From contig WFMF01000064.1 in the NCBI GenBank assembly GCA_011033025.1, positions 186,001-250,000 on the forward strand: a stretch of DNA of 64,000 nucleotides. Direction: 5' to 3'. Numbering within the stretch: the stretch's first letter is position 1; the number at the start of each line of letters is the position of its first letter. The translations under genes were made by a program, and so were the position numbers. Of the stretch, positions 1 to 64,000 are shown piece after piece. This DNA comes from Beroe forskalii (Eukaryota > Ctenophora > Nuda > Beroida > Beroidae). The notes under the pieces are model-generated. The model ran no database searches and was not told the origin of the DNA. It worked only from the letters and a program-made list of their open reading frames with translations.

Positions 1-73
1 CAATCCATCTTCATGATATTGATTTCTGGGTACTATGCTAACTCACCTCCCCTCTAGCCATACACCCACTGCC

Positions 74-3000
74 ATGTCTACTCTCCTCCTCCTCCTCCTC
101 TCCCTCCTGTCCCTCTCCTCCTCTCGTCCTGCCTCCCATCTTGACACCGCTGAAGATGACACCGCGTGCTGTGACACCTCCCCCCGGGCCTCCAACACGG
201 CACAACTCTCCCACAAGTTCGCCTACGAGCTGATTGGCGACCATGCCAGACAGAATGGGAACCAGGACGTGGCCCTCTCTCCCTACAGTATCATCAGTGT
301 GCTGCAGGTAATTATTAGCCGGTAATTAGTCAGTAATTGAACATCGGTGCCGACCTTGTTTTTCCGCATTTTGCCCGATGCGTATAACGTGGCCCTGTTC
401 CTCTCCTTCACCCTTTTGCATGTGGAGTTTACCTCGGATATGGGTGCAAAATGGGATAATGGTGCAAAAACTGACCAAAAAAGAAGGAAGCAAAGGAAGG
501 CATCGGTGGAATAGCCAACGACCCGTTAATCTTCACAATAGGTTCTGGAATGAAGTCTATTTAATTTGTATTAGACTCATGGTCGAACCGCTCAGACTCC
601 AGTCTAACAAAAACTAATTATATCTCGCTGATTTCTTAGCCTTGATTTAATTAAACCGCTGCACTTTTCAAAAGTCTGACGAAAATCTCTGAACTATACT
701 TTCATGACTGATTTATCCTGTATTCTGTGTTGGAGTGCCCCAGAAGAAGTATCAGATCTTTACAGACCGTGTTTTACAGGCGCTCTCACTCGGAACGAGA
801 GGAATGACTAGACTGGAAATCGATTCTAGACTAAAGTATACGACGGACGAGAATCACGAAATAATGAAATGCAGTCTCGACTCCTTCAAGAAGGTAAAGT
901 TGAGAATGTTCCGCAGTGAAGGGCCGCTCAAGTTCACGCCCCGGTCATTTAGAGTGTGTTTAGGGTATAGGGTTCATTTAGGGGGCTTTAAGTTTAAGGT
1001 GCGTCAGGGGACTGGTCATTGGCCCATTTATGTTGTAGCATGTAACAACCTTACATCATGAACTGTTACGAGATCGTTAAAAGGAAATTAAAGACAATAA
1101 TGTAATGAGTGGAATAGGACTTTTTCCGCAAATTTTTTCTTCTGGTAAGTATTTCCCTGAGGATTCAATCAAATAAAGGCAGCTTTGTTTGGCTTTTTAA
1201 CCCCTCACACCAAAAATAGGTGTTTAAACGTCATGAACTTACAACATTGCGCTATGATAATGACGTCATCTTGACCGCCTATATCCCAGGAATCTAACGT
1301 GACGGTGCTGGTGGCTAGCCGGCTGTTCGCGGAGGATTACCTGATGAAGTGTCTGGACCCTGTGTTTGCGGCTGAGCTCAAGTACTACTATAACTCAGAC
1401 GTGGAGGGGGTACCCTTCACCAGCGAGCCGGTCAAGGCCTGGGCCAGGATCAACCAGTTTGTGGAGGACAAGACCAACGGCATCGTGTCCGACTTCATGC
1501 AGAGGTGAGGGCATTATTACCTGGGTTAGCTGCTTCTAATTAACGATTCAATATATTGTAAACTCAGGTTGACAGATGGAGTTTTACTGAAGTTTACGTC
1601 TCATTAGTCATTCCTTAGCCTCCCCTTACACCAAACCCTTTCACCTCTTAAAGATATGTGTGTACATGACTTGGTCGATGAACTTGAAGAGACGCGCATT
1701 CTGAATTTCAGTGCGCGCAATCAACAAGTTCTCATAGAATTTCTGTCAAAAGTACAGTCTTTTTACGCGTCTTTGCGTCCGCCAGGTACGACCAGACGGA
1801 AGTGATGTACGTGAACACGATCGTGTTCAAGGGACAGTGGAAGCAGCAGTTCAACAAGTCGATGACCCGGGCCGGGTCATTCTACCCTGCCCCGCACAAG
1901 AGCATCAGTGTCCCCATGATGACCGTAGACGGCATCTTCCGCTCTAACACTCTCTACAAATACAGCTACTACGGGGACAACCTCAAGGTATGTCTGTTCT
2001 GGCTAAACTCAGTCTCTACATTCTGCAACTCCTCAGAATTCTCATTTAGCTTCACCAGGTTACACTCGAAACTTTGGGGGTCGTTTGAAATTGAATATGA
2101 AGTGGCCTATTTCCCTAGTTTTATATTTACATATTTTTTCAAGAAAAATCTAACTCCCATATTCTTCGATGTGTTGCAAATAACAGAAACGAAAAATTTC
2201 ATGTTTTAACACGTCAATATTATCCGTATAATTTATGTTACAATAAAGTTAGTAACACCTAGTACTACTTAGATTAACCAAGCCGGTGTTGTCTGTATGC
2301 TACGTTTCATTGGACCATCATACCCTACATAGTCCATTGTAATATTGTGGGACGGGCCAAACTTTTCTGAGAATCTTAACCCCCAATTTGCTAATTATTC
2401 GCAAAATATTCTCTTGTTTCCATGTTTTCCTGTGTTCCTGACAACCTCCCCTCCTCATCCCTTTCTTCTCTCTTCAGGTGGTAGAGCTGCCGTACTCTGA
2501 CGAGAAATACAACATGTACATATTCATGGCCGAGCGAGGCAAACTCGACATGAACTTCATGGAGTCCATAATCAACACGATGACTGTTCCCGTCTTCAAG
2601 AGTGACTACCTGGAGTACCAGGAGCGACCGCTGCGGGTGGTCCTGCCCAAGTTCAAGATATCTTCTGAGGTTGACATTTCCCGGGGTCTCTACAACATGG
2701 GCATCAGAAAACTCTTCACCCCCAACGCAGACCTGAGCGGGGTCTTCTCTGACTACCCCGTCCATTTCAATAAGATGTTCCACAAATCTGTTATTGAGGT
2801 ATGTAACAGTGAACCACATCATACAATATCTTCTTTTGCCTGAATCTACCGGTCCTATGCTAATTGCTACGCTGTCCTCCCATTTCATGATATCGCCAAT
2901 CCATCATCAAGAGATTCATCAATTTCAAATCAGAAGTGAAATACCCGAAATATCAGCTTAACTGCCCTCTCTTCCCCTGTTTACCCCTTAACTGACCCCC

Positions 3001-3514
3001 TTGCTAACCCCTCGCTTCCCCCTTTGCTAACACCTCCTTTCCCCCTTGCTTAAGCTTACCCCCTCCCTTCCCCCAGTACTAACCCTCTAAGTCTTTCACT
3101 TCCATCTCCCCAATGGTTACCCCCTCGTTTCCCCCTCACTGCTCCAAATTTCAAATGCTAACCCCCTCACTGCCCCCTTGCTTACCCCCTCCCTCACTTC
3201 CCCCTGTACTAACCTTCTCAGTCTCTCACTTCCGTCTCCCCAATGGTATTTCTCCTCTTCCCCCAATGCTAACCCCCTTGCTTCCCCCAACCCTTTTCAA
3301 CCACCCTCTCTCAATCTAATAACCCTCTCTCGCCCCACCTCAGGTAACAGAAGAAGGGACAGTAGCAGCGGGAGCGACCGCCAGCATCCTCTCCAAAGTC
3401 GGTTACCTGCCGGAGGAGTTCATCGTGAACCGGCCCTTCGTGTACGTGATCCACGACTCCTGCAACAACATGGTCCTCTTTCAGGGCCGCTTCTACGGCA
3501 ACCTCGGCACCTAA
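74..3514 (+). CDS. Secreted serpin A (six coding exons)
   Basis: Serine protease inhibitor of the serpin family, predicted secreted. Coding exons by splice signals and frame: 74-307, 780-893, 1290-1504, 1786-1987, 2478-2798 and 3344-3514, giving about 418 aa (usual serpin core about 380 plus signal). I chose the ATG at 74 over the one at 35 because it begins directly with a Leu-rich signal peptide (MSTLLLLLLSLLSLSSS). Visible family features are helix A (ALSPYSIISVLQ), NTIVFKGQW, the inhibitory-type hinge EEGTVAAGATAS and the C-terminal serpin signature FIVNRPFVYVI. Counting the first hinge Glu as P17 puts Val at P1 and Lys at P2, so the target protease is uncertain. A TACCDTS stretch after the signal resembles serpin B. 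The gene converges on serpin B. All five introns are GT-AG. The inhibitory role is inferred from the hinge. The 5'UTR lies partly or wholly outside the window. Confidence 0.9.
2955..3343 (+). repeat. Pyrimidine-rich imperfect tandem repeat in serpin A intron 5
   Basis: The last serpin A intron is made largely of degenerate copies of a C/T-rich unit of roughly 20-25 nt, of the type CCCCTTGCTAACCCCCTC. It runs up to the 3' splice site CACCTCAG and acts in effect as a very long polypyrimidine tract. Open frames here are low-complexity artefacts. Confidence 0.7.
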
Positions 3515-3799
3515 CGAGGCCGGGTGTCACGCTGCTGCGGCAGTGAAACACTCGTCAGTCCTTGGTGTGGAACACTGCGTTCCAGTGAAATATCTCAGAG
3601 TAGGCATAAGTCCATTGCCCATCGTAACAATTAGTACGTGGAGTTTCAGAAGTGGAATAGTTGAGAGTTAACAGTGTAATGTGTATATATGAATGGTGAC
3701 ATGAGGTGAGATAAGTCCTGGGAAATTTACCTGAAGCAGAAAATTTAAGGATGTCCTATTCCTAATGCACCGTCAACTAAAACAGTCATATTCTTAACA

Positions 3800-3805
3800 A
3801 ATAAA
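3800..3805 (+). terminator. Candidate polyadenylation signal of serpin A
   Basis: AATAAA lies 286 nt after the serpin A stop codon. A second AATAAA-like site follows near 3940. Placement is by motif only. Confidence 0.45.
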
Positions 3806-3974
3806 ATACCCAGTGCCCATGCAATCCTTTACCAAATTACTAAATTCCACTTCCAGTACAACTGAACCTATTCCAGCATTCCAAGACCCTGAGGCTTGCT
3901 TTCAAAGTTAAATGTATTTGAAAATTGAAATTAATTTTAAATAAAGTGGACGCCCTCATGACACTAATAAATTA

Positions 3975-4138
3975 CCCATATGTGTGCAGACCGCTCGATT
4001 GAAAAAGGCCTCGATAAAGACGCGAAATTATGTGCTTTTGACGGAATTTATATAGAAAGTTGAAGCGCGCAGAGGAAATCCGCGCGTCTTTAAGTTTATC
4101 GAGGCCTCTGTCAATCGAACGGTCTGTACACATATGGG
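3975..4138. mobile_element. MITE, 164 bp, TTA target-site duplication
   Basis: Long inverted repeats begin CCCATATGTGTGCAGACC and end GGTCTGTACACATATGGG; the inner parts (GGCCTCGATAAAGACGCG and its near-complement) also pair. The element is flanked by TTA at 3972-3974 and 4139-4141. A 3-bp TTA duplication is typical of PIF/Harbinger-type elements. No coding capacity. Confidence 0.8.
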
Positions 4139-4141
4139 TTA

Positions 4142-5374
4142 TGCTTTGAGTGATGGCTATGTGAACGTTAAGAGATAGAAATGGGACTTCTCTGGTTAGC
4201 AAGCAATGCAGCCCTTGGAGAAGTATCTAGTGACTTTTTAAAGATTTTCGTTGCTGCAACCATGACTGGATGTTTATTGGCCATACTTTTAGAGCAGTAT
4301 AACGAGTTGAGTGTGCGTTGCGAAGGGTTTTAATCGAGTCTCCCAACGGTTTTTACACGTATGTGTGCTCATACTCGTAGGTCGAAAGCAGCATGTCTAT
4401 GGGAGAGGTAGCAGGAACCTAGCATTATCCCACAACTCCTTTATCAAGAATTTCCCTCTCTCATCTCTCTTGAAGATTGGGACCATGTGGTGCAGGCTGT
4501 AGACAACCTCTACCTATCCCTTGCTACTGTGCCTTTCAGACGTGTTGTTTTCAACCCTCGAGTACCCAATACACATAGCAATTAACCCTGTGTCCCGCTA
4601 ATAAGGAAATCAGGGCTTGCTCCCCCAAACTTGACGGATTTACAGTTTGCCGATTACAGTGGCTATTTCGCGTGCTACGAAATGTCGAAATGTTTGGTGC
4701 CAAACGGTGCTGGGTCTTCTGAAGTTCTGGGGCTCTGTCTTCTGGGGCTGGGTTGTGTGACTTATGGGGCAGTACCCGGACCCCGGGGTTGGCGTATACC
4801 CCCCAGAGTTGTATTTCCCCACACCTTGGTCACGTGGTATCTTCGTTAACATCGTCCAATGAAACCGTAGCCAATGTCTCCCCCTTGGTCCTTTTGTCCT
4901 ATATTTCCCTGCACATTTATCCTGAATTCCAACCTGTGTTTGTCACTTTGCAACCAAGATTATCTCTCCAGAGCTCTAAATAGCCCTGTGATCGGAGCCA
5001 TTGACAAGTTTACAAATCCGTGGAGTTTATGGGGATGTTATGTAGATATCTGGAGCGCACTGATTCTTTTTAAATGTTTGCACACTCGAAACCTTTGTAT
5101 GATTTCATGTTTTACCAAACAGTACATGGCATAATATTATGATATTAATGGCCGACTTAAATTGTATGAGCTTGTAAAAACTTATACAAAAGCTTGTAAC
5201 TTATTCGATGATCATTACAGTTTGTTTTTAATTTAATCGTGTTATGCTTATTATCATATTTGATATTGTGAATTGAATTTTAATTTAAGATTTTTTAAAG
5301 TTGTGGTTTACGAGGTCTATAAGCAAAAATATACAATATTAACTGGATGTAGAGTTTAAAATCTATAAATGAAC
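4142..5374. other. Intergenic, no feature recognised
   Basis: I see no conserved coding frame, RNA gene or clear repeat boundary here. Short open frames lack codon structure or family similarity. Confidence 0.6.
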
Positions 5375-5793
5375 TACCTTATTGGCCTTTATTTAACCTG
5401 CCCTTAAGGACAAAAACGAATTTGATATTTTTGTCCAACGGGCCGGTTAAAAAAGGCGGTTAAAGTGGGGCCGGTCAAATAAAAGGCCAGTTAATTTAGT
5501 TCAAATAAAACTTTTGTGACTTGCCTTATGCAGTGTTAATTTCTTTTGAACGTCATTATATAACACGATAATGACCTTAATCATCATATCAGATCGGGAT
5601 TTGGGTCTTTTGGTGCAATTTATTTAGTATAAATGGTTTTAAATGGCAATTTTAGAGCTCATAAAATCCTTGATCTGGTGACCACAAAAAATGTCCAAAG
5701 GGCCGACGAAAAGTTAAAACCGTTCAAAATGATTCGATTTTTGTCCATAGAGCCGGTTTAAAAAAAGCCGGCTAAATAAAGGCCAATAAGGTA
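5375..5793. mobile_element. MITE, about 419 bp, TA-flanked
   Basis: The terminal inverted repeats read TACCTTATTGGCCTTTATTT at the left and the complement AAATAAAGGCCAATAAGGTA at the right. Internal copies of GGCCGGTTAAA-like motifs occur in both orientations. The outermost TA is probably the mariner/Tc1-type target duplication. It lies downstream of serpin B and contains TTTATT, which reads AATAAA on the minus strand, so it may supply the polyadenylation signal of serpin B. That last point is inference. Confidence 0.75.
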
Positions 5794-6152
5794 ATCAACT
5801 TTTTGTTAAATTATAAAAAGGGCCGTATTATAAAATTAAATATAATTAGTTCTCAGGTAAATTCAGTTCGGATGAAATTACAAAACTTAAATCGATTGGG
5901 TCAAAAAATATTGTTTTTCTTATCTGAGCCCTCTAGATGAATATTTTGTTCGTTCATCACGTTAGAGCATTAGTCTCACTGATGTTCCATCGCAATATTG
6001 CAATAATGAACCGGTGAATCTGGTTGGTGTGTCTCCGAAAATATCCTTGGAACCGATTCGGAGGACTCTGCGACCAACGGTACAAGGCACAATCCTTCGT
6101 TGGTTTTCCTCTCGCATTCCAGTGGTGTCCATGGCCCCCTTAGCGGTCCAGT

Positions 6153-8360
6153 TCATTGCTGTGTGGGAGTGTGGACTGGTAGCTGCGGGGGGTAGGCGTA
6201 CCTCCCCTGGAAGAGGACCAGTCCGTCACACGCGTGGTACACGTAGAAGACGAAGGGGGAGTTGAAGGTCATGGTCTGACTGCCTCGCTGGATGAAGCTC
6301 CCCCCTGAGGCAGCGGAAGCCACCGTTCCCTCCTCCGTCACCACGATGGAAGCCTTGTGGATGATGTTGCTGATGTAGAAGTTCTCCACAAAGTTGCTGT
6401 AGTTCGCACGGGGGGAGAACACGATGCCCAGACCTGTGGCCGGTGTGAAGATCTCGTTCAAGTCCCGGTCATACTCCATCTTAAACCGGGGAAACGTCAC
6501 CTCCAGGGGTCGGGATTGTAGAGCCGCTCTTACTCGTAAAATACCGGTTTTAGCGACAAAGTGCTCAATGATTCCCAAGTCCTCGTAGTAGTTCTGAGGG
6601 CCTGTGAACTTGATGGCCATCATGCTGTACTGGGAGGACTCGTAGGGCATGTCCAGGATCTCCACAGGCAGAGGAGCTCTGTCCTCCACCTTGACTATGT
6701 TGGAGAACCACGCACTGTGGAACTTCCCTTCCACTCGCATCAAAGGTGTCTGAAATGGAGTGAAATTGAGAAGGTTTTGTTTATAATTTATAGCTGTCTG
6801 AAATGGGGTGAAATTGAGAAGGTTTTGATTATAGGTGTCTGAAATGGAGTGAAGTTGAGAAGGTTTTGATAATGGAAAACCTTGGAGCCAGCAATAGGGT
6901 GATTCAAGTAATTCTTCTTGTCTACTTCTGGTACTACTAGTCCACTAAGTGACTGTGACGTGACTATCTCACCTGCATAGTCTTGCCGGGCTTCACATAA
7001 AAGTCTCCTTTCCTCGTGAGTTGCTTGTCGAACTGCTGCTGCCAATTAGACCGGAAAGAGATCGTGTTAACGATGATTGACTTGGTTTCGTTGCTGATGC
7101 TCCCCACAGGAAACAGGTCCTTGATGAGGTTGTTGGACTTCACGGCCACTATCTTGTTGATGCGCTTGCGGGCCCGCTCGGGCCGCTTCTCGAAGTTGCA
7201 GTTGTGGAAGAAGGCCCGGTAGTAGTCCATGGCGTGCCTGATGTAGGTGTGGTTCTTGTCCTGGTAGCTGTTGTTCACAAAGAAGTCGTTGGTGCTGTTC
7301 AGAGTGGGGTCCGAGGAGTTCAGGACCTTCTCGGAGAGGCACTTGGTCGCCTCGTGGATATCCACTGTGGCTGCTGACAACGCCTGACTCAGCATGTCGG
7401 TTGTACTGCCTGGGAAGGGGGTGATTCAGAAAACAAACATCAGTCATCTAATGGAGGCCTACTACTGGACTACTGCTAGAATGTTTCATAAAATAGATAT
7501 CTCATTGGCGATGCCTCATCAGCGATGCCTCATAAGATTTAGCGATAACAGTATCTCATTCATCATTCTCATAAGTGATATCTCATTTAAGTGGCAACAT
7601 TACTTTAGTGATAGTGATACCTCATTTAGCAGTACCTGCAGATGCTAAAAGTAGAAGCTGCAGAATGTTTGTGACACTGAAGGGGGATATGAAGAGGTTT
7701 TCATCTGATTTAGCCATTTCTTGCACCAGTCCCTTAGTTAGCTGCTGGTTATCTTTCGTCAGAATACACTTATCTTCTTGAAACTGAAATCGGTTATCGG
7801 ATATTTTTCAATTTTGGACAAAATAATTAGTACGTCACAACTGTTAATTTGTTCTATAGTGTGACTGTTCGTTATTACATTTGCAAGTTGCAAATCACGT
7901 GTTTATCTCGTGAACTAGGCAAGAATAACCAACCTAGCAAAGGTACTCAATATTTTGCATATTTACATAAAATGCGCCTTTTAGGGCTCTGGATATGTCA
8001 TATGATTGATTAAATATTAGGGTTTTCGAGGGTCACATGAAATTATAGACGACAGACGTCATTAATGTGTATTGCAATAACATCAATTACTTTACCTAGG
8101 CCTGTTGAAAGTGAAAACGTATAAATATAATAACAGAATTGTAATTCATTTTCATTAAATTGGGGCCGAAGAACAAATGATAAGCAGAAATTTAAAAAAT
8201 GAATCATCTCCCCCGTCATTGATTCATCGTGAAGCATTGGAATTTGGGATAATCTTGCACATACCTTGAATATGGATGAGTCGATGCAACACGTCTCTGG
8301 ACAGGCATAGATCTGACTCATTGCTAATAAAACTGTTATCAGCTCCGCTGCTCTCAGCAT
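6153..8360 (-). CDS. Secreted serpin B (four coding exons), predicted Arg-P1 inhibitor
   Basis: Serpin-family protease inhibitor, predicted secreted. Coding exons on the minus strand are 8360-8265, 7783-7636, 7409-6973 and 6749-6153, about 425 aa. The second exon was found from the conserved helix-A text ENLFISPFSVTNILQ. Signal peptide: MLRAAELITVLLAMSQIYA. The hinge is EEGTVASAASGG; counting its first Glu as P17 puts Arg at P1 (SFIQR/GSQ), so a trypsin-like protease is the likely target. The serpin signature MTFNSPFVFYV is present. A proline-rich tail (AYPPQLPVHTPTQQ) extends past the usual end. The mature N terminus has a Cys-Cys pair (ETCCIDSS), as in serpin A. Intron positions differ from serpin A: an intron precedes TPLMRVEG here, while the equivalent region of A is uninterrupted. 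The 3' splice site of intron 3 is triplicated (see separate entry). Confidence 0.9.
6750..6870 (-). repeat. Three tandem copies of a 3' splice-site segment in serpin B intron 3
   Basis: On the minus strand the segment CTCAATTTCACTCCATTTCAG, shown here only as its core CACTCCATTTCAG, occurs three times with the CAG at 6750-6752, 6798-6800 and 6839-6841 (spacing 48 and 41). The copy nearest the exon fits the protein. Use of the middle one would add 48 nt (16 codons) without a stop; use of the outer one would shift the frame. Confidence 0.75.
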
Positions 8361-9900
8361 TTTGCTTGGGTACCTAACTTGGAATCATTGCATTAATTCA
8401 ATACACACTTCTAAAAGTAAAACATCTTAGACAACCGGCCTGTTTGAGTTCAGGAAATAAGAGGCAGTATAAAAGGGAATTAAACAAGATTTCGCGGAAA
8501 TCTATTTCAAAATATAACATCTACAGGCAGGCCATGACAAATGAAAGTACTATTGAGGCAGGCCTTAAACTTGTTTTGTTTATCTGAATTCATTCATCTT
8601 GAAAGGTCGAGGCATGTCTAAAGCTGGAACAACGGAAAATGAATAAAAAAGAAACAAAAATGGACCTTTTAATACGACAAAAGTGCATGGAAAAATTATG
8701 ATTGTTCTTTAAATAATTAAATACCGATCAGGAAACAGGAAACTCTGAAACGAAAGCCCAAAACCGAAACATAAAACCAGCGATGCTGTTAATTGAGTCA
8801 TAGTCTTAACTGCTGACGAGAAATAGAGCTATGCTTGTGTATTGTGTAACTGTAATAAATATATGAATGTAACTAAGTGTTTGAAAGTAAAGTACTAAGC
8901 ACCCTGTACAAGACTCAAGCAAATATCGTCAACAGTTTCAAAGCCGAGACAAAGATCGCAAAAAATGAAACCTGGAATGAACGAAACAATTGGGCGAGTG
9001 TAATTCGTAATATCAAATGACAGATGTTTCTGTCATTAAACGGTTGACAGGAAATTCAGGGGAAACCTGTGAGGTGCTGCTGAGACACGAATATGCGAGT
9101 GTTAGGGCTGTCAACGCCACGAGATAAGTACCGGCTTCATATAGCAGAAAGAACACACCCTAGATGAGACAAGGTGCTCCGGCCCATTACAAATCGAATG
9201 ATAAACTTGTTAACGAGTGGGAATGATGAAATCAGAGCTCTACAATTTGCCCAGATCATCCCTGACATCTCCCAGAATTTCACTTTCACATGTTATAATG
9301 AGCTAATTTCCCGTGATGCGTCACACCAGTCATCACACCCTGTAATTCAATATAGCTGACTTCAACAAGTGTTAGTGAGAACTGCAGGCACTTGCCAATG
9401 CGAGACATTACATTATGCATATTCATAATGTTATTTCAATTATTTCTTTCGCTATGATCGGGATAATATATAGATAAGACTTGTGAAGGGAATTTTAGTT
9501 TATTGTCCGAATCTTGGCTCTTCGGTGTGAATTTGCTTGCAGTTGCAATCATTGCCATTGTCAGTTGTAGTGTTTGAAAATGAAAATATGTGTCATATTT
9601 TATTATTTTCAATCTATCACTATGGAATAGCCGCGCCAATTGGGTCCATTTTGGGATATCTCCTTAGGGGTGTATCCGGCATGGGGTGACTAGACCATAG
9701 ACGAGGGTCTAAACTTTCTTATGGACTCAATCAGCTTAGTTTCATTATGAAAAACCGATGAAAACGTCAGAAGGTTCTATCAGATATTAAAAACGGGATG
9801 TATTTTCATTTAATTTTATTGATTGTAATGATTTACTAGAAGTAGAAGTAGTCACGGCGGAGGGAATTTTAGTGATTGTTACTCCGAGAAATATAACTAT
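8361..9900. other. Intergenic, upstream of serpin B
   Basis: This is A/T-rich sequence and should hold the serpin B promoter. I recognise no TATA box at a convincing distance on the minus strand and no coding exon on either strand. Confidence 0.5.
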
Positions 9901-10870
9901 TCTAAACCTAACTGTCACCCTTTTGTGTGACAGTGTGACAAAAAAGTGTGACAAAAAATTTGACATTGTGACAAAAATGTAACAGTGTGAGAAATCAAGA
10001 AAGTGTTGAGAAGTTAATCTTTGGCTTTGCCTACTGCTGCTCGGTGGCCACTCAAAAATGTAACAGTTTGCACTTTTTACTTGATAAATCAGTACTGTAT
10101 TAACACTATTGATTTGTCACACAGTTGCACTTTTTGTCACCCTTAGCTGTCACAGTCACACTACTGCTGACTGACAGTGTGGCAAAACTGACAGTGTGAA
10201 TATGACAGTCTTGAACCATGGGAACGCCCCCCTTCAGTATAAAAGCCCCCTCTAGAAAAATCTTAGGTAACATTTTATTGATTTGAACATCAAAAGGAAG
10301 CTCAAATTAAATTCAGTTCGACAGAAATTTTTTGTCACCCGGCGTCAAAACACATGATTTCACAGTCACACTATCAAAAGTGTGAAAAAATGTTTATGTA
10401 AACAGCAAAAAGGCCAGTGTGAGAAAATCTAGGGGCCTTGGTCTGAAAAGTGTAATGGCATACATTTGACACCAAAGCTTTTTAACCACACGACAGTTAA
10501 CCGCATAAAATTTCAAATATAGGCAATGGTTAGGGTCTGGGTCAGGGTATGGGTAAATGTCAAGGATTTTGGTTAGGTTTAGGAGAGATAAAGTGCTGGA
10601 GGTAAAATCTGAACTTATCAGTGACGTAGCCAGAGGGAAAGCAGACTAATTAATTTAGGCTTCATTTTACAAATACAATTACGTTTACTGCCAAATACAT
10701 ACCCTGGAAACATTTTGCATACCCTGACCTCAAACTCTAGCTACGTTATTGGCAGTTACTCAGAGTCAGTTATAAGTCGGGCTCCCACAGAAAATGAAGT
10801 AGTGTGACAAAAAAGTGTAACATCACTGAAAGGGTGACAAACAGTGTGGCAAAAAAGTGTGCAACAGTTT
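9900..10870. repeat. Region rich in GTGTGACA-type motifs
   Basis: Copies of GTGTGACAAAA and its complement recur at irregular spacing (for example 9930-9990, 10100-10200, 10370-10430 and 10800-10860). There is no fixed period and no coding signal. Possibly a decayed short-unit satellite. Confidence 0.5.
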
Positions 10871-11169
10871 TTTAAATTTTTTATGATAGGTATGTTATTT
10901 GTAATTGTTAACAATCTATTGTTTAAATCTGTATAGTTATACAATATACATTGTTAATTCTTTTTTGAAACTGTTCAAATGTTCAAATATACCTTGACAC
11001 TTTTCGCTTATTTATATATCGACTCTACTTAGTCTCAAATACAGTGGACAATTTCCCTCCATTTGACTTAGGCATGTGTCCCATGAGACTCAGGCTGAGT
11101 GACGTCACAGACCGAAACGGCGAAACCTCAATCCCTAACCTTAATCGTAACCCTAAACCTAAGTACTTA

Positions 11170-12060
11170 AAACAAATCCTGGCGTCATTGGTGCCAATGG
11201 TGCCACTAAATGGAACCAATGGATCTCCATTGGTACCAGTGGTGATTGCTGAAATGGCACTTATGGTGCACCCTTAATCCACTATCGCCATTGGTACCAT
11301 TGGCAATCGCCATTGGATATCGATGGAACCATTTGAATGGTGCCAATGGCGTCGAGATCACCATTAGAGGAGAGTGGCACCAATTGTGCCATTGGCGACA
11401 TTGATGCCATTGGCGCTAGTGGTAACACTAACAATGGTGCCATTGGCACCAATGGTAGCAATGGTGCCATTTAAAATTAAATAGCGACAATGGTGACATT
11501 GGAACCATTGGCACCAACGGAACATTTGGCGCCATTTGTACCAGTGGTGCTTTGGCGCCAAGGGTGCCTTTGGTGCCATTGGCACCTATGGTACCAATTG
11601 CGCCATTTAAATGGCCCGAAATATTGCATTAGTGCGTAAGCGCGATTGCCAATGGCAACATTGGCGTCATTCATATGGCGCCATTGGTACCATAGGTTCC
11701 AATGTCACCATTGGTACCATTTTGATGATGTCAGTGGCAGCAATGGTAGCAATGCACAATGGAACCAATAGCACGATTGATTTCATTTAAATGGTGCCGC
11801 AATGGTACAAAATGTTCCATTGGTGCCAATGGTGCAAAATGTTCCATTGGTGCCAATGGTGCAAAATGTTCCATTGGTGCCAATGGTGCAAAATGTTCCA
11901 TTGGTGCCAATGGCACCATTGTCGCTATTTAAATGGCACCATTGCTACCATGGACGTAAATGGCGCCATTTTAATTGCACCAATGGCATCATTGTCGCCA
12001 TTGGCACCATTTAAATTGTAAATGGTTCCATTGGCATCAATGGTGATCGCCAATAGTACC
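11170..12060. repeat. Satellite of ATTGG-type palindromes
   Basis: About 0.9 kb is dominated by permutations of CCATTGGTGCCAATGG and variants (CCATTGGCACCA and ATGGTACCAAT among them). These are self-complementary, so both strands look alike. Between 11811 and 11918 four near-perfect 27-bp copies containing AATGTTCCATTGGTGCC stand in tandem. The array stops a few bases before the outer end of the left inverted-repeat arm. All open frames here are repeat artefacts. Confidence 0.85.
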
Positions 12061-12074
12061 AATAATAAGCAGGA

Positions 12075-12092
12075 GGGGATTCATGAATCCCC
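12075..12092. repeat. Terminal palindrome at the outer end of the left arm
   Basis: GGGGATTCATGAATCCCC is a perfect 18-bp palindrome. The homologous 20-bp form in the right arm is at 37659-37678. It sits about 12 bp inside each outer boundary, which suggests a defined element end and not a random breakpoint. Confidence 0.8.
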
Positions 12093-12363
12093 CTACTGCG
12101 CGCTCAATTTCAAAACCAGTAAATAGCGCCGCGCGTTCGTTATTATTAAATGAAACTTGGATTTTACTCCGCAATCATTCCATCACCATGGTGACGGACT
12201 CTGTGACTGCTCAGTGCAGTGCTCCTCCGCTACATTGGATGGCTCACTTCAGCGTTATTCCAAATTTGGATTTATCATGTGGAATTTAAAACTTTTCAGA
12301 TTTCTCTGTATTTGAACCATTCTCGAAAGTGGAATCTCGTCATTGTGTCATGCTTAATGCTTA

Positions 12364-12985
12364 TGCTTTGTGAATCTTAATAACGAATTTCTCGATGCTT
12401 GTTTTCTGGCCGGTTTAGCTGAATTTTCTTTCAATTTTGTTATGGATCTCAAGGCGTAGAATCTTAAAATTATTGAAACTTCCCATTTTATTCTTACCAC
12501 TAGAACAAGTGCATTTCTGTTCCCGATTTTATCAATAACTATATTGCAGTTCAAGAGGAAACCGAAGTTATTTTGGAATATATCAAATGCTGTCGATTTT
12601 ATTTTGCCTTGTTCAAGTTGAGTTGTTGCTATGAACTTATGAAATCGAAAGTATGAAATCACATTGCGATATTCTCGTACCTATTTGCTTTGTGAATCTT
12701 AATAACGAATTTATCGATGCTTGTTTTCTGGCCGGTTTAGCTGAATTTTCTTTCAATTTTGTGATGGATCTCAAGGCGTAGAATCTTAGAATTATTGAAA
12801 CTTTCCATTTTATTATTACCACTAGAACAAATGCATTTCTGTTCCCGATTTTATCAATTGCAGTTCAAGAGGAAAGTTATTTTGATATATCAAATGCTGT
12901 CGATTTTATTTTGCCTTGTTCAAGTTGAGTTTTTGCTATGAACTTATGAAATCGAAAGTATGAAATCACATTGCGATATTCTCGT
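12364..12985. repeat. Tandem duplication, unit about 310-325 bp, inside the left arm
   Basis: A block starting GCTTTGTGAATCTTAATAAC at 12364 recurs at 12687. The right arm also has both copies (about 36780-37240 plus 34965-35124), so the duplication predates the inversion. One right-arm copy is interrupted by a LINE. Confidence 0.8.
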
Positions 12986-14129
12986 GCCTATTTGTTAATA
13001 CCACATAAGGATACCTCGAATTCTTTTTGTCGATTTATTCGTTTTCTTTTCAACCTCCTTTCAATAGGGCCGTTTTAAGATACCTACAATTGATTAGAAC
13101 TATCTTTGGGTACATCTCTTATCTTCCCAGACTTGGTGATCTCTCAGCCTTAATTCACATATAGTTATTGTTATTGATATGCATGTAATTAAACATCTTT
13201 TTCCTTTTTTATTGTTGTTTGTTGTATAATTATGAATTTTAATAATTTCATAACATTGATCCATATTTGAGCAAATTCTATTTTGAAGTTAAGGATGATG
13301 AAACTATGAAAGAATGTTAGACTTCAACCAAAGTCAAATTGCAACGGACGTACATGTAATACAAGTTAGGCAATTCTTTGACTCTTAAACGTGTTCACAA
13401 CTATAAACCGAGTCAAATATTTCAGATGATATTTCTAATTAGGCCTCCTGCCAGGCAATTTCCAGTCAAATTCAGTCTAAAAATGCATAGAACCGGTGTA
13501 GGTAAAATCTGTCCAAAACGAGTCACAAACCTGTCCAAAATCTTTCGCGAGGTTTGTTGCAAAATGTGGCCAACTCGTCTGAAGCCTGTCACAGAGTTGC
13601 ATGTAAAAACTAAAAAATATTGAAAACCTTGTGCAAGATCTGTTGTAAACCCGTCCAAAATTTTCTGTAAACCCGTCCAAAACCTGTCAGCGTCTGAATT
13701 GTCAAAAACCCATCGCAACCTGTTCAGAGCCTGTCAACAAGAAGTTGGCCGAGAATCGCATTTCAGAAGGTCCCAAATTCAATCATAAAACTTAAACATT
13801 AAATGATAGTTTCAATAATTATTTTGTGATTCATCGACTTCCCACTCTATATGATCCAGTTATAGTTCGGTAAATACTTAAATAATGATGACTTCTTCAG
13901 CTTAGGTTTACTATGTCATCTCCATAACACCGCATCAGGCATCTCTACATATGAAGTAAACTCAAGAACTGCGCGGGGAAAAGTGGTGAGTACCTACCTA
14001 TACTGAAGAAATTTTTCTAGCTAAACACCATTTATTCTGCTGATTATTGGATTAATTACTATTCACTCAATGCTTTGTCTTCATAAACTTTGTAATATTA
14101 GGTTTAATATTAGTATATTGTCATTTCCC

Positions 14130-14200
14130 AATATCTCATTTGAGATATTGTGAAATGACAATATAATATATGACTAGCAGGCCCGTTGGGCCTGCTAATA
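14130..14200 (-). other. Paired hairpins: ATATTGTCATTTC palindrome and AGCAGGCCC hairpin
   Basis: Around 14117-14165, TATATTGTCATTTC pairs with its complement across AATATCTC/GAGATATT. Directly after, CTAGCAGGCCCGTTGGGCCTGC forms a stem with a 3-nt loop. Read on the minus strand this ends GGGCCTGCTAG, the hairpin-plus-CTAG arrangement of Helitron-type 3' ends. The right-arm equivalent ends at 33781. Confidence 0.5.
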
Positions 14201-15372
14201 AATAGCTTCTCTCGGCACTGCTTCGCAGCACCTTGATCGCAATTTTCAAACAATGCAATTGGCACTGCATCGAAAAATTCAAACCAAAACCAAAGTTATT
14301 CGCTCCAGGGGAGTAGCATAATAAAATCAACAAAGCAAGAAATGAAATTCACACACTTCTCATATTACCATAGCAACGCATGCACTTTCCGCACTCTGCA
14401 CGTGCATGCCGACACAAACCCATACACACATCGACACAGTGCCCATACACACGGTTTTTCCATTCAAATCTATGATGCCGACACAGAGTCCCACACACAC
14501 GCCGACACGAATCCCATACACACATCGACACAGTGCCCATACACACGGTTTTTCCATTCTAATGTATGATGCCGACACAGAGTCCCACACACACGCCGAC
14601 ACGAATCCCATACACTCAATTTATTTTATATTAAAGAAGACTAGAAAAGCCCGTTGGGCCTGCTAGATGATACAAAACCAAATAATAAGCTCAATAATAG
14701 TTTATGAAGGAGCAAAATTGAACATTGTTCGTGGGTTACTTTTAGTAATGCTGGACCGGGCAAGTTTTGATTGTTATGATTTGCTCTTGTATGATGAAGC
14801 TGAATCTGAAAATTAAAACCGAGTATCGTACTCATACTGAACGTTGAATAAAGCATTGATTCACGCCAAGAGCAGTCTTCTAAATTCGCAATGTGCTATG
14901 TCCAAATTCGATTCAATTTGATTTTGCTTTTGGTCAATTTCTTAAATTGCTTTAAATTCACATTTTTCGTTATCATCAACTCAGCATTGATTTAAATCGA
15001 CCGACGCCACAGATAGCTACCACGATGCCAGCCATACCCGTCCCTTATCTACCGATCTTGAATTTCAAATGCAAGACAAGTCATTGACATTCTTTCAAAC
15101 GCTACAATGCAGCAGTCAACAACGTAGCAGAAAGCACTCGCATAGAACTGATCATAATCTGCACGTGCAGAATACTTGTATCCATAGCAAGGGCGCAACT
15201 TAGTCTTACTTACCTAGCCTTCGTTTCTCTTGATATTTTCTCAAATTTAATTGTATACGGCGGCACAAACATTATTCACGTGTGATTTTACTTTATAAGT
15301 AAGATTAAACGTAATATTACAAACTTTGTGAATACAAATCATTGAGTGAATAATAATTAATCGGGGAACGGA

Positions 15373-15489
15373 CATTTCATCTCAGGACACTTTATCTCGC
15401 AATATGTCAGCTCTATGCTAATGTAAGGGTCCGGGTTAGGGTTAGGGTTAGGGTCAGGACAGGGAGATGAAGTGTCCTGAGATGAAATG
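15373..15489. mobile_element. Short inverted-repeat element with TTAGGG in its loop
   Basis: The 26-bp inverted repeats are 15373-15398 (starting CATTTCATCTCAGGACACTT) and 15464-15489 (ending GTGTCCTGAGATGAAATG). The loop contains GGGTTAGGGTTAGGGTTAGG. The right arm holds the same element at 29303-29413 with one TTAGGG unit fewer. Confidence 0.65.
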
Positions 15490-18400
15490 TGAGATGAGAT
15501 GTCGCCCACCCCCCCCCCCTCAGATTGAGGACAATATTGCGTAATCATAGCTAACCCCCACCGTTTGACTCGGGGGCTGTGTCTATAAGTCTGACCAGAA
15601 TGTGCCCTCAATGTGTCCAGAGATTTGTCCTCGGTGTGCCGTCAGTATGCTCTCAGTGTGCATCGGTGTTTTACTAACTTACTAAATGCTAATATAACCA
15701 TTTTTCAGTCGACCATGAGGTGGTTGGCATATAAAATGGGGCAATTGCGGGTGTTTGGCCAAATGCGGACGTCCGCAGTTCATGGAAATTTTCATTCAAG
15801 TCGATTTGACGGTTATAATTTCACTAAGTTACTAGAAAATCGTGAAATTTCGGGCACAATAATGATGCTCAAAAGATTTTCAAGACAAATGCGGGCGCCC
15901 TGGGGGAGGGGTTTCTCAAATGCAGACGTTTGCCGACATCCTATATGGATAGCCTCCAACTGAAATGACATGCAAGGGTCTGGGGGTGGCAGGCAGCAGC
16001 CCCCAGAAGCCAGACATTAAAAGTTAATGAAGACATCCTCCCTATATGATTTTTACCAAGTATTTCCGCCTTAAATTTTCCTCTCTTTCCGACAAAAATT
16101 TCCTCATTCTCAAAATTTCCTCCGAACCTTATTCCCTGCGGGTTTGCGAATTTTTGGATAAGCGACGTGCCACTTTCGTTTGACAAAATTGGGAAATTTC
16201 TGAAATTTCTTTGTATATGTCTCGTGAGATATATAATTTGAAGATTTGATCTATATCTTCTAAGAATTGTAATATTTTATATAATGGGATATGGATCAAT
16301 CACACAAATCAAAGTCTCTACTTATATTTATAATAAATAATAATAATAAATTAATACTTCAGAAGCTCAGAAGATAAGAAGATAGTACAGATACCTACAC
16401 AGCAAAAGTTTTTCGTGAAAGAAGAAGGACACTGCTGCACCGACTTAGGGAGTACAACCATGTGATCGACCGCTTCATATCAACGGACTTACATGACTTA
16501 ATATGGTAAGCATGATTGTCTAGCAAAACTAAAATGCAACCATGAGCATATTCCCTAATTCTATGCAAAAGTAGTATTTATGTTAAAAACAATTTTAGCT
16601 GTCAAGTAGTCAATTTTGTTTATCAATTATCTAATTATTATTTATCGTTATACAAAGATACAATTCTCTTGTAATAACACCGCAATAGAGCAGCCTTTAC
16701 CCTGTTATTATCAATAGAAATGTTATCATTGAGATATAGATTCTTAGATAGGCCTCTATTTTACCCATACGTAGGTATCTCTTATATGGCCAAGTACTAA
16801 ATCGTAACGTTAACCTGTCGAGGGGACTTTAGGACCAAATTGCGATTTTTAACGATCTTAACTATGACAAACATCTTTTATTGATCAACTTGACTCATTG
16901 TTGTTTATCAGCGTTTTTGTAACTTGACTTGCCAGCCCCCTGCTAATTGTTTTCATGGATTGGCCATAGATATTTAACGTTGAAATTTTGGAAACTTTCT
17001 TTTGTCAGATCAATTGTACCTACCAATATTTGTAAAGTATAAGAAATTACGCGAGGTTTGAGATTGGTCAGCGTTACCTCTGTCAGAGTAGTCGGATCAA
17101 AAGTGGCGGATTTATTACATAGGTAACTTGATTTCACCAAAATTTAAATCGAGGGGTTGAAAAAGGTTACCATCATATACAGGACATTAGTATATTTTCA
17201 TACCATCAATTTTGATAACTTTCATTGTTGTACAGGCGTATGACAACGAAGGAGAAGACATAGGGTGACAAAGAAGGACAAGTGTGCTGCAGATGGCAGC
17301 TGTTCTACTGCTTGACGGCTTCATTTTGGATCTCCAACCAAGAGTTGTACCAGAACGCTGAACAGAACTTCATCTTTTGTCAGCGGCTTCTGTACCAATC
17401 CCAAATCCACAACCACGCCCAATGCACCCATGTGCATGTGGGCTTGCACATCACCATAAAAGCATGACGCCACGCTGTTGGGAAATAAATTTCTATTGCT
17501 GTCCTTTTAATCGGCCTTTTACCTCTATACCTACTTCAAGCCATTAAATTGGGACAGCCCCCAGCTTTTGGTCGATATAAAAATCGCAACAAGGTATTAA
17601 AAAAGTTATAAGAGGTAGGGGGTTTGAATCAAGGTGTTTTGGAGGGGTTTAAATTTTAGATTTTCGCCTTTGTTACTGGCTGAATCAATTTCCTCCAATC
17701 GATTTAATATATTAATCGAAAGATTCAGGTCGACTTTAAGATTCAGTTTGTCAAAAATTTATTCAAAAATTCATTCAAAATTTGAAAAACTATCGTCCAA
17801 AACTCGGCTTAGAATTGACGAAGAAAAAGTTTGAAAACCCTATGTGATTGCTCGCAACTGCCCACGTGCATTGCAGCACTACGCGCACGAATTCATTCCG
17901 TGCACGTGCCATAATCAATTTATAGTTTGTTTCGATATTTTATAGGCACGTTAACCGTTTGAGGAATTTTCCAAATTCCTGTATTGTCAATTTTGTACCT
18001 AGACAGCATATATAATCTCCAAATTTGAGATCAATTTGATTTTAACATCCAGAGTATGTGACAAATCCTAAAAAGTGCAACTGTCTCCCCCGTCTATTTG
18101 GACCTGAGCCCTGAAGAGCAGGTACATGCATAATTTACTGAGTAGGTACCTATAGGTATAAACTATTTCTAATTTATTCAAGAGCATCAATTCCTCAATC
18201 TGGCAATCGCTCGAGAAGTTTCGTCCAGTTGGGCCTGCTTAATTATAAAGAGTAATATTTGAAAGACCGACTGAAGCTGGATAAAATTGGCCAATAGGTA
18301 TCATAAGCAAGGGGCTTAGCTAGATTTTTGAAAATAAGGCGGCCAGTTACATTCAAAACCTGTTGAATTTCTTTTTTCTCGGTCCAAAGCTCTCATCTTA

Positions 18401-19566
18401 ACAAAATTTTCACGTCTGTTCAGAAACGGGGCAGCAGCCACCTTTGTCGTTTTCCCCCTGAATTCATTGGTAGGCAAGTAGGTAGGTAGGGGGGTACCGG
18501 AATTTTATTTACTTCTTTATTTTGATTATGAATAGGGCTTCCAACTTGATGATGTAGGTTCCTGTGTGCATTGCATGTCTTTCGACCCGAATTATCTACA
18601 TCCCTCATTTACTCATTAAGGTTACGGACCCAGGCCCACTTATAAAACCTCTTTGCTACCAATTTTAATAAGGGCATTTTGTCCCAACGGCTGGTTGAAT
18701 AATGCGCCGATAGGTACCTACAGCATATCCAAAGGAACGTGACATGCTCTTCTGTTCAATTCATTCAAACATATGCAATCAAGATTTTCTAAATCGTAAG
18801 AAATGCTAATATTTATTGTTGTTGAACTTGTTAATTGCGATTGATTTGATACTTCACACATTGAATTATCCTTTATGCTTAACTGACATTTTTTGCTTTT
18901 CTTTGCTGCAAATGCAATGGTGCTTTGCTTTAATATCTACGTGATCTGAAGTTGTCTCGGTTTGTTTGAAGCTGAAGCCATCAGGCCACGCCTGACTAGT
19001 AGTAGTTTCGGTGTATAACAATTTAACAATCGCATTCCGATCAAAATACATGCTGTCATACTGGTCAAATCATAACGAGAAGCTTCAGGTCACGTGACTA
19101 GCACTGGGGGCACGCGCGATGAATTTCTTTGATACCAAGGACCAATTTCGCGCACGTACGTACATATTCAAAATGAGTACGTATCATGCGCGTCGTAAAA
19201 ATCACGCGTAAGTTGGATCAGACCCTTATCAAAATCACGAATTTCCTAATTCATGAAGCTTTCGGTTGTCAAAATTTTAATCTCGTACGTTGACCAGGCC
19301 CATCCGTGCCACATTCCCAGTCACTAAAGTTTTCATATCGACCAAATCTAATGTCCTGGAAATTGATTTTCATTTAGACGATTTCAAACACGAAAAACAC
19401 GATTTTTTTTTCGCCAAAAAAGATATTGACCGAGTAAATGTGATGAAGGCTTGCCAAATTTGACTATTCTTTGAGAAATGATGTGGAAAATTGAATCAAT
19501 ATCACAATGAAAAACTGAAATTTTACACGTATTGTTACGCATAATTAACATGTCATTTCACGACTT

Positions 19567-19650
19567 TGTAGTGTAATCGGTTAGCGCGTCAGAGTTGGTA
19601 GTGCTGGCACGCTAGAGGTCACAGGTTCAAGCCCCAATATAGGCAAATTT
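19567..19650 (+). tRNA. tRNA-like sequence, probably a pseudogene or SINE head
   Basis: An A-box-like TAGTGTAATCGGTTAGCGCG and a B-box-like GGTTCAAGCCC are present at tRNA-like spacing. The anticodon region is about 10 nt longer than usual and I cannot fold a normal anticodon arm, so a working tRNA is unlikely. A tRNA-derived SINE head is the better guess. Confidence 0.35.
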
Positions 19651-20839
19651 CAAATTTCTATTCTCTTAGCCTATCTTCAGTTTTCTGATAGCAAAAAATG
19701 ATCCTGTACAGCCCAATCAGTTCATCAGAAAGGTTTTAAATCAGGTCACAAAAAATTTTCAGTAATAAGTTTAATTCAGCAGTTAGATTTCGAAATACAC
19801 GATGGCACGATACTCAAATACTTAGCATGTTGCCCAGGTCGTTAAGACTAGAATTTCCAAAATGTTGAGTTACAAGACATCAAGCATAGCGGGGGAGGGA
19901 AATTAAGCGGCTGCATACGGTCCACGGGAACAACAATAATTGTGTCGGTGCAGGCGCAATTCTTGTTGAAGGTTGTTTTGGGCTAAAATGGCCAAATAAG
20001 GTCCAATTCACTTAAAAATTGGTTTGCCCATCAATTTTGACCTAAATGATGGGCAAAACAAGTTTGAAGCTCATATCTCCAAAAATGTGGCCAAAATGGC
20101 CATCTTAAGGCCCAAAATAGGCCAACTGCCACTTTGGCGCGCGCGCTTCGCATGGGCATAACTTGGCCATTTTTCATCCGATTTTGACAAACAAATACAC
20201 TAAAATGATCAGCTCGTCGAGACGAATCGAATGCAACCAAAAGCTAAGCTCTATATCTCCATCAGGAAAAATTTCGATTTTTGGACGCCATTTTTGCTCC
20301 GAGGCCTCACATGGGCAATGTTGGACCTATGGACTCAAGACCACCGTCAAAATGTTGGTACACTCCCTGGCCAACTCATATCTCAAATTTGTGTTTTCCA
20401 AAATGTGAGGGGTGAACCCCCCCCCCCTTAAGGTGAATCTGACAGAGCAGCCACCTATCTTCAACTCTTCATTCTTAATTTTTGCTAAACACGTATATCC
20501 CTGTGTGGCTCGTGCGGCGCGTACACACACCTATGCGGGCTTAGTATAGGAATCTTAATTTACGATCTGTTGGCTTCTCAAACCTCAGGCTTGCCTTAAC
20601 TTTGCATATTTTGTTTTGGTTCATACAATAGCCCCAGCAAGTATGATTCCTATGCCCTCGGAATATGCTATTGTTGGCTGCATGTGAGATTACACCATGG
20701 GGTAGTTTTGACCACTCAGCCTGAATTACTCGGAAATTAACATTTATTGGTCCCAAAATCTGTTCTCAGGATAACAAGGCAACAACTAACCATGATATTC
20801 CCATCCTTGATAATTTTATTTTACTTGTACGATCTCTAT

Positions 20840-20905
20840 GTTTGTAAAAATGGCATGAAATTTAAATATCTTGTTTGTAAAAATGGCATGAAATTTAAAT
20901 ATCTT
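20840..20905 (+). repeat. 33-bp direct repeat, two copies
   Basis: The unit starting GTTTGTAAAAATGGCATG occurs at 20840 and 20873. Two shorter partial units (AAATATCTTGTTTTCTT) follow. Confidence 0.7.
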
Positions 20906-21161
20906 GTTTTCTTCAAATATCTTGTTTTCTTTAAACCCTTCTAATCAGGAGAGTAAAAGAGGATCTTAGAAATGCTAAACAAGCAGGTTAAACTTAACAA
21001 CACTACTAATTACAATCAAATTTGAGGAACCCCAGCCAAGGTTTATAACCGAAACACCAAGTATAAAGTATTGCTGTAAAGCATAAAGCTCACAGTGAAG
21101 CACTTTTGCCTCTCCTGGTATAAAGTCCAATTTTGATAGTTTCTGGGGTTTCTCATTTAGG

Positions 21162-22700
21162 ATGGTACTCTTACAGGATTCTGAATCTGACACAAGCAGT
21201 ATCAGTTCTGATGGAAGTGTTAACACAGCACCTAACCTCATCACTGATAGTCATTGCAAGGCTTGTAACACCAATGTGAATGTTGATGCTCATGGAATCA
21301 AATGCTGGTTTTGTAAGAACATTTTTCATGCTATTAATTGCTCCAATGTCAGTGCCCCAACAGTGTTTTCAAATCAACTCCAACCAGCTGTTAATAACAC
21401 AGGAGCCTATGAGAAAAGATTTGGGCGCTTTTTGTTTGTTTGTGATTTCTGTATTACATGTGAGGAAGAAAAGAGAGCTTCAGCCACTGTTGATCGTGTT
21501 GATGTTCTTGAAAAGAAAATTGATTCTATGAAAAGTGCTTTTAAATCAGAAATAAGTGAGTTGAAGTCAAGCCCATCCTTACCCTTGGACTGGAAATCAT
21601 AGTGATAGCTTCCCTGTAGGAGGTCCTCAAACCTTTAACATCAATAATATGAACAATGGCTACCAATCATGAGACTATTAAACGTGAACTATGTGAGAGC
21701 TGCTGTAAACAAATTCTAATCCATCAAAAATTCTTGGTCTGTTCAAGATGCAACAAAATTTCTCATCACAAATGTGGTAAACATCATTTTGTTTATGATC
21801 AAACAATTGACCAATGGTCTCGCAATGATTGTCAGGCGGGAAGGTTGGTCAAATATTCTCCCTTTAACTCCATAGGCTATAATAAATACAGCCCTGAGGA
21901 CCCTGAAGCTTTTGCTGAGATAGAAAAATCAAAATTTGTCTCAACAACTGTAAACTTATGTCTAACAAACTGATAAATTCTCAAATTTTGGTTTTGATAG
22001 AAAGCCTCTGGCTATTTTTTCTAATAACATTGATGGTATGTCACAAAATTTTGATACCCTTCTAGCAAAACTATCTTTACTGCATAATCAATTTGATATC
22101 CTAGCTATTACTGAAACAAACATAAATGAGACACAAAAATTTATATGCAATTCCTGGATATACTTCAACTTTCAGCTCAAAATATCCTAACAAACACAAA
22201 GGAAGTGGGCTTGGCATTTATCTAAATGAAAGCTTTACAGGAAATGTCATCAATGAGCTTACTATAATAAGTCCTGATATTGAAACTCTTTTCATGGATA
22301 TATCTTACCAGGGTCAAAACTTCAATTTTGGAGTTGTTTACAGACCCCAAGTGGAAACCTAAAACATTTTAATCAACAAATAGAAAAGGTACTTAATGTT
22401 CTATCGAATAAAGAAATAAACAAAACCATTCTATTGTATGGAGATTTTAACATAAATCTTTTAAAAATGATTTAAACAAATCTAAATTTGAGAACATATT
22501 ATTTGGTAACTGCTTCCTACCAACAATATCTCTTCCAACCCATGAAAACCGGGATGTGACATCCTGTATTGATAATATTCTTGTTTCTGATGTAAACAAT
22601 GTAGTTGATCTGGTCTACTAACTGATATTAAAGTATCTCATCACTACCCAACTGTATGCTTCTATGACATAATTGACGATAGTGAGGAGTGAAGATACTA
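21162..22700 (+). pseudogene. Decayed non-LTR retrotransposon: ORF1 and endonuclease fragments
   Basis: 21162-21602 encodes a Cys-rich segment (CKACN, then CWFCKNIFHAINC) like the PHD-type zinc fingers in ORF1 of CR1/Jockey-like LINEs, followed by a charged, coiled-coil-like tail. 21656-21973 is a second Cys/His segment (CESCC, CSRCNKISHHKC). From about 21990 on, the AP-endonuclease pattern appears in broken frames: FDILAITETNIN, GSGLGIYLNES, FGVVYRP and GDFNINL. Frameshifts and stops separate the pieces, so the copy is dead. No reverse transcriptase follows directly. Confidence 0.75.
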
Positions 22701-23389
22701 CTGATAGTCAACCTTTTATTATGATTATTGTGAACACATGTCTTAGAATTTAACTCTAAGCTTTCTCAAAAAGTCTCTGTTGATAATTGGTGAGCAAAAC
22801 GATTGAGGACTAATAGCTTAATTTTTGACATTAGAGGTCTTAGATCCATGCGAAATGAGGCAAATTTGTTAACTACAGTGTACAATGCTAATGAGTGTAT
22901 TAAATAAGTGTATAGATATTCAATATTAATTTATTACAAATAGATGACGTGATTACAAACTTATAAAATTAATTCGTATATGAATTGTATATGAATGTAA
23001 TATGAACCGTTTTACATAACTAATAAAAAAAATCACGGTTTATCGAGTTTTTAGAAGATTTATGTTTGACAGTTTTTATCCGTATTGTTCTTGATTTGCA
23101 ATAAATTGTTTTGCGAGTTTTCAGTGAAGTTATGTTTTGACAGTTTCTATCTATTTTGTTATTATTGATCTGCAGTCTTGCAATATCCGTATTTCATATG
23201 CTTTGAAACGACATATTACATAAAGATGAACTCCTTAAATACGTAAATCAGTGCTTTATGAGTTTATGTTTTTGTTGGATTGTTAAACTTGTATTGTGTA
23301 ATATTGATATAATATTGCGGCACATTGCCAGCCCCACCGTGGGTTTCACAACTCTTTTATAACATCAGTTGAACTTGAACTTGTGGCAA

Positions 23390-24330
23390 TCTTGGTCTGA
23401 GAAGGTATGCTACTGATTGCAGCATCAACTTTAGAAGTAAGATCATCAAAGGAAAATTTCTAGTTGTGACACTTTCAAAATGGCATTATCTACAGACTGC
23501 TCCATTGATGACATTGTTGTATTAACTGACTGACTTACATGATGTAGCTTACCAGAAAGCTCATCACAAAGTTGAGGTACTGCTTCACATGTAGAGGAGA
23601 CATCCAGAAGATCAATCTTGCAATTGGCTTTGTCAAGTTCTGCACTGGCTCTGTCTAACTTGGAATTGAGATTAATAAAGTTGTTTGAGATACCTTTCTC
23701 TCATCAGAAGACACAAATTGGCAATGGATTTCTAGTAATGAGTACAAATCAGCAATTGACTTTTATGTCTTTGATTTCAGAATTAAAATATGAAATGCTA
23801 TTATTAGATTCACTATCACCTTTCAAACTCATCAAGGGCATACATGTAGGACAAATCAGTTGTACATAGCTAGGTGAGCCAGTGAGGATATCAAAGGTTT
23901 TTCATCTAAGGGGATGAAGTACAAGTATTATGGAAGTACTTTGAGCAATGGGAACAAACAATACCATCACCTAGTGGACCATTGCCATTGAGCACAGCCT
24001 TTTACAGACTGAACATGGGAGTCACACTCAGGTGCTTTGACACAAACCTTTCCATCAGTGGTTCTGAGGCTTACAAACTTCAGTTGAGCTTTTGTGCTAT
24101 TATCAAAGGCAGCTAAGACTTCATCAAACTGTACTTCCCAAAGGGTGTTGAATACCTGAATGGTACTGCAGGATTGTAAGCTTGTCTTGTGTTTTCAATC
24201 GACCTGGGAGGTTAAGGTGAAATACTTCAAGAACAACATTCAACTCTGGGGCTGATAAACTTGCAAGTGATTTTTTTAATCATAGTGATGAGAGAGCTTT
24301 CAATAGTTGAGACAGGGATCTTTAGACAGC
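23390..24330 (-). pseudogene. Inverted LINE ORF1 fragment (PHD finger and coiled coil)
   Basis: Reading the minus strand in changing frames gives GDGIVCSHCSKYFHNTC (PHD-like Cys/His pattern), a second Cys pair, then a heptad-rich segment with LDRASAELDKANCKIDLLD. The other end has ELNVVLEVFHLNLPGRLK. This resembles ORF1 of CR1-like retrotransposons, in opposite orientation to the fragments on either side. Stops and frameshifts make it non-functional. Confidence 0.55.
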
Positions 24331-24559
24331 AACAAAATTGAAAAGTCCTACAAACCAGATAGAATCTCACTTATGGGTGATACCCTTCTGAGAGTGGTTG
24401 TGCTCCTGCACAAGGGGATGGGGAGAAAGGAAGGAGCTTCCTTGGCTGTTTGTGTACTAGTGGTGTGTGTAGGGATCGTATTGTAAGCTAGCGTTCGTTT
24501 CTGTCACTTGGCTTCGTACATTTCACATACCTCAAATTTGATTGTATAAAGTAGTGTTG

Positions 24560-24925
24560 TAAAGTTTAATCATGCTCCAAATGATGTCGAGATGCAGTTT
24601 AAGCACCATCCTCGGCTTGGGATCAAGGCACTCATCCCACAGATTAACACCAAAGCCCAGCTATCTGTGCGTAGTTGGTGTAAGAGCAGCTCAGCTTTGG
24701 AATATCTTGCCACCTGATGTCTCCCAACTGAATCTTCTTGAAAGCTTCAAGATTGGTTTGGGCATGTTCCTTGAGCAGTTCCCGGATACACCTCCTGTTC
24801 CAGGGTACACAGCTGTGAACAACAACTCATTGCTGAGCTGGAAGGAGACGCGCACAACGCAGATGTCCTGAGCACGCTCAGTCAAACTCACCAAAACGTA
24901 CCAAAACATACGTACCCCCCCTTAA
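24560..24925 (+). pseudogene. 3' end of a CR1-like LINE with 10-bp tail repeat
   Basis: 24572-24871 encodes the C-terminal part of a LINE ORF2. The text VRAAQLWNILPPDV and PDTPPVPGYTAVNNN matches the end of the LINE at 54.5 kb (KLWNKVPSTIK, PDTPPVAGY). After the stop comes a short tail with CCAAAACGTA CCAAAACATA, resembling the microsatellite 3' ends of CR1-type elements. Confidence 0.7.
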
Positions 24926-25009
24926 TTTTTATCACTCCCCCTTCTGTTCAAATCCCCCCAGAATCACCTAAATTGGGCCAACCCCCCACCTACCTTATCT
25001 GGCCCAAAA

Positions 25010-25050
25010 TCTTCATCCCCCCCCCTTTTCTTAGGGGGGGGGGGGATGAA
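25010..25050. repeat. Poly-C/poly-G hairpin
   Basis: CTTCATCCCCCCCCC and GGGGGGGGGGGATGAAG face each other across a loop of about 10 nt (CTTTTCTTAG). This is a strong stem in either strand and a likely site of sequencing or copying error. Confidence 0.7.
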
Positions 25051-28000
25051 GCTATGTGGCAGGCATGGATCCACGAGCACATGCGGGGGGCATGTGCACA
25101 CCCCCAAATGAAAATTTGGGGGCTTGCTCTGGGCATGCAATTAAAAAATTTTGAAAAGAAATTAACTTTAGAATTGAAAATGAAGTCCAAAAAAGGACTG
25201 GAAAATTTATAAAATTAATCAATAAAGTTTATAAATTAATCAATAAAGTTTATAAATTCCATGAATAGTCTTATTATAAAATAGAAATAGAATAAATTAT
25301 GGTATTAAACCATCACACTTCATTTCATTATATCAAAACAAAAGCTTCCACTAAAAACAACCTTATAACCCAGGTGTCCATGTATTCAATTTTCAACAAC
25401 ATTTAAAATGACTGTATTTGTTCTACAAAGAAAGAAGACTTACTTGTCAAGTGTCAATAGCAATCCTCAGATATTGATGGCCTTCCACTCAATTTAGGCC
25501 TGAAAGATGCTTCAATGATCGATACCACTGAAAACTTGTCTGACGTCGTCAGACCCATTATTTGAAATTTTAAATTTATTTAAAATAAGGGTCTGATCCA
25601 ACTTACGCGTGATTTTTTACGACGCGCATGATACGTACTCATTTTGAATATGTACGTACGTGCGCGAAATTGGTCCTTGGTATCAAAGAAATTCATCGCG
25701 CGTGCCCCCAGTGCTAGTCACGTGACCTGAAGCTTCTCGTTATGATTTGACCAGTATGACAGCATGTATTTTGATCGGAATGCGATTGTTAAATTGTTAT
25801 ACACCGAAACTACTACTAGTCAGGCGTGGCCTGATGGCTTCAGCTTCAAACAAACCGAGAAAACTTCAGATCACGTAGATATTAAAGCAAAGCACCGTTG
25901 CAGCAAAGAAAAGCAAAGAATGTCAGTTAAGCATAAAGCATAATTCAATGTGTGAAGTATCAAATCAATCGCAATTAACAAGTTCAACAATAAATATTAG
26001 CATTTCTTACGATTTAGAAAATCTTGATTGCATATGTTTGAATGAATTGAACAGAAGAGCATGTCCCGTTCCTTTGGATATGCTGTAGGTACCTATCGGC
26101 GCATTATTCAACCAGCCGTTGGGACAAAATGCCCTTATTAAAATTGGTAGCAAAGAGGTTTTATAAGTGGGCCTGGGTCCGTAACCTTAATGAGTAAATG
26201 AGGGATGTACATAATTCGGGTCGAAAGACATGCAATGCACACAGGAACCTACATCATCAAGTTGGAAGCCCTATTCATAATCAAAATAAAGAAGTAAATA
26301 AAATTCCGGTACCCCCTACCTACCTACTTGCCTACCAATGAATTCAGGGGGAAAACGACAAAGGTGGCTGCTGCCCCGTTTCTGAACAGACGTGAAAATT
26401 TTGTTAAGATGAGAGCTTTAGACCGAGAAAAAAGAAATTCAACAGGTTTTGAATGTAATTGGCCGCCTTATTTTCAAAAATCTAGCTAAGCCCCTTGCTT
26501 ATGATACCTATTGGCCAATTTTATCCAGCTTCAGTCGGTCTTTCAAATATTACTCTTTATAATTAAGCAGGCCCAACTGGACGAAACTTCTCGAGCGATT
26601 GCCAGATTGAGGAATTGATGCTCTTGAATAAATTAGAAATAGTTAATACCTATAGGTACCTACTCAGTAAATTATGCATGTACCTGCTCTTCAGGGCTCA
26701 GGTCCAAATAGACGGGGGAGACAGTTGCACTTTTTAGGATTTGTCACATACCTACTCTGGATGTTAAAATCAAATTGATCTCAAATTTGGAGATTATATA
26801 TGCTGTCTAGGTACAAAATTGACAATACAGGAATTTGGAAAATTCCTCAAACGGTTAACGTGCCTATAAAATATCGAAACAAACTATAAATTGATTATGG
26901 CACGTGCACGGAATGAATTCGTGCGCGTAGTGCTGCAATGCACGTGGGCAGTTGCGAGCAATCACATAGGGTTTTCAAACTTTTTCTTCGTCAATTCTAA
27001 GCCGAGTTTTGGACGATAGTTTTCAAATTTTGAATGAATTTTTGAATAAATTTTTGACAAACTGAATCTTAAAGTCGACCTGAATCTTTCGATTAATATA
27101 TTATATCGATTGGAGGAAATTGATTCAGCCAGTAACAAAGGCGAAAATCTAAAATTTAAACCCCTCCAAAACACCTTGATTCAAACCCCCTTACCTTTTA
27201 TAACTTTTTAATACCTTGTTGCGATTTTTATATCGACCAAAAGCTGGGGGCTGTCCCAATTTAATGGCTTGAAGTAGGTATAGAGGTAAAAGGCCGATTA
27301 AAAGGACAGCAATAGAAATTTATTTCTCAACAGCGTGGCGTCATACTTTTATGGTGATGTGCAAGCCCACATGCACATGGGTGCATTGGGCGTGGTTGTG
27401 GATTTGGGATTGGTACAGAAGCCGCTGACAAAAGATGAAGTTCTGTTCAGCGTTCTGGTACAACTCTTGGTTGGAGATCCAAAATGAAGCCGTCAAGCAG
27501 TAGAACAGCTGCCATCTGCAGCACACTTGTCCTTCTTTGTCACCCTATGTCTTCTCCTTCGTTGTCATACGCCTGTACAAAAATGAAAGTTATCAAAATT
27601 GATGGTATGAAAATACACTAATGTCCTGTATATGATGGTAACCTTTTTCAACCCCTCGATTTAAATTTTGGTGAAATCAAGTTACCTATGTAATAAATCC
27701 GCCACTTTTGATCCGACTACTCTGACAAGGGTAACGCTGACCAATCTCAAACCCGCGTAATTTCTTATACTTTACAAATATTGTTAGGTACAATTGATCT
27801 GACAAAAGAAAGTTTCCAAAATTTCAACGTTAAATATCTATGGCCAATCCATGAAAACAATTAGCAGGGGGCTGGCAAGTCAAGTTACAAAAACGCTGAT
27901 AAACAACAATGAGTCAAGTTGATCAATAAAAGATGTTTGTCATAGTTAAGATCGTTAAAAATCGCAATTTGGTCCTAAAGTCCCCTCGACAGGTTAACGT

Positions 28001-29302
28001 TACGATTTTCATTTAGTACTTGGCCATATAAGAGATACCTACGTATGGGTAAAATAGAGGCCTATCTAAGAATCTATATCTCAATGATAACATTTCTATT
28101 GATAATAACAGGGTAAAGGCTGCTCTATTGCGGTGTTATTACAAGAGAATTGTATCTTTGTATAACGATAAATAATAATTAGATAATTGATAAACAAAAT
28201 TGACTACTTGACAGCTAAAATTGTTTTTAACATAAATACTACTTTTTGCATAGAATTAGGAATATGCTCATGGTTGCATTTTAGTTTTGCTAGACAATCA
28301 TGCTTACCATATTAAGTCATGTAAGTCCGTTGATATGAAGCGGTCGATCACATGGTTGTACTCCCTAAGTCGGTGCAGCAGTGTCCTTCTTCTTTCACGA
28401 AAACTTTGCTGTGTGTAGGTATCTGTACTATCTTCTTATCTTCTGAGCTTCTGAAGTATTAATTTATTATTATTATTCATTATAAATATAAGTAGAGACT
28501 TTGATTTGTGTGATTGATCCATATCCCATTATATAAAATATTACAATTCTTAGAAGATATAGATCAAATCTTCAAATTATATATCTCACGAGACATATAC
28601 AAAGAAATTTCAGAAATTTCCCAATTTTGTCAAACGAAAGTGGCACGTCGCTTATCCAAAATTCGCAAACCCGCAGGAATAAGGTTCGGAGGAAATTTTG
28701 AGAATGAGGAAATTTTGTCGGAAAGAGAGGAAAATTTAAGGCGAAATACTTGGTAAAATCATATAGGGAGGATGTCTTCATTAACTTTTAATGTCTGGCT
28801 TCTGGGGGCTGCTGCCTGCCACCCCCAGACCCTTGCATGTCATTTCAGTTGGAGGCTATCCATATAGGATGTCGGCAAACGTCTGCATTTGAGAAACCCC
28901 TTGAAAATCTTTTGAGCATCATTATTGTGCCCGAAATTTCACGATTTTCTAGTAACTTAGTGAAATTATAACCGTCAAATCGACTTGAATGAAAATTTCC
29001 ATGAACTGCGGACGTCCGCATTTGGCCAAACACCCGCAATTGCGGTATTTTATATGCCAACCACCTCAGGGTCGACTGAAAAATGGTTATATTAGCATTT
29101 AGTACCTAAGTTAGTAAAACACCGATGCACACTGAGAGCATACTGACGGCGCACCGAGGACAAATCTCTGGACACATTGAGGGCACATTCTGGTCAGACT
29201 GAGGACGAATGGCCCCCTACTCAAGTAGGTGGGGGTTAGCTATGATTACGCAATATTGTCCTCAATCTGAGGAGGGGGGTGGGTGGGCGACATCTCATCT
29301 CA

Positions 29303-29413
29303 CATTTCATCTCAGGACACTTCATCTCCCTGTCCTGACCCTAACCCTAACCCGGACCCTTACATTAGCATAGAGCTGACATATTGCGAGATAAAGTGTC
29401 CTGAGATGAAATG
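29303..29413. mobile_element. Right-arm copy of the short inverted-repeat element with telomere-like loop
   Basis: Same inverted repeats as at 15373-15489, with the loop reading CCTAACCCTAACCC. The large foldback element is inserted six bases beyond its end. Confidence 0.6.
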
Positions 29414-29689
29414 TCCGTTTAGTAAGGGTACGACTGTAACCCCCTGTGAACTAAATAGTTAAGTAGGTCTGAGAACGTTTTTCGGTAGTTCATAGTCCCC
29501 AGATTCACCAAAAAAAAGATCACCGGATTCCGAGTTGGGGAAACCCCTTTTTTGGACCCCTTTTCTCCCGAATTGGGGCAAAAACTTCGACTGTCAATAT
29601 CTCAGCATCTGATTGAGATACAGACCACTTCGTTGTACCAAACTATGCAGGATGAGCACATCATAGGCGGCGGAGCATAGTTTCAAAGT

Positions 29690-30110
29690 CGTAAACCCCT
29701 TAGTTTTGGAGTTATGGACGAAAAACCTCTTTTTAGCCCTACGCGTAACCCCAAAATTGCCCTTTTTAATAAATAGAATCTGAAGGACCTAGAGAACTCA
29801 ACGAGGACACCAATCTATGCAGAATCGTCACATTATGAGGGGTAGAACATGGTTTCAAAGTCCTAACCCCTTTCGTTTCAGAGTTATGGACGAAAAACCT
29901 CTTTTTAGCCCTACACGTAGCCCCAAAATTGCCCTGATTTAATATATAAAATCTGAAGGTCGTAGAGAACTGAACGAGGACTCTAGCCTATGCAGAATCA
30001 TCACATTATGGGGGGTATAACATGGTTTCAAAGTCCTAACCCCTTTCGTTTCAGTTATGGACGAAAAAACCCTTTTTAGCCCTACGTGTAACCCCAAAAT
30101 TGCCCCTATT
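29690..30110. repeat. 173-bp tandem repeat in the left inverted repeat of the foldback element
   Basis: The marker ATGGACGAAAAACC recurs at 29714, 29886 and 30059, giving a period of 172-173 bp. The complementary array in the other inverted repeat has one more copy. Confidence 0.85.
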
Positions 30111-30849
30111 GAATAAATAAAATCGGAAGGTCGTTACAGAGAACTGAACGAGTTAATATAATTACAAATTCTTTATAGATTGAAAATCTGAAATCGAAAG
30201 CATTTGAAAAACTGGACGATGATGCTCGGTGGTATATGACTCTAGGTCGGGGGACTCTAGGTCAGGGGACTCTGAGTTTGAGGAGCCAGGATCAGGCAGT
30301 TGGAAGCAAGAATGGTGGTGGAAGCCATATACTTGATCTAGAAGCGGGCCTCAGCAGCATTGGAGTCAGCAGCATCAGCAGGGTGGCAGTGAGGTTTGGC
30401 AAGGGAGTGAAAGATTGATGGTGTAGAACTAGAATCGTCCAGTACACTTGCAGCTCCACTTGATACACCTCCAAGTTTGTCTTCCACGTTTTAAGGACTT
30501 TCTATCTCTAGAGGAGCCTTGAGCTCAAGAGGAGGGATTTGAAAGTGAAGGTTCTTCCTTTGATGATCTTGATCATGGAAGTGTCTGCAGAGGAGGGGGG
30601 GGGGGGGTTGGCTGGCGGATCAGGGTGGCCGTGGAGAGGGGGAGGGTCTGCGTTGAGGACAGCGTTGGCAGTGACACGATTTCCAAAAGTAGAGCAGTAG
30701 ACATAGTGTCTGCATAATCATATGCATGCAGTCGTGCTCGCATGACCCTCTCGTATAATGAATCCGCTCTGATGACATCTGGGATATGAGTCCATTATCA
30801 GGGTTAACCGAGAGAGTCACCTTATAAGTGAAGAGCTTTAGATAGTGTA

Positions 30850-31010
30850 TATATAAAGTAAAGATGCTCCCGACCCAGAGTCCACCCTGTGGGGATCTCC
30901 CGACCCAGAGTCCACCCTGGTTTGCCGCCGCTGACCCAGAGTGCCCCAACCTAGAGTCCCTCAACCTAGAGTCCGCCAACCTTGAGTCCCCTGACCTAGA
31001 GTCCGTTCCC
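30850..31010. repeat. Short tandem repeats of the GACCTAGAGTCC type
   Basis: Six or more copies of (G/A)ACC(C/T)AGAGTCC stand at 10-30 nt spacing. Matching forms (GACTCTAGGTC) occur in the opposite orientation near 30238-30272, so they may be remnants of the inverted-repeat design of the element. Confidence 0.65.
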
Positions 31011-31160
31011 TGTGAGTATGACACTGAGTAGGTATTGAAATTTCTTGGGCTCATATAAAATAAACACTATTCCGGTCTATGCTGTACATCAGATTAGGTT
31101 CATCCCAAAAAATGGTGGGCATGCCTAAAATTAGATCTGCCAAAATCTCTCGCTCATAAA

Positions 31161-31341
31161 ATGGATCTTTTCATGATGTCGCTTGCTTTTCAGGCTCTTC
31201 AATCAAAATATGAAGGGACACACTTAACTATCTGGATTTTGATAGGTTTTGTACTTGTCTTGGTTGCAATAGCTGTAGTCGTTATCTACTGAAAGAAGAA
31301 AAAGAGACAGGTTTACATTATAGAGAGTGGAAAACCTTAAG
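31161..31341 (+). pseudogene. Membrane-anchor coding fragment inside the foldback element
   Basis: Reading from the ATG at 31161 gives 43 codons ending in a strongly hydrophobic stretch (TIWILIGFVLVLVAIAVVVI), then Y and a TGA at 31290-31292. The frame continues past it with KKKKRQVYIIESGKP and a stop. Hydrophobic helix plus basic stop-transfer is the pattern of a single-pass membrane protein tail. The TGA could be a mutated Trp codon. A TTTTCAG precedes it at about 31187, so it may be a captured exon. The parent gene is not recognised. Confidence 0.45.
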
Positions 31342-31559
31342 TTCGCATTGTTTGTTTCTAGCAAAAGATGAAATGTTCAAAATATGTGTGATTAATTATT
31401 ATTTTTAAACTTCCTTTGCATTCGTTTAGGAAAAGGTTTGATTATTCTTTGTAAATTTTACATTTACATTATTGAAGAATATTATGGTGTGTTCATTGGA
31501 TTTTATCCCTATGTTATATAACCAAGCACAATTTTGGAGTTAAAATTTTGGAGTTAAAA

Positions 31560-32100
31560 TAGGTTTTTCGTCCATAACTCTGAAACGAAAGGGGTTAGGA
31601 CTTTGAAACCATGTTCTACCCCCATAATGTGATGATTCTGCATAGCCTAGAGTGCTCGTTCAGTTTTCTACGACCTTCAGATTTTATTTATTAGATAGGG
31701 GCAATTTTGGGGTAACACATAGGGCTAAAAATGGGTTTTTCGTCCATAACTCTGGAACGAAAGGGGTAAGGACTTTGAAACCATGTTCTACCCCCCATAA
31801 TGTGATGATTCAGCATAGGCTAGAGTCCTCGTTCAGTTCTCTACGACCTTCAGATTTTATATATTAAATAGGGGCAATTTTGGGGCTACGTGTAGGGCCA
31901 AAAAGGGGTTTTTCGTCCATAACTCTGAAACGAAAGGGGTGAGGACTTTGAAACCATGTTCTACCCCCCATAATGTGATGATTCTGCATAGATTACTGTC
32001 CTCGTTGAGTTCTCTAGGTCCTTCAGATTCTATTTATTAAAAAGGGCAATTTTGGGGTTACGCGTAGGGCTAAAAAGAGGTTTTTCGTCCATAACTCCAA
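31560..32100. repeat. 173-bp tandem repeat in the right inverted repeat of the foldback element
   Basis: The marker TTTTTCGTCCATAACTC recurs near 31564, 31736, 31909 and 32082, again about 173 bp apart. It is the complement of the array at 29690-30110. Confidence 0.85.
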
Positions 32101-33140
32101 AACTAAGGGGTTTACGACTTTGAAACTATGCTCCGCCGCCTATGATGTGCTCATCCTGCATAGTTTGGTATAACGAAGTGGTCTGTATCTCAATCAGATG
32201 CTGAGATATTGACAGTCGAAGTTTTTGCCCCAATTCGGGAGAAAAGGGGTCCAAAAAAGGGGTTTCCCCAACTCGGAATCCGGTGATCTTTTTTTTGGTG
32301 AATATGGGGACTATGAACTACCGAAAAACGTTCTCAGACCTACTTAACTATTTAGTTCACAGGGGGTTACAGTCCAGAGTACATACAACCCTTACTAGTT
32401 CCCCGATTAATTATTATTCACTCAATGATTTGTCTTCATAAAGTTTGTAATATTACGTTTAATCTTACTTATAAAGTAAAATCACACGTGAATAATGTTT
32501 GTGCCGCCGTATACAATTAAATTTGAGCTTGCCAAGAAAATATCAAGAGAAACGAAGGCTAGGTAAGTAAGACTAAGTTGCGCCCTTGCTATGGATACAA
32601 GTATTCTGCACGTGCAGATTATGATCAGTTCTATGCGAGTGCTTTCTGCTACGTTGTTGACTGCTGCATTGTAGCGTTTGAAAGAATGTCAATGACTTGT
32701 CTTGCATTTGAAATTCAAGATCGGTAGATAAGGGACGGGTATGGCTGGCATCGTGGTAGCTATCTGTATGTCGGTCGATTTAAATCAATGCTGAGTTGAT
32801 GATAACGAAAAATGTGAATTTAAAGCAATTTAAGAAATTGACCAAAAGCAAAATCAAATTGAATCGAATTTGGACATATTAGCACATTGCGAATTTAGAA
32901 GACTGCTCTTGGCGTGAATCAATGCTTTATTCAACATTCAGTATGAGTACGATACTCGGTTTTAATTTTCAGATTCAGCTTCATCATACAAGAGCAAATC
33001 ATAACAATCAAAACTTGCCCGGTCCAGCATTACTAAAAGTAACCCACGAACAATGTTCAATTTTGCTCCTTCATAAACTATTATTGAGCTTATTATTTGG
33101 TTTTGTATCATCTAGCAGGCCCAACGGGCTTTTCTAGTCT

Positions 33141-33412
33141 TCTTACTTATAATTTCGCGCTTTCTGTTTTTTCTCCGTACGTCACGCCCCATGGCAACGC
33201 GCGCTCAATGGGGGAAATTGCACGTGCAGATTAACTGCGCATGCGTTCATTTTCGTTTAATGCTGTTTTGATTTAGGAGCTTCATAACTTTTGATGTGGT
33301 TGAAACTTTTTGATGCGGTGAAAAGTATTTAGCTGATTTGAAATTTGCGAACGAGGTGCTGCGTAGCAGCGCCGAGTGAGCTGTGTATTTGCAGGCCCAA
33401 CGGGCCTGCTAG
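33141..33412 (+). mobile_element. Helitron-like non-autonomous element, 272 bp
   Basis: Absent from the left arm, whose empty site reads AGTCTTCTTTAATA in this orientation. Placing the ends at 5'-TCTTACTTAT and CTAG-3' leaves the host sequence intact with no target duplication, inserted between T and T. Near its 3' end are two hairpins: GCTGCGTAGCAGC and GCAGGCCC-AAC-GGGCCTGC, the latter abutting CTAG. A 5'-TC start, a 3' hairpin with CTRR and no duplication are Helitron-type traits. An alternative reading is a 4-bp TCTT duplication around a shorter element. Confidence 0.55.
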
Positions 33413-33689
33413 TCTTTAATATAAAATAAATTGAGTGTATGGGATTCGTGTCGGCGTGTGTGTGGGACTCTGTGTCGGCATCATACATTAGAATGGAAAA
33501 ACCGTGTGTATGGGCACTGTGTCGATGTGTGTACGGGTTTGTGTCGGCATGCACGTGCAGAGTGCGGAAAGTGCATGCGTTGCTATGGTAATATGAGAAG
33601 TGTGTGAATTTCATTTCTTGCTTTGTTGATTTTATTATGCTACTCCCCTGGAGCGAATAACTTTGGTTTTGGTTTGAATTTTTCGATGC

Positions 33690-33781
33690 AGTGCCAATTG
33701 CATTGTTTGAAAATTGCGATCAAGGTGCTGCGAAGCAGTGCCGAGAGAGCTGTTTATTAGCAGGCCCAACGGGCCTGCTAG
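33690..33781 (+). mobile_element. Second Helitron-like 3' end
   Basis: GGTGCTGCGAAGCAGTGCCG, AGCTGTTTATT and the AGCAGGCCC-AAC-GGGCCTGCTAG hairpin repeat the layout of 33355-33412 with sequence differences. It is shared with the left arm (complement near 14174-14240), so it is older than the inversion. The 5' end of this element is not certain. Confidence 0.45.
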
Positions 33782-35124
33782 TCATAGTATTATATTGTCA
33801 TTTCACAATATCTCAAATGAGATATTGGGAAATGACAATATACTAATATTAAACCTAATATTACAAAGTTTATGAAGACAAAGCATTGAGTGAATAGTAA
33901 TTAATCCAATAATCAGCAGAATAAATGGTGTTTAGCTAGAAAAATTTCTTCAGTATAGGTAGGTACTCACCACTTTTCCCCGCGCAGTTCTTGAGTTTAC
34001 TTCATATGTAGAGATGCCTGATGCGGTGTTATGGAGATGACATAGTAAACCTAAGCTCAAGAAGTCATCATTATTTAAGTATTTACCGAACTATAAGTGG
34101 ATCATATAGAGTGGGAAGTCGATGAATCACAAAATAATTATTGAAACTATCATTTAATGTTTAAGTTTTATGATTGAATTTGGGACCTTCTGAAATGCGA
34201 TTCTCGGCCAACTTCTTGTTGACAGGCTCTGAACAGGTTGCGATGGGTTTTTGACAATTCAGACGCTGACAGGTTTTGGACGGGTTTACAGAAAAATTTT
34301 GTACGGGTTTACAACAGATCTTGCACAAGGTTTTCAATATTTTTTAGTTTTTACATGCAACTCTGTGACAGGCTTCAGACGAGTTGGCCACATTTTGCAA
34401 CAAACCTCGCGAAAGATTTTGGACAGGTTTGTGACTCGTTTTGGACAGATTTTACCTACACCGGTTCTATGCATTTTTAGACTGAATTTGACTGGAAATT
34501 GCCTGGCAGGAGGCCTAATTTGAAATATCATCTGAAATATTTGACTCGGTTTATAGTTGTGAACACGTTTAAGAGTCAAAGAATTGCCTAACTTGTATTA
34601 CATGTACATCCGTTGCAATTTGACTTTGGTTGAAGTCTAACATTCTTTCATAGTTTCATCATCCTTAACTTCAAAATAGAATTTGCTCAAATATGGATCA
34701 ATGTTATGAAATTATTAAAATTCATAATTATACAACAAACAACAATAAAAAAGGAAAAAGATGTTTAATTACATGCATATCAATAACAATAACTATATGT
34801 GAATTAAGGCTGAGAGATCACCACTGGGAAGATAAGAGATGTACCCAAAGATAGTTCTAATCAATTGTAGGTATCTTAAAACGGCCCTATTGAAAGGAGG
34901 TTGAAAAAGAAAACGAATAAATCGACAAAAGAATTCGAGGTATCCTTATGTGGTATTAACAAATAGGCACGAGAATATCGCAATGTGATTTCATACTTTC
35001 GATTTCATAAGTTCATAGCAAAAACTCAACTTGAACAAGGCAAAATAAAATCGACAGCATTTGATATATCAAAATAACTTTCCTCTTGAACTGCAATTGA
35101 TAAAATCGGGAACAGAAATGCATT

Positions 35125-36766
35125 AGATAAGATAAGATAAGATAAGCATTATGGTATTTAACCATCTCTAATCTCATACCCAATTGATCAATATCAAATA
35201 TTAACAATTTATCTAGCACCATTTCACTTTGGTGCCCATTCCATAGTAACATTAATAAAAAGCAATTTTACTATAAACAATAATAAGTTATTCAATGTGA
35301 TGAAATTAATTTTAACTTCCACAATGATAAAATATCAAAATTGATAAAAACACTGAAAAGCCAGTAAAAATAGTCAGTCAAATAAACATGGTCAATTAAT
35401 ACAAATTATGCAATGTGATTTATCAAGTATAAATATTGATACCTTTCTTCTTGGCTACAAAAGGATTACTTCTTAAGAATTCATTGAACTTTAGTTTGTT
35501 TCTTAAATAGTTATCGCCTTCAATTTTCTCAAGCACAACTGATGATATATACCAGAAATTACAAGGAGAGTGCATTTCAGTATTGTTCTTATAATGATCT
35601 AATGAAACCTTGAACATGTCTACGCTAGATGCTTCACGTACAGTTTTAGGTAAGTCATTCCAATAAGGTCTAACTCTTTCTGAAATAAATCCATCATTTA
35701 CTTTAGTTACTTCTCTTGGCAGGTTGCTACAAGATTTTCTATATGTCAGCAGTTTTCTTCTGCTTCTGCCTACTTTAAACCAAGTCTTACCATAGTCTAC
35801 TTTATCATTTAATACCTTAAAAGTTTCAATTAGGTCCCCTCTAATTCTCCTTTCAGCTAACGTAGTTATATTCAACCTGTCCAACCGCTCACTGTAAGGA
35901 AGTGTACCTATGCCATTTATTAGTCTCGTGAAACGACGCTGGACACCTTCCAGTTCCAAGATAGTACCCCAGTTCCCATGGTGAGCAACCGGACTCCAAA
36001 GCTGGACACAATACTCGAGCTTTGGTCTTATAAGTGCTTTATATATTTTTAGCATGATATCCATCTCTTTAGCAATTACATTTCGACTTATCCAAGCTAT
36101 GGTTTTATTGGCATCTTTGATACACTTTTCTACATTACAGTTCCAATCCAAATTTTCGTTCATGAAAACACCTAAATCCTTCTCTAAACAGGTATCTTTA
36201 AGGACTATACCATTCAGGACATATTCATTTTTAGGATTATTATTCATATTTATATGCATAACCTTACATTTATCAATATTAAATTTCAAAAAGCCAAATT
36301 TCCTCCCATTTTTCAAGTGATCTCATATCAACATTATTTTCATGGCATTGAGCTGCATTAAAAACAATCTTCAGGTCATCAGCAAAAACTTTACAAACAC
36401 TCTTAATTTCTTCAGGCAAATCATTTATATAGATGACAAATAATAAGGGCCCTAATATTGATCCTTGAGGTACACCAGACTTGACCTTCCTAAAATCAGA
36501 CAGCTCCCCTCTAACAACAGTTCTCATTGTTCTATCAGATAAAAAGTCATTGATAATTGCCAAAGTGTTCCCCTTTATACCCAGATTTTCTAGTTTGATA
36601 AGAAGCCGGTGATGGGGCACGGTGTCAAAAGCTTTCATAAAATCAAGGTATAAAAGGTCAACAGGAGAACCTTCTTCAATTACAGAAATGATGTTGTCAA
36701 CTGTTTCCAACAAATTTGATAAGCATGACTTCTTAGAAACAAAACCATGTTGATCATTACTTACTT
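35125..36766 (-). mobile_element. 5'-truncated CR1/Jockey-like LINE with (TTATC)n tail
   Basis: Minus-strand reverse transcriptase fragment, flanked by CATT at 35121-35124 and 36767-36770 and absent from the left arm. It starts near the text CLSNLLETVDNII and includes LYLDFMKAFDTVPH, GVPQGSILGPLLFV and an intact catalytic FADD, then (after a frame change near 36300) KFNIDKCKVMHI, RPKLEYCVQLWSP and GVQRRFTRLI. The frame change and the missing 5' part (ORF1, endonuclease, first fingers) make it inactive. The 3' tail reads TTATC four times. It interrupts a tandem copy of the arm's 310-325-bp unit. Confidence 0.85.
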
Positions 36767-37245
36767 CATTTGTTCTAGTGGTAATAATAAAATGGAAAGT
36801 TTCAATAATTCTAAGATTCTACGCCTTGAGATCCATCACAAAATTGAAAGAAAATTCAGCTAAACCGGCCAGAAAACAAGCATCGATAAATTCGTTATTA
36901 AGATTCACAAAGCAAATAGGTACGAGAATATCGCAATGTGATTTCATACTTTCGATTTCATAAGTTCATAGCAACAACTCAACTTGAACAAGGCAAAATA
37001 AAATCGACAGCATTTGATATATTCCAAAATAACTTCGGTTTCCTCTTGAACTGCAATATAGTTATTGATAAAATCGGGAACAGAAATGCACTTGTTCTAG
37101 TGGTAAGAATAAAATGGGAAGTTTCAATAATTTTAAGATTCTACGCCTTGAGATCCATAACAAAATTGAAAGAAAATTCAGCTAAACCGGCCAGAAAACA
37201 AGCATCGAGAAATTCGTTATTAAGATTCACAAAGCATAAGCATTA

Positions 37246-37394
37246 CCGTGGTGTTTCCACATAAAAGACGGCGCGCACTCAGTGCGCTACTGAAAATACG
37301 CCATTCCCACCTTGGAGATTTAATGGTGGGAATGGCGCGCACTCAATGGCGCGCACTCAGTGCGCGCCGTTTTTATCATGTGGAAACACCACGG
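37246..37394. mobile_element. MITE, 149 bp, TTA target-site duplication
   Basis: Perfect 17-bp ends CCGTGGTGTTTCCACAT / ATGTGGAAACACCACGG flank an inner palindrome of GGCGCGCACTCAGTGCGC type. TTA stands at 37243-37245 and 37395-37397. The left arm shows the empty site GCATTAAGCATG (in this orientation). TTA plus G/C-rich ends fit PIF/Harbinger. Confidence 0.9.
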
Positions 37395-37658
37395 TTAAGC
37401 ATGACACAATGACGAGATTCCACTGTCGAGAATGGTTCAAATACAGAGAAATCTGAAAAGTTTTAAATTCCCCATGATAAATCCAAATTTGGAATAACGC
37501 TGAAGTGAGCCATCCAATGTAGCGGAGGAGCACTGAACTGAGCAGCCACAGAGTCCGTCACCATGGTGATGGATAGATTGCGGAGTAAGATTCCAGTTTC
37601 ATTAAATAATAACGAACGCGCGGCGCTATTTACTGGTTTTGAAATTGAGCGCGCAGTA

Positions 37659-37678
37659 GGGGGATTCATGAATCCCCC
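37659..37678. repeat. Terminal palindrome at the outer end of the right arm
   Basis: GGGGGATTCATGAATCCCCC, a perfect 20-bp palindrome, mirrors 12075-12092. The arm ends 12 bp further on. Confidence 0.8.
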
Positions 37679-37704
37679 TCCTGCTTATTACTAGTATAAG
37701 TTAA

Positions 37705-38110
37705 TCCTGACCCCCGTCACGACTCTGCGAGTCGTGGCGCGCGCGCTTCGCGCGCGCGAGGGGGTCAGGCAACGCCTGACAACTGAAAACATCATATGAG
37801 ATTGTTCACATAAGGATCATTCACATATTACCTAATCAATTTTTGGCCATTTTCAACCCCCCCCCTTAGGGCGTTTCATAATTTCCCAACTAGAGAAATG
37901 TATATTGTTCGGGGTCAAAAGCTATCCTTTGGAACATACAAAATTGGCAAAAAAAGTTTCAGACGAAAAAATAATTTTAAGCATGTGCACAGGTCACAGC
38001 CATTTTTACCTGTAAAAATCATAATTTTCGATAAAAAGTTACCCATCTCTTTTTCTGCTTGAGTGACATATTTCTTGTCAGGCGTTGCCTGACGACGTCA
38101 GACAACATAT
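37705..38110. repeat. Cluster of strong hairpins
   Basis: CACGACTCTGCGAGTCGTG, GCGCGCGCGCTTCGCGCGCG and GTCAGGCAACGCCTGAC follow one another within 75 bp, enclosed by GACCCCC and GGGGGTC. GTCAGGCGTTGCCTGAC recurs near 38079. The 3-nt AAC/GTT loop of the last two is the same as in the AGCAGGCCC hairpins of the arms, so these may be ends of related elements. Confidence 0.55.
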
Positions 38111-38156
38111 TTCTAAGCCTTCTCATCGCGTGTTCCTAAGCCCAGAAAATGGGGGT

Positions 38157-38480
38157 TGCTAAACACGTATATCCCTGTGTGTCCCGTAGGGAAGCACGCG
38201 GCGCGTACACACACCTATGCGGGCTTAGGAAAATGGGGGTATAGGGATCCGTCGAGACCTTGTGAGAATTGAGCGGCCAGCGCGTACCGTTGCCTTAACC
38301 AGCTCCCCGTTCTGCGCGCGCGGCACGCCGTCGTTCCTCCTCCGTACGCGTAGGCCGCGCCGTGCGCGTGCGTAAGCACCTGGTTAGCGCGCGCTGACGT
38401 TCTTGCCTATTAAACAAAAAATAAGCCCGCATTTGTGTGTACGCGCGATCCGAGCCACACAGGGATATACGTTTTTATAT
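38157..38480. repeat. Inverted pair of a roughly 60-bp module around a GC-rich core
   Basis: The module with ACGTATATCCCTGTGTG, GCGCGTACACACA and ATGCGGGCTTA occurs forward at about 38163-38226 and inverted at about 38420-38475. It encloses GC-rich sequence with no open frame. A single further copy lies at about 20487-20545. Could be the ends of a small transposon; no target duplication is evident. Confidence 0.6.
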
Positions 38481-38651
38481 AGATTATAGATGGATATGAT
38501 TTTACCCATCCCTAGCGCGCTTGTCTGACGTCGTCAGAGCAGACCCATTATTTTAAATTTTAAAAATTTATTTTATAAGTCGGCCGTCGGGGCGCGCGCT
38601 TCCCCTAACCTGGTTTAGCGCTTGGCCGCTTGCCGCGCACTCTGTGCGCGT

Positions 38652-39013
38652 AACCAGGGCCCTGGTTAGGACAAGAAAATAGATTAAACATAGATTTGGA
38701 AACAAAATTGCGCATTGAGCCGCAATGCAGAAATTTCAGAAACGATCTCAGAACTGCCGACAGCACCGAAATTGAAAGTTGATTTTTCGAAATGCAATGT
38801 AACATTTATTATTTGAACGATCTCTAGCATTTAGCAAGTTGAAATTAATTTTAAATTTAAAAAATCATGATCGTCGCGTGGCATCGACCATCGTCGCATG
38901 AAGTGAAAATCAGTTTTTTACTAGAATTGAAATTCTATGTTTTATTACACATATCAACTTCGTGGAATGACACTTGCACAGCCACAGTGCTTATTCCCGC
39001 CCTGGCCAGGGCG
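38652..39013. repeat. Two perfect 16-bp palindromes
   Basis: AACCAGGGCCCTGGTT at 38652-38667 and CGCCCTGGCCAGGGCG at 38998-39013. Both contain CCTGG cores. The sequence between is A/T-rich and non-coding. Confidence 0.6.
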
Positions 39014-39094
39014 GTAACCCCCCCGCGGTAATAAAAAACTGGCCAGGGGTATAAGTTAGAGATTTGAGTGTCACAGGGTGATATAAGATATATT

Positions 39095-39735
39095 ATTACC
39101 CTCCCGTGGCTCAAACTCCAGTGTGATAATTATCGATATATCACTCCTTCATAGGACTACTGAACAGTGGCGGAATAATAGAGCAGAATATCGTTAAATA
39201 AATTGTTGATTTTATGAAGGAGCACTCGAAAATCTATAAAAACGTTGAATTCAGACGAGGGTCGTCAGACCCGAGTGGTAGGGAGTACTGTTTTGTCGGG
39301 TAATAATACAATTAACAAACTCATGGATCGTGTGATATCGAAAATTGTCAAACTCGGCTGACGCCTCGTGTGATAATTTTCGATATAACACTCCCATTCG
39401 TTTGTTAATCGTACATTATTACCCTCCCGTGGCTCAAACTCCAGTGTGATAATTATCGATATATCACTCCTTTATAGAACTACTGTACAGTGGCGGAATA
39501 ATAGAGCAGAATATCGTTGAATAAATTGTTGATTTTATGAAGGAGCACTCAAAATCTATAAAAGCGTTGAATTCAAACGAGGGTCGTCAGACCCGAGTGG
39601 GAGGGAGTACTGTTTTGTCGGGTAATAATACAATTAACAAACTCATGGATCGTGTGATATCGAAAATTGTCAAACTCGGCTTACGCCTCGTGTGATAATT
39701 TTCGATATCACACTCCCATTCGTTTGTTAATCGTT
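39095..39735. repeat. 323-bp tandem duplication
   Basis: A block starting ATTACCCTCCCGTGGCTCAA at 39095 repeats at 39418. Each copy contains GTGTGATAATTATCGATATATCAC and GTGTGATATCGAAAATTATCACAC (pieces given here are over the core only), imperfect palindromes. Only a few substitutions separate the copies, so the duplication is recent. Confidence 0.8.
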
Positions 39736-39739
39736 CAAT

Positions 39740-40600
39740 ATAGATATAATATATAATATCATGATAATTGGGAGCAAAGTTATAAAGCCGAGATCTCAAG
39801 AACGGGATATGGTAGAGCCATGATCGAGGTCAGGTTTTGTTGATCTAAGATGGGGAAATGTTATAGGCTATAAGAGAAGTTCTGGTGACGTCATTATCAC
39901 GTCACTATGACGTCATCAACTTAGCGAAATTTTATTTCTTTTTTAGGTCATCTTTGTGCGAATTTTTCACCAAGAAGGAATGGAGATAGCTCAAAAATGT
40001 TGAAAAAATCGTTAGTTGGAAATTTAAAGAGCTTTCAGAAAATCATACGGATCATCGGGCTATCTCGATTTTCATCGAGATATACGCGATTTTCTAAGGT
40101 ACGGTGAAAAATCGATTTCCAAATTATAGGTCAAAACTGAAACGAGTGAGATGTACCAAGTATCTTGAGATGAGACCGGTCAAAGTATGTTCTACTAAGG
40201 CGGAATTGCTTAATAGGCTATATGGGAAATTGGTTTGAGCCTATTTTGGTGCTGTGATGACGTCATCAAAATCGCGTAAAACCACTAAAATAACGTATTT
40301 TGCGATAAAACGCTATTTTGCACTACTTTGAACATCTCTAACTCAGAGAGTTTTCATCGGATATTGTTTTACGTCGATATTTTGCTTTTTAGACCTCGAG
40401 ATTTAGCTATAAAAATAGTTTCAAGGTGATCGGTCGAAAAAATGTCGTCATGTGAAGCCTCTAAAAATTGAGATGCAAAATGGTCGAAATTGCGTTTATG
40501 ACGAAAAATTGTACTGTAGTTCTGTGATACGATAGTGAACTGATAATGGTTTCTCCATGTCTCGCAGTGACTAGGGATGGAAATATACGATGGAATAGTG
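39740..40600. other. Gene-free, no feature recognised
   Basis: Non-coding on both strands by my reading. I see no repeat boundary or RNA gene. Confidence 0.5.
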
Positions 40601-40603
40601 AAG

Positions 40604-40925
40604 CACGTGAGTTCACGCGGACGTTTTGTAGAAATTAGGGATTTTGAAGAAATTGATATTTACACGGGATTTTCGACCTTATTACGTTGAAATGAGTTTA
40701 AATACGACTACTGCACGTGAAATTAGATCTGGTTGCTATATTTCAGCACGTGAGTACACACGGCCGTTTTGTAGAAATTAGGGGACTTGAAGAAATTGAT
40801 ATTTACACGGGATTTTCGACTTGGTGACGTTGAAATGAGTTCAAATACGACTGATGCATGTGAAATTAGATCTGTTTGCTATATTTCAGCACGTGAGTTC
40901 ACATGGATGATTTGTAGAAATTAAG
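40604..40925. repeat. 143-bp tandem repeat, about 2.3 copies
   Basis: The marker CACGTGAGTTCACACGG and variants stand at 40604, 40747 and 40890. Within each unit GAAATTGATATTTACACGGG and CACGTGAAATTAGATCT are also conserved. Confidence 0.8.
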
Positions 40926-40974
40926 AAATATATCAATTCTAGTAAATCCAAGTTAGGATAACGTAGTTTTGGAC

Positions 40975-41100
40975 TTCATCAGGGTGAGTAACGTGGGTTA
41001 GACTTGCGCGTGGGCTTATAACGTGGGTTCGGACTACGTGAGGGCAAGTTACGTGAGTCCAAACTGCCATTGGGCAAGTAACATGGGTTCAAACATACAT
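40975..41100. repeat. Short tandem repeat, unit about 33 bp
   Basis: About four degenerate copies contain GGGCAAGTAACGTGGGTTC-like text. Confidence 0.55.
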
Positions 41101-41113
41101 CTGTCAAGATATC

Positions 41114-41256
41114 ACCACCAAAACCGTTGGACGGTTGGTATAGTAACCCCCCGCGGGTTTGGATGTGACAACGGAACCTGAAAAGAGACAAAATGGGCTG
41201 ATCACATCCAAACCAGCGGGGGGTTACTAGACCAACCGTCCAACGGTTTTGGTGGT
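41114..41256. mobile_element. MITE, about 143 bp
   Basis: Near-perfect inverted repeats of about 40 bp start ACCACCAAAACCGTTGGACG and end CGTCCAACGGTTTTGGTGGT. The outer ends pair cleanly, but I cannot decide the target duplication. No coding capacity. Confidence 0.75.
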
Positions 41257-41269
41257 TATAACTATCAGT

Positions 41270-42077
41270 ATATTACTCAAAATTTCAAAGTTAACAGCAT
41301 CAAACTTAAATGTAGTAGTAGTACTCAGTACTCTAAACTCACTTAACTCAGCTCTTATAGTTATTGTTAATATTATAATTAAATTATTTTAGTCTCACGG
41401 GACACCGTGGTATCTTAATCTAGACCTTTTGGGGCTATGCGTCATGCGTATCGGTTTAACTTATGTTTTTAACCACCTCTTTTAATCGGGCCTTTGTTAT
41501 TTTTGCTATAAAAGGCAGGTTGAAAAAGGACCAATAACTATAAGGTTATCAGTAACATAGGCGTCAAGTCTTGTGACTGTGAGGCACTTGATTATAATAT
41601 ACAGCTGAGCATCCGTATTTACAATTAAATAAATCAGAATGTGTCGAAAAAATAGGGAGTACAATCATTGCCATATTGCGTCACGTCAACAAAGAAACCA
41701 ATTAGGTCGATTATTACCACGATCAATATCAATAATATTGGCTGGCTAGCAATAATATTCGCTAACAATGATGGCAGCCGGAGCTCAATATTTCATGGTC
41801 ATTGATAGCAAGTCTACAAATAAAGTAAAGGTCAAATATAAAAAGTAAGAAACAGATCCCGTAGTTGAAATAGTAAATACGCCCTAGCAACACCGAGTTA
41901 AAAAACAAAGGTTGTTCATGTCAATTCATCATCATGGTACTCGAATTTATAATTACCATTCGAATCGGATATCATTTTAAGTTTAATAGTAAGTGGCAGC
42001 TTTGCCATTCAGATCGCGATTTAGTCACATGTTAAAGGTGGTAACATACTTTCAAGCAGTATGCTTACATTGCTAGT
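41270..42077. other. CDC20 3' flank
   Basis: Should contain the CDC20 3'UTR. I find no clear AATAAA on the minus strand close to the stop and no other gene. Confidence 0.4.
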
Positions 42078-44252
42078 TCATCTGCAGTTCATCGAGAGTT
42101 TGCTGCTTGCTGTGTGAGTTTTCTCTCGTTTCTTCTTCTCCTGGTGAGCATCACTCTCGAACACCTTCCAGAGTCGTAACGACTCGTCGGCACCCAGAGA
42201 CACGACAGTGCTGCCGTCAGGGGACATGGACAGCTGGAGAACACGGTCCTGAAGAGTTGACATTACAACAAGGGCCAGGAAGGTTCTAGAATTAGATCGA
42301 TTTATCTCAAATTAAAAACAACCGTAGGGACCATTTAGAATTTCTTGTACCTCATGCAACGAAGGTTGCGGAGACTTCGTTTTCAGCTCAGACGAAACAC
42401 TATGACCATGTTTACATTCTTTTGTGCAATGAATTGCATAGTGTATAAACAACTGTCAACTATACAACCTACCTAACGCTTGCAACTAAGTTAGAGAAAC
42501 AACAAAACACTAAAACGAGATTCCAAAGAGCACAAAACACTTAGACCAGATTTACAAGAGCAGAAAACAGTAAAACACGGTCCTGGTGTCCAGTGAGTTC
42601 CGCTAGTCGTGTCATGGTAGGGTACTTCCAGAGAGTCAGCTGGTTCTGTGAGTAGCCGTGCCCTGTGATCAGCTCCTTGTTGTGACGGGACCACAGAATC
42701 GCACTCACCTGCAGGAGTAGTTTGTGGGTTTAGTAGGTAGGTTTGATAGGTCCATAACAGGTGAATTATAGAACAGTTACCTTAGGGGGCTTCAACCCTG
42801 AAACACTTTGTGGATGCCCCATCTGTAAGTGTAAGTGTAGGCTCACTTTTTAATTTTAGCTAGGTTTTGAGCGCTCGTGAGAGCTCAAAACCTATAAAAA
42901 TCTATCCCAATGGGTCTCAGATCCTCAGAACCCCCGTCCACTGCCAATTATAAATCATTAAAAGCAAGACAGAGTTGAGCGAACTAACCTGTGAGCCAGT
43001 GTCCGTGGCGTTTTGGAGTCTGCCACTGGCAGCATTCCAAAAGCAGATCTGCCGATCAGCCGTCCCTCCCCCAGTTGCGAGCAGATTCTTAGAACTTGGA
43101 CACCACGCTGCAATGGAACTTTTATTACAACGATTTCACTTAAATTTTAAAGTTTCAAAACATCGTGCTTCAATTCCAAAAGGTAAGTAATAGCCTTGCA
43201 CATATGTGTTGATGTATAAATTACCTAGTGCTTTGACAGCAGCCGTGTGTTCTATAAGGGTGTGCAAGGGGGCTGAGTCTCCCCCGGACCAAATATTGAC
43301 TTTGTTGTCATTCCCACCGGACGCTAAGTAGTTGCCATCCGAACTGTATGCTAACCCACATACCTGAGAATGGTAACATTGTGGCAACATATAAACAATG
43401 TGACAACAAAGTAATAACGATTCATTACCATACTGATGCTTTGCATACATAGCAAGTACCTTCTTATTAGGTCCTAATACCATGACAACAAATAGCGATT
43501 GTCATGACACTTACACGCTGTTATCAATTATCATGGTGTATTGACCTTTGCAAACGCAGCGTATTAAGAAGCGCTTGGGTCCTTTTTGTGGCGCGTGATA
43601 GCGCGCACAAATATGCTTTATGTGCAAAAACGCAGTAAACTTAAAGCACATTTGTCACGCGCAACAAAAGTAATAACCAGGATCTAACGCGGCGAAATCC
43701 GCCACATTTGGACAGTAAGCGACACTACACTTGTCATGACTTCATGACATTTGACAACAGCACATTACCTCCATATCGTGACCAGTCAGTGTTGCTGTGT
43801 GGTGAGTCGCAATCCTCACGTCGTGGTGAAATATCTGGCTACTCCTACTCCCACTGTGATGATATATTATTATTGTAGTTATTGATAACATCATAATCAT
43901 CAATTTTGGAATTCGAAACTAATTATTAAGTTATTTCTTGTTTCAATGCGCCAGTTTCCCTGGTATTCTTATGAAAAAGGACAAAATATGAGAGTTTAAA
44001 AGCAAGGTTCGGACAATAATCAGATTGAAGTTACGTCGTTGAATTTCACCAAATACCGTGAATCAGTAGCTACCTGGACAGTATGAACTCGTTCCAGGCC
44101 AGTGAGCTGACTCGGTCGGTGTGTCCGGACATGACCCTGACAACAGCCTGCTTCTCCACATTCCACAGCGATATCTTGTTGTCGTGATCACCCACTGCCA
44201 GGATCTCCGGTACAGTCGGGGACCACTGCACTGACGCTACCTGACTGGTGTG
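42078..44252 (-). CDS. CDC20: CDC20/Fizzy, 3' part (six coding exons, WD40 propeller)
   Basis: Exons on the minus strand: 44252-44074, 43853-43769, 43363-43225, 43107-42989, 42708-42577 and 42248-42078. They continue the WD40 beta-propeller of the APC/C co-activator that delivers mitotic substrates for ubiquitination. Family landmarks in order: [108 protein letters not shown] and [13 protein letters not shown]. Phases agree at every junction except the last. There a canonical GT (CGT/GTTTTA) gives a repeated Asp-Arg, or a non-canonical GA donor gives the expected text. The protein ends KLSMNCR, so the usual C-terminal Ile-Arg that binds APC3 reads Cys-Arg. All other introns are GT-AG and 117-405 bp long. 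Identification is secure; the last junction is not. Confidence 0.93.
42238..42583 (-). other. Last CDC20 intron bounded by a 12-bp direct repeat
   Basis: AACACGGTCCTG (plus strand) occurs at both exon edges, at 42239-42250 and 42573-42584. It reads CAGGACCGTGTT on the coding strand and includes both splice junctions. The intron interior has further AGTGTTTTGTGCTC-type short repeats between 42490 and 42575. Confidence 0.75.
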
Positions 44253-44255
44253 CTG

Positions 44256-46372
44256 AGGGGGTTGTCAGGGCTGAGGGGTGTTGACAGGTATAAGTGTTGT
44301 CAGGGCTAAGGGGTGTTGTCAGGGCTAGGAGTGTTGTCAGGGCTGAGGGGTGTTATCAGGGCTGAGTGGTGTTGTCAGGGCTAGGTGTTGTCAGGGCTGA
44401 GGAGTGTTGTCAGGGCTGAGGGGTGTTATCAGGGCGGAGGGGTGTTGTCAGGGCTAGGTGTTGTCAGGGCTGAGGGGTGTTATCAGGGCTGAGGGGTGTT
44501 GTCAGGGCTAGGTGTTGTCAGGGCTGAGGGGTGTTGTCAAGGCTAAGGGGTGTTGTCAGGGCTAGGTGTTGTCATGGCTGAGGGGTGTTGTAAGGACTGA
44601 GGAGTGTTGTCAGTGCTGAGGGGGTGTTGTCAGGGCTGAGGAGTGTTGTCAAGGCTGAGGCGTGTTGTCAGGGCTGAGGGGTGTTGTCAGGGCTGAGGGT
44701 GTTGTCAGGGCTGAGGGGTGTTGTCATGGCGGAGGGGTGTTGTCAGGGCTGAGGGGTGTTGTCATGTCTGAGGGGTGTTGTCAGGGCTTAGGGGTGTTGA
44801 AAGGACTGAGGAGTGTTGTCAGGGCTGAGAAGTGTTGTCAGGGCTGAGGGGTGTTGACAGGGCTGCGGGGCGTTGCCAGGGCTGAGGGGTGTTGTCAGGG
44901 CTGAGGGGTGTTGTCAGGGCTGAGGGGTGTTGTCATGGCTGAGGGTGTTGTCAGGGCTGAGGGGTGTTGTCAGTGCTGAGGGGTGTTGACAGGGCTGAGG
45001 AGTGTTGTCAGGGCTGAGGGGTGTTGTCAGGGCTGAGGGGTGTTGTCAGGGCTGAGGGGGTGTTGACAGGGCTGCGGGGCGTTGTCAGGGCTGAGGGGGT
45101 GTTGCCAGGGCTGAGGGGTGTTGTCAGGGCTGAGGGGTGTTGTCAGGGCTGAGGAGTGTTGTCAGTGCTGAGGGGTGTTGACAGGGCTGAGGAGTGTTGT
45201 CAGGGCTGAGGGGTGTTGTCAGGGCTGAGGGGTGTTGTCAGGGCTGAAGGGTGTTGGCAGGGCTGAGGACGTTGTCAGTGCTGAGGGGTGTTGTCAGGGC
45301 TTAGGGGTGTTGAAAGGACTGAGGAGTGTTGAAAGGACTGAGGAGTGTTGTCAGGGCTGAGGGGTGTTTACAGGGCTGAGGGTGTTGTCATAGGCTGAGG
45401 GGTGTTGTCAGGACTGAGGGTGTTTGTCAGGCTGAGGGGTGTTGTCAGGGCTGAGGGGTGTTGTCAGGGCTGAGGGGTGTTGTCAGGGCTGAGGGGTGTT
45501 GTCAGGGCTGAGGGGTGTTGTCAGTGCTAAGGGGTGTTGTAAAGACTGAGGGGTGTTGTCAGGGCTGAGGGGTGTTGTCATGGCTGAGGGTGTTGTCAGG
45601 GCTGAGGGGTGTTGTCAGTGCTGAGGGGTGTTGACAGGGCTGAGGAGTGTTGTCAGGGCTGAGGGGTGTTGTCAGGGCTGAGGGGTGTTGTCAGGGCTGA
45701 GGGGGTGTTGACAGGGCTGAGGGGCGTTGTCAGGGCTGAGGGGGTGTTGCCAGGGCTGAGGGGTGTTGTCAGGGCTGAGGGGTGTTGTCAGGGCTGAGGG
45801 GTGTTGTCAGGGCTGAGGAGTGTTGTCAGTGCTGAGGGGTGTTGACAGGGCTGAGGAGTGTTGTCAGGGCTGAGGGGTGTTGTCAGGGCTGAGGGGTGTT
45901 GGCAGGGCTGAGGACGTTGTCAGTGCTGAGGGGTGTTGTCAGGGCTTAGGGGTGTTGAAAGGACTGAGGAGTGTTGAAAGGACTGAGGAGTGTTGTCAGG
46001 GCTGAGGGGTGTTTACAGGGCTGAGGGGTGTTTACAGGGCTGAGGGGTGTTTACAGGGCTGAGGGGTGTTGTCATGGCTGAGGGGGTGTTGTCAGGGCTG
46101 AGGGGTGTTGTCAGGGCTGAGGGGGTGTTGTCAGGGCTGAGGGGGTGTTGTCAGGGCTGAGGGGTGTTGTCAGGGCTGAGGGGTGTTGTCAGGGCTGAGG
46201 GGTGTTGTCAGTGCTAAGGGGTGTTGTAAGGACTGAGGGGTGTTGTCAGGGCTGCGGGGCGTTGTCAGGGCTGAGGGGTGTTGTCAGGGCTGAGGGGTGT
46301 TGTCAGTGCTGAGGGGTGTTGTCAGGGCTGAGGGGTGTTGTCAGGGCTGAGGGGTGTTGTCAGGACCGGGTG
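44256..46372 (-). repeat. 20-bp minisatellite carrying the 3' splice-site sequence
   Basis: The unit on the plus strand is GTGTTGTCAGGGCTGAGGGG, about 105 copies by length, with 18-21-bp variants. On the coding strand each unit contains CCCCTCAG, the same bases that form the acceptor of the next CDC20 exon at 44253-44260; the real acceptor is the last member of the array. A longer period of about 645 bp is visible: the variant CATGGCTGAGGGTG at 44934 recurs at 45579 with matching neighbours. Confidence 0.9.
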
Positions 46373-46436
46373 TTCTCAGGGGATCAGGTGAAATGATCGC
46401 AGTAGCAGAAGAATGTCACAAAGGTCAGAGTGATAC

Positions 46437-49400
46437 CTGCCACTGTTGCAATTCGCATAGCTCCATGATATCACCACTGACTATGTAACCCTTACCTCGC
46501 ATAGCTCCATGATATCACCACTGACATTGTAACCCTTACCTCGCATAGTTCCATGATATCACCACTGACATTGTAACCCTAACCTCGCATAGTTCCATGA
46601 TATCACCACTGACTATGTAACCCTTACCTCGCATAGCTCCATGATATCACCACTGACATTGTAACCCTTACCTCGCAAAGTTCCATAATATCACCACTGA
46701 CATTGTAACCCTAACCTCGCATAGCTCCATGATATCACCACTGACATTGTAACCCTAACCTCGCATAGTTCCATGATATCACCACTGACATTGTAACCCT
46801 AACCTCGCATAGCTCCATGATATCACCACTGACATTGTAACCCTTACCTCGCATAGCTCCATGATATCGCCACTGACATTGTAACCCTAACCTCGCATAG
46901 CTCCATGATATCACCACTGACATTGTAACCCTTACCTCGCATAGCTCCATGATATCGCCACTGACATTGTAACCCTTACCTCGCATAGCTCCATGATATC
47001 ACCACTGACATTGTAACCCTAACCTCGCATAGCTCCATGATATCGCCACTGACATTGTAACCCTAACCTCGCATAGCTCCATGATATCGCCACTATGTAA
47101 CCCTAACCTCGCATAGTTCCATGATATCACCACTGACATTGTAACCCTAACCTCGCATAGCTCCATGATATCACCACTGACATTGTAACCCTAACCTCGC
47201 ATAGCTCCATGATATCGCCACTATGTAACCCTTACCTCGCATAGTTCCATGATATCACCACTGACTATGTAACCCAAACCTCGCATAGCTCCATGATATC
47301 GCCACTGACATTGTAACCCTAACCTCGCATAGCTCCATGATATCGCCACTATGTAACCCTAACCCCGCATAGTTCCATGATATCACCACTGACTATGTAA
47401 CCCTAACCTCGCATAGCTCCATGATATCGCCACTGACATTGTAACCCTAACCTCGCATAGCTCCATGATATCACCACTGACATTGTAACCCTTACCTCGC
47501 ATAGTTCCATGATATCACCACTGACATTGTAACCCTAACCTCGCATAGCTCCATGATATCACCACTGACATTGTAACGCTAACCTCGCATAGCTCCATGA
47601 TATCACCACTGACATTGTAACCCTAACCTCGCATAGCTCCATGATATCACCACTGACATTGTAACCCTAACCTCGCATAGTTCCATGATATCACCACTGA
47701 CATTGTAACCCTAACCTCGCATAGTTCCATAATATCACCACTGACTATGTAACCCTAACCTCGCATAGCTCCATGATATCACCACTGACATTGTAACCCT
47801 TACCTCGCATAGCTCCATGATATCACCACTGACATTGTAACCCTTACCTCGCAAAGTTCCATAATATCACCACTGACATTGTAACCCTAACCTCGCATAG
47901 CTCCATGATATCGCCACTATGTAACCCTAACCTCGCATAGTTCCATGATATCACCACTGACTATGTAACCCTTACCTCGCATAGCTCCATGATATCACCA
48001 CTGACATTGTAACCCTAACCTCGCATAGTTCCATGATATCACCACTGACTATGTAACCCTTACCTCGCATAGCTCCATGATATCACCACTGACATTGTAA
48101 CCCTTACCTCGCAAAGTTCCATAATATCACCACTGACATTGTAACCCTAACCTCGCATAGTTCCATGATATCACCACTGACATTGTAACCCTAACCTCGC
48201 ATAGCTCCATGATATCGCCACTGACATTGTAACTATCTCGCATAGCTCCATGATATCGCCACTATGTAACCCTAACCTCGCATAGCTCCATGATATCACC
48301 ACTGACATTGTAACCCTAACCTCGCATAGCTCCATGATATCACCACTGACATTGTAACCCTCACCTCGCATAGCTCCATGATATCGCCACTGACTATGTA
48401 ATCCCTTACCTCGCATAGCTCCATGATATCGCCACTATGTAACCCTAACCTCGCATAGCTCCATGATATCGCCACTGACTATGTAACGCTAACCTCGCAT
48501 AGCTCCATGATATCACCACTGACTATGTAACCCTAACCTCGCATAGCTCCATGATATCACCACTGACATTGTAACCCTTACCTCGCATAGTTCCATGATA
48601 TCACCACTGACATTGTAACCCTTACCTCGCAAAGTTCCATAATATCACCACTGACATTGTAACCCTAACCTCGCATAGTTCCATGATATCACCACTGACA
48701 TTGTAACCCTAACCTCGCATAGCTCCATGATATCACCACTGACTATGTAACCCTAACCTCGCATAGTTCCATGATATCACCACTGACATTGTCACCCTTA
48801 CCTCGCAAAGTTCCATAATATCACCACTGACATTGTAACCCTAACCTCGCATAGTTCCATGATATCACCACTGACATTGTAACCCTAACCTCGCATAGTT
48901 CCATGATATCACCACTGACATTGTAACCCTTACCTCGCATAGCTCCATGATATCACCACTGACTATGTAACCCTAACCTCGCATAGCACCATGATATCAC
49001 CACTGACATTGTAACCCTAACCTCGCATAGTTCCATGATATCACCACTGACATTGTAACCCTAACCTCGCATAGTTCCATGATATCACCACTGACATTGT
49101 ATCCCTCACCTCGCATAGCTCCATGATATCACCACTGACATTGTAACCCTAACCTCGCATAGCTCCATGATATCACCACTGACTATGTAACCCTAACCTC
49201 GCATAGCTCCATGATATCACCACTGACATTGTAACCCTTACCTCGCATAGTTCCATGATATCACCACTGACATTGTAACCCTTACCTCGCAAAGTTCCAT
49301 AATATCACCACTGACATTGTAACCCTAACCTCGCATAGTTCCATGATATCACCACTGACATTGTAACCCTAACCTCGCATAGCTCCATGATATCACCACT

Positions 49401-50228
49401 GACTATGTAACCCTAACCTCGCATAGCTCCATAATATCACCACTGACATTGTAACCCTAACCTCGCATAGTTCCATGATATCACCACTGACATTGTAACC
49501 CTAACCTCGCATAGTTCCATGATATCACCACTGACATTGTAACCCTTACCTCGCATAGCTCCATGATATCACCACTGACTATGTAACCCTAACCTCGCAT
49601 AGCTCCATGATATCACCACTGACATTGTAACCCTAACCTCGCATAGCTCCATGATATCACCACTGACATTGTAACCCTAACCTCGCATAGCTCCATGATA
49701 TCACCACTGACTATGTAACCCTAACCTCGCATAGCTCCATGATATCACCACTGACATTGTAACCCTTACCTCGCATAGTTCCATGATATCACCACTGACA
49801 TTGTAACCCTTACCTCGCAAAGTTCCATAATATCACCACTGACATTGTAACCCTAACCTCGCATAGTTCCATGATATCACCACTGACATTGTAACCCTAA
49901 CCTCGCATAGCTCCATGATATCACCACTGACTATGTAACCCTAACCTCGCATAGCTCCATAATATCACCACTGACATTGTAACCCTAACCTCGCATAGTT
50001 CCATGATATCACCACTGACATTGTAACCCTAACCTCGCATAGTTCCATGATATCACCACTGACTATGTAACCCTAACCTCGCATAGCTCCATGATATCGC
50101 CACTGACATTGTAACCCTAACCTCGCATAGCTCCATGATATCACCACTGACATTGTAACCCTAACCTCGCTTAGCTCCATGATATCACCACTGATTATGT
50201 AATCCCAAACCTCGCATAGTTCCATGAT
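46437..50228 (-). repeat. 44-bp minisatellite, distal block (about 86 copies)
   Basis: On the coding strand the unit is AGTGGTGATATCATGGAGC, then TATGCGAG, then GTTAGGGTTACAATGTC or GTAAGGGTTACAATGTC. A 40-bp variant lacks TGAC. CATTGT and CTATGT forms alternate. Since 44 is not a multiple of 3, the open frames here are artefacts cycling through three readings of the same text. Long stretches of variant order recur, for example around 48540-48700 and 49200-49360, showing higher-order duplication. Confidence 0.95.
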
Positions 50229-50373
50229 TTTCGTACTATACATACTTTGCTTTTGCAGCGTTTTTAGTGCTCTTATCTATAACCGATAAACTGCTATATA
50301 CTGCTAAGTACGACTGCATTACTGTGTGCACATACTACCGTGTATTTTAATACCACACATTGTACACAATACC

Positions 50374-51666
50374 ATGGTTAATCTGAGCAAGGGTCGTCTG
50401 CAAAATGACAGTGAACAGGTCAAAATCATCGTGGGTAAACTTATAGATAAGGCTGATCTATCTATCAGACCCGTCATATCAAGTTTTGACTGTTTTCAGA
50501 CTCGTTCAGTGAATATCCAGCGTATTAATCAGTTCACAGTTGTACTACTTGAAAATTGTGCTGAGTTCCTTGGAATCCCTCTTGCTGACGAAAAAGGCTT
50601 CAAGTTGTTCACCAAACCATCTCTCGTGAGCCGAATCTTTCTTGGTTTAATGGCGCTGATGCCGGCCAAATGCGGGGAATGTGGGGATGGGTATGTGATC
50701 GACATTGAACCCGAGATTTCGCCTTTCTTCAGCTGCTTCAGGTGTTTCAGGGGTGCTCATCATTGTGAAAGGAACAGGGCTCTTCATCAGGCACTCTCAG
50801 TGTTGGACACACCATCGGGTTTTGTGTGGCTCTGTGATGAGTGCCATGGTATTGTGGACCCCATTGATCCCAGGAAACAGAGATCCCGTCACACGTCAGG
50901 GACTCAATCTTCAGTGGAGAGTCAGGCAATGGACCAATCATCTGACATCTCCAACATCGCCCTCTCTGGCAGTGGAGCACTTTCCTCTACTCAGATACCC
51001 CATCGTCCTCCAGATTTCCCCACTCCAGATGAAGCTACCTCTAGCACAGTTCCAGTGGAGCCTCAGCCAGCTGCTCAGGTCTGTCAGAGATACCTGAAAT
51101 GGAACTGCCCGCACGGAATGAGTGGGAAGAAGAAGATCAACGGGCAGATTTGTCCTCTAACTCATCCCAGGATCTGCAATCAGTTTAGAGCGTCTGGATC
51201 TAAAGGGACGAGAGGATGTAAGAAAGGCAAAAACTGTGCTTTCTTCCATCCTGATATCTGCAGTACTTTGTCACAGAGAGGTTCTTGCCCTAAGAAGAAA
51301 TGTAAAGAGTTTCACCCCCGTTCTGCCAACAGGAAAAGTGAAGAGGGACCACGGACTCTCGATCAACCTCGTGACAGGCAAAAGAGTACAGGGCAGGCGA
51401 CCGACTCTAGTGATTTTTTAGGGCTGCGAGACCTGGTCGTAGGGATGGCGGCCAAGTTGGAATCGCTGGAGAAGAAAGTGGAGCAGGGGGCGTCAGTGTC
51501 AGGGTTTCCGACATCCGCTCACCCAGCTACAGCTCCACCTCATCCACAACAACATCCTCCGGTGATGGGCTACCCGGCTCCAGTAACCCACCCCATGATG
51601 CCCATGTCCCTAGGGATGTCCAGGCTGGCGCATCAAAATCCCTTCTCTCATCCCTCCTACTACTGA
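50374..51666 (+). CDS. LINE ORF1 protein, Cys-rich zinc-finger type
   Basis: An intact frame of 430 aa from an ATG in excellent context (ACCATGG); an upstream in-frame extension to 50326 has no ATG. The first third contains a PHD-like pattern (CGECGDGY, CFRCFRGAHHC, WLCDECHG). The middle has three CCCH-type fingers in a row (CQRYLKWNC..H, CNQFRASGS..C..C..H, CSTLSQRGSCPKKKCKEFH). The C terminus is Pro/His-rich after a short coiled-coil-like segment (AAKLESLEKKVEQG). ORF1 proteins of this kind bind element RNA as a chaperone; that role is inferred. The stop overlaps the probable start of ORF2. Confidence 0.8.
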   Translation: MVNLSKGRLQNDSEQVKIIVGKLIDKADLSIRPVISSFDCFQTRSVNIQRINQFTVVLLENCAEFLGIPLADEKGFKLFTKPSLVSRIFLGLMALMPAKCGECGDGYVIDIEPEISPFFSCFRCFRGAHHCERNRALHQALSVLDTPSGFVWLCDECHGIVDPIDPRKQRSRHTSGTQSSVESQAMDQSSDISNIALSGSGALSSTQIPHRPPDFPTPDEATSSTVPVEPQPAAQVCQRYLKWNCPHGMSGKKKINGQICPLTHPRICNQFRASGSKGTRGCKKGKNCAFFHPDICSTLSQRGSCPKKKCKEFHPRSANRKSEEGPRTLDQPRDRQKSTGQATDSSDFLGLRDLVVGMAAKLESLEKKVEQGASVSGFPTSAHPATAPPHPQQHPPVMGYPAPVTHPMMPMSLGMSRLAHQNPFSHPSYY

Positions 51667-54630
51667 ATGCTAGGAGCCTCAACCCGTCTGCTCAGAGTGT
51701 CGGCAGATGGAAGCTCAATGACCTCATTGGGCACGTGGAGGAGAAACGACAGACTGGACAACTGTTTCCCTTCATCGCTATCACCGAATCTTGGCTGAAG
51801 TCATACATCACAGACGCTCAACTCCAGATTCCAGGTTACTGTGTATCGCGAAGTGATCGCGGTAAGAGGAAAGGTGGCGGGGTTTTGCTCTACTCACTAT
51901 CGTCACTTCCTATCTCCGTGTCGGAGACCTTTGACGACGGTACCTGTCAGGCTCTCTGCAATGTTTACCCATCTGCTAAGCTTTTGTAGCAGTAGTCTAC
52001 AGGCCGCCTGATGCGAGTCTTTCCAGTTTCTCTAACCTTCTGGATCACCTCAGGCACACCATTGACACTCTTCCAGGAAGAGATTACGACATCTTCATAA
52101 CAGGTGACTTCAACCTACCGCAGATTGATTGGGAGTCCTTCAGATGCTGAGTGGGGGAACGTCTGAATCGAACTCATCGGCTCAGTGTCTGTTAAATTTC
52201 ATGTCGATTCACCTGCTCAGCCAAATGGTAACTGTACCAACTAGAGGAAACAACATCCTGGACCTGGTACTTTGTAACAACGACCGATTAGTTTCAGATG
52301 TCAAAGCTGAACCAACTGAAATATCGGACCATGATGCAGTCAGCGTTCTACTGTCCTTCACTCCTGGTACTATGGAGGATCACCAGGCTTCATATCTCCG
52401 TGAAATGAACTTTCGGTCTCTGGACTTCAGCAACGCAGATTTCGAGAAACTGAATGGAATGTTCACAGATGTTAATTGGAAGGAAATGCGAGCAACAGGC
52501 ACATTCGAGGAATTCCCTACCAAGCTCAATCAAGCAATTCTTGATGTGTGCCTGAAGAATGTCCCTCGTAAACGACCTCCAACTGGCAAGCCAAAGCTTT
52601 ACAATTCGCTCAGAAGGAAGAAGTCAAAGCTCAAAAGCCGTCTCTCTGCTGCTAAGTGCTCGGGTAACTCGGCTCGAATCAAGCAACTTGAAGATGAGAT
52701 AGGGTTGGTATGCTACGATATCAAGGAGGCTATAGTTAAGCACCTCGATCAAGGTGAGAAACGCGCTGTTGAGAGGATAAAAACCAACCCGAAATATTTC
52801 TACTCCTACGCCAAGTCCTTTTCAAAGGTGAAGCAGAGCATAACGACTCTTCTGAATAGTGACAAGGAACTGGTAATTGACCGGAAGGAACTCGCTAACA
52901 TTCTGCAGCAACAGTTTTGCTCAGTGTTCAGCGATCCAAACTGCCCGGACAAATCTGCCCCTTCCTTCACTGTGCCACCTCTCACCAGCCACGACACTGA
53001 GCTTGTGCTGACGTTGGAGAGCATAGAGGATGCCATAGCCGAGATAAAGCTTGACTCTGCCCCAGGTCCCGATGGATTGCCTGCTGTCCTACTGAAGAAG
53101 TGTGCATCCAGTCTCAGCATCCCGATTCATCTACTTTGGTCTGAGTCCATGTCATCAGGCGTTGTGCCCAGTTTTTACAAGAAAGGGCTTGTCACGCCAC
53201 TTTTCAAGAAAGGCAGCAGGTGTGAAGCGGTTAACTACAGACCTGTTACCCTGACTTCTCATGTCGTCAAAGTTTATGAAAGGGTGATCAGAAAACATAT
53301 GGTGGAACATCTCGAAACCAACAATCTTCTGACTGAAAAACAGCACGGTTTCAGATCTAACAGAAGCTGTCTGACACAAATGCTAGATCACTTTGACGAT
53401 ATATTTGAAGGGTTCACTCGTGGTGAAGACACGGACTCCATCTATCTAGACTACGCTAAGGCATTCGATAAAGTCGACTTGAATCTCCTTATCAAGAAAC
53501 TGAAGAGGTACGGGTTCCATCCAAAGCTCATCCATTGGATCCAGTCCTTCCTACATGATCGTGAGCAAGTTGTAGTTCTTGATGGCGTGCACTCTGATAG
53601 TGCCTTAGTTCTCAGCGGTGTACCTCAAGGAAGTGTTCTAGGACCGCTGCTATTCATCCTCTTCATCAACGATTTGGAACAGGTGGTGCTTTCATCGAAT
53701 GTGAGTTTCTTTGCAGATGGAACGAGAGTCTCCAAGCAGATTGGTTGTTATGATGACTGTAGGCTACTGCAAGATGATTTGTTCAGAATTCTTGACTGGT
53801 CACGTGCCAATAACATGAAACTTCATGAACAAAAGTTCGAGCTACTAAATCACCTCCATAATAAAAGTTCTTCCCTGGAGCTTCCTTTCTTTGCCGAAGC
53901 GTTGCATACAAGGTATCCAATGAGGAAGTGCTTTATCCTGTCGAGAATGTCCGAGACCTCGGTGTACAGGTAGCAAGTGATCTTAGCTGGTCTAGACATA
54001 GCGAGTATGGTAACCAAGGCAAGGAGTACGCTGTCTTGGGTGTTCAGTGTCTTTAAAACTCGCGACAGCTTTGTGATGACCACTATGTACAAGTCACTGG
54101 TTAGAAGTACACTCGAATACTGCTGTCCATTGTGGAACCCAAGCAAGGTGTGTGATATCCAGCTGATTGAAGGAGTCCAAAGGACCTTCACTAGCCGGGT
54201 ATATGGCCTACGTCATCTGAACTACTGGGAGAGACTGAAGAAGCTTAACTTGATGTCACTGCAACGCAGACGGGAAAGGTACATCATTCTGATGATGTGG
54301 AAGATTTTCCATAAAGTTGTTCCTAACTGCTGCAACATCCAGTTCAACATGTCATCAAGGTATGGTGCAGTAGCAGCGATTCCTCCCTTGTTTAGGTCAA
54401 GCTCATTGGCCAATCAGACTCTCCATGACAGATCCTTTGCAGTCTTAGGTCGAAAACTGTGGAACAAAGTACCGAGCACTATTAAAGCAGTCGATAATTT
54501 TGACACGTTTAAATCGTACTTATCGAACTACATTGCTTTGATACCGGACACCCCTCCGGTCGCCGGGTACTGCTGCAACTGGTCTAACTCTCTGGTAGAC
54601 TACTCACCAGCGCGGTGGTCGGAACTCTGA
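51660..54630 (+). pseudogene. LINE ORF2, endonuclease and reverse transcriptase, broken
   Basis: The AP-endonuclease is recognisable as AITESWL, RKGGGVLLY, VVYRPPDAS, ITGDFNLPQIDW and ISDHDAV, but spread over three frames with shifts near 51985 and 52140. The reverse transcriptase (frame 52129-53973) has YRPVTLTSHVVKVYERVI, YLDYAKAFDKVD and GVPQGSVLGPLLF. The catalytic motif near 53710 reads FADG and not FADD, so one catalytic Asp is lost. A third shift near 53965 leads to the C-terminal part (53977-54630) with RSTLEYCCPLWNP and PDTPPVAGY. The element is dead on several counts. Confidence 0.88.
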
Positions 54631-54676
54631 TGACCCTACGACTCAACGAGAACTCAACCAAGTTACCAAGTTAGTT

Positions 54677-57600
54677 ATGATATCGCCACTGAAATTGTAA
54701 CCCTAACCTCGCATAGTTCCATGATATCACCACTGACATTGTAACCCTCACCTCGCATAGTTCCATGATATCACCACTGACATTGTAACCCTCACCTCGC
54801 ATAGTTCCATGATATCACCACTGACATTGTAACCCTTACCTCGCATAGTTCCATGATATCACCTTTGACTATGTAATCCCTAACCTCGCATAGTTCCATG
54901 ATATCGCCACTGACTATGTAATCCCTTACCTCGCATAGCTCCATGATATCACCACTGACTATGTAATCCCTTACCTCGCAAAGTTCCATAATATCACCAC
55001 TGACTATGTAATCCCTTACCTCGCATAGTTCCATGATATCACCACTGACATTGTAACCCTAACCTCGCATAGCTCCATGATATCACCACTGACATTGTAA
55101 CCCTAACCTCGCATAGCTCCATGATATCACCACTGACTATGTAACCCTAACCTCGCATAGCTCCATGATATCACCACTGACTATGTAACCCTAACCTCGC
55201 ATAGTTCCATGATATCACCACTGACTATGTCACCCTAACCTCGCATAGCTCCATGATATCACCACTGACATTGTAACCCTTACCTCGCATAGCTCCATGA
55301 TATCGCCACTGACATTGTAACCCTCACCTCGCATAGCTCCATGATATCACCACTGACATTGTAACCCTAACCTCGCATAGCTCCATGATATCACCACTGA
55401 CATTGTAACCCTAACCTCGCATAGCTCCATGATATCACCACTGACTATGTAACCCTAACCTCGCATAGTTCCATGATATCACCACTGACATTGTAACCCT
55501 AACCTCGCATAGCTCCATGATATCACCACTGACTATGTAACCCTAACCTCGCATAGTTCCATGATATCACCACTGACATTGTAACCCTAACCTCGCATAG
55601 CTCCATGATATCGCCACTATGTAACCCTAACCTCGCATAGTTCCATAATATCACCACTGACTATGTAACCCTAACCTCGCATAGCTCCATAATATCACCA
55701 CTGACATTGTAACCCTAACCTCGCAAAGTTCCATAATATCACCACTGACATTGTAACCCTAACCTCGCATAGTTCCATGATATCACCACTGACATTGTAA
55801 CCCCTAATAGTTCCATGATATCACCACTGACTATGTAACCCTAACCTCGCATAGTTCCATGATATCACCACTGACATTGTAACCCTCACCTCATAGCTCA
55901 GCGATATCACCACTGACATTGTAACCCTCACCTCGCATAGTTCCATGATATCACCACTGACTATGTAATCCCTTACCTCGCAAAGCTCCATGATATCACC
56001 ACTGAAGTACTGACTATGTAACCCTCGCATAGCTCCATGATATCGCCACTATGTAACCCTAACCTCGCATAGCTCCATGATATCACCACTGACATTGTAA
56101 CCCTAACCTCGCATAGTTCCATGATATCACCACTGACTATGTAACCGTAACCTCGCATAGCTCCATGATATCGCCACTGACATTGTAACCCTAACCTCGC
56201 ATAGCTCCATGATATCACCACTGACATTGTAACCCTTACCTCGCATAGTTCCATGATATCACCACTGACATTGTAACCCTTACCTCGCATAGCTCCATGA
56301 TATCACCACTGACATTGTAACCCTAACCTCGCATAGTTCCATGATATCACCACTGACATTGTAACCTTAACCTCGCATAGCTCCATGATATCGCCACTGA
56401 CATTGTAACTATCTCGCATAGCTCCATGATATCGCCACTATGTAACCCTAACCTCGCATAGCTCCATGATATCACCACTGACATTGTAACCCTAACCTCG
56501 CATAGCTCCATGATGTCACCACTGACATTGTAATCCTTACCTCGCATAGCTCCATGATATCACCACTGACATTGTAACCCTAACCTCGCATAGCTCCATG
56601 ATATCACCACTGACATTGTAACCCTAACCTCGCATAGCTCCATGATATCACCACTGACATTGTAACCCTAACCTCGCATAGCTCCATGATATCACCACTG
56701 ACATTGTAACCCTAACCTCGCATAGTTCCATGATATCACTACTGACATTGTAACCCTAACCTCGCATAGTTCCATGATATCACCACTGACATTGTAACCC
56801 TTACCTCGCATAGCTCCATGATATCACCACTGACATTGTAACCCTTACCTCGCATAGCTCCATGATATCGCCACTATGTAACCCTCACCTCGCATAGCTC
56901 CATGATATCACCACTGACATTGTAACCCTTACCTCGCATAGCTCCATGATATCACCACTGACATTGTAACCCTAACCTCGCATAGTTCCATGATATCACC
57001 ACTGACATTGTAACCCTAACCTCGCATAGCTCCATGATATCGCCACTGACATTGTAACTATCTCGCATAGCTCCATGATATCGCCACTATGTAACCCTAA
57101 CCTCGCATGATATCACCACTGACATTGTAACCCTAACCTCGCATAGCTCCATGATATCACCACTGACATTGTAATCCTTACCTCGCATAGCTCCATGATA
57201 TCACCACTGACTATGTAACCCTAACCTCGCATAGTTCCATGATATCGCCACTGACATTGTAACCCTTACCTCGCATAGCTCCATAATATCACCACTGACA
57301 TTGTAACCCTAACCTCGCATAGTTCCATAATATCACCACTGACATCACTACTGACATTTGTAACCCTAACCTCGCATAGCTCCATGATATCACCACTGAC
57401 TATGTAACCCTAACCTCCGCATAGCTCCATGATATCACCACTGACTGTAACCCCACCTCGCGCCAGTTCCATGATATCACCACTGACATTGTAACCCTTA
57501 CCTCGCATAGTTCCATGATATCACCACTGACATTGTAACCCTAACCTCGCATAGTTCCATGATATCACCACTGACATTGTAACCCTAACCTCGCATAGCT

Positions 57601-60600
57601 CCATGATAGCACTCCATTGAACCCCTCACCACTCCATGACCCTACCCACTGACTATGTAAACCTCGCATAGTTCCATGATATCACTGACATTGTAACCCT
57701 AACCTCGCATAGCTCCATGATATCACCACTGACATTGTAACCCCAACCTCGCATATCACCACCGACATTGTAACCCCACTGACTATAACCTCGCATAGTT
57801 CCATGATATCACCACTGACATTGTAACCCTAACCTCGCATAGCTCCATATCACCACTGACATTGTAACCACTGACACCCTAACCTCGCATAGTTCCATGA
57901 TATCACCACTGACATTGTAACCCTTACCTCGCATAGTTCCATGATATCACCACTGACATTGTAACCCTAACCTCGCATAGTTCCATGATATCACCACTGA
58001 CATTGTAACCCTAACCTCGCATAGCTCCATGATATCCACTGACTATGAATCCCATTGTTCCATACCCACTGACATTGTAACCCTAACCTCGCATAGTTCC
58101 ATGATATCACCACTGACATTGTAACCCTAACCTCATAGTTCCATGATATCACCACTGACATTGTAACCCCTAACCTCGCATAGTTCCATGATATCACCAC
58201 TGACATTGTAACCCTAACCTCGCATAGTTCCATGATATCACCACTGACATTGTAACCCTAACCTCGCATAGTTCCATGATATCACTACTGACATTGTAAC
58301 CCTAACCTCGCATAGTTCCATAATATCACCACTGACATTGTAACCCTAACCTCGCATAGTTCCATGATATCAATACTCGATTGTAACCCTAACCTCGCAT
58401 AGCTCCATGATATCACCACTGACATTGTAACCCTAACCTCGCATAGCTCCATGATATCACCACTGACATTGTAACCCTAACCTCGCATAGTTCCATAATA
58501 TCACTAACATTGTAACCCCTAACCTCGCATAGCTCCATGATATCACCGCACGACATTGCCCTAACCTCGCATAGTTCCATGATATCGCCACTGACTATGG
58601 CCCTAACCTCGCATAGCTCCATGATATCACCACTGACTATGTAACCCCTAACCTCGCATAGCTACATGATATCACCACTGACATTGTAACCCTTACCTCG
58701 CATAGTTCCATGATATCACCACTGACATTGTAACCCCTTACCTCGCAAAGTTCCATAATATCACCACTGACATTGTGTAACCCCTAACCTCGCATAGTTC
58801 CATGATATCACCACTGACATTGTAACCCTAACCTCGCATAGCTCCATGATATCACCACTGACTATGTAACCCTAACCTCGCATAGCTCCATGATATCACC
58901 ACTGACATTGTAACCCTTACCTCGCATAGTTCCATGATATCACCACTGACATTGTAACCCTTACCTCGCAAAGTTCCATAATATCACCACTGACATTGTA
59001 ACCCTAACCTCGCATAGTTCCATGATATCACCACTGACATTGTAACCCTAACCTCGCATAGCTCCATGATATCACCACTGACTATGTCACCCTAACCTCG
59101 CATAGCTCCATGATATCACCACTGACATTGTAACCCTAACCTCGCATAGTTCCATGATATCACCACTGACATTGTAACCCTAACCTCGCATAGTTCCATG
59201 ATATCACCACTGACATTGTAACCCTCACCTCGCATAGCTCCATGATATCACCACTGACATTGTAACCCTAACCTCGCATAGCTCCATGATATCACCACTG
59301 ACATTGTAACCCATACTCCATGATATCATACTTCCATGATATAACCACTGACATTATCACCACTGACATTGTAACCCTCGCATAGTTCCATGATATCACC
59401 ACTGACATTGTAACCCTAACCTCGCATAGTTCCATGATATCACCACTGACATTGTAACCCTAACCTCGCATAGCTCCATGATATCACCACTGACTATGTA
59501 ACCCTAACCTCGCATAGCTCCATGATATCACCACTGACATTGTAACCCTTACCTCGCATAGTTCCATGATATCACCACTGACATTGTAACCCTTACCTCG
59601 CAAAGTTCCATAATATCACCACTGACATTGTAACCCTAACCTCGCATAGTTCCATGATATCACCACTGACATTGTAGCCCTAACCTCGCATAGCTCCATG
59701 ATATCACCACTGACTATGTAACCCTAACCTCGCATAGCTCCATAATATCACCACTGACATTGTAACCCTAACCTCGCATAGTTCCATGATATCACCACTG
59801 ACATTGTAACCCTAACCTCGCATAGTTCCATGATATCGCCACTGACATTGTAACCCTAACCTCGCATAGTTCCATGATATCACCACTGACATTGTAACCC
59901 TAACCTCGCATATCACCCTGACTATGTAACCCCTAACCTCTGCCCATGATATCACCACTGACATTGTAACCCTAACCTCGCATAGTTCCATAATATCACC
60001 ACTGACATTGTAACCCTAACCTCGCATAGTTCCATGATATCGCCACTGACATTGTAACCCTAACCTCGCATAGTTCCATGATATCACCACTGACATTGTA
60101 ACCCTCACCTCGCATAGTTCCATGATATCACCACTGACATTGTAACCCTCACCTCGCATAGTTCCATGATATCACCACTGACATTGTAACCCTTACCTCG
60201 CATAGTTCCATGATATCACCACTGACTATGTAATCCCTAACCTCGCATAGTTCCATGATATCGCCACTGACTATGTAATCCCTTACCTCGCATAGCTCCA
60301 TGATATCACCACTGACTATGTAATCCCTTACCTCGCATAGCTCCATGATATCGCCACTATGTAACCCTAACCTCGCATAGTTCCATGATATCACCACTGA
60401 CATTGTAACCCTAACCTCGCATAGTTCCATGATATCACCACTGACATTGTAACCCTAACCTCGCATAGCTCCATGATATCACCACTGACATTGTAACCCT
60501 TACCTCGCATAGCTCCATAATATCACCACTGACTATGTAACCCTAACCTCGCATAGCTCCATGATATCGCCACTGACTATGTAACCCTTACCTCGCATAG

Positions 60601-60649
60601 TTCCACTTCCATGATATCACTACTGAAGTACTGACTATGTAACACTAAC
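54677..60649 (-). repeat. 44-bp minisatellite, proximal block (about 136 copies)
   Basis: Same unit as 46437-50228. It runs without a break into the end of the CDC20 exon at 60650; the last 27 nt of that exon (codons for SGDIMELCE) are the first unit. Blocks recur, for example about 54735-54960 and 60097-60300 share the same rare variants (CTCACCTCGC, TAATCCC). Between about 57350 and 58560 and near 59320 the order is scrambled, with partial units, which could be true rearrangement or assembly noise. Confidence 0.93.
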
Positions 60650-61830
60650 CTCGCATAGCTCCATGATATCACCACTCCCTGCATTCCACAAGAAGACACT
60701 TTGGTTGAGTGCCACGCAGAGCACGTTTCCCACACTCCAGTCGAGCAGGTTGAGGTAGTAGTCGTTGTTAACGTCCGGAGCGTCCAGTACTCGCCAAGCT
60801 GTCGGGGGGATCGCACGGGCTAGAGCCTTCCGGTGCACCTGACCTCCACTCTGTGCGAACAACACCTGCGGAGGGATAGGGTTAGGAGACACTGTGTGGA
60901 AAAAGAAGTACCCTCTAACTTATGAAGACTCTCAGGGGACCACTTTCATGGGCTTCTGTCAGGAGATACACAGCCAGGGGAAGCAGGACTTGAGTAACGA
61001 GTACTTGGGGGCAGTGGGCACTGCCAAGTGCCAGAAGACGCTATCAAGTACCAACTGTTTGGGGGCAATGTCAGGGGTTGGTTACATGGCGGACATTAAC
61101 AGGAAAGGAATGTGTCGAATGAGAAAAACCAAGAAAATGAATACCTGGAGGTGTTCCATGACAATGAATTAATTTGAAATAATTCGTCAATGCTGAATAG
61201 TAAGAAAAGCTTTACCAGTACTCAGTACATCACTCTGATTTCACTCACTTTAGACTGAGGGTTGAGTGGGTTCACAGCGGGCTCGGGAGCCTTGTTTCTC
61301 ATGTTTAGGATCTTGGGTTTGTCCATTTGTAGGTTTAATTTCATGGTCTCCCTGTATCTCCTTGTTGAGGGGGATATTTTACTGTCGTCAGTCTCATCGA
61401 GCAGCTCAAAACCGGCCTCCTCAAAGTCATTGGCACGTCTCGGAGGAATGAACCTATCTCCAATCGGAGTAGTCCTTGTCGACCTGCTACCACCACACTT
61501 GTTCAGCTTCTTGGGTGTTCCTATCTTGTTTTGGTTTTTCAAGGATGAGTTCACCTTTTTCTTCGGAGTACCGTCCACATTGGTTGTTTTGTACGGCATG
61601 TTTAGGGAGAGAGAAGGACGCTTGCTCGGCGTCCTTCTGTCGCCGGAGAAGGAATCTCCGAAGGTGCTGGAAACATTGCTTTGGCTGGAGAAGGAGGCGT
61701 TGTTAGAGTTAGCTTTAGTCGAAGAAGTGCCTCCCCCTCCACCCCTCTCCAACTCTTTCCTCTGCCATCGGGGAACTAATCTGCTTGATGAGATCGGTTC
61801 GTTGAGTTTCAAATCACAATGCTTTGACAT
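60650..61830 (-). CDS. CDC20: CDC20/Fizzy, 5' part (N-terminal regulatory region and first propeller strands)
   Basis: Two coding exons, 61830-61249 (194 codons) and 60865-60650 (72 codons). With the 3' exons the protein is about 540 aa, slightly longer than most CDC20 proteins. Motifs: C-box DRFIPPR at residues 125-131 (APC/C binding) and KILNM at 173-177 (Mad2-binding position), followed by KAPE. The second exon gives WRVLDAPDVNNDYYLNLLDW and NQSVFLWNAGSGDIMELCE, conserved in CDC20. A KEN box is not present; the expected position after the C-box reads DETD. The CRY-box position reads ARAIP. The ATG is preceded directly by TTTTCCACTAG, a plausible acceptor, so a 5'UTR intron is likely and the promoter may lie outside the window. 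The long Ser/Gly-rich N terminus (GGGGGTSST) is probably disordered. Confidence 0.95.
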
Positions 61831-61905
61831 CCTAGTGGAAAATGGGTGAGTAACGTCAAATATTTGGAAGCAAGAACAGAAAAATAACAATGTATACAGT
61901 AGCAA

Positions 61906-62160
61906 TTTATGTCCAATAGACCAATGATTTAAAGAGATCTAATTAATTAAAATGCCCATTGTCAATAAAATGTATCACTTTGAGAGAACCCCCAATTATC
62001 ATCATTTTGGTGTATCATATATGGTATGACTGAAACATTTAAAGAAAGCTCGTTAAGGAAATTTAACTGGGGAATAATTACAACGGCAAAATGAGAATAT
62101 AACCAATAATAGAGAAGGTTGATCAAAGTTTCAAATTTAAAATCAAATATTTAGAATCAA
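61906..62160. other. CDC20 upstream sequence, no feature recognised
   Basis: A/T-rich. Should be 5'UTR intron or promoter of CDC20. No distinct motif seen. Confidence 0.4.
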
Positions 62161-62658
62161 TACCTTAGGAGGTCTATTTATAAAGGTTGTAATTTGGGGA
62201 TTTTTCGAAAAAAAACCCATATTTTAAACCTACCAAAATTTTGCCCGCCACAATTTTACTCCCCGATTTAATTCAACCCGCTTTCGAAATTTCTTGAACT
62301 ACCTGTACTAAAACAGTACAATTTCGTTTCAGAGATGAGTTTTCAGATAGTTACAGATAATTTAGTCTAAGTCAAATGGTTGAAACAATTGAAATTCAAA
62401 AATTTAGAACAGTATAATTAATGAAGCAGAGGCTCAGGAAGACGATCAAGAATTCGATTTGTAATATTAGAATTAATCTATTTTTCAATTGTTTTCCGCA
62501 AAAAAATCTTTCATTTGTCAGCAAAAAGTTAGAAAAATCACCCAATTTTATTTGGTGGGTGAAATTTGGGGATTTTTGAAAAAAAATCCCCATATTTTCA
62601 ACCTACCAAAATTTCAAACACCGCAATTTCAACCCACATAAATAGACCTCCTAAGGTA
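62161..62658. mobile_element. MITE, 498 bp, TA-flanked
   Basis: The ends read TACCTTAGGAGGTCTATTTA and TAAATAGACCTCCTAAGGTA. Subterminal GGGGATTTTTCGAAAAAAA and TTTGGGGATTTTTGAAAAAA pair with CCATATTTT/ACCTACCAAAATTT blocks at both ends. The outer TA is consistent with a mariner/Tc1-type target. It has no coding capacity. Confidence 0.8.
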
Positions 62659-63011
62659 GCTAGAAAGTCATATAATAAGCATATTATAATCAGATTTGAT
62701 AATACTAGTGTCCGGTTAAACAAGGAACCCCGTTCTTCCATTCGAAGTCCAGAGAATCCACGCAGGAAAGATCTTCATGAACTCGTGGTGACTCACATCT
62801 TGTACTGAAAAAGACATAACTGATGAACAAAAATATGAGGGTTTGAATTGAATTGATTAATTGACATATTAATTGATGTGAAAGACAAGGCAGGGCGAAT
62901 CTTCTAACTATTGAATCAATCCAATCATATCAGGTAACATTTGTTACTGAATGAAATTTTTCTATGCTCTCATTTCATATCTGAACAACCTATTCCAGTA
63001 TTTTTGTGCCA

Positions 63012-63098
63012 AGGTAGGCAAGGCAGGGAATCTGCAACCAGCAATGATCTTTTAATTGAACTAGATCTACGCCTTAACCAACTGCGCTACCTCACCTT
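63012..63098 (-). tRNA. tRNA-like sequence, probably tRNA-derived SINE or pseudogene
   Basis: On the minus strand: AAGGTGAGGTAGCGCAGTTGG (A box in GTAGCGCAGTTGG) and TTAAGGCGT, then GATCT...AGATC as an anticodon-type stem with an over-long loop, and a B-box-like GGTTGCAGATTCC with one extra base. AAGGT and ACCTT could pair as an acceptor stem. The insertions argue against a working tRNA. Confidence 0.4.
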
Positions 63099-63179
63099 GA
63101 ACTCTTGGCACAGAAACTTGAAGTGTAACCCTTGGGCCTTGACATTAACCCACCAATGGGATAAATTTTAGGGCAATAG

Positions 63180-64000
63180 GGCATATGATGTTTATTAAAA
63201 GTCGTATATAACGAACATGGTCATTGCTATCGCAGACACAAGTATTTTCCATTGTTTGATGTTTTCACTGAGGCACTTTTGGCATCAGTTGCCAGTACTA
63301 CATGTATTTTACTCTTTTATGAAACTGCTAAGGACACCCCGTTTAGACCATTAAGCCTTCTACCCTTCAGTTTCAAAAAGACGGGGGCGTTGTTATTAGT
63401 AATTATTACGGTCGTAAGGGGGGAGGGGTAAAACTCAATTGTTTGCTGATAAATGTCATGATGAACATAACTCTGACAAAAAATAGCGTGATACTGAGAA
63501 AACAGTTGATTGCTGTAAAATGTATGAACTGGGAGGGTGTTTAAACTTTAAAACTGTCCCATACTGTAGTAAAACCCCAAAAAACTGCAATCGTCAACCC
63601 CCCTCCCCCCCTTCTATTTGAGACTGAAGAGTACACTACTACACAATAAAATATACCTCGCACTAGCTTAAATCATTAAATCAAATTTTCGACCTCCGGA
63701 AACCTCAAGGTGGCCACGCCATTTTTCGTCTATCGATCATGGCAACTTTTATGAAAAATAGCAAAAAATTGATTCAAAAGCAACTAGGGCACTGGGCATG
63801 ATTATACTCTAATCCAATGTTTTTTAGCACGAAAAATTTTCTCCATCAAAATTATGGCCCAAGTTTTGATATGGTTTCCAATAGGGCATGATTATACTGT
63901 ATCACAACTGCCTGCTAATATAGGGGGGGTCGACCTATTTTTTGTTTTTTTTGTTTTTTTTGTTAAGGTAAATGTTGTTTTCTGAAAAACAAAAACAAAA
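63180..64000. other. Gene-free end of the window
   Basis: No coding exon recognised. GGGCATGATTATACT occurs twice (63795 and 63885) and a T-rich TTTTTTGT tract lies at the very end. Confidence 0.45.

Follow-up and report, generated by a model that had tools for sequence, protein, structure and literature searches.

The second intron of the CDC20 gene in the ctenophore Beroe forskalii, with a predicted length of 16,397 bp, consists almost entirely of a 44-bp tandem array on the donor side, a LINE retrotransposon inserted into that array, and a 19-bp tandem array on the acceptor side. The most probable explanation of the 44-bp array (a probability of about 0.85) is that it is a silent, boundary-spanning minisatellite of the kind known in amphioxus as a "mirage", and that it grew from the junction of exon 2 and intron 2.

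The CDC20 gene occupies the minus strand of the window (the whole 64,000-nt stretch of DNA that was analysed) from about 42 to 62 kb. Its 539-aa translation is a full-length WD40 CDC20 protein with conserved motif order; in a protein search, it aligned with protein P0005 over 100% of its length at 75% identity, and the comparison with human CDC20 gave an E value of 3.3e-129. The 539-aa query used for these two comparisons was built with a join (LQQWQ) that was later rejected, and the alignment of exons 2 and 3 uses the corrected join. P0005 is the closest relative found and is 85% identical over exons 2-3; CDC20 of Branchiostoma belcheri is 46% identical to that of Beroe. Exon 1 (61249-61830, minus strand; MSKHCD...NPQSK) is predicted from an open frame and from the alignment with P0005, which begins at the first residue, and intron 1 would start at 61248. 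Exon 2 (60650-60865, minus strand) matches the Pfam family WD40_CDC20-Fz at 2.3e-15, which is below the model cut-off, a cut-off set for the whole domain. The terminal codons of the exon are AGT GGT GAT ATC ATG GAG CTA TGC GAG, encoding SGDIMELCE, and are followed by GTTAGT, so that the exon ends in GAG/GTTAGT as the initial annotation had described (the slash marks a splice boundary). Exon 3 (44074-44252, minus strand) has a predicted start at HTSQ.

Another intron of this gene, intron 7 (42249-42582 of the window, minus strand), has CAGGACCGTGTT at both ends. The frame GHQ/DRVLQL, which is that of P0005, permits only GA-AG or other non-standard ends for this intron and no GT-AG pair. It resembles an intron with a short direct repeat at its boundaries, and there is a 30-bp tandem repeat near its start (42502-42576).

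The repeat unit of the donor-side array corresponds to the native exon-intron junction, a 44-nt segment (60633-60676, minus strand) comprising 27 nt of exon and 17 nt of intron. In its exonic part, the unit agrees at all 27 positions with the final 27 nt of exon 2 (60650-60676), and the base that precedes this segment differs between exon and unit. Over the whole junction (60676-60633), identity is 43/44 with the CATAG form of the unit and 41/44 with the commonest form. Exact matches to AGTGGTGATATCATGGAGCTATGCGAG occur 71 times on the minus strand of the window, all of them within 46.4-60.7 kb, and a variant with one G-to-A change occurs a further 67 times on the same strand. An exact match of 27 nt at such a copy number is beyond chance. 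A telomere-like GGTTAGGGTTA within the unit was also considered and was rejected: the native junction reads GTTAGTGTTAC, so that one difference between array and junction probably accounts for the likeness.

When anchors were counted with at most one mismatch allowed, 215 were found including the exon itself, of which 128 belong to block A and 87 to block B, leaving 214 beyond the exon. The spacing between anchors is exactly 44 in 166 of 214 cases, and these 166 units of 44 nt diverge from their consensus by 3.3-3.6%. The intronic part of block A extends over 54677-60649 (54677-60676 with the exon part), while block B covers 46453-50228 and has a final partial unit that merges into unique intron sequence; both are on the minus strand. 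The intronic array totals 9,749 bp, with the exon part and the LINE left out. These measurements bear out the earlier claim that the 27 coding nucleotides and the donor form the core of a unit filling about 9.8 kb in about 220 copies. The copy adjacent to the exon is an aberrant, divergent 58-mer whose sharing with the junction is limited to 14 nt of exon and 20 nt of intron, and this divergence counts against growth from the junction. At the opposite end of the array, the units are ordinary. In the 216-Mb assembly, the 44-bp repeat has at least 109 matches, all of them on one contig (C736) and at this locus only.

Given that the end of exon 2 is coding, and that it lies at its normal place in CDC20 relatives with SGDI-like residues, the exon is the likely source of the repeat and the 44-bp array the product. 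The residues in question are SGDIMELCE in Beroe, SGDIMELTE in P0005 and SGDILQLLQ in human CDC20. The conservation of SGDI and of the residues before it, on which the initial annotation had based the same direction, is therefore upheld.

The LINE (50229-54676, plus strand) splits the array into blocks A and B. It is flanked by a 5-bp target-site duplication, ATGAT (50224-50228 and 54677-54681), which is made of array sequence, so that the insertion must be later than the expansion. Among the best 120 of 2,286 matches to its reverse-transcriptase frame, the top matches covering at least 93% of the query are 70-78% identical. Two of these 120 carry a species name, and both are from Mnemiopsis leidyi (72% identity over 96% of the query, and 63% over 72%).

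The acceptor side of the intron has an array of its own. Beyond a unique intron remainder of about 88 bp (46365-46452, minus strand), which lies between the two arrays, a 19-bp array with acceptor-like units (44253-46364, minus strand; sense CCTGACAACACCCCTCAGC) comprises 108 units at no more than three edits. It abuts the predicted acceptor CTGACAACCCCCTCAG/CACACCAGTCAGGTAGCG, and its final unit provides the acceptor predicted for exon 3. The predicted mRNA would join ...CTATGCGAG to CACACCAGTCAG, giving the protein join MELCE-HTSQ, which aligns without a gap to MELTE-HNSQVASVRW of P0005. This alignment supports an exon 2 end at 60650 and an exon 3 start at 44252. Two other relatives, P0006 and P0007, are one residue longer than P0005 at this place, and the predicted join is thus not forced by every relative.

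Minisatellites of the TGACAACACCCC type are dispersed in this genome, being found at 44253-46364 of the window and in four of the additional stretches described below (L013, 2243-3038 and 7646-8018; L015, 3637-3704; L016, 3716-3822; L017, 2934-5345). In both CDC20 and the mitochondrial-carrier-like gene of L016, an array of this type immediately precedes a predicted acceptor, whose AG follows TGAC and a C-rich stretch. Because such arrays occur elsewhere in the genome, it is uncertain whether the 19-bp array is a purely local product of the acceptor.

The initial annotation had stated that each unit carries an exon end and a donor-like site, and GT is indeed kept at the donor place in 208 of the 215 units. 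The predicted pairing with U1 is -6.5 kcal/mol for the real donor and -6.2 for the commonest unit (136 units). In 61 of the 215 units, the donors are GAGGTAAGG and GAGGTGAGG, with predicted values of -10.1 and -10.2 kcal/mol. Since these 61 units exceed the real donor in predicted pairing, a point against use of the first donor, proximity must outweigh strength. Reading through past the first donor gives VSVT-stop, that is, four residues.

The effect of splice choice on the reading frame was examined in silico, using as donors all GAG/GT sites from the exon to 46453, those of the LINE included, and as acceptors all C[CT][CT]AG sites in the 19-bp array. The frame through exon 3 is kept by one of 224 donors, one of 102 acceptors and one of 22,848 pairs. 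Every other pair tested leads to a stop or to loss of frame, and only the outermost donor together with the outermost acceptor yields CDC20. Splicing must therefore choose the exon-proximal sites. As a general rule, the site nearer to the exon is chosen between equal splice sites. That the first donor is used is a prediction from the frame and the alignment.

According to the initial annotation, no system was known in which an exon end and its donor had been expanded in this way. This does not hold, because amphioxus mirages are described as tandem duplications of exon/intron boundaries (PMC3087553, PMC3902484), and a minisatellite in human IFI6 supplies donors (PMC4526556). Mirages are reported from Adh3 and the globins BflGb6 and BflGb9 (PMC3087553, PMC3902484), as well as from troponin C and PGBD5 (PMC3902484). 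According to these accounts, they occur at the 5' as well as the 3' boundary, many of their units include AG/GT signals, splicing does not seem to be disturbed and their length is unstable; the BflGb6 mirage has 6 and 3 units in two haplotypes (PMC3087553, PMC3902484). The CDC20 array likewise has a tandem unit that spans the predicted exon/intron boundary of a coding gene and AG/GT signals in many of its units. It differs in its ctenophore host, in its roughly 214 further copies as against the 6 and 3 units of BflGb6, and in the presence of donor-side and acceptor-side arrays in one intron. A further feature of mirages is the homogenisation of their units, with those at cluster boundaries exempt; in the CDC20 array, an aberrant unit lies beside the exon and ordinary ones at the opposite boundary. 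Among the matches listed from the open-access literature, no mirage was recognised in a ctenophore or any other non-lancelet, and the name "mirage" appears only in lancelet papers. A term search of the amphioxus huntingtin paper (PMC2206037) found neither "mirage" nor "minisatellite".

Two further systems are instructive. In the human IFI6 (6-16) minisatellite, two downstream repeat units serve as donors and three mRNA species are formed (Turri et al. 1995; PMC4526556). CDC20 shares with IFI6 a minisatellite at an exon end with repeated donors; unlike in IFI6, where several repeat donors are used, the CDC20 frame is kept in silico by the first donor only. The polyubiquitin gene UBC has a tandem array of dual-specific splice sites (PMC10809524), and there, as in CDC20, tandem AG/GT sites are in register with the repeat. 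However, the UBC monomers are coding and variably included, whereas the 44-bp unit is intronic, breaks the frame and has no pyrimidine tract before AG/GT.

Several other explanations of the intron need to be weighed. The array might lie inside the original exon and represent an internal intron or an insertion; the true end of the old exon would then fall at about 46439. The final unit at 46453 does continue in frame as SGDIMELCELQQWQ/GTATC (LQQWQ and then GT), and ELCSLGETQITSV in P0006 is equal in length to ELCELQQWQVASV. However, P0005 fits HTSQ straight after MELCE without a gap and with three of four residues identical. Moreover, the final unit, GCGAATTG, has no AG immediately before TTG, as a precise join of LQQWQ to exon 2 requires, and this makes such a join impossible. 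The LQQWQ/GTATC reading, which has a very low probability, was dropped, since P0005 has HNSQ right after MELTE and the genome has HTSQ behind a good acceptor. It is about as improbable that the array is itself a gained intron, formed by the tandem duplication of an exonic AGGT segment. In the tandem genomic duplication model, both ends of an intron are copies of one segment. The likeness to CDC20 is that the duplicated segment includes a splice-like AGGT, and the units are derived from an exon and carry AG/GT. Intron gain has been proposed in print both from mirages (PMC3087553) and by tandem genomic duplication (PMC4974935). The donor-side (44 bp) and acceptor-side (19 bp) units of the CDC20 intron are, however, unrelated. 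The acceptor CCCCTCAG/CAC, which belongs to the 19-bp unit, has no relation in sequence to the 44-bp unit, so that the intron ends do not both descend from one AGGT. A stretch of unique intron also persists between the two arrays.

Alternatively, the decoy donors might be used to regulate CDC20, either through unproductive splicing and nonsense transcripts or through dual-specific use of AG/GT as in UBC. There are about 208 donor-like sites, 61 of which have stronger predicted U1 pairing than the real donor, and the tandem dual-specific arrays of UBC are used (PMC10809524). Such a role has an equally low probability: productive donors number one in 224, the purine-rich sequence ahead of the unit's GAG/GT is a poor acceptor, and amphioxus mirages reportedly do not seem to disturb splicing (PMC3087553, PMC3902484). 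Finally, either the copy number or the array itself could be an artefact, as tandem arrays are prone to mis-assembly and a single assembly was used. This is extremely improbable, because a LINE with a matching target-site duplication sits within the array, the units vary at a few recurrent positions, and independent arrays are found in other genes.

If the array is a boundary-spanning minisatellite grown from the native junction, its history may be reconstructed in three steps. A 44-nt segment over the exon 2/intron 2 junction (27 + 17 nt) would have been duplicated in tandem. Unequal exchange or slippage, as is usual for minisatellites, would then have expanded it to about 214 further copies, and the LINE, as its target-site duplication shows, inserted into the finished array. 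A duplication spanning the donor is expected to be silent: the spliceosome would pick the exon-proximal sites and restore the original mRNA, so that expansion would meet little selection, and leakage would probably be cleared by nonsense-mediated decay. By the same logic, on the acceptor side, the 19-bp array would have been free to grow up to exon 3.

Arrays at splice junctions are also found elsewhere in the genome. Two sets of additional stretches were surveyed: seven chosen ones, of which L013-L017 are similar to the 19-bp unit and L018 and L019 are near the window, and a systematic sample from every 50th contig (18 stretches, L020-L037; 176,379 bases). At fixed cut-offs, 56 arrays were obtained: 6 in the window, where the two blocks of the CDC20 44-bp array count separately, 22 in the chosen stretches and 28 in the systematic sample. 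The open frames at the edges of all 56 were inspected by eye, and the flanking DNA was read at nine loci that stood out; as only these nine were read, some junction arrays may have escaped notice.

In the systematic sample, 5 of the 28 arrays are at junctions, four of them donor-side and one acceptor-side, with significant Pfam support for two (L033 and L032). The donor-side cases each repeat an exon end and its donor. L033 (TSP_1, 2.1e-12) shares 11 exon nt and 43 intron nt with the next copy. The first array of L020 (1384-1711) has no Pfam family and shares 39 exon nt and 22 intron nt with the next copy, and the second (1938-2164), with a Gryzun-like match at 0.17 that is below the cut-off, shares 31 exon nt and 57 intron nt. 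L035, again with no Pfam family, is the weakest of the four, as its sharing with the next copy is the shortest (9 exon nt and 8 intron nt). The junction calls in L020 and L035 are based on an open frame and splice signals. The acceptor-side case, L032 (Arm, 1.5e-13), repeats an acceptor and exon start. Among the chosen stretches, L016 has a clear donor array (Mito_carr, 2.3e-8; 38 exon nt shared), and L013 probably holds an acceptor-side array (78 bp) as well as donor-side arrays that lack Pfam support. In L013, the sharing test took another copy of the exon end and so gives no measure of local sharing. For L029, L037 and L015, no clear junction was found in the flanking DNA that was read.

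Some features of these stretches are worth recording separately. The two L020 arrays belong to consecutive exons of what appears to be one gene, the 3' end and donor of each being repeated about four times. In L013, the exon end CTCAACCTCCTTCAG/GTCAGTTGC has five occurrences, divided between two places (3440 and about 8395-8656) that are separated by 5 kb, which suggests a larger duplication on top of a local array. A 32-bp array of about 64 copies in L037 (897-2979, minus strand) begins within an open frame with zinc-finger-like Cys/His residues (CKFCGRKFAHYNQRIRHHRVC), and its unit has no clear donor. Short arrays of a similar 173-bp unit, in the manner of a dispersed satellite-like family, are present at 29637-30152 and 31556-32163 of the window and at 3759-4323 of L013.

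When four donor arrays per 176 kb are scaled to 216 Mb, a few thousand would be expected in the genome, with a very wide error. The excess of donor motifs in the 56 consensus units (CDC20 again as two blocks), scored with a weight table against dinucleotide shuffles, is not significant: 4 of 56 units have p<0.05 and 8 of 56 have p<0.1, where 5.6 are expected. Recurrence is therefore claimed here, and not enrichment. Arrays that arise at random and persist where they are silent could account equally well for these numbers. A broader proposal, which is put forward tentatively, is that splice junctions have seeded minisatellites pervasively throughout this genome. There would then be thousands of donor and acceptor arrays, with up to hundreds of copies, tolerated through exon-proximal choice. 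Junction amplification would rank among the main ways in which introns grow outside cephalochordates, with CDC20 as the extreme case.

The CDC20 array is probably a very large mirage in a phylum other than that of the lancelets, and would thus extend the phenomenon to another animal phylum. What is new here is the ctenophore host, the huge array, the 19-bp array of acceptor-like units that precedes exon 3 in the same intron and the similar arrays in other genes. With about 200 donor-like and 100 acceptor-like copies and, in silico, one productive pair, the CDC20 intron is a natural stress test of exon-proximal splice choice. Should junction arrays prove as frequent as this small sample implies, they would provide a neutral route for the growth of introns and for new intron positions.
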